Source: Negativicutes bacterium
GTDB taxonomy: Bacteria; Bacillota; Negativicutes; JAGPMH01
Reading direction: 5' to 3'
DNA: 53,772 nt
Assembly: GCA_018052945.1 (NCBI GenBank)
Contig: JAGPMH010000006.1
Coordinates: 1-53,772, forward strand
Both the position numbers and the translations under genes were made by a program. The notes below the pieces were generated by a model, which had not been told where the DNA came from, did no database searches, and saw only the letters and a program-made list of their open reading frames with translations. Of this stretch, positions 1 to 53,772 are shown piece by piece; the stretch's first letter is position 1; every line of letters begins with the position of its first letter.

Positions 1-108
1 TTGACTTTCTGATGTAATATATACAATTTCAACCATCGGATGGTTGTGCAATAATCTTAACAATTCAGCTCCGGCATAACCGGTAGCACCTATAACACTG
101 ACCTTCAC
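1..108 (-). CDS. argC: N-acetyl-gamma-glutamyl-phosphate reductase, N-terminal fragment
   Basis: The first 36 codons run off the left edge on the minus strand. The translation begins [20 protein letters not shown], the NADP-binding glycine motif (GATGYxGxEL) that opens ArgC. The enzyme reduces N-acetyl-glutamyl phosphate to the semialdehyde in arginine biosynthesis in the cytoplasm. The chosen start is GTG at 106-108, preceded by an A+G-rich AGGGGG about seven bases upstream. The upstream region carries two ArgR-box-like palindromes with the classical spacing, which independently supports an arginine gene. Everything after residue 36, including the catalytic cysteine region, lies outside the window. 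Other semialdehyde dehydrogenases share this fold, but the GYAGAEL form is typical of ArgC. Confidence 0.88.
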
Positions 109-126
109 AATAATACCCCCTTTAAC

Positions 127-165
127 TATTTATAATTATACATTGTTGGTGTATAATTTTGCAAG
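127..165. promoter_or_regulatory. Pair of ArgR-box-like operators upstream of argC
   Basis: Two imperfect palindromes, cores TTTATAATTATACA (129-142) and TGTATAATTTTGCA (150-163), resemble the ARG-box core TGnATnnnnATnCA. They start exactly 21 bases apart, which is the centre-to-centre spacing of paired ARG boxes bound by one ArgR/AhrC hexamer. They cover the -10, the spacer and the -35 of the putative argC promoter, as expected for repression by arginine. The sequence and spacing are seen directly; binding by ArgR is inferred. Confidence 0.6.
135..164 (-). promoter_or_regulatory. Putative argC promoter
   Basis: On the minus strand TTGCAA (159-164) and TATAAT (135-140) are separated by 18 bases, about 30 bases upstream of the argC GTG. 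This is a good match to a housekeeping sigma factor promoter and lies inside the ArgR-box pair. Confidence 0.55.
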
Positions 166-341
166 GATTTTTTTTTGCAATTACTTTGTATAATTTCTAA
201 TTATTTCTTATATTTCCTGCCTTTTTATTGATAAAAACTATTATTATTTTATTAAACTTACTGCTTCTGGCAAATCTACTGATATTAATGTAAAATAGAT
301 TTATTATTGATAAGGATACTTTAATTTTTAGGAGATAATTT

Positions 342-1124
342 ATGAGTAAAATAAAGTTACTATTGTTGTTATTAATTTTCGGTATCAGTTTTTGGCTGAC
401 CGGTGGAAATAATCTATTTAATGACTATCACAACTCAGCAACAGTTAACAATAAAGCTATTGACGATTCACTAATAACCGCTGGAAGTTTCTACGATAAA
501 GTAAAACGGCTGATTTTTCTTCCTGAAGCAGTTGATATTGCATTAAAAGAAAAAAACATCAAAAATTACACTAAACTTAAAAATATTAACTTAACAATGC
601 AACAAGCAGTCATTGCTGTTGAAGATAATCGTTTCAACCGACATTTAGGGATTGATATCGAAAGTATTATTAGGGCAACCTTAGTTAATCTACAACATGG
701 TCAAGTTGAAGAAGGCGCTAGCACTATTACGCAACAATTAGTCAAAAATTTATTTTTCAATAACGACCGAACAGTTAACCGCAAGGTTGAAGAAATCATA
801 TTATCTTTAGTTTTAGAGCAAAGATATACTAAAGATGAGATTTTAGAATTTTACCTTAATAGTATTTATTTTGGAGCTGGGTTTTATGGCATTGCTGATG
901 CTAGTCAAGGTTATTTTGGCAAATCTCCTTATGAATTAAATATTGCTGAAAGCGCCATGCTAGCAGGAATCCCCAATGCTCCTTCAGTGTATTCGCCATA
1001 TGTAAATTTCGGTGCAGCAAAAACTCGTCAAGCAATTGTTTTAAATGCAATGTTTAAAAATGGGTATATTGGTGAACAAGCTTCGCAAGATGCTAAGCTT
1101 GAGATTTTAAATTTTATAAAATAG
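342..1124 (+). CDS. Monofunctional peptidoglycan glycosyltransferase (GT51)
   Basis: A 260-residue GT51 transglycosylase that polymerises lipid II into glycan strands on the outer face of the cytoplasmic membrane. It has an N-terminal hydrophobic anchor (about residues 5-20). The GT51 motifs follow in order: EDNRFNRHLG with the catalytic Glu at 94, GASTITQQLVKN at 125-136, and the RK..E and KDEILEFYLNSIYFG motifs at about 147-178. It stops before any transpeptidase domain, so it is an MtgA-like monofunctional enzyme, not a class A PBP. Start ATG follows AGGAGATAATTT. A truncated class A PBP is the alternative, but the end falls at a normal GT51 boundary. A weak TAAAAT at 291-296 could be its -10. 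Confidence 0.88.
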   Translation: MSKIKLLLLLLIFGISFWLTGGNNLFNDYHNSATVNNKAIDDSLITAGSFYDKVKRLIFLPEAVDIALKEKNIKNYTKLKNINLTMQQAVIAVEDNRFNRHLGIDIESIIRATLVNLQHGQVEEGASTITQQLVKNLFFNNDRTVNRKVEEIILSLVLEQRYTKDEILEFYLNSIYFGAGFYGIADASQGYFGKSPYELNIAESAMLAGIPNAPSVYSPYVNFGAAKTRQAIVLNAMFKNGYIGEQASQDAKLEILNFIK

Positions 1125-1197
1125 TGTTCATTATACTTTGCTAATATATTTATGCAATAAGTGTGCATGAAAATTCGTTGTAGAGGATTTGTATTTT

Positions 1198-2294
1198 ATG
1201 GAAATTGAAACTTTTAGTCCAATCATTAATGTTAAGGTTTTTTTATTAGCCATTGCTGGCTTATTGATTTTAGCGACTTACACTTGGCAATTTAAGAAAA
1301 TGATTGGAGCTAAAGTCCAAGTTTACTTGCAATTATCAAAAACATTTTGGTTAGTAACAATGCTAATGTTAGCTGTTAGCGAGACTTTAGCTGATAAATC
1401 TTTTTGGGTTATTTGGGCACAAGCGACTTCTTTGCTATCACCTTATTTATGGCTTTTATTTATTTTGCAAATTAGTGGACAAATTAAGTTAATCCCCTTG
1501 AAACTTCAATCCTTTATTTTGCTAACTACCACAACTTTTTTATTAGTGATTTTATCAAATCCTTGGCATGGCCTTTATTATAGTAATATTATGTTAGAAA
1601 ACAATATTTTAATCTGCTCCTTTGGATAACCAAGCAAAAACAAGAGCAACAGAGCTTATTAGAACACGAAAAATCTTTAGCTATTATTGAAGAACGACAT
1701 TCTTTAGCGCGCGAAGTTCATGATGATTTATGTCAAACGCTAGGTTACATTAGTTTTCAAATTCAAGATATTATTCATAGCCTTAAAGGTAAAGAAATTG
1801 ATAAAAGTATTTTAAATTTAACAAAACTAGTCAAAATTACAAAAAACGCTTATACCGATGCTCGTGAATACATTAAAGGCGTTCAATATTTTAAGCTAGA
1901 ACACAATAATCTTCTTTTGGCTTTGGAAAAATATATAAACTGGGTAAAACAAGAGTATCGACTTAATATTATTTTAATATCACCGTTAAGCACGGCAGTT
2001 TATGCTAATAATAACCTCATTGATTTACATTTATTTCGCATTATTCAAGAAGCACTTTCAAATATTGTAAAACACGCTAAAGCGGAAAATTGCCTTATTA
2101 CATTTAAGGTAGATCAAGATTTAATCACTGTAACAATTAGTGATGATGGTGTTGGATTTAATCCGGAGAATGAACTTACAGGCTTTGGCTTAACATCAAT
2201 GGCAGAACGGACAAAAAGAATTAACGGAACCTTTGAAGTAACTTCAACTATTGATACCGGCACAATTATAAGTATTAAAATCCCTCTTGCTTAA
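1198..2294 (+). pseudogene. Broken NarL-type sensor histidine kinase with internal deletion and frameshift
   Basis: The first part (1198-1629) encodes about four hydrophobic segments resembling the N-terminal 7TM sensor domain of histidine kinases, including NPWHGLYYS, then reaches a stop. A different frame (about 1605-2294) carries the linker and kinase core: ERHSLAREVHDDLCQTL with the H-box histidine codon at 1719-1721, an N-box-like IIQEALSNIVKHA, DDGVGF, and GFGLTSMAERT. The join goes from mid-sensor straight to the linker, so about half the usual membrane domain is missing and the frame changes near 1605-1620. This looks like an internal deletion with frameshift; an assembly error is possible. 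No response regulator gene is adjacent. The kinase core is intact and could be translated alone, for example from TTG at 1917, but that piece would lack the H-box. Confidence 0.75.
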
Positions 2295-2296
2295 GC

Positions 2297-2343
2297 AAAA
2301 AAGGGTGGCTATACCTAATTAATAGTATAGCCACCCTTTTTTT
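2297..2343. terminator. Bidirectional rho-independent terminator
   Basis: AAGGGTGGCTATAC and its complement GTATAGCCACCCTT form a perfect long stem with a 10-base loop. It is flanked by A and T runs and sits between the convergent histidine kinase remnant and nuoN, so it serves both strands. Confidence 0.9.
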
Positions 2344-3763
2344 ATAATGTACTAATTACCATATTAATAAAGTTTGAAATTGGTTCAGGATAAATGCCTA
2401 GTACTACCGTTCCAATTAAACTTAACAATACTGTTACTCTTATCGCAAAAGTTAACTCTATTTTTTCACTACTAGCAGGTTTATCAATATACATGGTTTT
2501 AGCAACTTGCAGATAATAATAAACCGAAATCATCGACATAATAAAGCCAATAAACGCTAGTAACAAATGTCCTTTTTCTACAACAGCAGTGAACAAATAT
2601 AACTTACCAACAAACCCAGCCATCGGTGGAATCCCTGCCATCGACAAGAGTGATATTGTCAGTACAGCCGCTAGCAATGGTGCTCTTTGTCCTAAGCCCG
2701 CAATAGTGCTAAACTCAGCTTCACCATAGTTTTTATCGACAGCAATCAAGACACTAAATGCCCCAATATTAGCAATGATATAAATTAAAGTGTAAAACAA
2801 TACACCCTTAATTCCCGCAGCATCTGCTGCGATAATACCAATTAACATATATCCAGCTTGTGCTATTGACGAATAAGCTAGTAGCCGCTTTACATTAGTT
2901 TGCCGAAGCGCCATTAGGTTTCCGCCAATCATTGATAGTGTTGACAATAAAACCAACACCGGTAACCAATAGATTTTAACAATTGCAAAAGCCATAAATA
3001 AAACTCGAATTAACGCGGCCACTGCCGCAGTTTTTGATGCCGTTGCCAACAATGCCGTAATCGGTGTTGGTGCACCTTGATAAATATCCGGCGCCCACAT
3101 ATGAAACGGAATAATTGACATCTTAAAGAAAAAGCCAATTAACACCATTAAAATTCCCACTAAAGCAGCCGTAGAATATAACGCAAAATTTGCCGCCAGT
3201 TCCTGAAAAATAATACTACCGGTTGTTCCGTAAACCAAACTCACACCATATAACATGATCGCACTGGAGGTTGAACCAACAATCAGATATTTAACGCCAG
3301 CTTCACTAGAATTAGAGCTTTTTAAGGCATAGCCTACTAATACATAGAAAGATATTGCCATCAACTCTAAGCCCACAAATAATGTTAAAAAGTCATTTGC
3401 AGAAGCCATAACCATCATCCCAATTAATGCGGACAATATCAAAACATAAAATTCACCATGATGTTTCGGCAATTTTTCTACAAAATCAACTGAAAATAGC
3501 ACTGTAAAACCTACTGCTAACAAACACATTTGTTTAATTAACAACGCTAAATTATCCATAATAAATAAATTTTGAACAAATGTCGGTGCATTACCAAGGT
3601 GATACTGATTAAAGATCGCAATAAAAACGCCTACTAAGCCTATAACAGTAATATAACCTAAACATTTACGCGATTTTTCTTTAGGCATTAATAAATCAAT
3701 TCCTAAGATCACCATCGCTAAAATTGTCGTTGCTATTTCGGAACTAATTGCTAAAAAATTCAT
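2342..3763 (-). CDS. nuoN: Complex I subunit N (membrane, proton-channel)
   Basis: A 473-residue antiporter-like membrane subunit of NADH:quinone oxidoreductase-type complex I, with about 14 membrane helices. It carries the conserved glutamate helix (VGLELMAISFYVLVGY), the broken-helix lysine region (FHMWAPDIYQGAPTPITALL) and KRLLAYSSIAQAGYMLIG. It pumps protons when quinone is reduced by the peripheral arm. It is last in the operon and overlaps nuoM by four bases (ATGA), so the two are translationally coupled. Length is normal for the family. It could be mistaken for an Mrp or hydrogenase antiporter subunit, but the operon order settles it. Confidence 0.96.
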   Translation of the reverse strand: MNFLAISSEIATTILAMVILGIDLLMPKEKSRKCLGYITVIGLVGVFIAIFNQYHLGNAPTFVQNLFIMDNLALLIKQMCLLAVGFTVLFSVDFVEKLPKHHGEFYVLILSALIGMMVMASANDFLTLFVGLELMAISFYVLVGYALKSSNSSEAGVKYLIVGSTSSAIMLYGVSLVYGTTGSIIFQELAANFALYSTAALVGILMVLIGFFFKMSIIPFHMWAPDIYQGAPTPITALLATASKTAAVAALIRVLFMAFAIVKIYWLPVLVLLSTLSMIGGNLMALRQTNVKRLLAYSSIAQAGYMLIGIIAADAAGIKGVLFYTLIYIIANIGAFSVLIAVDKNYGEAEFSTIAGLGQRAPLLAAVLTISLLSMAGIPPMAGFVGKLYLFTAVVEKGHLLLAFIGFIMSMISVYYYLQVAKTMYIDKPASSEKIELTFAIRVTVLLSLIGTVVLGIYPEPISNFINMVISTL

Positions 3764-5295
3764 TTTAATACCCCTCCTAGCAACCCGGAAATATTATCCA
3801 GTCTTTCTAATAATGGCATTAATGGTTCTACACCACTATTAACCATCCCCATTAAAAGTTGCGGAAATAAACCAAAGCCAATTAACACCGTTCCTAAGAT
3901 TATTAACGGCAGTACTTCTACACCAGTAGCATCTTTATAGCTATCAAGTTTTGGCAAGCGTGGTCCAAATAAAACATTTGCCAAAACCCTTAAAGTATAT
4001 AAAGCTGTAAAAATTATGCCCGAAATTGACAATATTGCTAATAATGGATAAGTTTGAAAAACGCCAATGAAAATTGTAAACTCCGGAATAAAACTAATTA
4101 AGCCCGGTAGTCCTAATGAAGCCATTCCGGCAAGCATAAAACCAGTGGCAATTTTAGGCATTTGATGCGCTAAGCCACCTAATTCATCAGTACTGCGCAA
4201 ATGCGTTTTTTCATAAACATAACCAATCATTGCAAAGAATAAGGCACTCATAACACCATGTGCTACCATATTGGCAACCGCACCGGTAATACCAATAACA
4301 TTCAGCGAAGCAAAACCAATTAAGACATAGCCCATATGAGATACCGAAGAATAACCGATTACATATTTTAAATCTTTTTGCACCAACGCAATATAAGCTG
4401 CATACATTACATTGACAACAGCCAATAGTGCAATTAATGGTGCCCAAAATTTAGCACCTAGCGGAACAATTAGTAACCCCAATCTAATTAATCCATATCC
4501 ACCAATTTTCTTTAAGACACCGGCATGAATCATTGATACTGCCGTTGGGGCACCGGCATAACCATCCGGAGACCAACTATGAAAAGGCCACATTGATAAC
4601 AATGAACCAAAGCCAATTAAAAATAAGAAAAAGATGAAAATTTGAAACGGTTCACTTAGCGATCCATATAGATGCGCTTGTGCTAACAAATTCATGTCAA
4701 AAGTACGATATTCAGCTGGAAAAGCTTGTAGATAAAGTGCTACCACGCCTACCAACATAAAAGCTGAACCCAACAATAAATAAATAGTTAACTTCATCCC
4801 TGCATATTCTTTAGTCACCCGTTTCGTCGATCCCCACATAATAACCATTATGTAAATAGGTATTACAACTAATTCGTAGCACAATAAAAAGATGAATAAA
4901 TCGCAAGCAATAAAAGTTCCGGCTACACCGGCAATAAGAATCAACAGTAGCACAAAAAATTCTTTAACGCGATCTACTACATTCCAAGAAGAGAAAACTG
5001 CTGCTAAGCCAATTAAATTAGTTAAAAATAGTAATGGTAAAGATATTCCATCAACACCCACCGCATAGTTAACTCCAAGGTCAGTAATCCATGGAATACT
5101 TTGTGTAAATTGCATTCCACCAATACTAAAATCATAATTAACATAAGCATAAATCGTCATTCCCAAAGCCATCATCATCGCTACTGCCGCTATATTTTTG
5201 ATAGCTTTTTCTTGCTCTTTTGGTAAAAAACATAATACTAACATCCCTATTAAAGGCATTAATAAGATTGCTGTCATTAAAGGAAATGTTGTCAT
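3760..5295 (-). CDS. nuoM: Complex I subunit M (membrane, proton-channel)
   Basis: About 511 residues, an antiporter-like membrane subunit of complex I. Family signatures are the glutamate helix LCYELVVIPIYIMVIMWG, the WPFHSWSPDGYAGAPTAVSM lysine region, and KYVIGYSSVSHMGYVLIG. It forms one of the three large proton channels of the membrane arm. The start chosen is ATG at 5293-5295, one base after the nuoL stop and about nine bases after GGGAGGTG. An in-frame GTG at 5305 lies on the ribosome-binding site itself and is less likely. It overlaps nuoN by four bases. Confidence 0.96.
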   Translation of the reverse strand: MTTFPLMTAILLMPLIGMLVLCFLPKEQEKAIKNIAAVAMMMALGMTIYAYVNYDFSIGGMQFTQSIPWITDLGVNYAVGVDGISLPLLFLTNLIGLAAVFSSWNVVDRVKEFFVLLLILIAGVAGTFIACDLFIFLLCYELVVIPIYIMVIMWGSTKRVTKEYAGMKLTIYLLLGSAFMLVGVVALYLQAFPAEYRTFDMNLLAQAHLYGSLSEPFQIFIFFLFLIGFGSLLSMWPFHSWSPDGYAGAPTAVSMIHAGVLKKIGGYGLIRLGLLIVPLGAKFWAPLIALLAVVNVMYAAYIALVQKDLKYVIGYSSVSHMGYVLIGFASLNVIGITGAVANMVAHGVMSALFFAMIGYVYEKTHLRSTDELGGLAHQMPKIATGFMLAGMASLGLPGLISFIPEFTIFIGVFQTYPLLAILSISGIIFTALYTLRVLANVLFGPRLPKLDSYKDATGVEVLPLIILGTVLIGFGLFPQLLMGMVNSGVEPLMPLLERLDNISGLLGGVLK

Positions 5296-5296
5296 C

Positions 5297-7204
5297 TTAC
5301 AATACACCTCCCATATAGCCAGCTAACAACGATTTTATCAAATATACAAAGCTAAAGACTATTAATAATAATGCTCCGCAAAAAAAGATAAAGACATATT
5401 GTTGAACTTGACCGGTTTGGGTTTTTCTTAAAACATCTCCAATAAAGTCCGTAATTTTTGCTAAGCCATTAATAAAACCATCAACAATGTTTACATCTAT
5501 CCAATATAAGATTTTTCCGATGCCATCAACAAAGTATTTTGTTAGCAAAGCATATAATTCATCTACATAAAATTTATTAAAACTTATAGTATATAATAAA
5601 CCAAATTTTTCTTTTAAAGTCGTGGCAGAAATAATTTTCGCTCCATATATTAACCAAGCTGAACTTATTGCTATTATTGATAAGATTGTTGAAGTAATTG
5701 CAACTTGCCAATCAATACCGCCATGATGTGCAACACCGAAGCGAACCCATTCTCCAAAACCATAGAAATGTCCTACTACGCCACTTACTACTGCTAACAC
5801 CGCTAAAACAATTAGTGGTAATTTCATACTATTTGGCGCTTCATGTGGGTGATATTCATTATTAGCAGTGCCAAAGAAAGTCACAAATAACAATCTAGAC
5901 ATATAAAAAGCTGTCATAAAGGCAGTCACAACCGCCATCAGATAAAGTGGCGTGCTCACGGCTGCTGTTGCTACTAAAATTTCATCTTTTGAAAAAAAGC
6001 CTGCAAACGGTGGTAAGCCGGCAATAGCTGCCACACCAATAGCCATCGTAATAAAGGTTATCGGCATTTTCTTTCTCAAGCCACCCATTTTAAAAATATC
6101 AGCTTCGTCATTAAGGGCATGCATTACCGCACCAGCACCTAAGAATAATAAAGCTTTAAAAAAGGCATGAGTCATTAAATGAAACATTGAAGCAGTAAGC
6201 GATCCCACTCCTAATGCTAACATCATATAACCTAATTGACTTACAGTAGAATATGCCAAAATTCTTTTGATTTCTCTTTGTGTAAACGCAATACTAGCGG
6301 CAAAAAGAGCTGTTATACCACCAAACCAAGCAATAACATCCATCGCCATTGGTAGCGCACTAAATAAGAAATACGCTCTAGCCACTAAGTACACCCCCGC
6401 AACAACCATTGTTGCGGCATGAATAAGAGCTGAAACTGGAGTTGGACCTTCCATTGCATCAGGTAACCATACATGCAGTGGAAATTGTCCGGATTTTCCA
6501 ATCGGTCCAACAAAAATTAAAATTGCAATAATCGTAAGAGCCGTCGTTCCGTACACCGCAATATATTCAGGAATCATCGTTCTAAGTTGAATAAAATCAA
6601 GCGTTCCAAAGACTATTTGAATTAATAAAATTCCTAATAGCAGTCCAAAATCGCCTACTCGCGTTGTCATAAAAGCTTTTTTAGCAGCTTCTCGCGCTGA
6701 TATTTTATAAAAGTAATAACCAATTAATAAATAAGAACAAAGACCTACCAGTTCCCAAAAAACAAACATCTGCACAAAATTAACTGCAATCACTAACCCA
6801 AGCATGGAAGCAGCAAACAATGATAAATATGCAAAAAATCTGCCAAATCCGTTATCGCCGTGCATATATCCTACTGAATATATTTGCACCAATAACGATA
6901 CCAAAGTAACTACAAACAACATCATTGTAGTGATTGGATCGATTAATACACCCATATCAATATTAAGCCCAGCAATATTAACCCATGGTATTCTTTGAAC
7001 AAATGGGTTATCCACGGTAATATTATTATTAAATACAGCCATAGCAACACCTAAAGCTAATATAAAGCTTGTTGTACTACAAGATATTGCAACAGTAGCT
7101 GCAGTTTTGTAACAATTTTTAACACCTAGTCCGATGATCAAAAAGGCTATCGCCGGTAATAGCGGAATTAACCATGCATGGTGCAACGCAAACTGACTAA
7201 ACAT
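5297..7204 (-). CDS. nuoL: Complex I subunit L (membrane, distal proton-channel)
   Basis: A 635-residue subunit with the NuoL glutamate helix FWELVGLCSYLLIGYYF, FPLHVWLPDAMEGPTPVSAL and RILAYSTVSQLGYMMLALG. The C-terminal extension of roughly 130 residues contains the lateral helix region typical of NuoL that braces the membrane arm. It ends in a last transmembrane helix. It is the most distal proton pump of complex I. It is followed by nuoM after one base and preceded by nuoK with a short gap of 15 bases. Nothing is missing compared with the family. Confidence 0.96.
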   Translation of the reverse strand: MFSQFALHHAWLIPLLPAIAFLIIGLGVKNCYKTAATVAISCSTTSFILALGVAMAVFNNNITVDNPFVQRIPWVNIAGLNIDMGVLIDPITTMMLFVVTLVSLLVQIYSVGYMHGDNGFGRFFAYLSLFAASMLGLVIAVNFVQMFVFWELVGLCSYLLIGYYFYKISAREAAKKAFMTTRVGDFGLLLGILLIQIVFGTLDFIQLRTMIPEYIAVYGTTALTIIAILIFVGPIGKSGQFPLHVWLPDAMEGPTPVSALIHAATMVVAGVYLVARAYFLFSALPMAMDVIAWFGGITALFAASIAFTQREIKRILAYSTVSQLGYMMLALGVGSLTASMFHLMTHAFFKALLFLGAGAVMHALNDEADIFKMGGLRKKMPITFITMAIGVAAIAGLPPFAGFFSKDEILVATAAVSTPLYLMAVVTAFMTAFYMSRLLFVTFFGTANNEYHPHEAPNSMKLPLIVLAVLAVVSGVVGHFYGFGEWVRFGVAHHGGIDWQVAITSTILSIIAISSAWLIYGAKIISATTLKEKFGLLYTISFNKFYVDELYALLTKYFVDGIGKILYWIDVNIVDGFINGLAKITDFIGDVLRKTQTGQVQQYVFIFFCGALLLIVFSFVYLIKSLLAGYMGGVL

Positions 7205-7219
7205 AAAGCACCTACCTTC

Positions 7220-7531
7220 CTACCATTTCATGTTATCAAGTTTATCAGCAAGAACCGTATAATTATCGCGATAAATTCTAAATACTAATGCTAATCCTAC
7301 CGCTACCTCAGCTGCCGCTACCGTAATGGTAAAAATAGTCATTACTTGTCCTGTTAATGTTGATACTTGAATAAATTTATTAAAGGCAATGAAATTAATA
7401 TTAACTGCATTTAACATCAATTCTATACACATTAAAATGGCAATTACATTTCTTTTCGTTAACACACCATATAAACCAATCCCAAATAAAATAGCACCCA
7501 GAGTTAAATAATGTAATAACCCGATTGTCAT
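7220..7531 (-). CDS. nuoK: Complex I subunit K
   Basis: A 103-residue, three-helix membrane subunit (MrpC-like). It holds the two conserved membrane glutamates: one in the motif [18 protein letters not shown] and one in the last helix near [13 protein letters not shown]. These residues link the quinone site to the antiporter subunits. It overlaps nuoJ by four bases and is of standard length (about 100 residues). Confidence 0.96.
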
Positions 7532-8031
7532 TCTTCATTCACTCCTTTAGCTAAAATAATTGCACCAATCATTGCTGCTAATAACAAAATTGCTGCAACT
7601 TCAAATGGAATAATAAACTTTGTTAACATTAAGTCAGCCAGTAATTCTACTGAGTTATTGATAACATTATCAGCTATTTTCCATGGCGTAGCTAAAATAG
7701 CTAGTAAAGTTAATAAGATAAAGCTAGCAACTACTGCTATGGAACTTTTAAAATTATTATTGCTAGGATTAGTTTCTTCCATGACATCACGCTTAGTTAA
7801 CATCACTGCTAATGTTATGATGACAGCTACCGCTCCTGAATAAACTAGAATTTGTACTGCCGCTAAAAAATCGGCATGCAACAATACATAAATTCCGCCA
7901 ACCCCAATAAAACAAACAGCTAATAACAACGCACTATGCAAGATGTTTTTCTTAAAAACAACCCCTACTGCTGATAATACTGTCACTAGCGCTAATGCAT
8001 AAAACGCAATACTAACTGCAAGATCATTCAT
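7528..8031 (-). CDS. nuoJ: Complex I subunit J
   Basis: A 167-residue, five-helix membrane subunit. The signature [20 protein letters not shown], with the conserved tyrosine and glycine of the helix that converts between alpha and pi forms, identifies NuoJ. It sits beside NuoH and NuoK at the junction between quinone chamber and proton channels. It overlaps nuoI by eight bases and nuoK by four, so translation is probably coupled. Confidence 0.95.
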
Positions 8032-8455
8032 CAGACTTCACTCCTTGTGCATCAGCTTTAGCTTTTTTCTGCTCAGCAACCGCTTTGCAATCATGATCTA
8101 AGCTATTTCTATGATAAGAAAACATTTCGTAATTTTTATCCCATTCTATAGCTTTCGTTGGACAAGCCTCAATACATAAATCACACATTAAACATTTACC
8201 GGAGTGATATATATATTCTTCTAAATGGCGTTTCTTTTGTTCATCTATTGAAACTTTAAGTGATAAAGCTTTATTCGGACAAGCAATTTCACATAATTTA
8301 CAAGAAATACATTTATCTATATTAAGGTCAAGTGTTCCACCACGAAATCGTTCAGTCATTGTTAGCTTTTCTTCGGGATACATTACGGTTTCTTTTTTGC
8401 CCCAAAAATGTTGCCAAGTAATCTTCATCCCTTTTAGTAATCCCTTACCTTTCAT
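8024..8455 (-). CDS. nuoI: Complex I subunit I (2x[4Fe-4S] ferredoxin-like)
   Basis: A 143-residue hydrophilic subunit with two classical [4Fe-4S] motifs, CISCKLCEIACPNKA and CLMCDLCIEACPTKAI, at about residues 49-62 and 88-102. It carries electrons from the peripheral arm towards cluster N2 on NuoB. Because no nuoE, nuoF or nuoG is present in the operon, this subunit may form the electron entry surface for ferredoxin or another small carrier; that is inference from related 11-subunit enzymes. The C-terminal 25 residues are charged and lysine-rich. Confidence 0.95.
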   Translation of the reverse strand: MKGKGLLKGMKITWQHFWGKKETVMYPEEKLTMTERFRGGTLDLNIDKCISCKLCEIACPNKALSLKVSIDEQKKRHLEEYIYHSGKCLMCDLCIEACPTKAIEWDKNYEMFSYHRNSLDHDCKAVAEQKKAKADAQGVKSDE

Positions 8456-8479
8456 GCTAACACATCCTTTCTATTTTGA

Positions 8480-9514
8480 TTACATCTTAAACAGATAAAT
8501 TCCTACACCTGTTACCAAGACATTGATTAATGCCACCGGCAATAATATTTTCCATCCAAACGCTAATAATTGATCGACTCTTAGGCGTGGGAACGTCCAT
8601 CTAAACCACATAAAGAGGAAAACCATCGCAAAAACCTTTAACCAAAACCAGATCATTCCCGGTAAAAACGGTCCATGCCACCCACCTAAAAATAATGTCG
8701 TAGTAATAATTGAAGCCGCTAATAAATTAGCATACTCTGCTAAGAAAAATAACGCCCATCTCATCCCGCTATATTCCGTAAAAGGCCCGGCGATAATTTC
8801 CGATTCACCTTCTACTAAGTCAAACGGGGTACGATTTGTTTCAGCGGTAGAAGCAATAACAAAGATAATAAAAGCAAACGGCTGTAATACAATAAACCAA
8901 AGATCACTTTGTGCCGCAACAATATCACTCATTTTTAGTGACCCGGTCAACATTACTATCCCTAGCAATGAAAATACCATCGGTATTTCATAACTTAACA
9001 TCTGCGCAACCGTACGCATTGAACCAATTAGTGAATATTTATTATTCGAAGCAAGTCCACCCATCAAAAAGGGAAGAATACTTTGCGAAGCAATCGCAAT
9101 TATAAAGAAAATACCAATATTTAAGTCAGCAAAAACAACACCATTATCAAACGGAAACACTGAATATACCAATGCTGCCGGTACAAATAACAGCATTGGC
9201 GCCAACGCCCATACCATTTTATCAACACCATTAGGAATAATATCTTCTTTTCCCAGCAATTTAAGCATATCAGCTACAGATTGCAACATCCCACGTGGCC
9301 CAACTCGATTTGGTCCAATCCGATCTTGCATAAAACCACATACTTTACGCTCCATATATACCAATACTATTGCTGATGTTAAAACAACTGCAAAAATACC
9401 GGCAATTTTTACTAAAATCATAATTAAAGCGACTACGTCAGCATTGCCAATTAACCCCAATAAAAAGCATTGTAAATCAGCCGACAACTTTGCTAGTCCT
9501 GAATACTCTTGCAT
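8480..9514 (-). CDS. nuoH: Complex I subunit H (quinone-binding membrane subunit)
   Basis: A 344-residue, eight-helix subunit that forms most of the quinone chamber. Clear signatures are ERKVCGFMQDRIGPNRVGP followed by QSVADMLKLLGKED, and AETNRTPFDLVEGESEIIAG, the acidic loop important for proton coupling. It lies 24 bases upstream of nuoI. Length is slightly above the usual 325-340 residues because of an N-terminal extension of about 20 residues. Confidence 0.96.
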   Translation of the reverse strand: MQEYSGLAKLSADLQCFLLGLIGNADVVALIMILVKIAGIFAVVLTSAIVLVYMERKVCGFMQDRIGPNRVGPRGMLQSVADMLKLLGKEDIIPNGVDKMVWALAPMLLFVPAALVYSVFPFDNGVVFADLNIGIFFIIAIASQSILPFLMGGLASNNKYSLIGSMRTVAQMLSYEIPMVFSLLGIVMLTGSLKMSDIVAAQSDLWFIVLQPFAFIIFVIASTAETNRTPFDLVEGESEIIAGPFTEYSGMRWALFFLAEYANLLAASIITTTLFLGGWHGPFLPGMIWFWLKVFAMVFLFMWFRWTFPRLRVDQLLAFGWKILLPVALINVLVTGVGIYLFKM

Positions 9515-9538
9515 AATTTCACCCGCCCAACCAAATTA

Positions 9539-10636
9539 TTAACAGTCAACTTCACCCATTAACGGGTCTAATGTTGATAATACTGCTACGACATCTCCTA
9601 AAAGCATCTTACGACAAGATAAATCCAATGCTTGTAAATTAATGAAAGATGGTCGTCTTACATGAACACGATAAGGTTTAGTACTGCCGTCACTGACAAT
9701 ATAAAACCCTAATTCTCCGCGAGGATTTTCCAGTCTATGATAAACTTCACCAGCTGGCGGCTTTAAAACTTTTGGCACCTTTGCCATAAACTCACCTTCC
9801 GGCATCATTTCCAGTGCTTGTTCAATGATTTTTAAGCTCTCTTCAATTTCTTGAACTCTGACCATATAGCGATCCCAGTTATCACCGTTAGTTCCGGTTG
9901 GCACAATAAAATCAAATTTATCATAAACACCATAAGGTTGATCTTTTCTAAGGTCAAAATTAAAGCCACTTGCCCTCAATACCGGACCGGTTAAACCTAA
10001 AGCTAAAGCTTGGTCTTTTGTAATTGTCGAAGTGCCTTTTAAGCGATTATAAAAAATTTCATTGCCTGATAAAAGACCATGAAACTCGGCAATCATCTTC
10101 GGAGCATATTTAATAAACTCCTTGGTCTTTTTAATAAACTCTGATTGAACATCCGCAATAACTCCACCAATTCTTATATAGTGGAATGTCATTCTAGCTC
10201 CACAGACCAAATCAAATAAATCTAAAATTTTCTCTCTGTCACGAAAAGCATAAATCATTCCTGTACTGGCACCTAAATCAATTGCTAAAGTACCAATAAA
10301 AATTAAATGACTGGCAATCCGATTAAGTTCAGCCATAATAACCCTAATATATTCAGCCCGCTCAGGAACTTCAATATTAGCTAATTTTTCTACTGTTTGA
10401 CAAAAAGCATAATTATTATTCATCCCTGAAACATAATCAAGTCTATCTGTATATGGTAAGCCTTGTGCATAGGTCCGAGATTCCAATAATTTTTCAATGC
10501 CTCTATGCAAATAGCCCATATGTGGCGTAGCTTTTAAAACTCTTTCACCATCTAACTCTAATTCAACTTGTAAAACACCATGAGTACTTGGATGTTGAGG
10601 TCCCATATTCAGTATGTATTTTTCACTATGTGGCAT
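9539..10636 (-). CDS. nuoD: Complex I subunit D (49-kDa type)
   Basis: About 365 residues, related to the large subunit of [NiFe]-hydrogenases and forming the quinone-reducing site with NuoB. It begins [20 protein letters not shown], the family N-terminus, and contains [12 protein letters not shown] and [11 protein letters not shown] near the end. Start ATG at 10634-10636 is one base after the nuoC stop and follows GAGGGG. A longer reading that adds seven residues is unlikely because it lies upstream of that ribosome-binding site. nuoC and nuoD are separate genes here, not fused. Confidence 0.95.
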
Positions 10637-10637
10637 T

Positions 10638-11114
10638 TTAACCCCTCTTTTCCTCATTCAACATTTGAAAATCTTTTAATAATGGATGTCCGACAAAGTC
10701 CTCCGGCAATAAAATTCTTTTCATATTAGGGTGATTTTTAAACCATATTCCAAACAAATCGAAAACTTCTCTTTCTTGAAAATCAGCAGTCTGCCATATT
10801 GGCACTACAGATTCAATACTAGGTTTTTCTTTACTTAGTCTTACTTTTACGATTGCCATATGTTTTTTATCATATGAATATAAATGATAGACTATTTCTA
10901 AGTATTCCTTATAATCAACTGCCGTTAAGTTATTAAGCATCGAAAAATCAAATTGCTTATTATTTTTTAAATATTCCAAAACTTCTAAAATGTTTTTTTG
11001 GTTAACAATAATCTGATAAGGTGCACTTTCACCAAAAATTTCAACTATTGCTGGAAAATCAGCTTGCAATTGTTCTAACAGCTCTTTATTTAGATATTGT
11101 TGACTCATTTTCAT
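10638..11114 (-). CDS. nuoC: Complex I subunit C (30-kDa type)
   Basis: A 158-residue peripheral-arm subunit. The C-terminal half carries the NuoC signature: [19 protein letters not shown], then [20 protein letters not shown]. It shields clusters and stabilises NuoD. The start overlaps the end of nuoB by 29 bases. Two ATG codons (11112-11114 and 11106-11108) compete for one GAGG, with spacings of 4 and 10 bases, so the exact start is uncertain by two codons. Confidence 0.94.
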
Positions 11115-11604
11115 GCAACCTCGCTACTTTTGGATTTTTAATTTTTTCTTTTAATTGAATAAGACCATTAATCAATGCCTCCGGCCTTGGCGGACAACCT
11201 GGTATATATACATCAACTGGAATTATTTTATCGACTCCCGGTACTACGGAATATGAATCAGTAAATGGTCCACCACAATTAGCACAGTTTCCCATCGCAA
11301 TAACATACTTAGGCTCAGGCATTTGTTCATATAAGCGTTTCAACGGTCCTGCCATTTTATAACTTAAAGTTCCGGCAACAATCAATAAATCAGCTTGTCG
11401 TGGCGACGGTCTAAAAACCTCATAACCAAACCTCGATACATCAAATCTAGCTGCTGCTGAACACATCATTTCAATCGCACAACAGGCTAAGCCGGAAGTT
11501 AACGGCCACAAAGAGTTACCTCTAGCCCACTTAAATAAATCATCAACCGAGGTTACAATTACATTTTCTTTTAGTGAGTCTGGTACTAAATCTACTATTT
11601 CCAT
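11086..11604 (-). CDS. nuoB: Complex I subunit B (cluster N2)
   Basis: About 172 residues, the subunit that binds the terminal [4Fe-4S] cluster N2. The ligand cysteines are visible in [20 protein letters not shown] and [11 protein letters not shown]2 hands electrons to quinone at the NuoB/NuoD interface. The ATG at 11602-11604 is chosen because it follows GGGGG by seven bases; it overlaps the nuoA end by ten bases. An upstream in-frame start would place ten extra residues inside nuoA. Confidence 0.95.
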
Positions 11605-11948
11605 GTTAAAGCCCCCTTTTTCCATGCATACCACAAGCCCATGGTTAAAATACCAATAAAAATTAGCATCTCTACTAAGCCAAACAACCCTAGCTTTTGA
11701 AATTTAACAGCCCACGGGTATAAGAAAATAGTTTCGATATCAAAAACAACAAACACCAGTGCATATAAAAAGTAACTTACACGATATTGTACTGATGTTT
11801 TCCCAACTGTATCAACACCACATTCATATGGTTTTAACTTTTCCTCATTAGGCTGTCTGGGTTGAATAAACCAAGACGGTATCAATGCCATTAACGGAAA
11901 AACCAATGCAATTACTAACAAAATACCAATGCCACCAAATTCACTCAT
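11595..11948 (-). CDS. nuoA: Complex I subunit A
   Basis: A 117-residue, three-helix subunit, first in the nuo operon. Signatures are [13 protein letters not shown], in the flexible loop that reaches the quinone site, and [16 protein letters not shown], the conserved acidic second helix. ATG follows AAAGGATG. A candidate promoter with an overlapping palindrome lies 45-75 bases upstream. Confidence 0.95.
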
Positions 11949-11993
11949 AAACTATTCATCCTTTCCCTAAGCAAATAATAAAAGTATTTAAAA

Positions 11994-12021
11994 ATAATAA
12001 AACTGTTGACTTTTATGTCAA
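11994..12021 (-). promoter_or_regulatory. Putative nuo operon promoter
   Basis: On the minus strand TTGACA (12016-12021) and TATTAT (11994-11999) are 16 bases apart, 46 bases upstream of the nuoA ATG. The -35 is a perfect consensus match and forms part of the palindrome at 12003-12024. Confidence 0.6.
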
Positions 12022-12024
12022 CAG
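12003..12024. promoter_or_regulatory. 22-bp palindromic operator-like site on the nuo promoter
   Basis: CTGTTGAC and GTCAACAG form perfect 8-base arms around a 6-base spacer. The inner TTGAC-N6-GTCAA has the 16-base geometry of CRP/FNR-family sites (TGTGA-N6-TCACA) with FNR-like half-sites. It covers the -35 of the nuo promoter, so a bound protein would most simply repress. The identity of the regulator is inference. Confidence 0.5.
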
Positions 12025-12243
12025 AATAGACTACTGCCTCTATGCTGTATAAACTTTAAAATTTCCTTCTCTAATTATTATAGAAATCTTTTATATTATT
12101 TTACATTGAATAAAAAGACTAAGCAATACACTTTTAGATGTATTTTGCTGTTTTTTTATGTATAAGTGTAAACTTTTCATGTTTTTTGTTTTTTTTAATA
12201 TTTTTTTGTAATCTAATGAGAATATTTTAAGGTTTTATAACAG

Positions 12244-12269
12244 ATAAGAATTAAATATTTAATTCTTAT
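12244..12269. repeat. Perfect 26-bp palindrome
   Basis: Two 13-base halves (first half ATAAGAATTAAAT) are exact reverse complements with no spacer. It lies between the divergent nuo and kimA genes. It could be a protein-binding site or a weak hairpin; nothing in the sequence decides. Confidence 0.6.
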
Positions 12270-12394
12270 TATATCACTTAAAACTATCTATTGTAAAATA
12301 TATCAGAAAATTTTCACTATTTTAATCAAGATAATTTTATCAATAATAATTATTTATTGGTTTAAAAATATCTTTATTTATCATATAAAATCTG

Positions 12395-12400
12395 TATAAT
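12395..12400 (+). promoter_or_regulatory. Possible kimA -10 element
   Basis: TATAAT, 22 bases before AGGAGGGTGG of kimA. No good -35 is present at normal spacing, so this is a weak call. Confidence 0.35.
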
Positions 12401-12440
12401 GTAGTAGTTATCTTAATTATCAGGAGGGTGGAATTATAAT

Positions 12441-14285
12441 ATTTTTCGCATGTTAAGGCACTTTTTAATAGGTAAGCCCTTACACAACGAAGAGTTATCA
12501 GAAGAAAATCTCCCGAAATGGAAAGCATTGGCAATTTTTTTCTTCCGACGCTTTATCGTCAGTGGCCTATGGTCCTGAACAAATTTTACTAGTACTATCC
12601 ATTCCTGGGCTAGTCGCCTATGGTTTTCTAGGTCCCATCGCTTTAGCTATTTTGGCCTTATTATTTATTGTTACTATTTCTTATTCTCAAGTGGCTAAAG
12701 TAAATCCCGGCGGAGGCGGTTCTTATTCCGTCGCCATCAAAAATCTTGGCGAAATACCGGCTTTAGTTGCTGCATCCGCTTTATTTGCCGACTACACATT
12801 AACAGTTGCAGTTAGTGTATCAGCCGGCACTGTCGCCATAATATCGGCTTTTCCACAATTTGCGCACCATGAAGTTATGATTGATTTATTGGTATTATTA
12901 GGTATTTTAATGATTGTTAACCTTCGTGGTGTTAGAGAATCTTCTACGGCTTTTGTTTTTCCTACTTATGCGTTTATATTAGGGATATTGATGCTAATAA
13001 TATCTGGAGTATATCAGGCACTTACCGGCGTGGCGCCAATTATTCCGCAAGAGTCATTGCAACGTCAATTCGATTGGACAATGCTAGGATTAATTCTCCG
13101 TGCTTTTGCTAATGGTTGTAGCTCAATGACTGGTGTTGAGGCGATTTCTAACGGCGTTCCTATGTTTAAAAAGCCTGAAGTTAAAAATGCACAAGTAACA
13201 ACCTATTTAATGTCAGGGTTATTAGGCTTGATGTTTCTCGGCATTACATTTTTATTAATGCATTATCATATAAATCCCTTAGCCGAAGTAACCGCGCTAT
13301 CACAACTTGCTGAAATAACGTTGGGACGAGGCTGGATTTATTACTACATCCAAATAACGACAATGTTAATATTATATTTAGCAGCAAACACCTCGTTTAA
13401 CGGCTTACCACCATTATTGTCTATCTTAGCTAAAGATGGTTACATGCCGCGCTATCTCGGCGCTAGAGGTGAAAGATTAAACTTTTCCAACGGTATTATT
13501 TTATTGACAATAATTGCTGCTATTTTGATCGTATTATATCAAGGAAACATTGAACATCTGATTTCACTTTATGCTATTGGTGTTTTCTTATCGTTTACGA
13601 TTGCTCAAGCCGGTATGGTTATCCACTGGCACCGCGAAAAAACCTCCGGGTGTCTTCCTCGCGCAATGCTAAATGCCTTTGGGCTATTGTAACAGGAATA
13701 ATTGTCTTAATCATCGGCTTTACAAAATTTATTTATGGCGCTTGGTTGGTTGTTATCTTTATTCCTTTCATGGTTAAAACCTTCAAACAAATAAAAAGTC
13801 ACTATATGGATATGGCTGAACAATTACATTTACCGGTATCAGAATTAAATCCAGATATTGAAGCAAACTTAAAAATCGGTAAAAATATCGTTATTATGCC
13901 AATTGCCAGCCCCACATTACTGGTTGCCGAAACTATGAAATATGCTAAATCAATCAGTACCGATATTCTTGTTATCAATGTCGTAACTGATGAAGCCACC
14001 GGGCAAAAAAATCAAGCTAAATGGCAAAATTGGAACCCGGGGGTTGAATTAATAACAATTTATTCACCTTATCGAATGGTCAATCGACCTATTTTAAATT
14101 TCATCAACGAAGTAGCTAGTAAGAAAAATCCTGAAGACTTTATCACCGTTTTAATTCCCGAATTCGAAACAAAAAAATGGTGGCATAGAGTTCTTCACAA
14201 TCAAACTGGTTTTATTTTAAGAACTCTTTTAATTTTAAAAGAAAATGTTATTGTTACAACAATCCCGTTTCACCTTAAAAAATAA
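12441..14285 (+). pseudogene. kimA: KimA/YdaO-type K+ transporter gene with two frameshifts
   Basis: Read across three frames, the product matches the roughly 600-residue KimA family of APC-superfamily high-affinity K+ importers. The N-terminus is LRHFLIGKPLHNEELSEENL (from ATG 12450), followed by SDALSSVAYGPEQILLVL, GGGGSYSVAIKNLG, about 12 membrane helices, and a cytosolic USP-like domain ending VTTIPFHLKK. One extra T in a T7 run (12535-12541) and one missing G in GGG (about 13680-13682) break the frame. The two errors cancel, so the first and last parts share a frame. AGGAGGGTGG at 12422 sits 13 bases from an in-frame ATT (12441) and 22 from the ATG, so the true start may be ATT or a damaged ATG. 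Both lesions are at homopolymers, so sequencing error or slippage is possible. Confidence 0.85.
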
Positions 14286-14288
14286 GAT

Positions 14289-14329
14289 AAGAGTATTTAA
14301 ATAATTTCATTATTTAAATACTCTTTTTT
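14289..14329. terminator. Bidirectional terminator between kimA and a receiver gene
   Basis: GAGTATTTAAATAA and TTATTTAAATACTC form a 14-bp stem with a five-base loop, with A before and six T after. It lies between convergent genes. Confidence 0.85.
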
Positions 14330-14722
14330 CTATATCAATGCTAGTTTTTCTAAAACTTCTTTAAATTTTATAGCATCAATCGGTTTATTAGCATAAGCTT
14401 GACAACCAAGTTCAAATGTTTTATCAACATATTGCTTCTCGGCTAAAGCAGTGGTCATAATAACCTTAACTTGTTTACCTTCCTGAATATTTTTTTTATC
14501 TTCTAAGCTTCTTATCACTTTTAAAACTTTTACTCCATCAAGTTTAGGCATCATTATGTCTAAGCATACTAAGTCATAAGGTTTATTTTCTTTTTGTGCT
14601 AGCATAAAGGCGTCAACTGCTTCCAAGCCATCTACTGTAACATCACACTCTCCATATTTAGATAAAATTTTCAGCATAATTTTTCTACTCGCTAAATCAT
14701 CTTCTACTATTAAAATTCTCAT
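14330..14722 (-). CDS. Single-domain response regulator (CheY-like)
   Basis: A 130-residue stand-alone receiver. The acidic pair is in MRILIVEDDL, the phospho-acceptor Asp is at 55 (CLDIMMPKLDG), Thr in MTTA and Lys in ANKPID. All switch residues are present. It lies 25 bases downstream of the hybrid kinase gene and ends the chemosensory cluster, so it is a likely phosphorelay partner of that kinase or of CheA. It has no output domain, so it acts by protein contact or as a phosphate sink. Confidence 0.9.
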   Translation of the reverse strand: MRILIVEDDLASRKIMLKILSKYGECDVTVDGLEAVDAFMLAQKENKPYDLVCLDIMMPKLDGVKVLKVIRSLEDKKNIQEGKQVKVIMTTALAEKQYVDKTFELGCQAYANKPIDAIKFKEVLEKLALI

Positions 14723-14747
14723 TTTAACAAACCCCTCTCTTATGTTG

Positions 14748-17700
14748 TTACAGCATTGTCAAGATTTCATTTAAACATTGCTTTATTGTTGATAAATCAT
14801 TTTTTCGCGTTGCCATTTGTATTTTAAAGGCAGCATCTGATATTTCAGTTTTTGCCTCTTTATAATAATCTTTTAAAGTTCCCGCTATTTCAGCAATTTT
14901 ATCATAGTCTGCTGCTTCGCTTGCTATTCTTAATCCTCTAATTAAATCTTCAATGTTAACCACATTACTTTCATTGGTAACTGGTTTTTCTAAAGCTTCC
15001 AAAAAAATTTGACAGTCAAATTTTTCGTCAATGCTATTATCGACTTTTTCAAAAAAAACACCTTCTATTTTGTCACGCAACTCTATCATATCGATTGGTT
15101 TTGATAAGTAATCATCCATCCCACTATTTAAATATCGTTCACGATCCCCTTTAATCGCATTAGCGGTAAGTGCAATAATCGGCAAGTGCCGATTATAATT
15201 TTTTTCTCTTTGCCGAATATATTTTGTGGCTTCAACCCCATCCATCATTGGCATTTGTATATCCATCAAAATACAGTCAATACTACCTAACTCCATTCTA
15301 ATTGCCTCTAAGCCGTTACTGGCTAACACTGTTTTATAACCCATTTTTTCTAGCATTTTGCGTAAAACAATTTGATTGGTTTTATCATCCTCAACAATTA
15401 AAATATTCCGTTCTTCAATTTTTGTATTATTAAGACAACTCACAGCTTTTTTTCGCTTTTTCGTAATTGTTGTATAGGGAATGTAAAAATTAAAGCTACT
15501 ACCAACACCAACTTCACTCTCAACCCAAATTTCTCCACCCATCATTTCAATAAGTTGCTTACTAATATTCAGCCCTAAACCGGTTCCACCAAAATTTCTA
15601 GTTATTGAACCATCCACTTGACTAAAGGACTTGAATAATTTATCAATATCAGTTTTGGCTATGCCAATACCAGTATCTCTAACCGTAAAATAAATAAATT
15701 CTTGATTATTACCGCCAATAATTTTTTTAACCTTTAATTCCACAAAGCCTGTTTGAGTAAACTTAATGGCATTTGTTAATAAATTATTTAAAATTTGCTC
15801 TAATCTAATAGGATCACCTAAAATTAATTTTTTACTTTCAAGCGCAAAATCACACATAAATTTTAAATTTTTGTTAATTGCATTTATTTTATGTGGCTTA
15901 ATAATAGTATCTACCAATTCTTTTAGTGAAAAAGCAATAGTTTCTATTTCCATCTTACCGGCTTCCATTTTAGAAAAATCTAAAATGTCATTTATTATTT
16001 TCAGCAAAGATCTTGCACACATTTTAGCCGTTTGTAAATTATCTTGTTGCTCCTCATCTAAACTAGTCAACAGTGTTAAGTCAATCATCCCTAACATTCC
16101 ATTAATCGGCGTCCTAATTTCATGACTCATATTGGCTAAAAACGTACTTTTAGCTTTATTGGCTTCTTCGGCTATTTCTTTCGATTTTTTCATTGCCTGC
16201 TCGGCCAGTTTTCGCTCAGTAATATCGGTAAATATCGCCGCAAATTTTTCTTTTTCAAAGCTATAACTAGATAAAGAAAACCATTTCTTGCTGACCGGAC
16301 AAAAAAATTCACAATTGTAACGGCCTTGACCTTTATGCGCAATATCATACGTAATCATTAACCATTCATTTTGCTGTTCAAAGCAGTCTTCCATTATATC
16401 AGAGTAATAATTACCAACAATTTCATCTCTACTAAGTCCAGTCATATTTAAAAAGTGTTCATTTACTTCTAAGTACTCAAAATCAATATAACCTTCCTTA
16501 ACATGTGGTATAACTTTATTATAAGTAAAACCACTCTGCATATTCATAAATAATGACTGATATTGTGATTTTGTACGTTCAACCGCGAATTCAAACTCTT
16601 TACGTTGGGTAATATCAAAGGCAATACCAATGATACCATCTTTTTTACCATTTATATCGAAAAACTCTCTATTAATACACCAAAACCACTGATATTCACC
16701 ATTTTTACCTTTCATCCTTATTTCAGCTTCAAACCCTTCCTCTTTGCAATATCTTTCAAAATATTCTCTTTGATCATCAGGATGAACCATTTTCAGCCAT
16801 TTAGTGCCGTAACTTTCCTCTTTATTTTTACCGGTGAACTCAACAAACATATCATTAACATACCGATTACCTTTTTCTTTAGCCCACCAAACTAACCCTG
16901 GGAAACTATCTAAAATGCTTAAATGAAAATCTCTAGACCTAGATAACTCCAATTCTCGTTCTTTACTATCGGTAATATCAAGAATGTTGACAATAATATT
17001 TTTTTTACCACCAATTTTAGTTGGTGCTATTGCAATTTTTAACCATTTAACATTTTCACTGTTTAAAACCTCAAAATTTTTTTCAATATATTCAGTAGTT
17101 TCTTCACTAACCAACGCTTTTATTATTGCTTTATTAACTTCACACTTTTTGCAGCTTTCTCCATAACCACAGCCTAATTCACTTTCAATGTGACCTTTGC
17201 ATAAAAAGGCACTACCAAAAGCTTTTCCAATAACATCCTTATTACCAGCTAACGTTATCGCCGCATTATTCATACTTACAATATGTCCACTATCATCTAC
17301 TAAGCACATTCCCATCGGTGCACTGTTAAAAATATTTTTCAGACTATTACTCTCATCATAAATTCTTTGCTCTAAGTCTTTTATTTTATTAATATTACGG
17401 AAAACAACTATTCCGCCAATCACTTCATTATTTTCTATTATTGGCGAACAAGTTGCTGATAAATATATATTTTCACCCTTTTCATTGATAAAAACCGTAC
17501 CACGTACTAAGCCCGTTGTTTTTTTCTTTTCCATCGCTGTTTTTACAGGATTTAATAAATTATTTTTATTATCTACATTAAAAATTGGGAACCCTGCGGT
17601 AAAAGTTTTGTGCAAAATATTTTCTTTATTGCCGATAATTTTGACACCAGCATCATTTACATAAATAATGTTAGATAAAATATCAGTTATTATTACACCA

Positions 17701-17759
17701 TCACCTACACAATCAAGCGATTCCAGTAATAAATTTTTAATGTTGATTTCTTTTTTCAT
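14748..17759 (-). CDS. Hybrid sensor histidine kinase with four PAS domains and degenerate Hpt
   Basis: A 1003-residue cytoplasmic hybrid kinase with no membrane segments. Domains: PAS at about 10-125, 135-265, 275-390 and 400-518; HisKA with the phospho-His at 546 (LANMSHEIRTPINGML); HATPase with DTGIGI and GGTGLGL; and a receiver with Asp 833 (LMDIQMPMMDG). The last 75 residues resemble an Hpt helix bundle, but the expected AHTLKG motif reads AGTLKD (Gly at 960, Asp at 964), so it cannot accept phosphate. PAS2 carries a cysteine cluster (C187, C197, C203, C206; GCGYGESCKKC) found in some kinases and possibly metal- or redox-linked. ATG follows GGTGGGG. It lies 18 bases downstream of cheB, inside the chemosensory operon. 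Phosphate from D833 must go to another protein, for example the Hpt protein at 22606. Confidence 0.92.
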   Translation of the reverse strand: MKKEINIKNLLLESLDCVGDGVIITDILSNIIYVNDAGVKIIGNKENILHKTFTAGFPIFNVDNKNNLLNPVKTAMEKKKTTGLVRGTVFINEKGENIYLSATCSPIIENNEVIGGIVVFRNINKIKDLEQRIYDESNSLKNIFNSAPMGMCLVDDSGHIVSMNNAAITLAGNKDVIGKAFGSAFLCKGHIESELGCGYGESCKKCEVNKAIIKALVSEETTEYIEKNFEVLNSENVKWLKIAIAPTKIGGKKNIIVNILDITDSKERELELSRSRDFHLSILDSFPGLVWWAKEKGNRYVNDMFVEFTGKNKEESYGTKWLKMVHPDDQREYFERYCKEEGFEAEIRMKGKNGEYQWFWCINREFFDINGKKDGIIGIAFDITQRKEFEFAVERTKSQYQSLFMNMQSGFTYNKVIPHVKEGYIDFEYLEVNEHFLNMTGLSRDEIVGNYYSDIMEDCFEQQNEWLMITYDIAHKGQGRYNCEFFCPVSKKWFSLSSYSFEKEKFAAIFTDITERKLAEQAMKKSKEIAEEANKAKSTFLANMSHEIRTPINGMLGMIDLTLLTSLDEEQQDNLQTAKMCARSLLKIINDILDFSKMEAGKMEIETIAFSLKELVDTIIKPHKINAINKNLKFMCDFALESKKLILGDPIRLEQILNNLLTNAIKFTQTGFVELKVKKIIGGNNQEFIYFTVRDTGIGIAKTDIDKLFKSFSQVDGSITRNFGGTGLGLNISKQLIEMMGGEIWVESEVGVGSSFNFYIPYTTITKKRKKAVSCLNNTKIEERNILIVEDDKTNQIVLRKMLEKMGYKTVLASNGLEAIRMELGSIDCILMDIQMPMMDGVEATKYIRQREKNYNRHLPIIALTANAIKGDRERYLNSGMDDYLSKPIDMIELRDKIEGVFFEKVDNSIDEKFDCQIFLEALEKPVTNESNVVNIEDLIRGLRIASEAADYDKIAEIAGTLKDYYKEAKTEISDAAFKIQMATRKNDLSTIKQCLNEILTML

Positions 17760-17777
17760 ATTTTCCCCACCAACTTT

Positions 17778-18797
17778 TTATACAACTGAATTTATTTTTC
17801 CTGCAATTTGTTCCAATGATAATTGTATTTCAACTGCACCAATGCTATAGGCTACTTTTGGCATCCCATAAACTACTGAACTCTTTTCATTTTGTCCAAT
17901 GGTATAAGCCCCTTGCGTACGCATCTTTAATAAACCTTTAGCACCATCATAGCCCATTCCTGTTAATATAACCCCAACAACCTCGCTACCAAAAGCTGCC
18001 ATTGAATCAAATAATACGTCAACTGCTGGACAATGTCCGTTTACTTTTTCTCCTTCAAAACATTCAACCTTAACGGTCGAACCAACTTTCTTCGCAATCA
18101 TATGTTTATTGCCAGGTGCAATCAAAACTCTGCCCGGTAATACTAAGTCACCACTTTCCGCTTCTTTTACATCAAAGCTAAATGTCTCATTTAATCTTTG
18201 GGCAAACATATTCGAAAAAACCGGAGGAATATGCTGTACTATTAAAATTGGTGGAATCGGTGGTGATATTCCTTCTAGCAAATTAGTAATCGCAACAGTT
18301 CCACCTGTTGACGCCCCGATAGCAACGATTTTCTTTTTGCTGTGACTTATCCGCTCTTCAATCACTGGTTTTCTGATAACATTTTTTTCTTTTTGTACTT
18401 TGGCGGCTGCCGCAATTTTCACCTTGAAAATTAAATCATCAAAAAACTCTTTACCAGTTACAACAATATTGCCATCAGGTTTTTTTACAAAGTCTACCGC
18501 TCCTAAACTAATCGCTTCAAATACAGAATCATCAGAATCATCAGTACCACTAATTACTATTGTTGGAATAGGATATTGTGGCATTAATCTGCGCAAAAAC
18601 TCTATTCCATTCATTTTAGGCATTTGTACATCCAAAGTCATAACATCAGGATGATATTGCAATAACTTATCTCTGGCCTCAAAAGCATCTGCTGCTGTTG
18701 CAACAACTTCAATATTAGGATCAGAATTTAACATTTTGGAAAAAATTTCACGAAACAATAAAGAATCATCGACAATTAAAACTCTTATCTTTTTCAT
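17778..18797 (-). CDS. cheB: Chemoreceptor glutamate methylesterase/deamidase CheB
   Basis: A 339-residue protein: receiver at 1-120 (Asp 56) and methylesterase at 155-339. The catalytic triad is visible as Ser 163 (GASTGGT), His 189 (VQHIPP) and Asp 284 (GMGYDG). It removes methyl groups from, and deamidates, chemoreceptors for adaptation; phosphorylation by CheA activates it. ATG follows AGGAATAATT. It lies five bases downstream of cheR, as in many chemotaxis operons. Confidence 0.96.
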   Translation of the reverse strand: MKKIRVLIVDDSLLFREIFSKMLNSDPNIEVVATAADAFEARDKLLQYHPDVMTLDVQMPKMNGIEFLRRLMPQYPIPTIVISGTDDSDDSVFEAISLGAVDFVKKPDGNIVVTGKEFFDDLIFKVKIAAAAKVQKEKNVIRKPVIEERISHSKKKIVAIGASTGGTVAITNLLEGISPPIPPILIVQHIPPVFSNMFAQRLNETFSFDVKEAESGDLVLPGRVLIAPGNKHMIAKKVGSTVKVECFEGEKVNGHCPAVDVLFDSMAAFGSEVVGVILTGMGYDGAKGLLKMRTQGAYTIGQNEKSSVVYGMPKVAYSIGAVEIQLSLEQIAGKINSVV

Positions 18798-18802
18798 AAT
18801 AA

Positions 18803-19618
18803 TTATTCCTTTCTATACACTGAAGGCATAACATATTTAAAACCACTATTACCTCGTTCTATTGTTTCGGCATGTCCTACAAACAAATAGCCACCTGGCT
18901 CTAAGGCCTTATAAAATTTTTTAACTAGATTTTTTCTTGTTTCATAATCAAAGTAAATCATTACATTACGACAAAAAATAGTTTGAAAGTTCTTTTTAAA
19001 CGGAAAAACATCTGTCATTAAATTAAACTTTCGAAAAATTATTTCACTTCTAATTTCTTCCTTTATCTGATAAATGTTTTTTTCAACTTCTTTCATTTTA
19101 TTAAGTTTCCAGCTTGAAGGTAAGCCAGCAATTTCATTACCACTATACTGGCCTTTCATCGCACAATTTAATGCCTTTTCCGATATATCAGTTGCTAAAA
19201 TTTTTTTATTCCACCTTAAGGCATCTTCTGAAAAAAAATCATCAATAATCATTGCTAAAGTATAAGCTTCTTCACCGGTAGAACAAGCAGCCGTCCAAAT
19301 TCTCAAATCATAATCTCTAATATTTTTTGAAATATAAGGCAAAACCTCATTCGCAAAAAATTTAAAATGACTTATTTCTCGCATAAAAAAAGTATGGTTA
19401 GTCGTAATATTATTAACAAGTTCAATTTTCGCTTTGCCACTCTTTTCATTTAAAAGATATTCATAATAATCAGTGATACTATTTAAATTTAAGCTTGCTA
19501 CCAGTTTATAAAGTCTATTAACTAATAAAGTTTTCTTTTGTTCTGATAAATTTATCCCAAAATTAGCCTTAATATAATCTGCTAATAATCTAAATTCTTC
19601 ATCAGTAATATTCTTCAT
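18803..19618 (-). CDS. cheR: Chemoreceptor methyltransferase CheR
   Basis: About 271 residues: an N-terminal helical domain, then a SAM-dependent methyltransferase with IWTAACSTGEEAYTLAM (SAM-binding) and FCRNVMIYFD. It methylates glutamates on chemoreceptors. No C-terminal receptor-docking repeats are present. The ATG at 19616-19618 follows AGGTG at good spacing and is preferred over an in-frame GTG nine bases upstream. No CheD or CheC is encoded nearby, so the adaptation module visible here is CheR/CheB only. Confidence 0.95.
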   Translation of the reverse strand: MKNITDEEFRLLADYIKANFGINLSEQKKTLLVNRLYKLVASLNLNSITDYYEYLLNEKSGKAKIELVNNITTNHTFFMREISHFKFFANEVLPYISKNIRDYDLRIWTAACSTGEEAYTLAMIIDDFFSEDALRWNKKILATDISEKALNCAMKGQYSGNEIAGLPSSWKLNKMKEVEKNIYQIKEEIRSEIIFRKFNLMTDVFPFKKNFQTIFCRNVMIYFDYETRKNLVKKFYKALEPGGYLFVGHAETIERGNSGFKYVMPSVYRKE

Positions 19619-19656
19619 AATTATCACCTAAATAATCTGTAACTTATGCGTCATTA

Positions 19657-20121
19657 TCAGGAATCAACTTCGAAAATAAGCTTGTAATAATCTAAAATAA
19701 GTTTAACATCTGTACCTACTTTACCAATTTCTTTTACATATTTATTACTGTTATTTTTAACATTTGGTGGCAAAACAATATTTTCTTCAGCTATTTCTAT
19801 AACCTCGGAAACACTATCTACAATTAAGCCCACCGCAATTCCTTCTACTTCAATGATAACGATACAAGTTCGGTCATTGTAAGGTACATAATTTTTTTTA
19901 AACTTTAAGCGCATATCAATTACAGGATTAATTTTTCCTCTCAAATTAATAATTCCCTTAACATAATCCGGCATTTCAGGAATTGTTGTAATAGTCTGAA
20001 TACCGATAATTTCCGTAACCACCTTGATATCAATACCATAATTTTCATTACCAATCACAAAAGTAAGAAACTTATTTTTCTGCGTATCTTCTTCCAGTAG
20101 AACTTCTGCTTCGGAATTCAT
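19657..20121 (-). CDS. cheW: Chemotaxis coupling protein CheW (copy 2)
   Basis: About 154 residues, a single CheW domain that links receptors to CheA, with VKGIINLRGKINPVIDMRLK and GLIVDSVSEV. The start chosen is ATG at 20119-20121 after AAGGTG; longer readings run into the end of cheA. It is clearly similar to the CheW at 26356-26841 (shared DTQK.KFLTF, GIINLRGKI.PV.DMRLKFKK, NRTCIV/SRTCIV), indicating duplication within the cluster. Confidence 0.94.
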   Translation of the reverse strand: MNSEAEVLLEEDTQKNKFLTFVIGNENYGIDIKVVTEIIGIQTITTIPEMPDYVKGIINLRGKINPVIDMRLKFKKNYVPYNDRTCIVIIEVEGIAVGLIVDSVSEVIEIAEENIVLPPNVKNNSNKYVKEIGKVGTDVKLILDYYKLIFEVDS

Positions 20122-20137
20122 ATTAGTTTCACCTTCT

Positions 20138-22228
20138 TTAATTAATTCTGGAGCTAAGCCCCGCCGGATCAATAATAAGACTAATGCTACCATCACCCAG
20201 TAAAGTACAGCCGGCAATCCCTTTGATATTATTAATATTTTTAATATAAAGCGGAATTGGTTTAACTACAATACTTTGCTTTGTAATTAATTTATCAGCC
20301 AACACACCAATCGTCATATGATCAGTTTCTACCATAATCACAATTCCTTCAGTAAATTCTTTAATAGCAGTTTCAATATTGTAAGTATTATGTAATCTTA
20401 TCGTTGGATAGCATTCTCCTCTAACCATAATTAATTCTGTTCCATCGGGATCTATTATAATTTGCTTATCAGTTGGTCTAAAAGTTTCTCTAATAGTCTT
20501 TATCGGAATCGTATAACTACTTTTACCGACTGCAACTATCATTCCTTCCATAATTGCTAGCGTTAATGGAATTTTCAAAGTTATAATGCTACCACTCCCC
20601 GGAGTACTATCAATAATAATATTTCCACCAATAGCATTAATATTTTGCATTACCACGTCCATACCAACACCACGACCAGAAAACTCTGTAATTTTTTCTT
20701 TAGTTGAAAATCCTGGTTCAAAAATGAAATTATAAATTTCTTTATCACTATATTCATTTTCCGGTTTACGCAATAAGTTATTTTCTTTTGCTCTAGTTAA
20801 GATTTTATCACGATCCAAACCTTTACCATCATCAGAAATGCTTATTATTACTTCACTACCAGTATTTTTCGCTTCTAACGTCACTGTCCCCACCGGATTT
20901 TTCCCTTTATTAGTTCTTTCATCCGGTAATTCAACCCCATGATCTAATGAGTTTCTGATTAAATGCATTAATGGATCGGATATATGTTCAATAACATTTT
21001 TATCAACTTCTGTTTCTTCACCAATCAACACCAACTCTGCCTTTTTATTTAGTTTTTTAGACATATCTCTAACGATTCTATTCATTTTCTGGAATGTCCC
21101 AGCTAATGGAACCATTCTAATAGACATCACACTATCTTGTAATTCAGAAGTTATTTTGCTTAACTGTCTTGATGCTTTTTGAAAATTATCCAATTCTAAC
21201 CCTTGCAAGTCAGGATTTTCGGTCACCATTGCTGTCGCTATAACCAACTCTCCCACCAAATCCATCAACATATCAAGTTTAGCTACTTGTACACTGATAA
21301 CCTCTTGAGTAATATGATTGCTTTCACTAGTGTTTTTATTCTTCTCTTCAGTAATTTGCGGAACTATAATTTCCGTTGGTTTAATAGTTTCATCACTCAA
21401 GAAAATTTCATTGATTGTTGCTCTTGTTTGTTCCTGTGATAATTCTTGATATTGTGCCAAATCATCAAGTTGCTTAACTTCCATTTTCTTTAAATACTGC
21501 GTTCCATCAATCAGTTTTTCTACTTCACTATATTTTGCCTCGGTTTTAAACCACAGTTTAAAACCATCTTTTTTTATAACGTCAACAGATTGATCATTTT
21601 CTAATATATCCTGTGGCTTAAACTGTATCTCACTAGCTATATCTTTTACAAAATTAACAATAGTATATGCCCTGATATTTTCCATATCACATTCCGCATC
21701 AAAAAAAACTGTTACTAAAAAATAATTTTCATTATCACTACTTTTATTTTTGTCCGCACTAATATAGTATTGTTGATTTTCAATTTTAGGTTTTTCTTGA
21801 GCAACATTATCAGACTTAACATTTAACTTTAAATTTTCTAAAAAGCTTTTAGTTCTGTTAATTAGTTCTTGCGCAACACCATCAGGATCAGTGCCATTTT
21901 GCATTTTTCCTACTTCGTCTTTAATAAAATCTATCGACTCTAAAATAATATCAGCCAATTCACTACAATCAAAATTCAGAGAATTATCACTTCTCAATTG
22001 ATAAAATATATCCTCCAATGAATGCGTCAATGTTGCAACTTCATTTACCAACATCATTGAAGATGAACCTTTTATAGTATGCATTATTCTAAAAACTTCA
22101 TTAACATCATTATTATCAAACATATCATTTTTTTCACTTCTCATTACAATTTGCTCAAGTTGTTCTAGCAATTGTGTTGTTTCAAAAATGAACATCTCCA
22201 ACATTGGTTCATTAATATTTTGCGACAT
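20138..22228 (-). CDS. cheA: Chemotaxis histidine kinase CheA
   Basis: About 696 residues with CheA architecture: P1 Hpt domain with the phospho-His near 50 (FRIMHTIKGSS), a P2-like response-regulator docking region (about 160-260), P3 dimerisation (about 310-375, VDLVGELVIA type: MLMDLVGELVIATAM), P4 ATPase (HLIRNSLDHGVE, DDGKGLD, GRGVGMDVV) and a P5 CheW-like domain. It passes phosphate to CheY and CheB, and perhaps to the other receivers of this cluster. The ATG at 22226-22228 follows AAAGGG; a TTG three codons upstream is possible. It is preceded by cheY, 18 bases upstream. Confidence 0.96.
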   Translation of the reverse strand: MSQNINEPMLEMFIFETTQLLEQLEQIVMRSEKNDMFDNNDVNEVFRIMHTIKGSSSMMLVNEVATLTHSLEDIFYQLRSDNSLNFDCSELADIILESIDFIKDEVGKMQNGTDPDGVAQELINRTKSFLENLKLNVKSDNVAQEKPKIENQQYYISADKNKSSDNENYFLVTVFFDAECDMENIRAYTIVNFVKDIASEIQFKPQDILENDQSVDVIKKDGFKLWFKTEAKYSEVEKLIDGTQYLKKMEVKQLDDLAQYQELSQEQTRATINEIFLSDETIKPTEIIVPQITEEKNKNTSESNHITQEVISVQVAKLDMLMDLVGELVIATAMVTENPDLQGLELDNFQKASRQLSKITSELQDSVMSIRMVPLAGTFQKMNRIVRDMSKKLNKKAELVLIGEETEVDKNVIEHISDPLMHLIRNSLDHGVELPDERTNKGKNPVGTVTLEAKNTGSEVIISISDDGKGLDRDKILTRAKENNLLRKPENEYSDKEIYNFIFEPGFSTKEKITEFSGRGVGMDVVMQNINAIGGNIIIDSTPGSGSIITLKIPLTLAIMEGMIVAVGKSSYTIPIKTIRETFRPTDKQIIIDPDGTELIMVRGECYPTIRLHNTYNIETAIKEFTEGIVIMVETDHMTIGVLADKLITKQSIVVKPIPLYIKNINNIKGIAGCTLLGDGSISLIIDPAGLSSRIN

Positions 22229-22246
22229 TTTCACCAAACCCTTTCA

Positions 22247-22609
22247 TTAGCAGGTTAAAATCCTATTAATAGTATTAACCACAAATTCCTCTTCTAGTGG
22301 TTTCACAATAAAATACTTCGCACCATTTAAAACTGCTTCTTTAATAAATTCCTCTTGTCCTACGGCTGTTACCATAATAACATTAGCTTGAGGATCTTTA
22401 TTGATAATTTGCTTTAAGGCTGTAGTCCCATTCATAACCGGCATACTAATATCCATTGTCACCACATCCGGTTTTAATTGAAAATAATTCATAATAGCTT
22501 CCTGACCGTTTGTTGCTTCACCTGCAATTAAAAAACCATTTTTCTCTAACATATTTTTCAATGTTAATCTAACAAAAGGAGCATCATCAACAATCAAAAC
22601 CTGTTTCAT
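22247..22609 (-). CDS. cheY: CheY-type response regulator
   Basis: A 120-residue receiver with all switch residues: DD in LIVDDA, Asp 53 (TMDISMPVMNG), Thr in MVTA and Lys in IVKPLE. It is closest in style to the CheY proteins of Gram-positive chemotaxis operons and lies directly upstream of cheA, so it is the best candidate for the motor-binding CheY. It overlaps the Hpt gene by four bases. Confidence 0.92.
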   Translation of the reverse strand: MKQVLIVDDAPFVRLTLKNMLEKNGFLIAGEATNGQEAIMNYFQLKPDVVTMDISMPVMNGTTALKQIINKDPQANVIMVTAVGQEEFIKEAVLNGAKYFIVKPLEEEFVVNTINRILTC

Positions 22610-22989
22610 TCTTCTCCCTCCTTAACAGTGTCTTTTTCGAACTTATTAATTTCATTTAAAACCTCAACTAATGTATTATTAAACTCTACCAAACAACTCA
22701 TTAACAGTTCATTTTTTGCTCTGTCCAGTAGCAACTTTTCTAACTTTTCAGCAACCAATGCTAGTTTAAAAATTCCTAAATTTCTTGCAACTCCTTTTAT
22801 TGAATGAACAATTATTCTTGCATCATCATAATTTTCTTGGATTATTAGCATTGCAATCTCTTCATCAGATTTTGTATAAGTTTCTTTAAACTTTATAATC
22901 ATTCTATTAAATAAGTCTAAATTGTCATTTAATCGCTCTAATACTTCAACTTCATCAACAAAGCTATATCTAATTCTTTTGTTCTTCAT
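22606..22989 (-). CDS. Hpt (histidine phosphotransfer) domain protein
   Basis: A 127-residue all-helical protein. The Hpt motif HSIKGVARNLG has its phospho-His at 62. It shuttles phosphate between receivers. It sits between a receiver gene and cheY with four-base overlaps on both sides, so all three are probably made together. It is the obvious replacement for the dead Hpt domain of the hybrid kinase at 14748. N- and C-terminal tails are charged. Confidence 0.88.
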   Translation of the reverse strand: MKNKRIRYSFVDEVEVLERLNDNLDLFNRMIIKFKETYTKSDEEIAMLIIQENYDDARIIVHSIKGVARNLGIFKLALVAEKLEKLLLDRAKNELLMSCLVEFNNTLVEVLNEINKFEKDTVKEGEE

Positions 22990-23414
22990 AAAGCTTCCAC
23001 CTCTCGTGTTATCTTTTTATGAAATATTTCTCTAATAATTTTTTCAATTTTTTTTATATCAATAGGCTTTTCCAGATAACCATCAGCTTTTGCTTGTGAA
23101 ATTTTATCAAATTCGCCCAAAATATCATTGCCGGAAATAATGTAAACAGCAATATCAGGCGAAATTTTTTCTTTAATAAACTTACTTGCTTCATACCCAT
23201 TAATCAGCGGCATATTAACATCCATAAAAATTAAATCATAATCATAATTATCTTTTAAAATAGCCAACGCTTCTTCTCCATTTGCGGCATGTGTAATAGG
23301 AATTTTAGAACTATTATTAAAAGCTTGTAGTATCAAATCCTCTAAAATAAGCCGATTTATAACCATATCATCTACCAGCATTATATTAATTTTAATATCC
23401 GCTATAATAATCAT
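22986..23414 (-). CDS. Single-domain response regulator
   Basis: About 142 residues, a receiver with IMLVDDMVINR, phospho-Asp near 65 (FMDVNMPLINGYEA), Ser in IISG in place of the more usual Thr, and Lys in LEKPID. The start ATG at 23412-23414 follows GAAGAG; a GTG three codons upstream is possible. The receiver resembles those of hybrid kinases more than CheY, so it probably takes part in a phosphorelay with the adjacent Hpt protein. Confidence 0.88.
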   Translation of the reverse strand: MIIIADIKINIMLVDDMVINRLILEDLILQAFNNSSKIPITHAANGEEALAILKDNYDYDLIFMDVNMPLINGYEASKFIKEKISPDIAVYIISGNDILGEFDKISQAKADGYLEKPIDIKKIEKIIREIFHKKITREVEAL

Positions 23415-23443
23415 TTCAAACACTCTTCTCTGCTTAGTTTACT

Positions 23444-24532
23444 TTAACAACTATAATCATTATTTCCATCAGCATATTCTTTCGCAATCTGCACAAATAA
23501 TTCATTATTATTAATGAAGATTTCTACAATTTCCGGGTCAAAGTGCTTTGATTTTTCATCGCTTATAATTCCCATTGCTTCACTATGAGTATATAACTTG
23601 TTATATACTCTAGGCGTAACTAAAGCATCATACACATCAGCTAAGGCCACTACTCTGGCACAAAAAGGAATATCATAACCTTTCAGACCTTCAGGATAAC
23701 CATTACCATCAAAGCGTTCGTGGTGATACTTTATTATATCCACAGCATAATCCAGTACTTCTGTACAATTTACTATATTTTCACTATTCAATAAATCAAG
23801 ACCGGCAATAGTATGTTTTTTGATTAAAGCAAACTCTTCCTTACACAATTTTTCTTTCTTATTTATTATTTCGTCAGGTATTGTTATTTTTCCTATATCA
23901 TGTAACATTGCCGCTTTAGAAATTATTTTTAGTTTACCCTGACTTTTACTGTCACCGTAAACCTCACCATATTTTTTTACTAAAAGCTCAGTATATTTTT
24001 TTATTCTTAAAATATGATTACTCTTTTCCTTGCTGTATGCCGTTACTACTCTTAGCATAATATTATTGTACTCATCCATAACACTTTTTAATTTTTCTTG
24101 ATTATGTAAATAATCCTTATGAACATTGTTTATCTTTTTTAGGAGCTCCGCTTCTCTAACTCTAACTTTTAAATGATTATCAATCCTAATTTTAATTTCA
24201 TTGATATTAAAAGGTTTAGTGACATAATCAGCAGCCCCTAAGCCTAATCCGTAAGCTTTACTATTAGGATCATCCAGTGCCGATAAAAATATTACCGGAG
24301 TGCTAGCTGTAGCCATATCACCTTTTAAAATTTTATAAAATTCATAACCACTAATTTCCGGCATCATAACATCTAGTAAAATGATGTCAGGATTATAACT
24401 TTTAATTTTCATCAAGGCTGGTAATTTTTGTTTTTCAGTTATTACCAAATAATCATCTTGTAGGGCTTCTTCTAGTAACATTAAGTTGATGTCATCATCA
24501 TCTAAAATAAAAACTGTAGCTTTTTTATTCAT
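23444..24532 (-). CDS. Response regulator with HD-GYP c-di-GMP phosphodiesterase domain
   Basis: A 362-residue protein: receiver at 1-120 (Asp 54, LLDVMMPEISG), a coiled linker at 125-165, and an HD-GYP domain. The metal-binding HD is at 211-212 (MLHDIGK) and HHERFDGNGYPEGLKG at 270-285, with all catalytic and GYP residues present. Such proteins hydrolyse cyclic di-GMP and would be switched by phosphorylation. In the chemosensory operon it provides a second output besides CheY. Cyclic GMP-AMP hydrolysis is known for some relatives and cannot be excluded. Confidence 0.93.
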   Translation of the reverse strand: MNKKATVFILDDDDINLMLLEEALQDDYLVITEKQKLPALMKIKSYNPDIILLDVMMPEISGYEFYKILKGDMATASTPVIFLSALDDPNSKAYGLGLGAADYVTKPFNINEIKIRIDNHLKVRVREAELLKKINNVHKDYLHNQEKLKSVMDEYNNIMLRVVTAYSKEKSNHILRIKKYTELLVKKYGEVYGDSKSQGKLKIISKAAMLHDIGKITIPDEIINKKEKLCKEEFALIKKHTIAGLDLLNSENIVNCTEVLDYAVDIIKYHHERFDGNGYPEGLKGYDIPFCARVVALADVYDALVTPRVYNKLYTHSEAMGIISDEKSKHFDPEIVEIFINNNELFVQIAKEYADGNNDYSC

Positions 24533-24578
24533 ATAAATCCCCCTGATTCTTTCAAGAAAATATCAGGATTAGAATAAA

Positions 24579-24616
24579 GGCAAGCTATATTCTTTTTTTA
24601 TGAAATATAGCTTGCC
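24579..24616 (-). terminator. Intra-operon terminator downstream of the MCP gene
   Basis: A 13-bp perfect stem (GGCAAGCTATATT) with a 12-base loop, followed on the minus strand by a short T-rich stretch (TTTATTCT). It lies between the MCP and REC-HD-GYP genes and could lower expression of the distal genes. Confidence 0.65.
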
Positions 24617-24637
24617 CTAACATTAATATCCTAGTAA

Positions 24638-26326
24638 TTAATATTTACCGAATTCTTCATCACTTAAAGAAATCTGCTGAATTGATGAATGAATTTTTGT
24701 ATTTTCTTGATTTCGTCTATTATCATAATATCCTTGTGAGTGGCTCTCAAAATTATCCAAATGAATATTATTGCTAATTTTTTTTGTTTTAAATTTTGCT
24801 ACATTTTTTCTTAACAAATCAGCTTGTGAACTTAATTCTTCGCTCGCACTAGCACTTTCTTCAGCATTAGCAGAGTTAGCTTGAACAACTTGGGATACTT
24901 GTATTACCCCTTGGCTGATTTGTTCAATACCTAAACTTTGTTCGTTGGAAGCATGGGTAATGCCTTCTACCAATTCAGCAACTTTAGTAACTGTATTGAC
25001 AATCTCTTCTAACGCCATAGCCGTATTATTCGCAATTTTAGTTCCTTCATTAACTTTTACAATCGAAGTTTCAATCATATCAGTAGTTTCTTCAGCTGCT
25101 TTAGCTGATCTTGCGGCTAGGTTTCTAACCTCTTCCGCTACTACCGCAAAGCCTTTGCCATGCTGTCCAGCTCTAGCAGCTTCCACTGCCGCATTTAGCG
25201 CTAAAATATTAGTTTGGAAGGCAATTTCATCAATTACTTTTATTATTTTAGAAATGCTGTTAGATGATGAATTAATATCATTCATTGCTTTTAACATTTC
25301 CTGCATTTGACTATTTCCTTGCAACGCACTAGTTTGGGCATCAATAGTAAGTTGATTTGCTTTATTAGCATTTTCAGCGTTTTGCCTTGTTTGTGCTGAA
25401 ATTTCTTCGATGGAAGAAGTTAATTCTTCTACGGCGCTCGCTTGTTCAGTCGCTCCTTCTGATAGAGAAAGACTAGAATCGGAAATATTTTTCGCACCGG
25501 CCGCAACTTGAACGGCTGCAGTATTGATTTGTGTCATAATTTCATTGGTTGTATCTGCCATTTGTGTGAAAGCTTGTGCCAAATCACCAATCTCATCTTT
25601 ACTGTTAACATTAACTTTAACTGTCAAGTCCCCTTCTGCTATTTTATTAGCAGCATCTTTTAATTTATAAATCGGTTTACTAATAAGTTTTGACAAGAAC
25701 ATTCCTAAAATAACGGCTAAAATGAAAATTATAATTGTTGTAATGAGCATCATCGTCATTGTTGATGAGCTCATATCATTAACTTCAACAATTCTTTTAT
25801 TACCTAAAGTTTCTTTCAACTTAAAAAGATCTGTAATTTCTCCAATAATCTCCAGACTTTTTGCATCTGCTTCATTTTGAAATAATGTAGCAGCTTCATC
25901 TAATCTGCCACTATTAGCGAGTGAAAAAACTCGCTCTCTAGTTGACATAAAACTACTTATTTTACTTTTTAGACCATTAAACTTTACTTTTTCCTCTTCA
26001 CTAAGAAGGCTGAGTTCAATTTGTTTAATATCATCATCTATTTTTTTATCAAGTTCTACAACTTTATTATAACTTTTTAATCTTAAATCACTAGTTTTAT
26101 CCATAAATACAAGCCTAGTTGCGGTTCTCATATCACGAAAATCCATACCAAAGCCACCTAAGTCGCCCATACCAATACCATAATCTCTATACAATATCGT
26201 ATATTCTTTATCTATTGATTTCATATTAATAATGCCAATACCACCAACAAAGCCTGCTAAAATTGCCACTGTCACAAATGCTACCGTTAACTTAACACCA
26301 ATTTTTAAATTCATAAACCATTTCAC
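24638..26326 (-). CDS. Methyl-accepting chemotaxis protein
   Basis: A 562-residue receptor: TM1 at about 11-30, a periplasmic four-helix-bundle-type sensor (about 31-190), TM2 at about 192-213, HAMP (about 215-268), then a long helical signalling domain. Its tip [20 protein letters not shown] and the following [17 protein letters not shown] are the family signature. It is the only chemoreceptor in the island. The ligand cannot be read from the sequence. There is no C-terminal CheR-docking pentapeptide. It lies 29 bases downstream of a cheW. Confidence 0.95.
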
Positions 26327-26355
26327 AATAAAACCTCCTCAAGTATTATTACTTA

Positions 26356-26841
26356 TTAGATGTCCATGCTTACAAATAGCTCTTCATCAGTAAATATTTT
26401 TTCACAATCTAGCAATAATTTGACTTTATCGCCTACTTTACCAATGCTTTTTACATATTTATTACTGATAACATTAACATTTGGTGGTACAACAATATTT
26501 TCATCAGCAATATAAACAACCTCTACCACACTGTCAACAATTAACCCAATTAAAGTGTCTCTTATATTCACAACAACAATACAGGTTCTACTATTGTATT
26601 CCTTAAAATCTTTTTTAAATTTCAGCCTCATGTCAACTACCGGAATTATCTTGCCACGCAAATTAATAATTCCTCTTACATAAGGTGGCATTTGTGGCAT
26701 TTCCGTAATGGGGTGTAAGCCGATTATCTCTATAACAATCGCTATTTCTATGCCATAAACTTCATCCCCTAGCAAAAACGTTAAAAATTTTCCTTTTTGT
26801 GTATCTTCAGCGATATCAAGTACTTCCGCTAGGTTATTCAT
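26356..26841 (-). CDS. cheW: Chemotaxis coupling protein CheW (copy 1)
   Basis: A 161-residue single CheW domain with VRGIINLRGKIIPVVDMRLK and GLIVDSVVEV. First gene of the chemosensory cluster, next to the MCP. It is a paralogue of the CheW at 19657 and may be tuned to this receptor. ATG follows AAGGAGG. A TATAAT on the minus strand at 26881-26886 may be its -10, but no convincing -35 is seen. Confidence 0.95.
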   Translation of the reverse strand: MNNLAEVLDIAEDTQKGKFLTFLLGDEVYGIEIAIVIEIIGLHPITEMPQMPPYVRGIINLRGKIIPVVDMRLKFKKDFKEYNSRTCIVVVNIRDTLIGLIVDSVVEVVYIADENIVVPPNVNVISNKYVKSIGKVGDKVKLLLDCEKIFTDEELFVSMDI

Positions 26842-26962
26842 ATTGCTACCTCCTTAATTAGTTTCTATAAATTTACTTTTATTATAACTCAATATCCATT
26901 TTTATGCATTGTAGCAATAAACAAAAAAAATCCGCTATTATTGTGTAATAATACAATTCAAC

Positions 26963-26991
26963 TTGTAAAAACAGGAAATTAGTCTTACAAT
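26963..26991 (+). promoter_or_regulatory. Putative promoter of the REC-PucR regulator gene
   Basis: TTGTAA (26963-26968) and TACAAT (26986-26991) are 17 bases apart, 39 bases before the ATG. It is divergent from the chemosensory operon. Confidence 0.45.
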
Positions 26992-27030
26992 AGTAATATC
27001 ATATTATATAAAGGTTACGAGGTAGATATT

Positions 27031-28590
27031 ATGAGTTGTAAAAATACTATCCTCATAGTTGACGATAACAATATTGATCGTGAGTTAGTAATTGGTCTCT
27101 TAGATGACAACAATATTAATATTATTAATGCTTGCGATGGATTAGAAGCTTTAACATATTTAAGAAATAATAATCCTGATTTAATTTTATTGGATATTGT
27201 TATGCCTAATTTAGGAGGCTTTGAGTTACTAGAAAAAATCCAAGCCTCACCCCTAACAGCTAGAATACCGGTCATATTGTTAACAAGTGTTGACGATATG
27301 GACTATATCAACAAGGGCTTAGAATTAGGGGCAGTTGACTATGTAATAAAACCCTTTAATGCAAAAGACATCAAGGCTAAAATTAAAAATCATTTTAATG
27401 TGAAAAATAGCTATGATACCAGTTTTGAGTTATTAAGATCCTTTGCTCAAGCCATTTCCGGAGCCTCTGCAATAATTAATGAAGAAGGAATTATTTTAGA
27501 AAAATTCGGTTCTTTTGAAACACAATGTCCTAATTTACCCCATAATATAAAGTTACCTACCGATACCAGTAACAGTAAATTTCTTAATCAAATTATTCTA
27601 GGGATTAAAAAAGCATTAAAATCAAATGCCAACTTTTCTTTTGAAAGTGAACTTACACAAAACGGCGTACGAAAAGTATTGCAAATTTCTATTTCAGACA
27701 TGAAGTATAGCTTTAATAATAAAAAGATCTTATCGCTACATATCTTGGATATCACAAACAAAGTCCTTGAAAATAGGCAAATTGATTTATTATATGAGTT
27801 TCAAAATCGCAATCGTTTATTTAACAACTTATTGTCAGAACAATATAGTGTTAAACAAAAAAATCAAATCCTCGAAACTTATGGTTTGGATTTAAACGCT
27901 CCGGTAGCTTGTTATATAATATCAGTGTTAGATGATAAGCATCATCTAACTGACATTATTAATAATGCATTAGGAGAATGGTTATTTATTAATGGCTATG
28001 CTTGGACTTGGCTTACAACCTGGGGTATCTCTACTTTAGTCCAACCGGTTAATCCGGCAAGTATAAATAAAAATGCCAAACTTCTAGCGGAAAAACTCTT
28101 GTTGAGGTTTCCTGAATATAAATTTAAAATATCCATATCGTTAGAAGAAGATAATTTTAATTTTAACCAAATTTATGCTGACGCTTTATCTAGCTTACTA
28201 TTTGCCCTTGATAATAATGATAATTATGTATTATTTAATTTTGAATTACATGCAATTTACCAAATAGTTTTAAATGCTTTTAATAATACTGATGTAGATC
28301 GATTTATTGATAAAATGCTCGGAAAAATAATTTTATCCGACAAACAGAATGATGGGCAATTATTAAAAACCCTATTTTATATTTTAAATAATGCCAGTAC
28401 AAAAATCATTTCACAAAAGTTATTTATTCATCAAAACACCGTTTTATGGCGTAAACAAAAAATAGAGGAAATTTTAGGTTACAACTTAGATGATATTCAT
28501 ATTAAAAATCAATTATTACTAGCTTATAAGTTCTATCGCTTAAAAAACTTATTGTCCAAAAATGTTCCTGCTGATTATGTCAATCTGTGA
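27031..28590 (+). CDS. Response regulator with PucR-type C-terminal helix-turn-helix
   Basis: A 519-residue protein, divergently transcribed from the chemosensory operon. Residues 1-120 are an intact receiver (DD in IVDDNN, Asp 55 in LLDIVMPNLGG, Lys in VIKPFN). Residues about 130-260 look PAS-like but weak; about 280-400 resemble the region before the PucR/CdaR DNA-binding domain. The C-terminal 60 residues contain the PucR helix-turn-helix (SQKLFIHQNTVLWRKQKIEE, then ILGYNLDDIHIKNQLLLAYK). Most PucR proteins sense small molecules; receiver fusion suggests phosphorylation control by the neighbouring kinases. Its targets are unknown; the adjacent operon is the first guess. Confidence 0.87.
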   Translation: MSCKNTILIVDDNNIDRELVIGLLDDNNINIINACDGLEALTYLRNNNPDLILLDIVMPNLGGFELLEKIQASPLTARIPVILLTSVDDMDYINKGLELGAVDYVIKPFNAKDIKAKIKNHFNVKNSYDTSFELLRSFAQAISGASAIINEEGIILEKFGSFETQCPNLPHNIKLPTDTSNSKFLNQIILGIKKALKSNANFSFESELTQNGVRKVLQISISDMKYSFNNKKILSLHILDITNKVLENRQIDLLYEFQNRNRLFNNLLSEQYSVKQKNQILETYGLDLNAPVACYIISVLDDKHHLTDIINNALGEWLFINGYAWTWLTTWGISTLVQPVNPASINKNAKLLAEKLLLRFPEYKFKISISLEEDNFNFNQIYADALSSLLFALDNNDNYVLFNFELHAIYQIVLNAFNNTDVDRFIDKMLGKIILSDKQNDGQLLKTLFYILNNASTKIISQKLFIHQNTVLWRKQKIEEILGYNLDDIHIKNQLLLAYKFYRLKNLLSKNVPADYVNL

Positions 28591-28594
28591 AAAC

Positions 28595-28640
28595 AAAAAA
28601 AGTCGCAATTAACAAAATGTTAATTGCGACTTTATCTTTA
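28595..28640. terminator. Bidirectional terminator
   Basis: AAAGTCGCAATTAACA pairs perfectly with TGTTAATTGCGACTTT (28618-28633) around a three-base loop, with A before and T after. It lies between convergent genes. Confidence 0.88.
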
Positions 28641-28649
28641 ATTGTAAAA

Positions 28650-29648
28650 TTATTTATTGGACTCTTCAATAGCAACTGCCACGGCAACGCTAGCGCCAAC
28701 CATTGGGTTATTACCCATACCGATTAGCCCCATCATTTCAACGTGTGCAGGAACTGAAGAAGAACCAGCAAATTGAGCATCAGAATGCATGCGACCCATA
28801 GTATCAGTCATACCATATGAAGCAGGACCGGCACCCATGTTATCAGGATGTAATGTTCTACCAGTACCACCACCTGAAGCAACGGAGAAATAACTTCTAC
28901 CATTTTCGTTACATTCTTTTTTATATGTACCAGCAACAGGATGTTGGAAACGAGTTGGGTTAGTTGAGTTACCAGTGATGGAAATATCAACTTTCTCAGA
29001 TCTCATGATTGCCACACCTTCTTGAACATCATCAGCGCCATAGCATCTAACTTTTGCTCTTTCACCATCAGAGTAAGCTGTTTCTTTAACGATTTTTAAT
29101 TCGTTTGTGTAATAATCGTAATCAGTTTGCACATAAGTGAAACCATTAATACGAGAAATTACAAGAGCAGCATCTTTACCAAGACCATTTAAAATTACAC
29201 GTAATGGATCTTTTCTAACTTTATTAGCAGATCTAGCAAGACCAATCGCACCTTCAGCAGCTGCAAAAGATTCATGACCTGCTAAGAATGCAAAGCATTT
29301 AGTATCTTCAGTAAGTAGCATTGATGCTAAATTACCATGTCCAATACCAACTTGTCTGCTATCAGCAACAGAACCAGGAATACAAAAAGCTTGTAACCCT
29401 TCACCAATTGCTTTTGCCGCATCAGAAGCTTTAGTGCAACCTTTTTTAATTGCAATTGCCGCTCCTAAAGTGTATGCCCAACAGGCATTTTCAAAGCAGA
29501 TTGGTTGTATTCCTTTTACAATACCTGCTACATCTATACCTTTATCATCACAGATTTTTTTAGCTTCCTCTAATGAAGAAATACCAAATGTTTTTAAAGA
29601 TTCTGTGATTTTATCTATACGTCGTTCGTAACCTTCAAACATCGCCAT
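28650..29648 (-). CDS. GGGtGRT protein, function unknown
   Basis: A 332-residue protein of the family named after its motif, here GGGTGRT at 259-265 in SVASGGGTGRTLHPDNM. No membrane segments or signal peptide. Eight cysteines (33, 51, 56, 71, 89, 118, 202, 246) are spread along the chain, a pattern compatible with metal or cluster binding. It lies 32 bases downstream of a NifU-like scaffold gene, the usual partner of this family, and both appear to be under a fluoride riboswitch. ATG follows GAGAGGGG. No biochemical role is known to me; the pairing points to Fe-S cluster use or maturation. Confidence 0.92.
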   Translation of the reverse strand: MAMFEGYERRIDKITESLKTFGISSLEEAKKICDDKGIDVAGIVKGIQPICFENACWAYTLGAAIAIKKGCTKASDAAKAIGEGLQAFCIPGSVADSRQVGIGHGNLASMLLTEDTKCFAFLAGHESFAAAEGAIGLARSANKVRKDPLRVILNGLGKDAALVISRINGFTYVQTDYDYYTNELKIVKETAYSDGERAKVRCYGADDVQEGVAIMRSEKVDISITGNSTNPTRFQHPVAGTYKKECNENGRSYFSVASGGGTGRTLHPDNMGAGPASYGMTDTMGRMHSDAQFAGSSSVPAHVEMMGLIGMGNNPMVGASVAVAVAIEESNK

Positions 29649-29679
29649 ACTATAAATCCCCTCTCTATATTAAATAATT

Positions 29680-30375
29680 CTATTCTTTACGTGGATCGAT
29701 GTACTTAGCAGCATTATCAAATCTACCATATTGCCCAGTAGCTTTTTGTAGTGCTTCGTTAGCATCCATACCTTTTTGTTGAATCATTTCCATCATTTTA
29801 CCAAGATGAACAAATTTGTAACCAGTGATTTCATTATTTTCATCAAGTGCTAATGTAGTAATGTAACCTTCTGCTAATTCAAGGTAACGAGGACCTTTTG
29901 CTAAAGTACCAAAAGTTGTACCAACTTGGCTACGTAAACCTTTTCCTAAGTCTTCAAGACCAGCACCGATTGGTAAACCACCTTCGGAGAAAGCAGTTTG
30001 AGTTCTACCATAAGCAATTTGTAAGAACAATTCGCGCATTGCTGTGTTAATAGCATCACAAACTAAATCTGTGTTTAATGCTTCTAAAATTGTTTTACCT
30101 GTAAGGATTTCTGCTGCCATTGCTGCAGAATGAGTCATACCGGAACAACCAACTGTTTCAATTAAAGCTTCTTGGATAACGCCATCTTTAACATTTAAAG
30201 TTAATTTACAAGCGCCTTGTTGAGGTGCACACCAGCCAATACCGTGTGTTAAACCATTAATGTCTTTTACCTCTTTTGTTTTTGTCCATTTGCCTTCTTG
30301 TGGGATTGGCGCAGAACCATGATTAGTAGCTCTTGCCACGCAAGTCATTTCTTTTACTTCATGCGAGTAAATCAT
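29680..30375 (-). CDS. NifU/IscU-like iron-sulfur cluster scaffold protein
   Basis: About 231 residues. The NifU_N-type fold is suggested by the cysteines at 49 and 56 (GWCAPQQGACKLTL) and 77 (ETVGCSGMTHSAAMAAEILT), with GKTILEAL following. It lacks the NifU ferredoxin and C-terminal Nfu domains. IscU-type proteins assemble Fe-S clusters and hand them to targets; here the likely target is the GGGtGRT protein encoded next. The start ATG at 30373-30375 follows GAGAGGAG; the longer in-frame reading runs through the riboswitch and is rejected. A cysteine desulfurase is not encoded nearby. Confidence 0.88.
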   Translation of the reverse strand: MIYSHEVKEMTCVARATNHGSAPIPQEGKWTKTKEVKDINGLTHGIGWCAPQQGACKLTLNVKDGVIQEALIETVGCSGMTHSAAMAAEILTGKTILEALNTDLVCDAINTAMRELFLQIAYGRTQTAFSEGGLPIGAGLEDLGKGLRSQVGTTFGTLAKGPRYLELAEGYITTLALDENNEITGYKFVHLGKMMEMIQQKGMDANEALQKATGQYGRFDNAAKYIDPRKE

Positions 30376-30390
30376 ATTAGCTCTCCTCTC

Positions 30391-30464
30391 AAAAATAAAT
30401 AAACTCCTACATAATCGCAGGAGTTGTAACCATGTAAACAGGTTTCCTAGCGAACTCCATCGCT
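30391..30464 (-). ncRNA. Fluoride riboswitch (crcB RNA motif)
   Basis: On the minus strand the leader contains AGCGATGGAGTTCGCT (30449-30464), the conserved GCGATGG-G-TTCGC stem-loop of fluoride aptamers. It is followed by a second small stem (ACC-TGT...ACA-GGT, about 30429-30446) and CTCC (30420-30423), which can pair with GGAG of the first loop to form the pseudoknot. The same CTCC is in the 5' arm of a terminator hairpin (AACTCCT/AGGAGTT, 30402-30425, then TTTATTTATTTTT). Fluoride binding would favour the pseudoknot, block the terminator and switch on the NifU-like/GGGtGRT operon. The layout closely matches the known Bacillus cereus crcB riboswitch. The downstream genes are not a recognised fluoride exporter. 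Confidence 0.9.
30402..30425 (-). terminator. Expression-platform terminator of the fluoride riboswitch
   Basis: AACTCCT pairs with AGGAGTT, extended by one further C-G pair across a bulge, followed on the minus strand by TTTATTTATTTTT. Its 5' arm overlaps the pseudoknot segment CTCC, making ligand binding and termination mutually exclusive. Confidence 0.85.
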
Positions 30465-30482
30465 TTTTTAACCACAATATAT

Positions 30483-30510
30483 ATTATATCATTTACTTTA
30501 ACCTTGTAAA
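30483..30510 (-). promoter_or_regulatory. Promoter of the riboswitch-controlled operon
   Basis: TTTACA (30505-30510) and TATAAT (30483-30488) are 16 bases apart on the minus strand. The -10 ends 19 bases before the aptamer, leaving a short leader. Confidence 0.7.
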
Positions 30511-30522
30511 TAGCTCAATAAC

Positions 30523-31482
30523 TTAATTTACAATATTAATTGGAGTTTGTTCAAGATATTTTTCCAAATTTAACACTGCAATATCCATTAGTCGCTGTCG
30601 AGCCTCTTTAGGAGCCCAAGCAATATGAGGGGTAATAATACAATTAGGTGCTTTTAATAAAGGGTTATTGCTTGAAATTGGCTCAGCACTAACAACATCT
30701 AATGCTGCCCCCAATACTTTTCTTGTAGTTAAACCTTCTGCCAAAGCTTTTTCATCAATCAACCCACCTCGTGCAGTATTAATAATCATAACCCCATCTT
30801 TCATTTCTTTTATTCTATCTTTATTTATTAATTTTTCATTTTGTGTTGTTAACGGACAATGTAGTGAAATAATATCAGATATTTTAATAAGTTCAGTTGT
30901 AGTGACAAACTTTACATTTTCATTTAAATATTGTTCTTGGGGATAAGCTGTGCTAATTACTACTTTCAAACCAAAAGCTTGCGCTATTTTCAAAACAGCT
31001 TTACCAATTTTACCAAAACCAATAATCCCTAAAATTTTATCTTTCAATTCAGTTTGTGGCGTTAAACAATATGAAAAATCGCTATTATTACTCCATTTTC
31101 CTTGTTTAACACTATCACTATGTAGTCCGATGCGATGACACAGCTCCAAAATTAGTCCAAACGTAAACTGTGCCACCGCCGTAGTGCCGTAATCAGGAAT
31201 ATTAGTAACTACTATTTTATTCTTCTTAGCAGCAACTATATCCACTACATTATAACCGGTAGCCAGTACTCCAATAAATTTCAAATTAGGACAAGCTGTA
31301 ATTATTTCCTCATTGATAACTGTTTTATTAGTATAAATTATTTCAGCATCAGCTATTCTTTCTATAACTTCACCCGGCTTCGTTCGGTCATACACTATCA
31401 ATTCACCTAAACTGGCTAAGTTCGACCAACTCAAGTCGCCAGGATTTAGCACATAGCCATCCAATACTACTATTTTCATCAT
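30523..31482 (-). CDS. D-2-hydroxyacid dehydrogenase (glycerate dehydrogenase-like)
   Basis: A 319-residue NAD-dependent dehydrogenase with catalytic Arg in NTARGGLIDEKAL, Glu in DVVSAEP, His in ITPHIAWAP, and the Rossmann motif GIIGFGKIGKAVLKIA at about 148-163. It interconverts a 2-keto acid and a D-2-hydroxy acid. HIAWAP and the overall layout resemble hydroxypyruvate/glycerate dehydrogenases (HprA type), but D-lactate-type substrates cannot be excluded. ATG is the first of two; TTTGTATT-AGGAG precedes it. The gene stands alone between the riboswitch promoter and a terminator. Confidence 0.9.
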   Translation of the reverse strand: MMKIVVLDGYVLNPGDLSWSNLASLGELIVYDRTKPGEVIERIADAEIIYTNKTVINEEIITACPNLKFIGVLATGYNVVDIVAAKKNKIVVTNIPDYGTTAVAQFTFGLILELCHRIGLHSDSVKQGKWSNNSDFSYCLTPQTELKDKILGIIGFGKIGKAVLKIAQAFGLKVVISTAYPQEQYLNENVKFVTTTELIKISDIISLHCPLTTQNEKLINKDRIKEMKDGVMIINTARGGLIDEKALAEGLTTRKVLGAALDVVSAEPISSNNPLLKAPNCIITPHIAWAPKEARQRLMDIAVLNLEKYLEQTPINIVN

Positions 31483-31529
31483 TTTCTCCTTTTGTATTAT
31501 AAAAATTTATAGCAAGACGAGCCTTAGAA

Positions 31530-31577
31530 AAAATTAATAAAATAGCAGAACAACTGAAGTTTCAGCTATTCTGCTAT
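31530..31577 (-). terminator. Terminator downstream of the binding-protein gene
   Basis: ATAGCAGAA (31542-31550) pairs with TTCTGCTAT (31569-31577), with an inner CTGAA/TTCAG helix. On the minus strand TTTTATTAATTTTTT follows. Confidence 0.8.
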
Positions 31578-31590
31578 CATTATAACTCAT

Positions 31591-32760
31591 TTATTGTTGA
31601 GGGTTAATTTTTTCTTTAAATATCTGTTGACCATTTTTTATTTCTACTACTACTGCACTTTTTATTGGGTTATGATTATTATCAATACTTAGTAAACCGG
31701 TTGTAATCTGTAGTTTTTTTGTTTCTTCTAGCGCCTGACGGATTTTTTCCGGGTCATCACTACCGGCTCTTTTAATTGCATCAATCACAACTAATGCACA
31801 ATCATAGCCTAAAACCGCCAGTGCACTAGGTTCTTGATTATATTCAGCTTTATAAGCTTTAACAAATTCTACAACTTTCGGATCTTGATCCTGTGGAGAG
31901 TAGTGATTACTAAAAAATGTTCCTTCAACTGCACTCAATCCGGCAATTTCTATTAATTTAGGATCATCCCATCCATCAGTCCCGATCAATTGTGATTTTA
32001 TGCCGATTTCACGGGCTTGCCTGATTATTTTGCCGACTTCTTCATAGTAAGCCGGAATAAAGACAACATCAGGATTTATTGCTTTAATTTTTGTTAACGT
32101 TGATTTAAAATCTTGGTCTTTTTGTAAAAAAGATTCTTCACCAATAATAATGCCACCATTAGCAATGAACTTTTCGGCAAATATTTTGGCTAACCCTTTG
32201 GAATAATCTGAGCTACTGTCGATATACATAACAGCCGTTTTCGCTTGTAACGATTTCGCAGCAAAATTAGCCATAACTTCCCCCTGAAACGGATCAATAA
32301 AACAAGTACGAAAAACATATGGTCGAACTTGATCCTGTTCCATCGTAACACTAGGATTAGTAGCAGTAGCAGTTATTAATGGTATTTTAGAGTCATGGGC
32401 AATTTGCACTGTTGCTAAAACATTTGAACTTGCTACTGAACCAAATACTAATTTTACATTATCATTTTTAATTAATTTTGTTATAGCATTTGCTGATTCA
32501 GAAGGCTCCGATTTATTGTCAGCAATAATCAATTTAATTTGTTTTCCTAAAACTCCACCCTGTTCATTAGTTTGTTTAATAGCTAAATTAATACCATTAA
32601 CGGTTTGTTTCGCAACTGCCGCTAACGCTCCGGTCATTTCATAATTTGCTCCCAAAATAATTTCCTTATCATTTTTAATTAGGTTATTACAACCGCTAGT
32701 AATAAGACCTAATACTAAAACTAAGACCAATGATAAAACCACCATAATATTCTTGCGCAT
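31591..32760 (-). CDS. Branched-chain amino acid-type ABC transporter substrate-binding lipoprotein
   Basis: About 389 residues of the Leu/Ile/Val-binding (LivJ, periplasmic-binding type I) family. A lipoprotein signal peptide ends in the lipobox LITSGC, so it is anchored to the membrane by Lgt (encoded at 38034). Domain marks: ILGANYEMTGALAAVAKQTV at the start, VFGSVASSNVLATVQIAHD, and YDCALVVIDAIKRAG. No permease or ATPase genes are adjacent, so it is an orphan component or has distant partners. Three consecutive ATG codons compete; the third (32758-32760) is seven bases from AGGCGG and is chosen. Confidence 0.9.
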   Translation of the reverse strand: MRKNIMVVLSLVLVLVLGLITSGCNNLIKNDKEIILGANYEMTGALAAVAKQTVNGINLAIKQTNEQGGVLGKQIKLIIADNKSEPSESANAITKLIKNDNVKLVFGSVASSNVLATVQIAHDSKIPLITATATNPSVTMEQDQVRPYVFRTCFIDPFQGEVMANFAAKSLQAKTAVMYIDSSSDYSKGLAKIFAEKFIANGGIIIGEESFLQKDQDFKSTLTKIKAINPDVVFIPAYYEEVGKIIRQAREIGIKSQLIGTDGWDDPKLIEIAGLSAVEGTFFSNHYSPQDQDPKVVEFVKAYKAEYNQEPSALAVLGYDCALVVIDAIKRAGSDDPEKIRQALEETKKLQITTGLLSIDNNHNPIKSAVVVEIKNGQQIFKEKINPQQ

Positions 32761-32789
32761 CATCATACCGCCTTTATTTTATTAATAGC

Positions 32790-32822
32790 TAAAAACGGAG
32801 TACATTTTTCAATATACTCCGC
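32790..32822 (-). terminator. Terminator downstream of guaB
   Basis: CGGAGTA and TACTCCG form a stem around a loop of about 12 bases, followed on the minus strand by TTTTTAGC. It separates guaB from the binding-protein gene. Confidence 0.75.
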
Positions 32823-32830
32823 TGTTTTAT

Positions 32831-34339
32831 TTACTCTTCATTACGATAATATTTGTCTTTAACTATTACATCATGCGAGCTACCTTCAACAATACTGGTT
32901 GATGAAACTAAAGTAAGCTTAGCATTTTTATGCAATTCATCAATAGTTAATGCACCACAGTTACACATTGTTGAACGAACTTTATCTAATGTAACTTTAA
33001 CATTATCTTTTAGGCTACCGGCATAAGGGACATAAGAGTCAACACCTTCTTCGAAGGATAATTTTTTCTCGCCACCCATATCATAACGTTGCCAGTTTCT
33101 TGCTCTACTTGAACCTTCGCCCCAATATTCTTTTAAGTAATTACCTTTAATTTTTACACGGTTAGTTGGACTTTCATCAAAGCGTGCAAAATATCTACCA
33201 AGCATTACAAAATCAGCACCCATTGCTAAGGCTAAGGTCACATGATAATCATGAACAATCCCACCATCAGAACAAATCGGAATATAAATTCCTGTTTCTT
33301 GATAGTATTCATCACGTGCTGCCACAACATCAATAATCGAAGTTGCTTGACCACGACCAATCCCTTTTTGCTCACGCGTAATACAAATTGAACCGCCACC
33401 AATACCAACTTTAATAAAATCAGCACCGGCTTCCGCTAAAAATCTAAACCCTTCACGATCAACAACATTTCCCGCACCAACTTTGATATGATCGCCAAAG
33501 TTCTTATGAATATACTCTAGTGTGATTTTTTGCCATTCCGAAAATCCTTCAGATGAATCAATACATAATACATCTGCTCCAGCTTCAATTAATGCAGGTA
33601 CTCTTTCTGCATAATCACGAGTATTAATACCAGCACCTACAACATAGCGTTTCTCTGGATCAATCAATTCGCTGACATTTTCTTTGTTATCAGTATAATC
33701 TTTACGGAAAACCATATATTTTAGGCGTTGCTCCGCATCAACTAATGGCAACATATTTAATTTATGATCCCAAATCATATTGTTCGCTTCTTTTAGTGAA
33801 ATATCAGCATCAGCATAAATTAATTCGCTAAAAGGGGTCATAAATTCAGAAACTTTTGTATCCATTGGCATTCTAGTAACACGATAATCACGACTAGTCA
33901 CTATCCCTACCAATTTACCGGTAGGCGTACCGTCTTCGGTAACGGCCATTGTTGAATGTCCTGTTTTTTCTTTTAAATCAATTACTGATAATAAAGTATC
34001 GTTAGGCTTCAAGTTTGAATCACTAGTTACAAAACCTGATTTATAATTTTTCACTCTAGCGACCATCGCTGCTTCATTTTCAATGGATTGTGATCCATAA
34101 ATAAAGGACACACCACCTTCTTTAGCTAATGCTACTGCCATTTTATCATCCGAAACTGACTGCATTATAGCTGAAGTAAGAGGAATGTTCATTGAAATTA
34201 AAGGTTCTTCACCTTTTTTAAATTTTACAAGTGGTGTTTTTAAACTAACATTTTGTGGAATGCAGTCTTTTGAAGAATAGCCCGGTACCAATAAGTATTC
34301 TCCAAAAGTATGTGATGCTTCTTTAAAGTAATAAGCCAT
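32831..34339 (-). CDS. guaB: IMP dehydrogenase
   Basis: About 502 residues. It converts IMP to XMP with NAD+, the committed step of GMP synthesis. A (beta/alpha)8 barrel is interrupted by a CBS pair (about residues 100-220). The catalytic cysteine loop is [19 protein letters not shown], and the flap region includes [16 protein letters not shown]. It belongs to the roughly 500-residue subtype common in anaerobic Bacillota, beginning [20 protein letters not shown]. The ATG at 34337-34339 follows GGAAGG; the longer reading adds 11 unconserved residues. It is a single-gene unit with its own promoter and terminator. No purine riboswitch is seen upstream. Confidence 0.94.
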
Positions 34340-34390
34340 GATTATTCCTTCCTTTATCTTGAGATATTTCATTTATAATTATTGTTTTGT

Positions 34391-34420
34391 ATATTACTAC
34401 TTTTTAGCTAGAGTTGTCAA
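34391..34420 (-). promoter_or_regulatory. Putative guaB promoter
   Basis: TTGACA (34415-34420) and TAATAT (34391-34396), 18 bases apart on the minus strand, 52 bases before the guaB ATG. The -35 is perfect; the -10 matches four of six. Confidence 0.5.
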
Positions 34421-34444
34421 TATCTATTTTATCAATTAGTAAAA

Positions 34445-35098
34445 TTATATTAGCAAAACTTTTGTTAATTCTGCCACGCTGTTCACAATCATCTTAGGTT
34501 GTGCTTTTGTTAATTCTGCTAGCTCACCATAGCCATAAGTAACCGCGACACTATCAATGCCATTATCATTAGCGCCAACAATATCATGATAGCGGTCTCC
34601 AACCATAATATAGTCTTGTTTATTATCAAAACTCACCGCTTCAATTGCTAATCTGATAATATCGCTTTTAGTCTTTTGGTTATTGTTAAAATCTGCGCCC
34701 ACTACAACGTCAAAGTATTTTCTAATATCTTCTTTAATTAATATTTGTTCAGCATAAATATTAGGTTTGGCTGTAGCTAAACCCAATATCTTACCAGAAT
34801 CTTTTAAATTTGCTAAAAGATCTTTAACGCCATAAAATAAATTATTTTCAAAAATACCTTCTTTTTCAAACCTTTCTCGATATAATCTGATTCCTTCTTG
34901 TGCTATTTCTGGCGATAAGCCATACCATTTAGTATAAATATCAGCTAGAGAACCGCCAATACTTGATTTTAACTTCAATAAATCATCTTCGATAATCCCC
35001 AGTTTTTTTAAGGAGTATTGAATACTCTTTACTATTCCCTCTTGCGAGTCTGATAAAGTTCCATCCAAATCAAATAAAATAACCTTATATTTTTTCAT
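34445..35098 (-). CDS. HAD-superfamily phosphatase (phosphoglycolate phosphatase-like)
   Basis: A 217-residue HAD hydrolase with motif I FDLDGTLSDS (nucleophile Asp 10), motif II TAKPN, and motif III/IV KSDIIRLAIE and MVGDRYHDIVGA. A helical cap domain lies at about 18-85, placing it with the phosphoglycolate phosphatase/PpaX group. Substrates of this group are small phosphates and differ between close relatives. ATG follows AGGAGG. It lies 66 bases downstream of leuS, with a stem-loop in between. Confidence 0.88.
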   Translation of the reverse strand: MKKYKVILFDLDGTLSDSQEGIVKSIQYSLKKLGIIEDDLLKLKSSIGGSLADIYTKWYGLSPEIAQEGIRLYRERFEKEGIFENNLFYGVKDLLANLKDSGKILGLATAKPNIYAEQILIKEDIRKYFDVVVGADFNNNQKTKSDIIRLAIEAVSFDNKQDYIMVGDRYHDIVGANDNGIDSVAVTYGYGELAELTKAQPKMIVNSVAELTKVLLI

Positions 35099-35128
35099 TT
35101 TTCCTCCTAAAAAGCTATTATCACTAAC

Positions 35129-35158
35129 TAAGGATTAGGTTATTACACCTAATCCTTA
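35129..35158. terminator. Stem-loop between leuS and the HAD gene
   Basis: A perfect 12-bp stem (TAAGGATTAGGT) with a six-base loop, five bases after the leuS stop. No T run follows on either strand, so it is more likely an RNA-processing or attenuating hairpin than an efficient terminator. Confidence 0.5.
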
Positions 35159-35163
35159 AGTTA

Positions 35164-37644
35164 TTACTTTACTACAACATTAACTAATTTATTGGGAACG
35201 CAAATTACTTTCACAATATTCTTATCTGCTACAGCATCTTTTACTTTTTGTTGTTCCAAAGCCTTTTCTTCGAGTTCTTTTGCATTTAAGCCAGCCGGTA
35301 CAACTATTTTATCGCGAACCTTGCCATTAATTTGTAAAACAACTTCAACTTCATCTAACACAACAGCTTTTTCATCAAACTTTGGCCAAACTTGTTTATG
35401 AACACTGCCACAACCAATAACCTCACTCCATAATTCTTCAGTAATATGCGGAGCAAACGGTGCCAACAATTTTAATAATGAACTAACTACTTCCCTCGCC
35501 AAATCATTGTTTATATTTTCTTGTTTATCATTAACAGTATAGATGGCATTTACTAGCTCCATAATCGCGCTAATTGCAGTATTAAAATTAAATCTTAAGC
35601 CAATATCATCAGTAACCTTTTTAATGGTGGCATGGAGTACTCTGCGTAAATCTTTTTCAGGTTTCGTTAAAACTGCCACATCATAATTTTCTGTCCCTTG
35701 CGAAACTTTTTGCGCTAATTGGTAAACAATTCTCCATACCCGACCTAAGAAACGATAAGCACCTTCAACCCCTTGGTCACTCCACTCCAAATCACGTTCC
35801 GGCGGAGCGGCAAACAAAATAAATAAACGAGCTGTATCGGCACCATATTTACTGATAATCTCTTCCGGTGATACAACATTACCTTTAGATTTTGACATTT
35901 TTGAACCGTCTTTAATAACCATCCCTTGTGTTAACAAGTTTTTAAAAGGTTCACTAAAGTTAACTAATCCAGCATCTTTTAAAACTTTTGTAAAAAAGCG
36001 GGAATATAATAAATGTAAAATAGCATGCTCAATCCCACCAATATATTGATCTACCGGCATCCAATAATTAGCTCGGTCACTGTCAAATGGTAGATTAGTA
36101 TTTTTAGGGTCAGTATAACGCAAATAATACCATGATGAACAAATAAACGTATCCATTGTATCAGTTTCCCGTCGGGCAGCAGCACCACATTTCGGACAAG
36201 AACAATTAACAAAATCTTCAACTTGGGCTAACGGTGATACCGCTCCTGCTGTAAAATCAACATTTCCCGGCAACATTACCGGCAATTGTTCTTTTGGTAC
36301 AGGAACTACTCCACAATGCTCACAATATATCATTGGAATTGGTGCTCCCCAATAACGTTGACGCGAAACCAACCAATCTCTCAAGCGATAATTAACTCGT
36401 TTTATACCAATGTTTTCTTCTTCTAACCATGCAGTGATTGCTTTTTTAGCTTTTTCATTTTCCATATTTGAAAAATGAGCTGAATTAATTAAAATGCCTT
36501 CATCAGTATAAGCTTTAGTCATAGTGCTAATATCAAAAGATTTTTCTTTATCGGTTATAACTAATTTTTTCGGCAAATTATATTTTGTTGCAAATTGCCA
36601 ATCTCGATCATCATGAGCTGGAACTCCCATTACTGCACCAGTTCCATATTCAAATAATACATAGTTAGCAATCCAAATCGGTACTCTTTCGCCATTAAAC
36701 GGATTAATAGCATAGGCACCGGTAAAAACACCTTCTTTTTCTACTTCCGTCGAAGTACGTTCAAGCTCAGTTTGATTACGAACTTTTGTAATAAAATCTT
36801 CAATTTCATTTTTGTTTTCTTGCTCGGCAATAAGTTTCGCTACCAGCGGATGTTCTGCCGCTAACACAACATAACTTACACCAAAAACTGTATCCGGTCT
36901 AGTTGTATAAACAGGAATTTTCTCTGTCGAACCATCTAGACAAAAATTAAACTCAGCCCCTTCACTACGGCCAATCCAATTTTCTTGCATTGTTTTAACG
37001 CGATCCGGCCAACCATTTAATAATTTTAAATCATCCAATAAAATATCAGCATAATCTGTAATCTTAAAAAACCATTGTTCTAATTCTTTTTTTATCACAA
37101 CGGTGTCACAACGCCAACAATTACCGTCAATAACTTGTTCATTAGCCAATACAGTATTGCATTGTTCGCACCAATTTACAGCTGCTTTTTTCTTATAAGC
37201 TAAACCACGCTCATAAAACAATAAAAATAGCCATTGAGTCCAGCGGTAGTATTCAGGAGTGCAAGTTGCAACCTCTCTATCCCAATCATAAGAAAGACCA
37301 ATTTCAGTTTGTTGCTTTCTCATATTCTCAATATTCTTCATCGTCCATTCAGCCGGTTGAACACCATGTTTAATCGCCGCATTTTCTGCCGGCATCCCAA
37401 AGGCATCCCAGCCCATTGGATGCAGTACGTTATAACCATCCATGGCTTTATATCGTGCTAACACATCGCCAATAGAATAGTTACGGACATGACCCATGTG
37501 TAAATTTCCCGACGGATATGGAAACATTTCTAATACATAGTATTCCGGTTTTTGACGATCCAATTCAGTTTTAAAGGCTTTGTTATCAAGCCATTTTTGT
37601 TGCCATTTTCCTTCAATTTCTTGTGGCATATATTTTTCATCCAT
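35164..37644 (-). CDS. leuS: Leucyl-tRNA synthetase
   Basis: About 826 residues, class I synthetase charging tRNA-Leu. The HIGH motif appears as [13 protein letters not shown], and KMSKS as [13 protein letters not shown]. An editing (CP1) domain lies at about 220-400 and contains [15 protein letters not shown]. Cysteine pairs CEQC...CWRC and CEHC...CPKC form zinc-type knuckles. The ATG at 37642-37644 is eight bases after AAGGAGG; another ATG two codons upstream is only two bases from it. Expression is controlled by the leucine T-box just upstream. Confidence 0.97.
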
Positions 37645-37680
37645 TATCATAACCTCCTTGAGTTTTACTTCCACTATAAA

Positions 37681-37890
37681 ATAAAAAAATCCCTTGGCTT
37701 ATGCCAGGGACGAATTAATTCGCGGTACCACCCTGATTGATGAAAATAATCATCCTCTCATTAGTTATAACGTAACCACCGGCAAACTAATTGCTCTTCA
37801 ACAGCAAGTTCAGCTTTATTTTTTATTAGCTCGCATCAACCGCTAACTTTCTGCAAAAAAATAATTGCTTACTACTCTGCATCACCAGAT
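37681..37890 (-). ncRNA. Leucine T-box leader
   Basis: The minus-strand leader has the T-box element AGGGTGGTACCGCG (37721-37734), whose UGG contacts the uncharged tRNA acceptor end. A terminator follows (CCCTGGC-ATAA-GCCAAGGG then seven T, 37684-37710). Stem I carries GCAGAGTAGTAAG near its base and AGTTAGCGG/TGATGCGAGCTAA distally. The specifier follows GAA as CUU (37806-37808), a leucine codon that agrees with leuS downstream. Uncharged tRNA-Leu would stabilise the antiterminator and allow leuS transcription. Confidence 0.95.
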
Positions 37891-37925
37891 TTAAAAACAA
37901 TATATAATAATAATTACTAAATTTT

Positions 37926-37954
37926 ATTATATATTTTCCTTTTTTAAAAGTCAA
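37926..37954 (-). promoter_or_regulatory. Promoter of the T-box/leuS unit
   Basis: TTGACT (37949-37954) and TATAAT (37926-37931), spaced by exactly 17 bases on the minus strand, about 36 bases upstream of stem I. Confidence 0.8.
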
Positions 37955-37977
37955 TATCTCCATAACATCACTATTAT

Positions 37978-38006
37978 TTGCTTAAACTTTTTATTTAACC
38001 TATAAT
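37978..38006 (+). promoter_or_regulatory. Putative lgt promoter
   Basis: TTGCTT (37978-37983) and TATAAT (38001-38006) are 17 bases apart, 27 bases before the lgt ATG. It is back to back with the leuS promoter. Confidence 0.65.
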
Positions 38007-38033
38007 AATTATTAAGTAAATAAGGAGGGCATT

Positions 38034-38810
38034 ATGCATCAATATTTGTTTTTTATTGGCGATTTTCCGATTAGAGCTTATGGTTTGGTATTAAGCTTTA
38101 GTATTATTTTAGCGACAGGTGTTGCTTATTTTTTTGCCAAGCAAGATGGTCGATGGTCTGATCATATTGTTGATATTGGCATAATTGGTGGTTTTTCCGG
38201 TATCATTGGAGCTCGATTATGGGATGTATTCTTTTTTGATTGGTCTTATTATCATAATCATTTATTAGAAATACCATTTGTTTGGCAAGGCGGAATGGCG
38301 ATTCAAGGTGGTATTGTTGGCGGACTATTAGCTGGTTATATCTATACTAAAATTCATAAAATTGATACTTGGGCGTTAGCTGATATCATTGCTCCTGCCA
38401 TTATCTTAGGTCAAGCCTTGGGTCGTATCGCTAATTTATTAAATGGTGATGCCTTTGGTAACCCTACCGGTACAAGTTATGGAATCATTTATCCGCAAAC
38501 AACCTTAGCTTATCAAACTTATGGTAATCAGCCACTTTGGCCAGCTGAAATCTGGGAGGGGCAAATTGATATTGTTATTTTTGCACTTTTACTAATTTTC
38601 CGAACTACTAACTATGCCAAAGGGCAAGTGTTTTTGTTGTATGCAATGTTATATTCTTTAGCCCGCTTTTTTTTAGAATATCTCCGTGGCGATTATACTA
38701 ATCTAATTTGGGGCTTAAAATCAGCACAATGGACAAGTTTAATCGTTTTAGGAATAGCTTTTACTTTATTTGTTTGGTCAGGCTATAACCAAAAGAAATC
38801 ATCACTGTAA
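38034..38810 (+). CDS. lgt: Prolipoprotein diacylglyceryl transferase
   Basis: A 258-residue, seven-helix membrane enzyme that transfers diacylglycerol from phosphatidylglycerol to the lipobox cysteine of prolipoproteins. The Lgt signature with the essential Arg and Asn is GRIANLLNGDAFGNPT. Also visible are GGMAIQGGIVGG and the C-terminal YLRGDY. ATG follows AAGGAGGGC. It is a single gene with its own promoter and terminator; a client, the lipoprotein at 31591, is nearby. Confidence 0.96.
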   Translation: MHQYLFFIGDFPIRAYGLVLSFSIILATGVAYFFAKQDGRWSDHIVDIGIIGGFSGIIGARLWDVFFFDWSYYHNHLLEIPFVWQGGMAIQGGIVGGLLAGYIYTKIHKIDTWALADIIAPAIILGQALGRIANLLNGDAFGNPTGTSYGIIYPQTTLAYQTYGNQPLWPAEIWEGQIDIVIFALLLIFRTTNYAKGQVFLLYAMLYSLARFFLEYLRGDYTNLIWGLKSAQWTSLIVLGIAFTLFVWSGYNQKKSSL

Positions 38811-38819
38811 TAAACTTAT

Positions 38820-38862
38820 AAAAAATGGGCATCTTAACGAAAAGTTAAGATGCCCATTTTGC
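38820..38862. terminator. Bidirectional terminator between lgt and sdhB
   Basis: AAAATGGGCATCTTAAC and GTTAAGATGCCCATTTT form a perfect 17-bp stem with a five-base loop between convergent genes. Confidence 0.92.
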
Positions 38863-39615
38863 TTATTTATTAAATAAGTTTTTGATAGCTTGTTTATTGG
38901 TATCACGATTTAATTGTGCAAGATAGTCTGTAAGTTTAATGTCTTTCGGACATGCTTGTACACAGTTTTGACTGTTACCACAGCTACCGATACCACCTTT
39001 TTGCATTAAAGCACCAAGGCGTTCTTCTTTAGAGTATTCACCAATTGGATGAAGGTTGAATAAATGAGCTTGTGCTGATGGTGCCGGACCGATAAAGTCT
39101 GAACCGGAATTAACATTAGGACAAGCTTCCATGCAACAACCACAAGTCATGCAACGGGAAATTTCATAAGCCGTTTCAGCAGTTTTAGGGTTTTGACGAG
39201 GTGCTGGTTTTGTTTCCCATGAACCATCAACATCAACCCAAGCTTGAACTTTTTTCAAGCTTTCAAACATTACTGCTCTATCAATATACAAATCACGAAT
39301 TACCGGGAAAGTACGAGCAGGAGCAAGACGGATAGGTTGTTCTAAATGATCAATCAGTGCTGCACAAGCTTGTTGTGCTTTACCATTGATAACCATCATA
39401 CAAGCACCGCATACTTTTTCAAGACAATTACATTCCCAAACTACAGGAGTAGTTTTTTTGCCGTCTTTAGTAACAGGATTTTTTTGAATTTCCATTAAAG
39501 AGGAAACAACATTCATTGCCGGTTTATATGGAAGAACAAATTCTTCAGTGTAAGGAGCACTGTTAGGAGAATCTTGTCTTTCAATTATAAAATGAACTGT
39601 TTTTTTGTTTGTCAT
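38863..39615 (-). CDS. sdhB: Succinate dehydrogenase/fumarate reductase iron-sulfur subunit
   Basis: A 250-residue protein carrying three clusters. The [2Fe-2S] ligands are in CNCLEKVCGACMMVINGKAQ with a later Cys; the [4Fe-4S] ligands in CMTCGCCMEACPNV; and the [3Fe-4S]-type ligands in CGNSQNCVQACPKDI. CLEKVCGAC is the Bacillus-type variant. It links flavin in SdhA to haem/quinone in SdhC. It follows sdhA with only five bases between. In an anaerobe the complex probably works as fumarate reductase; the direction cannot be read from sequence. Confidence 0.95.
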   Translation of the reverse strand: MTNKKTVHFIIERQDSPNSAPYTEEFVLPYKPAMNVVSSLMEIQKNPVTKDGKKTTPVVWECNCLEKVCGACMMVINGKAQQACAALIDHLEQPIRLAPARTFPVIRDLYIDRAVMFESLKKVQAWVDVDGSWETKPAPRQNPKTAETAYEISRCMTCGCCMEACPNVNSGSDFIGPAPSAQAHLFNLHPIGEYSKEERLGALMQKGGIGSCGNSQNCVQACPKDIKLTDYLAQLNRDTNKQAIKNLFNK

Positions 39616-39620
39616 AGCTA

Positions 39621-41375
39621 CTATTTACCTCCTTTAGCAATGTCATAACGACGAGGACGTGGTTTAATCGCAGAGTGATCAAAATCAATATAGCTAATTT
39701 CAGGAGCATTTGTTGCAGGGTTGAATTTAGCAATAGTAGTTTTTAAATATTTCTCATCATCACGATTAGGGAACTCAGGTTTGTAATGAGCACCACGGCT
39801 TTCATCACGGTTTAATGCTGCTAAAGTAATTACACGAGCAAGAATAATCATATCGCGTAATTGTCTTACGAACATAACTTCTTGGTTAGCCCAACGGCCT
39901 TTATCTGAAATACCAATGTTGTCCCAACGTTTTAACAATTCTTGCAATTTAACATCAGTTGCTGCAAGTTTTTCGTTGAAACGAACGATAGCAACATTTT
40001 CAAGCATGATATCACCAAGCTCTTTATGTAATGCATAAGCATTTTCAGTACCGCTCATTTTTAATAAGCTTTCAAATCTTTCGATTTCCGCTTTTTTAGC
40101 TGCTTCTAATTCTTCTTTTGTTAATGCAGGACCTTGTTGCTCATCTTTTGCCCATTTCATTGCACTAGGACCGGAAACAGTACCGGAATATGCTGCTGAC
40201 AATAAGGAGTTAGCACCAAGACGGTTAGCACCGTGATATTGGTAGTCACACTCACCGGAAGCAAGTAGACCAGGAATGTTTGTTCTATGAGTAACATCTA
40301 CCCAAATACCACCCATGGAGTAATGGATTGCCGGGAATATTTGCATTGGAACTTTACGCGGATCTTCACCAACAAATTCTTCATAAATTTCCAAAATACC
40401 ACCAAGTTTATGATCAAGATAATCACTGTCAATATGTGATAAATCTAAATAAACTCTATTTTCACCATTGATACCTAATTTTTGATTTACGCAAACATCG
40501 AAAATTGCACGAGCTGCGATATCACGAGGTACAAGGTTACCATATGCAGGGTACATTTCTTCTAAAAAGTACCAAGGTTTGCCATCTTTGTATGTCCAAA
40601 CACGACCACCTTCACCACGAGCAGACTCTGACATCAAACGGTTTTTGTCATCACCAGGGATTGCGGATGGATGGATTTGAATAAATTCACTGTTACCAAG
40701 TAATGCACCTTGTTGGTAAACAGCACCTGCTGCTGCCCCTGTACAAATTGTGGAGTTAGTGCTTTTACCAAACACAACACCAAGACCGCCTGTAGCAAGA
40801 ATTACTGCATCAGCAGGGAATGCTTCGATTTCCATGGAGTTCATGCTTTGAGCAACGATACCACGACATTCGCCAGCATTATTTTTAATGATTTTTAAGA
40901 ATTCCCAGAATTCATATTTTTTAACTGCACCTTTGGTTTCCCATTTACGTACTTGTTCATCTAAGGCATATAACAATTGTTGACCAGTTGTTGCACCGGA
41001 GAATACAGTACGTTTATTTTTTTGACCACCAAAGTTGCGAAGATCTAATAAACCTTCAGGAGTACGGGTAAAAGTAACACCCATTCTATCAAACATTTCG
41101 ATAAGTTTTGGTGCTGTTTCAATCATCCCTCTGATGGCAATTTGATCCCCTAAGAAGTCACCACCATATACAGTATCATCATAATGTTCATCAATGCTAT
41201 CGTTTTGACCTTTAGTGTTCATGCAGGCATTAATACCGCCTTGGGCACAAACCGAATGGGAACGTTTTACTGGACATAAAGAGAAAAGGTCAACTTGTCC
41301 GCCAGCTTCACAAATCTTCATCGTAGCCATTAAGCCGGCTAAACCGCCACCTACAACTATAATTCTTTTTTTCAC
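39621..41375 (-). CDS. sdhA: Succinate dehydrogenase/fumarate reductase flavoprotein subunit
   Basis: A 584-residue FAD protein of the Bacillus/epsilon-type (class B) complex. Marks: dinucleotide-binding VVGGGLAGLMATMKI, the covalent-FAD histidine region SHSVCAQGGINA, the active-site RGEGGRVW and HYSMGGIWVD, and ANRLGANSLLSA near the end. It interconverts succinate and fumarate on the cytoplasmic side. The start is GTG (41373-41375) after AAGGAGAG. It lies 49 bases downstream of sdhC. Confidence 0.96.
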   Translation of the reverse strand: MKKRIIVVGGGLAGLMATMKICEAGGQVDLFSLCPVKRSHSVCAQGGINACMNTKGQNDSIDEHYDDTVYGGDFLGDQIAIRGMIETAPKLIEMFDRMGVTFTRTPEGLLDLRNFGGQKNKRTVFSGATTGQQLLYALDEQVRKWETKGAVKKYEFWEFLKIIKNNAGECRGIVAQSMNSMEIEAFPADAVILATGGLGVVFGKSTNSTICTGAAAGAVYQQGALLGNSEFIQIHPSAIPGDDKNRLMSESARGEGGRVWTYKDGKPWYFLEEMYPAYGNLVPRDIAARAIFDVCVNQKLGINGENRVYLDLSHIDSDYLDHKLGGILEIYEEFVGEDPRKVPMQIFPAIHYSMGGIWVDVTHRTNIPGLLASGECDYQYHGANRLGANSLLSAAYSGTVSGPSAMKWAKDEQQGPALTKEELEAAKKAEIERFESLLKMSGTENAYALHKELGDIMLENVAIVRFNEKLAATDVKLQELLKRWDNIGISDKGRWANQEVMFVRQLRDMIILARVITLAALNRDESRGAHYKPEFPNRDDEKYLKTTIAKFNPATNAPEISYIDFDHSAIKPRPRRYDIAKGGK

Positions 41376-41424
41376 TCGGATTCTCTCCTTAATCTAAGAT
41401 TATATGGATTACCATATGTATTAT

Positions 41425-42042
41425 TTATGCTATAAAGCGAGTTAATGCAACTAAACCAACGATTGACATTAGTGCACATAAACCTAATGCACATTTGTTA
41501 ACGAATGATTGAATACGAGGGCCTTTTGCAATACCCCAAGTAATAGTAAAAGTAAATAAGCCATTTGTAAAATGATAAATTGCTGCAACCAACCCGATTG
41601 CATAAAGAACAAATACGATTGGATTGCTTAAATAACTATTCATAAGTGCATAATTAATTGCTACGCCGGAACCTTTCATCATTACACGTAAATAACCAAC
41701 GTGCCAAATTAAATAGAAGAAAGTGTACCATGCAGTCATTCTTTGTAAATAGAATTGCCAGTTACGAGCATAACCATAATTAGTTGGATTATTTTTAGCT
41801 TGTAATGCAATATAAACTCCATAAATACCATGTAGTAACAGTGGAATAGCAATAAAGAAAATTTCCATAAATAATAATATTTCGTGTGGAATTGCTGCTA
41901 ATTTAGCAACAGTACTATCAAACACGCCTGGTCCACCTAGCACTGTAGAAATTGAGAAAACGTGTTCAATTAGGAAGAAACCAATCGGTACAATCCCTAA
42001 TAATGAATGAAATCGTCTAATGTAAAAATCAGTATTATTCAT
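41425..42042 (-). CDS. sdhC: Succinate dehydrogenase/fumarate reductase cytochrome b subunit
   Basis: A 205-residue membrane subunit with five helices, the class B type with a single anchor polypeptide carrying two haems. Candidate haem histidines occur in each main helix: HSLLGIVPIGFFLIEH, LLLHGIYG, LIWHVGYLR and IYHFTNGLF. It exchanges electrons with menaquinone. ATG follows AGGAGG. It is encoded between fumarase and sdhA, so the two fumarate enzymes are made together. Confidence 0.93.
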   Translation of the reverse strand: MNNTDFYIRRFHSLLGIVPIGFFLIEHVFSISTVLGGPGVFDSTVAKLAAIPHEILLFMEIFFIAIPLLLHGIYGVYIALQAKNNPTNYGYARNWQFYLQRMTAWYTFFYLIWHVGYLRVMMKGSGVAINYALMNSYLSNPIVFVLYAIGLVAAIYHFTNGLFTFTITWGIAKGPRIQSFVNKCALGLCALMSIVGLVALTRFIA

Positions 42043-42075
42043 TTTTTAGCCTCCTGTTTTTAGGTAACCTCTATT

Positions 42076-42633
42076 TTATAGTTTACGATAAGGTTTTTGA
42101 CCTTCTTCATAGTAATTATTGCCTTCACTATCAATAACAACTATTGCAGGGAAATCAACAACTTCAAGAGCTGCAACTGCCTCAGGTCCGAGTTCCGGAT
42201 ACGCTAATACTTCATATTTCTTAATACTTTTGGAAATTAAAGCAGCAGCACCGCCAACAGCAGCAAGGTAAGTTACGCCATGTTTTTTCATCGCTTCAAC
42301 AACTTCTTTGCTACGTGAACCTTTACCAATCATCGCTTTAATACCTTGTGCCAGCATCGTTGGAGTATAAGCATCCATACGACCAGCTGTTGTTGGACCT
42401 GCTGAACCAATAGGGTTACCAGGCTTAGCCGGAGTTGGCCCTAAATAATAAACGATCTGATTTTGCCAGTCTACTGGTAATTTTTCACCACGAGCCAACG
42501 CTTCAGTCATAGTTTTGTGGGCAGCATCACGAGCACTAATAATAGTACCAGTAATAAGAACACTATCACCCGCTTTTAACTTACGAGATTGCTCTTCAGT
42601 TAGTGGAGTAGTAATGCGTATTTTTTCACTCAT
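42076..42633 (-). CDS. Class I fumarate hydratase, beta subunit
   Basis: A 185-residue subunit corresponding to the C-terminal domain of class I (Fe-S) fumarase, or TtdB of tartrate dehydratase. Marks: GDSVLITGTIISARDAAHK, GPTPAKPGNPIGSAGPTTAGRMD and the following GKGSRSKEVVEAMKKHG. With the alpha subunit it hydrates fumarate to malate, reversibly. Context with sdhCAB favours fumarase over tartrate dehydratase. ATG follows GAGGAGG; the gene is 18 bases downstream of the alpha-subunit gene. Confidence 0.92.
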   Translation of the reverse strand: MSEKIRITTPLTEEQSRKLKAGDSVLITGTIISARDAAHKTMTEALARGEKLPVDWQNQIVYYLGPTPAKPGNPIGSAGPTTAGRMDAYTPTMLAQGIKAMIGKGSRSKEVVEAMKKHGVTYLAAVGGAAALISKSIKKYEVLAYPELGPEAVAALEVVDFPAIVVIDSEGNNYYEEGQKPYRKL

Positions 42634-42651
42634 TTAAATTTACACCTCCTC

Positions 42652-43494
42652 TTATAATTCTACTTCCGCATGCCTAGTTGCATGACAGCTAATGTTTACC
42701 GATACAGGTAAACCTGCAATATGAGTAGGATACCACTCAATATTAACTGCTAATCCGGTTGTAGTACCACCTAATTGTGGCCCAATACCAGTTTTGTTAA
42801 TTAAATCCAATAGTTCTTCTTCTAATTTTGCATATTCAGGATGGTCATTACGCTTATTAATAGAACGTAATAATGCTTTTTTAGATAAAACAGCCGCTTT
42901 ATCCATTGTTCCACCAATACCAACACCAACCACAATTGGCGGACATGGGTTTTCCCCGGCATGAATAACAGTATCAAGAACTACCTTTTTCACACCTTCA
43001 ATACCATCAGCTGGCACTAACATTTTTAATGCACTTTTATTTTCACTACCAAAACCTTTTGGTGCTAATTTAATTTTCAATTTGTCACCTGGCACAATAT
43101 CAGTATAAATAACTGCCGGAGTATTATTGGTAGTATTTTTACGATCAAATAATGGCTCTGCTACTACTGATTTACGAAGATAACCTTCAATATAACCTTT
43201 GGCAACACCAGCATTAACCGCATCAATTAAATTGCCACCAGCAAATTGAACATCCTGCCCAATTTCCATAAAAACAACCGTCATACCTGTATCTTGGCAG
43301 ATCGGTCTATCTTCACTACGTGCTATGTCAGCATTTCTAATTATTTGGTCTAATACGTCTCTCCCAAGAGGAGACTCCTCTGTTTCCTTACCTTTTACCA
43401 AGGCATCATAAACGTCTTGAGGCAAATAATAACAGGCTTCTTTGCACATATTAGCAACTGCTTCTGTTATTTGCTCAACTTGAATTGTACGCAA
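42652..43494 (-). CDS. Class I fumarate hydratase, alpha subunit
   Basis: A 280-residue catalytic subunit. The three cysteine ligands of the oxygen-sensitive [4Fe-4S] cluster lie in [30 protein letters not shown] and NISCHATRH. The start is an unusual TTG (43492-43494), seven bases after AGGAGG, and no better start exists upstream. It is first in the fum-sdhCAB operon. Malate to fumarate to succinate would be the anaerobic direction. Confidence 0.93.
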
Positions 43495-43547
43495 TGCAAA
43501 CCCTCCTAAAAAAATTATGTGAAATTTTTATTAAACTTACAGTCACA

Positions 43548-43576
43548 ATCATAGCATATTTAGCTAGGCGTTTCAA
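43548..43576 (-). promoter_or_regulatory. Putative promoter of the fumarase-sdhCAB operon
   Basis: TTGAAA (43571-43576) and TATGAT (43548-43553) are 17 bases apart on the minus strand, 53 bases before the TTG start. Confidence 0.65.
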
Positions 43577-43646
43577 CCACTTTTCACCATAAGAAAGACC
43601 TTGAAAACCCTTGAAATCATCTACTAATTTGCCACTGTAGTTGTAA

Positions 43647-43682
43647 TATAATAGTTGTATTTATCCAAACACAACCATTATA
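43647..43682. repeat. 12-base inverted repeat
   Basis: TATAATAGTTGT and ACAACCATTATA pair over 12 positions (one wobble) around 12 bases, followed on the plus strand by TTTT. It lies between yfcE and the fumarase promoter. It may be a weak terminator or a binding site. Confidence 0.5.
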
Positions 43683-43704
43683 TTTTACTCCTATTTTTTA
43701 ATAA

Positions 43705-44175
43705 TTACAATTGAATTATTTCAAATTTTACTATTTCCTTATTAATTTCTAATAAGCCACAGCTCGGCTTTCCTTGACGAGGACTCCCAACGCTTCCAGG
43801 ATTAAATAAAACAACATTATCAATCATAACATTTTCAGCAATATGAGTATGACCGTAAATAACAATATCTACTTCATATTGTTTAGCCCACCACAATAAC
43901 TCCAACTTTGAATTTTTGATTTTATATTGATGCCCATGAGTAATCCATATTTTCTTGCCAGCTATTTCGATAAATTCATCAACTTTATAATATGAGTGGT
44001 AATCACAATTTCCTTGTACCGCAATTACCTCTTTTACAGCACCTGTCCTTAATAACAACGAATCCTTATCATGATCACCACAATGAATCCATAAGTCCAC
44101 TGCTCCCATTTTTTCTACTGCGATTTTAACAGCCTTCTCCTGCCCATGGCTATCACTCATTATGCCAATTTTCAT
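43705..44175 (-). CDS. YfcE/MJ0936-type metallophosphoesterase
   Basis: A 156-residue calcineurin-like phosphodiesterase with metal-binding motifs DSHG, HCGDHD, GNCD, ITHGHQ and GHTHIAE. The family hydrolyses small phosphodiesters in vitro; physiological substrates are unclear. It overlaps rdgB by four bases and is last of rph-rdgB-yfcE, a gene order common in Bacillota. Confidence 0.92.
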   Translation of the reverse strand: MKIGIMSDSHGQEKAVKIAVEKMGAVDLWIHCGDHDKDSLLLRTGAVKEVIAVQGNCDYHSYYKVDEFIEIAGKKIWITHGHQYKIKNSKLELLWWAKQYEVDIVIYGHTHIAENVMIDNVVLFNPGSVGSPRQGKPSCGLLEINKEIVKFEIIQL

Positions 44176-44765
44176 TTTAAATACTCTGTTAATTTATCAG
44201 TCATTTTGTCTATCGCTATCCCTCTATGACTAATTTTATTTTTTTCCAACGGGGTTAATTCCGCCATTGTTTTTTTATATTGAGGCAAGAAAAATAAAGG
44301 ATCATAGCCAAAGCCACCGTCTCCTCGACCCTCAGCCAAAATAACCCCTTCACAAATTCCTTCGGTCGTAATACTAGTTTCATTATCAACAAACGCTAAG
44401 ACACAACGAAAACAACAGGTAGTATCGGTTATTTTTAATGTTTCAAGCCTTTTTAATAGATGTTGATTATTATCAGCATCAGTGGCATTTTCTCCGGCAT
44501 ATCGTGCCGAAAATATCCCCGGTTCACCATTAAGGTTGTAAACTTCCAATCCCGAATCATCTGCTAAACAGGCTTTATTTAAATAGTCAGCATAAAATTT
44601 AGCCTTTATCATCGCATTTTCGGTAAAGCTTCTGCCATCTTCAATAGCATCCGGTACATTATCAAATTCGTCCAGACCATAAACTTTTATCGGCAGGTTT
44701 TTTAATGCTAGCTTTATCTCAGCAATCTTACCTTTATTTTTAGTAGCAATAACTATTTCTTTCAT
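44172..44765 (-). CDS. rdgB: XTP/dITP diphosphatase (RdgB/HAM1)
   Basis: A 197-residue house-cleaning nucleotide pyrophosphatase that removes XTP, ITP and dITP. Marks: [13 protein letters not shown] at the N-terminus, [26 protein letters not shown] and [11 protein letters not shown]. Overlaps rph by four bases (ATGA) and yfcE by four, so the trio is translationally coupled. Confidence 0.95.
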
Positions 44766-45505
44766 GGCTCAGAACCAACTTTCCAAGCTAAGTCACCCAA
44801 CACCCCTTTTTGATAATCTATTAATTCATTAATTCCTTTTTCAGCTTTTTCAAGCATCATATTAAGTTCAGTTCTTGTATATGGTCTTTCTTCACCTGTT
44901 CCTTGAATTTCAATAAATTCACCACTGCCCGTCATAACAACATTCATATCAACCGTTGCTTTTGAATCTTCTTCATAACATAAATCTAAAACTGCATTGT
45001 TGTCACTTAAAATACCAACACTGATAGCTGCAATAAAATCTTTAATGGGAAAAGGTTTATCTTTATTGTAAACACCAGCAATGGCTTCAACTAACGCCAC
45101 AAAAGCACCGGTAATCGAAGCAGTTCTAGTACCGCCATCAGCTTGAATGACATCACAATCAATTAAAATTGTTCTTTCACCCAAAGCTTTTAAATCAATA
45201 ACGCTCCGCAAAGCTCGTCCAATTAGTCGTTGAATTTCATGTGTCCGCCCTGAAACTTTTCCTCGCGCTGATTCTCTAGCATTGCGAGTTTGCGTCGAAC
45301 GTGGTAACAGGGAATACTCGGCAGTAATCCAGCCTTGTCCACTACCCTTTAAAAATGGCGGAACTCTTTCTTCAATAGTGGCTGCACAGATAACTTTGGT
45401 ATTACCAACCTCAATTAACACCGATCCTTCTGCATATTTTAAATAGTTTCTGGTTATCTTAACAAACCTCATTTGATCAAATTTTCTATTATCAAATCTA
45501 TTCAT
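44762..45505 (-). CDS. rph: Ribonuclease PH
   Basis: About 247 residues, a phosphorolytic 3' exoribonuclease that trims tRNA ends. Marks: [56 protein letters not shown] and the late [13 protein letters not shown]. The ATG at 45503-45505 follows AAGGAG; the longer reading adds eight unconserved residues. Confidence 0.96.
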
Positions 45506-45589
45506 AAATTCTCCTTGTATAAGAAACACATCGTTAAACTCTCTGTGTTCTCTTTTTATTTATAATGGTGATAAAAATTACAAATTAGC

Positions 45590-45655
45590 ACATCTGCCTT
45601 TTATTACAGAAAAAGGCAGATGAAAATCATAATACTTTCTATAATTTCCATCTGC
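45590..45655 (-). terminator. Terminator with an alternative third arm
   Basis: In the minus-strand RNA GCAGATGGAAAT (45644-45655) pairs with ATTTTCATCTGC (45616-45627), then CTTTTT follows: a normal terminator for the upstream activase gene. The second arm is also complementary to a third segment (CATCTGCC...GGCAGATG, 45590-45622), so two hairpins exclude each other. Confidence 0.65.
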
Positions 45656-45661
45656 ATAATA

Positions 45662-46438
45662 TCATTTGTTTTTTTCCACCTGTTCAATGCCATAAGCAAT
45701 GCAACCAATAGCCCCATTTAATTGGGGATATTCCGGAACAATCACTTCGACATTTAACTCAGTCTCAATAAAATGTTTTATAGCATAGCCGATTGCAACT
45801 CCACCGGTAAAAATAATTTTATCACTTTTTAAACCAATAAGCATCGGTTTTATTCTTTTAAAAATAGTATAATTAACCCCTGCTGACAGTTCTTCAACGC
45901 TATAACCTTCAACGATTCTGCCGATTAATTCAGATTCACCAAAAATAGCACAAGTTGAACTCAATTCTACGGGATTTTCACTATAATTACTCATTTCATC
46001 TAATGATATATTTAGCACGTTGGCCATATTTTCTAAATAACGTCCCGTACTGGCAGCACACTTATCATTAGTATCAAAGTCAACCATTTTACCTTGTTCG
46101 ACTTTAATAACCTTACTATCTTGTCCACCTAAATCCAGTAATGTAAAATCCTTTAAGCCCGTTTGATAAATCGCACCTAAAACATGAGCTTTTAGTTCTG
46201 GAATCACTATCGCTCCAACAATATCAAGGGTGTTGCGTCCGTAACCGGTAGCAACAAGCGTATCTGCTTTATCAATATTAAGTGCTGAAAAATCAACTAC
46301 TAACCCTTCCGGTGTTTTTTGACCATATTCGCGATAGAAATTTACTGTTTCAAAAACTTTATTGAAAATTATTTTTTTCTCATCGCTCATAACTGTTAGT
46401 TTAACACTGCGGCTACCTAAATCAATTCCACAAAACAC
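45662..46438 (-). CDS. Acyl-CoA dehydratase activase-like ATPase (double-cubane protein reductase type)
   Basis: A 258-residue BadF/HgdC-family ATPase. ASKHA-fold motifs: GIDLGSRSVKLTV at the N-terminus and LDLGGQDSKVI. The [4Fe-4S] bridging cysteines are at 127 (DKCAASTGRYLE) and 163 (STCAIFGESE). It uses ATP hydrolysis to push single low-potential electrons into its partner, encoded 11 bases upstream. With only one partner subunit, the pair resembles E. coli YjiL/YjiM and the double-cubane-cluster reductase system more than classical 2-hydroxyglutaryl-CoA dehydratase. Confidence 0.9.
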   Translation of the reverse strand: MFCGIDLGSRSVKLTVMSDEKKIIFNKVFETVNFYREYGQKTPEGLVVDFSALNIDKADTLVATGYGRNTLDIVGAIVIPELKAHVLGAIYQTGLKDFTLLDLGGQDSKVIKVEQGKMVDFDTNDKCAASTGRYLENMANVLNISLDEMSNYSENPVELSSTCAIFGESELIGRIVEGYSVEELSAGVNYTIFKRIKPMLIGLKSDKIIFTGGVAIGYAIKHFIETELNVEVIVPEYPQLNGAIGCIAYGIEQVEKNK

Positions 46439-46449
46439 AATTAATCACC

Positions 46450-47430
46450 TCATTTTAGCATTTCGACAAAACTATCGATTCTTAGTTTTGTTCTGGCATC
46501 AATTTTCCCCGGTTTATCCCCTTCAATCGTCAACAGAGGAACATTCAGCTTTTCGCGAAAAATCATATCTTCGATTTGTCGATAACAAAAGCTTTGAACA
46601 TAGTGGATAACGCCATCAATATTGCGTTTGTCTATTTCTTCCTGAATATCCTCTAGCCTGCCAAAAACACCATAAGGATAGGTGTAGAGTTGATACTGCG
46701 TAACAATATCAGCTACTTCATTTGGCATTGCAAATTGCCGTTGAACTTCATTAAACACCACTCTAGCACCAATACTTTCAAGATAATTATAAATGTCAGG
46801 GCAAATTGGCGGAACACCAATAAAGGCTAATCTAAGCTCTTCTCCTTTTTCTGGTGCAGTTTGAGCTTTTAGTAAAAACTGATCAACCTTCTTTTCAAAT
46901 AAATCAACATTACCATCAAAATCACTACAGCTAACTTGAAAAATATGATTATCAATACCACTTACATTATTTTTTTGCCACGTTAAAGCATCAATTTCTG
47001 CTACTTTCTTTCTCAACTTAACTAAGCGTTTTCTTTGTTGCTCAACACTGTCCCAATCCGTCCCTAAAATTTTGATTAATTTATCCATTTGCAGTCTCAG
47101 TAAATCATAATCTCTGTCAAAAGGATAAGCAAACGGTATCGTTTCTACCCCTGCTAATTGTAATGTTTCCATTAGTGCATGAGTATTACTACAATCACCT
47201 TGAGTCACAGCAATAATCTTGTTTATATTATTTTCCGGTGACAAAACTACGGAATATAACCCTTTAATCCAGCCACAAATATTTCTGGGGTAACCAGCTG
47301 TTTCTGCAGCTTCTACTAATTTATTAGGTTCATTATCCATTATAAAAATATTGTTTAGATCAACAGGCGTATAGCCTGCTGCTAAAATTATCTCAACAGG
47401 GACAGTTGTTGTAATTCCTATTTTCAACAT
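46450..47430 (-). CDS. 2-Hydroxyacyl-CoA dehydratase-family protein (double-cubane cluster protein type)
   Basis: About 326 residues of the HgdB/YjiM family, with the N-terminal VPVEIILAAGYTPVDLNNIF signature. Cysteines that could bind the [8Fe-9S] double cubane include those in NICGWIKG, TQGDCSNTHAL and SFCYRQIED. There is no second dehydratase subunit, so a role as a stand-alone double-cubane protein, reducing small molecules with electrons from the activase, is more likely than amino-acid fermentation. The ATG at 47428-47430 is six bases from AGGAGG. Its natural substrate is unknown. Confidence 0.87.
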   Translation of the reverse strand: MLKIGITTTVPVEIILAAGYTPVDLNNIFIMDNEPNKLVEAAETAGYPRNICGWIKGLYSVVLSPENNINKIIAVTQGDCSNTHALMETLQLAGVETIPFAYPFDRDYDLLRLQMDKLIKILGTDWDSVEQQRKRLVKLRKKVAEIDALTWQKNNVSGIDNHIFQVSCSDFDGNVDLFEKKVDQFLLKAQTAPEKGEELRLAFIGVPPICPDIYNYLESIGARVVFNEVQRQFAMPNEVADIVTQYQLYTYPYGVFGRLEDIQEEIDKRNIDGVIHYVQSFCYRQIEDMIFREKLNVPLLTIEGDKPGKIDARTKLRIDSFVEMLK

Positions 47431-47458
47431 CAACACCTCCTAATCCTCTATTTTTTAA

Positions 47459-47490
47459 GAAAAAGAGGATAGTTTTAACTATCCTCTTTT
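47459..47490. terminator. Terminator downstream of the CofE-like gene
   Basis: AAAAGAGGATAGTT and AACTATCCTCTTTT form a hairpin followed on the minus strand by a T-rich run. It separates the CofE-like gene from the double-cubane pair. Confidence 0.82.
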
Positions 47491-47513
47491 GAAAAATCAA
47501 GTAATGTCCAGTA

Positions 47514-48173
47514 TTACTTATTCTTAGCTTGATATTGAGCATAATTTTTAATTATCACAATCGGAGTTTTTTGTGACGCATTACCAAACGGATTATCAAT
47601 TAGTAAGCCAGCAATCTCCCTACCATCTAATCCAGCTGTTATTCCAACGATTCTCGATCTTTTTAGGTCATTAACATCAGCTACTACTGCTCCGTAGCAA
47701 GATAATCTATTTTTAATTTCATTGGCAACTTTTTCAGGGTCTTTCGGCCCATAAACAATATATTTATCAAACGGTGGCATCGTCCCTGTAACATCATCAA
47801 CTAGTGCTGCTTGTTCGCCCGCCAATTGATAAAAGACACCACTTTTCCCTACTAACTTCCCTAGCATTCCTAAAATCATCGCAAAGAGCACTCTAAAATG
47901 TCCTTCAACATTCATTAAAGCCTGCATTCCATAGGGACTAGCTAAGCTTCCTTCGGCCGGAACAAAACGACATAAAACTTTTGCCAAAAAGGATAGTTTA
48001 AGATCCTCTGGTCTAGTTATTCGCCCTTGAGTTATTGCTACTACACTTTCAGCAACACTAATAACATCATTTGGTCCAACTTGACCTTGCGTATATTTTT
48101 CAATTATCTCAACAATATTATCTTTATCTGTTAAAATTCTCGTTGGCACCGGCAATATTTCAATACTAGACAT
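47514..48173 (-). CDS. CofE-like (F420-0:glutamate ligase family) protein
   Basis: A 219-residue protein resembling the catalytic core of F420-0:gamma-glutamyl ligase. Marks: an N-terminal [29 protein letters not shown], then [19 protein letters not shown] with [22 protein letters not shown]. True CofE adds glutamate to coenzyme F420 with GTP. No other F420 genes are present and F420 is not expected in this kind of organism, so the substrate is probably a different carboxylate. It lies one base after an unknown gene with which it is probably co-translated. Confidence 0.75.
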
Positions 48174-48174
48174 T

Positions 48175-48720
48175 TTAGACCTCCTTCAACTCATCAGCAA
48201 TTTTCATTGCTAGTTTTATTTCTTCTGCCTTTAATTCTAGTCTACTCTTATTAATAAACCATTCTTTGCGGGCTACAATCTGATAGAAAATATCGATTGG
48301 CAAATCAACCATCTCTACTAAAACATTTTTGATTTCTTCTTTAGAAGTTTTTAAAACAACCCTTAAATTTAAAACATCACCAGTTCCGGCTTGTACTAAA
48401 ACCGCTTCAAAATAATCATCTGTTCTTGGTGCGCTCAACAATTCTATTTGCGTCTTAACCTCTACATTAGCAAATTGTTCTTGCGGTAAATAATGTCTAG
48501 AAAAACAATCCATAATAGTTCCACATTGTTTTCCTTTATTAATATAAGGAATTTTACAACTAAGAATTACTTCTTGTGGGTTAGCACTTACAACTTCAAA
48601 GGCTGTCCGATCTGCAACTTTGAATTCAATATTGGCATCACCTTTATTTTTAATGTATAAACTAATTAAAATTGTTATAACCGCTAACAAGCCAATGGTA
48701 TAATATAAAATTTCCAACAT
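48175..48720 (-). CDS. Membrane-anchored protein of unknown function
   Basis: About 181 residues, not recognised. One N-terminal transmembrane helix (about 3-23) is followed by a soluble domain of mixed alpha/beta character ending in a charged helix ([19 protein letters not shown]). Two cysteines occur in [14 protein letters not shown]. It lacks a lipobox. The ATG at 48718-48720 follows AGGAG by five bases; the longer reading overlaps murI and is rejected. It stands between murI and the CofE-like gene, one base from the latter, so a shared job is likely. Confidence 0.75.
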
Positions 48721-48739
48721 CTTCACTCCTAAAATAAAA

Positions 48740-49537
48740 TTATAATTCAACAGTTTTATATAAATCAGTATTATTATTAAGAATCATTTGTGATAATTTT
48801 TTTGATTTTTCAAGCTCTGCTGAAAAGTAAATTTCAGTAGTGCCAGCACTTTGTGTTGTCTTTAGTAAATTATGTACTCTTAGTAACTCTTTAGCATCAG
48901 CCGCCGTTGCTTCGGCCGGATTTATCAAAGTTATCTCTGAACCTAAAATTTCATTAATGACACTACTAATCAGCGGATAATGCGTACAACCTAAAATTAA
49001 TGATTTTATTTCTTTTTCTTTTAATGGTTGTAAATATTTTTTCGCTACTTCTTTTATTTTTGTTCCAACAAAATCTCCCTTTTCAATCAATGGTACAAAA
49101 TCATGGCAGGCAACAGCATAAACATCCGCCTCTTGATTAATTTGAGCAATTGCTTTTTCATGCATCTTGCTGGTTATTGCTCCTTGCGTTGCGATTACCC
49201 CTATTTTTTTATTAATGCTACTTTGCAAAGCTTGCTGAGCCCCTGTATTCATCGCTGTTATTAAAAACGGGTAATTTTTTTTTGCTTCTTCATACCCATA
49301 CGCGGTCATCGTATTACAAGCAAATACTGCCATTTTAACTTTTTTTGTTAAGAAAAATTTTAAAATTTCATGCATGAACTCAACAATTTGAACTGGTGAT
49401 CTTGGTCCATATGGCGCTCTTTTATTATCACCCACATAAATAATGTTTTCATTAGGCAATATTTTTTTCATTGCTTTTACTACTGTTAATCCGCCAATTC
49501 CTGAATCAAATAATCCAATTGGTGCATTTTTGTCCAT
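48740..49537 (-). CDS. murI: Glutamate racemase
   Basis: About 265 residues. It makes D-glutamate for peptidoglycan. Marks: GLFDSGIGGLTVVKAM, and the two catalytic cysteines in FACNTMTAYG and LGCTHYPLI. The ATG at 49535-49537 follows GGGGGCGG; eight extra upstream residues are not conserved. It is the first wall gene in this part of the window and lies 31 bases downstream of a thioesterase gene. Confidence 0.95.
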   Translation of the reverse strand: MDKNAPIGLFDSGIGGLTVVKAMKKILPNENIIYVGDNKRAPYGPRSPVQIVEFMHEILKFFLTKKVKMAVFACNTMTAYGYEEAKKNYPFLITAMNTGAQQALQSSINKKIGVIATQGAITSKMHEKAIAQINQEADVYAVACHDFVPLIEKGDFVGTKIKEVAKKYLQPLKEKEIKSLILGCTHYPLISSVINEILGSEITLINPAEATAADAKELLRVHNLLKTTQSAGTTEIYFSAELEKSKKLSQMILNNNTDLYKTVEL

Positions 49538-49568
49538 TGCACCGCCCCCTATCACATTCACATCAATC

Positions 49569-49961
49569 TTATTGTTTTATTTTTTGATATATCTCCGGCG
49601 GTAATTTTGTTATTTTACCAGCCTTATTTGTAAAAACATTCTGGGTTTTTCCTAGTGCTAATAAAACATTATCAACAGCTCTAAAGACTTGATAAGAAAA
49701 AATCATTTTTACTGGTGTTATTGTCTCTAAAACAGTTTTAATAATAATAACATCATCAAACTTCGCTGAATGCTTATATTGACATTCTACTGCTGTAATC
49801 GGAAAGACAATCCCACTATTTAGTAAATCATTCAAAGAAATTTCATGTTGCTTTAAAAATTCAACCCGTCCCATTTCAAACCAACGAAAATAATTTGAAT
49901 GATGTGCAACACCCATCGCATCAGTTTCAACAAACCGAACTTTTTCTGTTACTGTAATCAA
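49569..49961 (-). CDS. Acyl-CoA thioesterase, YbgC/4HBT family
   Basis: About 130 residues with a hotdog fold. The catalytic region reads VRFVETDAMGVAHHSNYFRWFE, with Asp in ETDAMG followed by HHSNYF, the 4-hydroxybenzoyl-CoA thioesterase signature. It hydrolyses short acyl-CoA or acyl-ACP thioesters. The start chosen is TTG (49959-49961), eight bases after AGAGGTG; an ATG eight codons upstream has a badly placed ribosome-binding site. The start remains uncertain. Confidence 0.86.
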   Translation of the reverse strand: MITVTEKVRFVETDAMGVAHHSNYFRWFEMGRVEFLKQHEISLNDLLNSGIVFPITAVECQYKHSAKFDDVIIIKTVLETITPVKMIFSYQVFRAVDNVLLALGKTQNVFTNKAGKITKLPPEIYQKIKQ

Positions 49962-50060
49962 GACTTCTTCACCTCTTACTTCCATCCTTAAATAATAACA
50001 TTTTTGCATTTAAGTATCAATAATTTTAACCGCATAGCTTATATTCAGGGATTAGCACAA

Positions 50061-50087
50061 ATAAAAACCTGCGTTTCCGCAGGTTTT
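50061..50087 (-). terminator. Terminator downstream of cheV
   Basis: AAAACCTGCG and CGCAGGTTTT form a 10-bp stem with a TTTC loop. On the minus strand five T and ATTTG follow. Confidence 0.87.
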
Positions 50088-50093
50088 AAAGTA

Positions 50094-51002
50094 TTATTTT
50101 TTAAAGACCAATCTATCAATTAAATCTATCAGTTGCCCAATTTCAGGTTTAGAAATTTGTCCGTTCGCACCAATCGCCTCACCTTTTCTTCTCATTTCTT
50201 CGTTAATTAATGAAGAGAAGAAAATTACCGGTAATTTCCCTAGTTTATTATGTTCTCTGATTTGAGTTAATAAGTGATGTCCATCCATCTGTGGCATTTC
50301 AATATCTGAGATTAAAATATTGATGCTATCATCAAGAGGCGCCTCTTCTTGACCAATTTTTTGTAATGCCTCCCAGGCTAATTTACCATTGCTGAAATCA
50401 CGAGTAGTAATATAACCTGCATCATGTAATGTTTGTACTAATAAGTCACGAAGCATTGGTGAATCCTCAGCCACAAAAACTTTAATATCATTACGTTGGT
50501 CTTTAATATCTTTAGTTACTTCCGGTAAAGTTGTTAATTTTTCGTTAATTTCCGGATTAATTTCCGCAATTATTTTTTCAAAATCAAGCAACAACACCAT
50601 TTTATCAAGCATTTTAATAATACCAACAACCATTGGTGAATCACTAACATTTGGAGCTGGTTCCATTTCTGTCCAAGAAATTCGATGAATGCGTGAAACG
50701 CTATTTACCAAAAAACCGATATTATAATTATTTATTTCAGTAACAATTATATTTTTTAAATCATCTTCAGTTTCCTGATTTAAACAACGTGGCAAATTAA
50801 CTAGTGGCATAACTCTTCCCCGTAAAGTAAATAATCCATCAACGTAAGGGTGCGCTTGTGGCATTTTGGTAATCGGAACTAAATTAATAACCTCACGAAC
50901 TTTAGCAACATTAATTCCATAATTAACTTTACCAACATTAAATTCAACTATTTCAAATTCATTAGTACCAGTTTCTAATAATATCCCTTTTTTATCATCC
51001 AT
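50094..51002 (-). CDS. cheV: Chemotaxis coupling protein CheV (CheW-receiver fusion)
   Basis: A 302-residue protein: CheW domain at about 14-150 (VDGLFTLRGRVMPLVNLP) and a receiver at about 172-298 (VAEDSPMLRDLL; phospho-Asp in ISDIEMPQMDGHHLL; Ser in FFSSL; Lys in ISKPEI). CheV couples receptors to CheA and adjusts signalling when phosphorylated. It stands alone, 23 kb from the main chemosensory island, with its own terminator. Between it and cvfB lies a 176-base AT-rich gap with no clear promoter. Confidence 0.94.
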   Translation of the reverse strand: MDDKKGILLETGTNEFEIVEFNVGKVNYGINVAKVREVINLVPITKMPQAHPYVDGLFTLRGRVMPLVNLPRCLNQETEDDLKNIIVTEINNYNIGFLVNSVSRIHRISWTEMEPAPNVSDSPMVVGIIKMLDKMVLLLDFEKIIAEINPEINEKLTTLPEVTKDIKDQRNDIKVFVAEDSPMLRDLLVQTLHDAGYITTRDFSNGKLAWEALQKIGQEEAPLDDSINILISDIEMPQMDGHHLLTQIREHNKLGKLPVIFFSSLINEEMRRKGEAIGANGQISKPEIGQLIDLIDRLVFKK

Positions 51003-51178
51003 TTAAATTCCCCCCACACAGTAAAATATACTTTCAAAAGTGTATGCCTTACAGTAAGAAAATTACCATGTTCCTCTTAATTTTAGTTTAAACTTTATTT
51101 TAAATAAAAATAAGGTTTAGATTTTACTATTATTTCTATATCTACAATCTTAATTCCTGCTTTTGTAATATATAAAAT

Positions 51179-52039
51179 TTATTTTATATATGTCCAACCA
51201 TCAATTTGCTCAATTTTATTTGACCTAAGCAAAAAACCTAATGCTCTTTTAAATGCAGCCTTACTAATATTAAACTTGTCCTTAATTACTTCTGGTGCAG
51301 TAGTATCACCATACGGCATTTTACCACCACGATCTGTAAGATAATTTAGAATTTTTTCTGCATCAATTTCAATCGCACTTTCCTTTTGTGGTCTCATCGA
51401 AATATTTATTCTGCCATCTTCTCTAATAAAAGTAATTCTAGCATTAATCTCCTGACCAACAGTTGGCTTTTCAAGTATTTCACCGCGGTGCAAAAAGGCA
51501 ATATAACGCTCACTAGTAAAAACAAAGGCTCCTTGGTCAGTAAAATTATAGACCGTACCGGTTACCATATCCCCAACTTTTACATCAACCGCCGGCTTAG
51601 AGGCTCTGCGCATTTCGTCTTCAACTTCCATAGTAACAGCCAATCTTCCCGACTTATCAGTATATAATTTAACCCATACTTTTTCACCAATTTTCAGTTT
51701 ACCTCTCATCCCAGCAAAAGGCATGAAAATCCCACGTTCCGCACCAACATCTACGAAAGCACCATCTTTACTAACATTAATAACATTAACTCTAGCAATT
51801 TGTCCTTCTTTCATCTTTGGCGTTCTCATACTAGCAGTTAAACGACCTTTCGGATCAAGATATAAGAAAACGGAAACTTCTTCACCAATTGCTACCGGTT
51901 TAGTTTGTTGCGTTTTATGCAATAAAATATCATCTGAGGTATTACCTGTTATCGCATCAAGAAAAACGCCCATTTCATTTTCGCGAACGGCTTTTAAGGT
52001 TGCCACACTACTGGGTTTTAGCTTAATTATATTATTCAT
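51179..52039 (-). CDS. cvfB: CvfB/YitL-type S1-domain RNA-binding protein
   Basis: About 286 residues: three S1-like OB folds in a row, the second with GAFVDVGAERGIFMPF, the third with GAFVFTSERYIAFLHRGE, and a C-terminal winged helix ending WTYIK. The family binds RNA and affects virulence gene expression in Staphylococcus; its general role is unclear. The ATG at 52037-52039 overlaps the rsfS stop (ATGAATAA). A GTG seven codons upstream is possible, but neither start has a good ribosome-binding site. Confidence 0.88.
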   Translation of the reverse strand: MNNIIKLKPSSVATLKAVRENEMGVFLDAITGNTSDDILLHKTQQTKPVAIGEEVSVFLYLDPKGRLTASMRTPKMKEGQIARVNVINVSKDGAFVDVGAERGIFMPFAGMRGKLKIGEKVWVKLYTDKSGRLAVTMEVEDEMRRASKPAVDVKVGDMVTGTVYNFTDQGAFVFTSERYIAFLHRGEILEKPTVGQEINARITFIREDGRINISMRPQKESAIEIDAEKILNYLTDRGGKMPYGDTTAPEVIKDKFNISKAAFKRALGFLLRSNKIEQIDGWTYIK

Positions 52040-52373
52040 ATTTAATTTGCGGAGCTTCACTCCATAATCTTTCTAAATTATAAAATTCTCTATCTTCATC
52101 CAAGAAAATATGAACTACGCAATCACAATAATCTAATAAAACCCATCTGCCTTCGCGGTAACCTTCTTTACTTTTAAAATTCAAGTTTTGTTTAGCTAAT
52201 TCATCTTCGATATTATCAGCAATTGCTTTTACTTGAGTTGTTGAGTTTGCACTACAAACTATAAAATAATCGGTTATGATTGAAATATTACGCATATCCA
52301 GCATAACGATATCACGGGCCTTCTTGTCACTAGCAGCTTTTGCTATAAAATTACTCATTTCTGTTGTATTCAT
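52032..52373 (-). CDS. rsfS: Ribosomal silencing factor RsfS
   Basis: About 113 residues. It binds ribosomal protein L14 and blocks subunit joining when nutrients are low. Marks: ARDIVMLDMRNISIITDYFI and EGYREGRWVLLDYCDCVVHIF. The ATG at 52371-52373 follows GGAGGAAC. Gene order yqeK-LCP-rsfS is a common arrangement in Bacillota. Confidence 0.95.
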   Translation of the reverse strand: MNTTEMSNFIAKAASDKKARDIVMLDMRNISIITDYFIVCSANSTTQVKAIADNIEDELAKQNLNFKSKEGYREGRWVLLDYCDCVVHIFLDEDREFYNLERLWSEAPQIKYE

Positions 52374-52387
52374 AAGTTCCTCCAAAA

Positions 52388-53338
52388 TTATTCTATATTT
52401 TTATTAATAAACATTTTTTCCATTTGTCCATTAACTTTTTCTTTGTCTACCGCCCAGATTTCTTTGTTTTGAGCAACGATATTATTGCCCCCCAGCATTT
52501 CCATATTTAAATTCTCTGGGCTACTACTATTTATATATTTTGCCAATGTTGCTACATCATACATTGATAAGCTGGTTGTAATATGTTGATTAATCAGCTC
52601 TATTACTTTGGGTAGTTTAACAATAGTATCAATCTTAATAAATTCATCCAACATCACTTTAATAAGTTTTTGCTGTCGTTTGACCCTGCCAACTTCACCA
52701 AGTTCATCTTTACAAAACATTGCATAGTGTGCTGTTTCCAGACCATTTAAATGTTGATATCCTTGTTTAAGATTTATTGAAAGATTAACAGTAGGATCAA
52801 TATATTGCATATCTTTTTCAACATATAAATTTATTCCACCCATTTCATTTACTAACTTTTCAAAAGAGTTCCAATCTAACGCAATATAATGGTGTATGGG
52901 AACTTCTAAGAAGTTTTCAATGCTACGCACTGCCAGTTGTGCTCCACCGTAATAATAGGCTTTACTAATATCAGTTTGATCTTTTTTACCGATAATGTTG
53001 ATTTGCGCAGTCGCTGGTATTGATAAAATATTAATCTGTCCAGTTTGCTTGTTAATGCTAATTAGAAAAACCGCATCAGCTCTTTTCCCGGAGTTAGTTT
53101 GATCTAAATCACCATCATCCAGACCAAAAAATAAGATGTTAGCATACTGTTTAAATTTTTCATCTTGAAACTTACTGTGCAATTTTTGTTCTGCAACTAA
53201 TTCACTGTATTTGAGCTGAATTCCTTGAACTATTACTGCAATATTTTTCCCTAGCCAAACAACACCTATTAATAAAGCAATTAAAAAAACAATCAATAAA
53301 AGAACTCTACTCCAACGAATTTTTCGTCGTTTTTTCAA
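52388..53338 (-). CDS. LytR-CpsA-Psr family protein
   Basis: A 316-residue membrane-anchored protein: a basic N-terminus, a transmembrane helix at about 12-32, then an extracellular LCP domain (about 60-250) with FGLDDGD, GKRADAVFLISINKQTGQINILSIP, and the arginine-rich GEVGRVKRQQKLIKVML. LCP proteins attach glycopolymers to peptidoglycan. The start is TTG (53336-53338) after AGAGGTAATAAGG. The polymer substrate is unknown. Confidence 0.92.
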   Translation of the reverse strand: MKKRRKIRWSRVLLLIVFLIALLIGVVWLGKNIAVIVQGIQLKYSELVAEQKLHSKFQDEKFKQYANILFFGLDDGDLDQTNSGKRADAVFLISINKQTGQINILSIPATAQINIIGKKDQTDISKAYYYGGAQLAVRSIENFLEVPIHHYIALDWNSFEKLVNEMGGINLYVEKDMQYIDPTVNLSINLKQGYQHLNGLETAHYAMFCKDELGEVGRVKRQQKLIKVMLDEFIKIDTIVKLPKVIELINQHITTSLSMYDVATLAKYINSSSPENLNMEMLGGNNIVAQNKEIWAVDKEKVNGQMEKMFINKNIE

Positions 53339-53356
53339 CCTTATTACCTCTTTCGT

Positions 53357-53772
53357 CTAATCACTAAGTTTTAAAATCAATTCATTTCTTGCCATAATTG
53401 TATCTGGATGCACAATATTTTTTCTCTTAATAAGATATTGAATCGATTTGTCAATTGTTAATAATAGCGCTTCATCTAAATCAACCATCGCAACAGCTCT
53501 AAGTTCTAAAACGCCAGCATAACTTCGGCCATCTTCAATCGCATCGGCTAAATAAATTATTTTATCAAGCTTTGTCATCTTTTCTCCGGCCGTTGTATGA
53601 AGCCTTATTGCTCGTAAAATTTCTTGATCTGTTACAAAGTATTCCATCTCTGCAATCATAGCACCAACATAAGAATGTAATAAGATTGGATGGCCTTTTT
53701 CTAAAGCACTTATCTTAATATTATACTCTTGTGCACAATTAAGCAAAGATGTAACACTAAATTCGCTAGCAC
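53357..53772 (-). CDS. yqeK: YqeK-type HD-domain phosphohydrolase, C-terminal part
   Basis: The frame is open to the right edge, so about 138 C-terminal residues are present. GHPILLHSYVGAMIAEMEY, IRLHTTAGEKMTKLDKIIYLADAIEDGR and the final helix match YqeK, which splits diadenosine tetraphosphate symmetrically. The N-terminal metal-binding HD motif lies beyond the window. Position directly upstream of LCP and rsfS genes is the usual arrangement. The TTG at 53744 is an internal codon, not the start. Confidence 0.88.
   Translation of the reverse strand, partial: ASEFSVTSLLNCAQEYNIKISALEKGHPILLHSYVGAMIAEMEYFVTDQEILRAIRLHTTAGEKMTKLDKIIYLADAIEDGRSYAGVLELRAVAMVDLDEALLLTIDKSIQYLIKRKNIVHPDTIMARNELILKLSD

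Follow-up and report, generated by a model that had tools for sequence, protein, structure and literature searches.

The stretch of DNA analyzed here (the window; 53,772 nucleotides from a Negativicutes bacterium) carries, on its minus strand, a two-gene operon encoding a NifU-like protein and a GGGtGRT protein, preceded by a leader that was originally predicted to be a fluoride riboswitch controlling Fe–S-type genes instead of a fluoride exporter. The locus thus raises the questions of whether this leader is related to fluoride riboswitches, whether it still senses fluoride, and what such a leader says about the two genes behind it. The best explanation, which we consider likely, is that the leader is a fluoride-riboswitch homologue inherited at this locus and that the gene pair belongs to the fluoride regulon of related operons, with sensing by the window copy itself being perhaps weakened or lost.

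The crcB-type core, the second stem, and the CTCC proposed to form a pseudoknot or a terminator arm could all be located on the minus strand upstream of the operon. A promoter-like site at 30483–30510 (TTTACA-16-TATAAT, with a TG before the −10 hexamer) has 11 of 12 consensus matches and is the top-scoring site in the region 28400–31700; its end (30483) is 19 bases ahead of P1, as had been claimed. The aptamer (30419–30464), supported by Rfam family RF01734, by a model described below (R1), and by its pairing, starts with AGCGAUGGAGUUCGCU, followed by a small P3 hairpin and then A-C-A-A-CUCC-U. P1 comprises four pairs, all standard (AGCG/CGCU; 30464–30461 with 30452–30449), P3 spans 30444–30428 (AACC-UG/CA-GGUU), and in the pseudoknot GGAG(U) at 30458–30454 faces (A)CUCC at 30424–30420, with five out of five pairs being standard. 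In the numbering of published aptamers, the last stretch reads A40, C41, A42, A43, C44–C47, and U48, which puts the core bases at 30427 (A40), 30426 (C41), 30425 (A42), and 30419 (U48). Both linchpin bases, A40 and U48, are present.

The leader also has an expression platform in competition with the aptamer fold. The intrinsic terminator (30392–30425) consists of a 9-bp stem (30425–30402) and the tail UAUUUAUUUU, with an energy of −12.7 kcal/mol and a z score of −5.5 relative to shuffled sequences. Because CUCC lies within the 5′ arm of this stem and is used by both structures, the pseudoknot and the terminator are mutually exclusive. RNA made from the promoter near 30483 would either fold into P1, P3, and the pseudoknot, so that CUCC is held and the terminator is blocked, or let CUCC join the terminator stem, so that transcription stops before the NifU-like and GGGtGRT genes; by keeping CUCC from the terminator, a ligand-bound aptamer would act through transcription attenuation. 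The ribosome-binding site (GAGAGGAG, 30383–30390) is located 7 bases 5′ of the ATG at 30375, and its position is the same in loci L015 and L020 and in further leaders. Terminators were found in the leaders of relatives as well, and in L020 the terminator covaries with the pseudoknot.

The known system that most resembles this arrangement is the transcriptional fluoride riboswitch of Bacillus cereus crcB (RF01734), with which the window leader shares P1, P3, the pseudoknot, A40/U48, a site in the 5′ UTR, and a terminator that overlaps the 3′ strand of the pseudoknot. It differs from that riboswitch in having C41 and A42 in its core, in preceding the NifU-like/GGGtGRT genes rather than an exporter gene, in residing in a genome without CrcB, and in scoring below the gathering score of the family. 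The leader obtained 23.4 bits with RF01734, under the gathering score of 34 (E = 1.6e-4 for a 301-base stretch and all 4227 families). Taken by itself, this score speaks against the original prediction and in favor of a chance likeness around an ordinary terminator. The score is, however, overridden by the following results. Across the 1.64-Mb genome, the window leader was the sole credible match to RF01734, the runner-up scoring 11.7 bits. Model R1 was trained on fluoride aptamers from the window's class, 18 in all and none of them a GGGtGRT leader, and thus rests on independent training data; it gave the window leader 44.6 bits (E = 3.5e-9 in 599 kb). R1 is biased to the window's class and missed the aptamer of L090, though Rfam scores this aptamer at 40.6 bits, and the named loci were therefore scanned again with RF01734. 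Leaders of orthologous NifU-like/GGGtGRT operons scored above the RF01734 cut-off (L014, 51.0 bits; L013, 43.8 bits; L009, 36.2 bits; L076, 57.6 bits), meaning that canonical aptamers occur at the orthologous position. The 16 linked aptamers have no nonstandard P1 or pseudoknot pairs and show compensatory changes at several pairs, including the pseudoknots UGGG/CUCA in L020, GGUAU/AUACC in L090, and GGAGC/GCUCC in L175. Based on the R1 score, the over-threshold orthologous aptamers, and the compensatory changes, the descent of the window leader from the known fluoride riboswitch is firmly supported. The R1 E-value, the genome-unique match, and a linkage above chance (see below) rule out a chance resemblance, to which we attach hardly any probability.

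Whether the window copy still responds to fluoride is a separate matter. Its core departs from the consensus twice, which the original prediction did not mention: U41 is replaced by C (30426) and G42 by A (30425). U41 is invariant in all other aptamers examined, and a search for the C41 form in 301 genomes of the class found it in the window genome (G000) alone, whereas A42 also occurs elsewhere, in aptamers with an otherwise intact appearance. A U41A mutant of the B. cereus aptamer shows no fluoride response (PMC11077080; U41C was outside that study), and the changed position 41 in the window may thus have broken fluoride sensing.

The genomic setting bears on the same matter. CrcB and CLC were sought in the window genome, which is 99.8% complete, and none was found above cut-off. 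The nearest relative, L015, has a GGGtGRT protein 92% identical to that of the window, and its leader (3205–3350, minus strand) has no aptamer, although the dehydrogenase on its upstream side, the −10 region, and the ribosome-binding site are all retained as in the window. In a weak alignment, the L015 leader reads ACAAC where other leaders have AUGAC, a hint that the core change is older than the split between the window and L015. The genome of L015 contains two CrcB genes, one of which comes immediately after its own canonical riboswitch.

The U41C and G42A changes, a genome devoid of CrcB, and a closest relative that has lost its aptamer together suggest that fluoride sensing in the window copy may have been weakened or lost. 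In its strongest form, this would make the leader a relic in a lineage that no longer senses fluoride, with the hairpins acting as a fixed, partly leaky terminator. The pseudoknot and the terminator are still fully complementary; neutral decay would soon erode both, and long neutral decay is therefore disfavored, which leaves the relic as a credible reading that falls somewhat short of even chances. A working riboswitch that tolerates C41 and A42, and that serves the sole fluoride-controlled operon of the genome, is about equally likely; a switch that still works might do so with a shifted affinity or ligand. P1, P3, the five pseudoknot pairs, A40/U48, and the terminator, most of which the nearest relative has lost, are all intact here, and A42 is evidently compatible with otherwise intact-looking aptamers; against this stand the restriction of C41 to the window among the aptamers compared and the behavior of the B. 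cereus U41A mutant. On sequence grounds, the window leader is a fluoride-riboswitch-derived attenuator with a putative ligand response.

We then consider how general the combination of riboswitch and gene pair is. In the class sample of 301 genomes, GGGtGRT was found in 94 and an over-threshold fluoride aptamer in 61. Such an aptamer lies 5′ of GGGtGRT in the same gene run in eight genomes (G009, G027, G012, G037, G061, G131, G107, and G040), compared with approximately 0.02 linkages expected (shared ancestry not corrected for). Adding the window and G051, whose leader scored 40.6 bits with R1, brings the number of linked genomes to ten, from seven families of the class. In another, incomplete genome (G143, L046), the leader runs into a NifU-like start, and no GGGtGRT was seen. 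The association is not confined to the window's class, a possibility ruled out by its presence in Alistipes and in Bacillota of other classes. Among 399 sampled Bacillota, GGGtGRT occurs in 16 genomes beyond the window's class, four of which (G482, G387, G423, and G630) have an aptamer in the same gene cluster, and Alistipes sp. dk3624 (L090) has an aptamer, CrcB, and then the NifU-like gene. On a tree of GGGtGRT proteins, the riboswitch label needs eight changes, at least five of which are forced by well-supported branches, and the riboswitch has therefore been gained or lost several times.

The originally proposed check of homologous operons finds the same type of leader in the over-threshold orthologues named previously but not in the majority: of the 94 genomes with GGGtGRT in the class sample, 84 lack the riboswitch, as do 78 of 80 named loci. 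The GGGtGRT operons of the large family f12, whose loci are similar to a Schwartzia locus, in keeping with membership of the Negativicutes, are among those that lack it. Fluoride control is therefore not what the pair serves everywhere.

Two of the aptamers are unusual in themselves. The one in L020/L169 (G051), located before the NifU-like and GGGtGRT genes, is divergent (GGUAAAUGGGUUUGCC); it combines the UGGG/CUCA pseudoknot with the covarying terminator, and the loop bases ahead of its pseudoknot are off consensus too. In the Alistipes aptamer (L090:2861–2930), 5′ of CrcB and the NifU-like gene, the pseudoknot is altered on both sides.

In many of the riboswitch-linked operons, the gene pair is accompanied by known fluoride genes. 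One of these operons reads riboswitch, NifU-like, GGGtGRT, DUF190, and CrcB (L172). In L175 and L177, the pair is followed by two CrcB genes and DUF190, and L176 has the same order with a permease-like gene first. L161 starts with DUF190 and CrcB, after which come the riboswitch and the pair, whereas L160 consists of a riboswitch, Usp, DUF190, CrcB, one unassigned gene, and then the pair. In L162, the riboswitch and the pair are followed by a second riboswitch, a Na+/H+ antiporter, Usp, and DUF190, and in L178 two MutS-like genes separate the riboswitch from the pair. CrcB, DUF190, Usp, and antiporter identities were assigned by Pfam where proteins of L160, L161, L162, and L172 were tested and by tblastn similarity to these otherwise; the MutS-like and permease names come from reading the sequence, without a Pfam test. 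The pair is clustered with CrcB and/or DUF190 in L160, L161, L172, L063, L076, L175, L176, L177, and L090. CrcB also adjoins the pair with no riboswitch detected in L078 (Geobacter UBA6802), L153 (Draconibacterium), L077, and L179; in the latter (G644:C1), NifU-like, GGGtGRT, and CrcB are consecutive, and a fluoride aptamer was not found nearby. Separately, fluoride islands were observed in L159 (G027:C8:119000–138500) and in L157/L158 (G009), with up to eight fluoride aptamers in approximately 15 kb, several of them arranged as tandem pairs within 250 bases. These islands carry antiporter, Usp, DUF190, CrcB, and MutS-like genes.

CrcB, antiporters, and MutS are known genes of fluoride riboswitches (PMC11139923, PMC2864571). 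Since the pair shares riboswitch operons with such genes, it is a member of the fluoride regulon of those bacteria, placed inside CrcB/Fluc–DUF190 operons behind the same riboswitch class; the window operon differs in holding the pair alone. The phrase "instead of an exporter" in the original prediction is therefore apt for the window genome, where neither CrcB nor CLC was detected, but not for many riboswitch-linked relatives, which have pair and exporter together. The gene association is broader than had been supposed.

The proteins themselves are only partly familiar. The NifU/IscU-like protein (231 residues; 29680–30375, minus strand) matches PF01592 with 23.5 bits (cut-off 22), a profile search of the PDB retrieves IscU/NifU chains for it (E = 4.5e-5), and its AlphaFold2 model, although weak, finds IscU folds (E = 3.4e-5). 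It fails every housekeeping equivalog cut-off in NCBIfam, scoring 27.5, 22.7, and 20.6 bits for NifU, IscU, and SufU, for which the cut-offs are 187.9, 192.4, and 92.5, respectively. Judging from these profile and model matches, the protein is IscU-related: it shares the fold and central motif of the IscU/NifU/SufU scaffolds, and its alignment has four invariant cysteines (C49, C56, C77, and C106). Unlike these scaffolds, it has an extra C-terminal region, and the window-type gene adjoins GGGtGRT in the loci examined. The GGGtGRT protein (332 residues; 28650–29648, minus strand) is a full-length member of its family (PF14057, 651.9 bits), with no difference seen, and carries invariant Cys and His residues. 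A PDB sequence search returned no relative among solved structures, and Foldseek gave no match at E ≤ 0.001 for the AlphaFold2 model, which is of intermediate confidence (pLDDT 79.8); weak fold matches to CODH, UDP-GlcNAc epimerase, and Usp were set aside. The operon is closed by a terminator-like hairpin at 28599–28633, readable on both strands and common to a convergent gene (27031–28590, plus strand) whose product has a receiver domain of the response-regulator type and, at its C terminus, a PucR-type helix-turn-helix. Elsewhere in the window, a T-box leader (37703–37894, minus strand; RF00230, 123 bits) is located immediately 5′ of a leucyl-tRNA synthetase-like ORF (35164–37674).

Previous studies tie the pair to iron. 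The GGGtGRT/NifU operon of Bacteroides thetaiotaomicron drops strongly in iron deficiency (PMC10434189), and GGGtGRT protein levels in Clostridium pasteurianum shift with iron supply (PMC5395762). These responses in two unrelated anaerobes, as well as the fact that the majority of GGGtGRT operons have neither a riboswitch nor a CrcB neighbor, would suit a pair that is merely a passenger in fluoride operons, that is, an iron-regulated housekeeping function located near crcB by chance or through general-stress coexpression. This is unlikely in our view, as the linkage is far above chance and recurs in separate lineages, in which both the gene order and the partners (CrcB, DUF190, a Na+/H+ antiporter, or MutS-like genes) vary. 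The simplest view is that of an iron-dependent protein pair that in some lineages has also come under fluoride control, and a connection of the GGGtGRT/NifU-like pair with fluoride stress is probable. Of the fluoride control originally predicted for this Fe–S-type pair, the relatedness of the leader, its place before the pair, and the ties of the pair to fluoride genes stand, whereas the C41 core calls control at this very locus into question. In what would be the likeliest role, GGGtGRT would be made when fluoride challenges the cell, and, more tentatively, the dedicated IscU-like scaffold would give it a metal or Fe–S center. Our leading guess is that the pair could replace or protect a fluoride-sensitive metal step; the repair of fluoride-damaged metal centers, given as an example in the original prediction, is a hypothesis. 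A bolder reading, which we regard as improbable, is that the pair forms an unrecognized multiphylum module for fluoride tolerance or repair and that the window switch, through C41/A42, has evolved an altered affinity or a different ligand and has been retained because a signal sensed in the transcript still controls the pair.

The riboswitch class is already known, and its link with GGGtGRT/NifU-like genes is absent from the literature searched: no paper was found in which fluoride riboswitches are connected with GGGtGRT or with NifU, the gene table of the 2012 discovery paper (Baker et al.) lying outside the search, so that priority for this link is not established. The window aptamer is a natural variant at a position that experimenters use for an inactive control, and the C41 form is useful for studying how an RNA of this class can lose its function or shift to another. 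GGGtGRT and its IscU-like partner occur in several phyla, mostly in anaerobes, and the fluoride operons, to which the pair is tied in Bacillota, Bacteroidota, and Thermodesulfobacteriota, offer a directly testable role for it. The fluoride response would then extend from export and compensation of Mg2+ enzymes toward iron or Fe–S chemistry.
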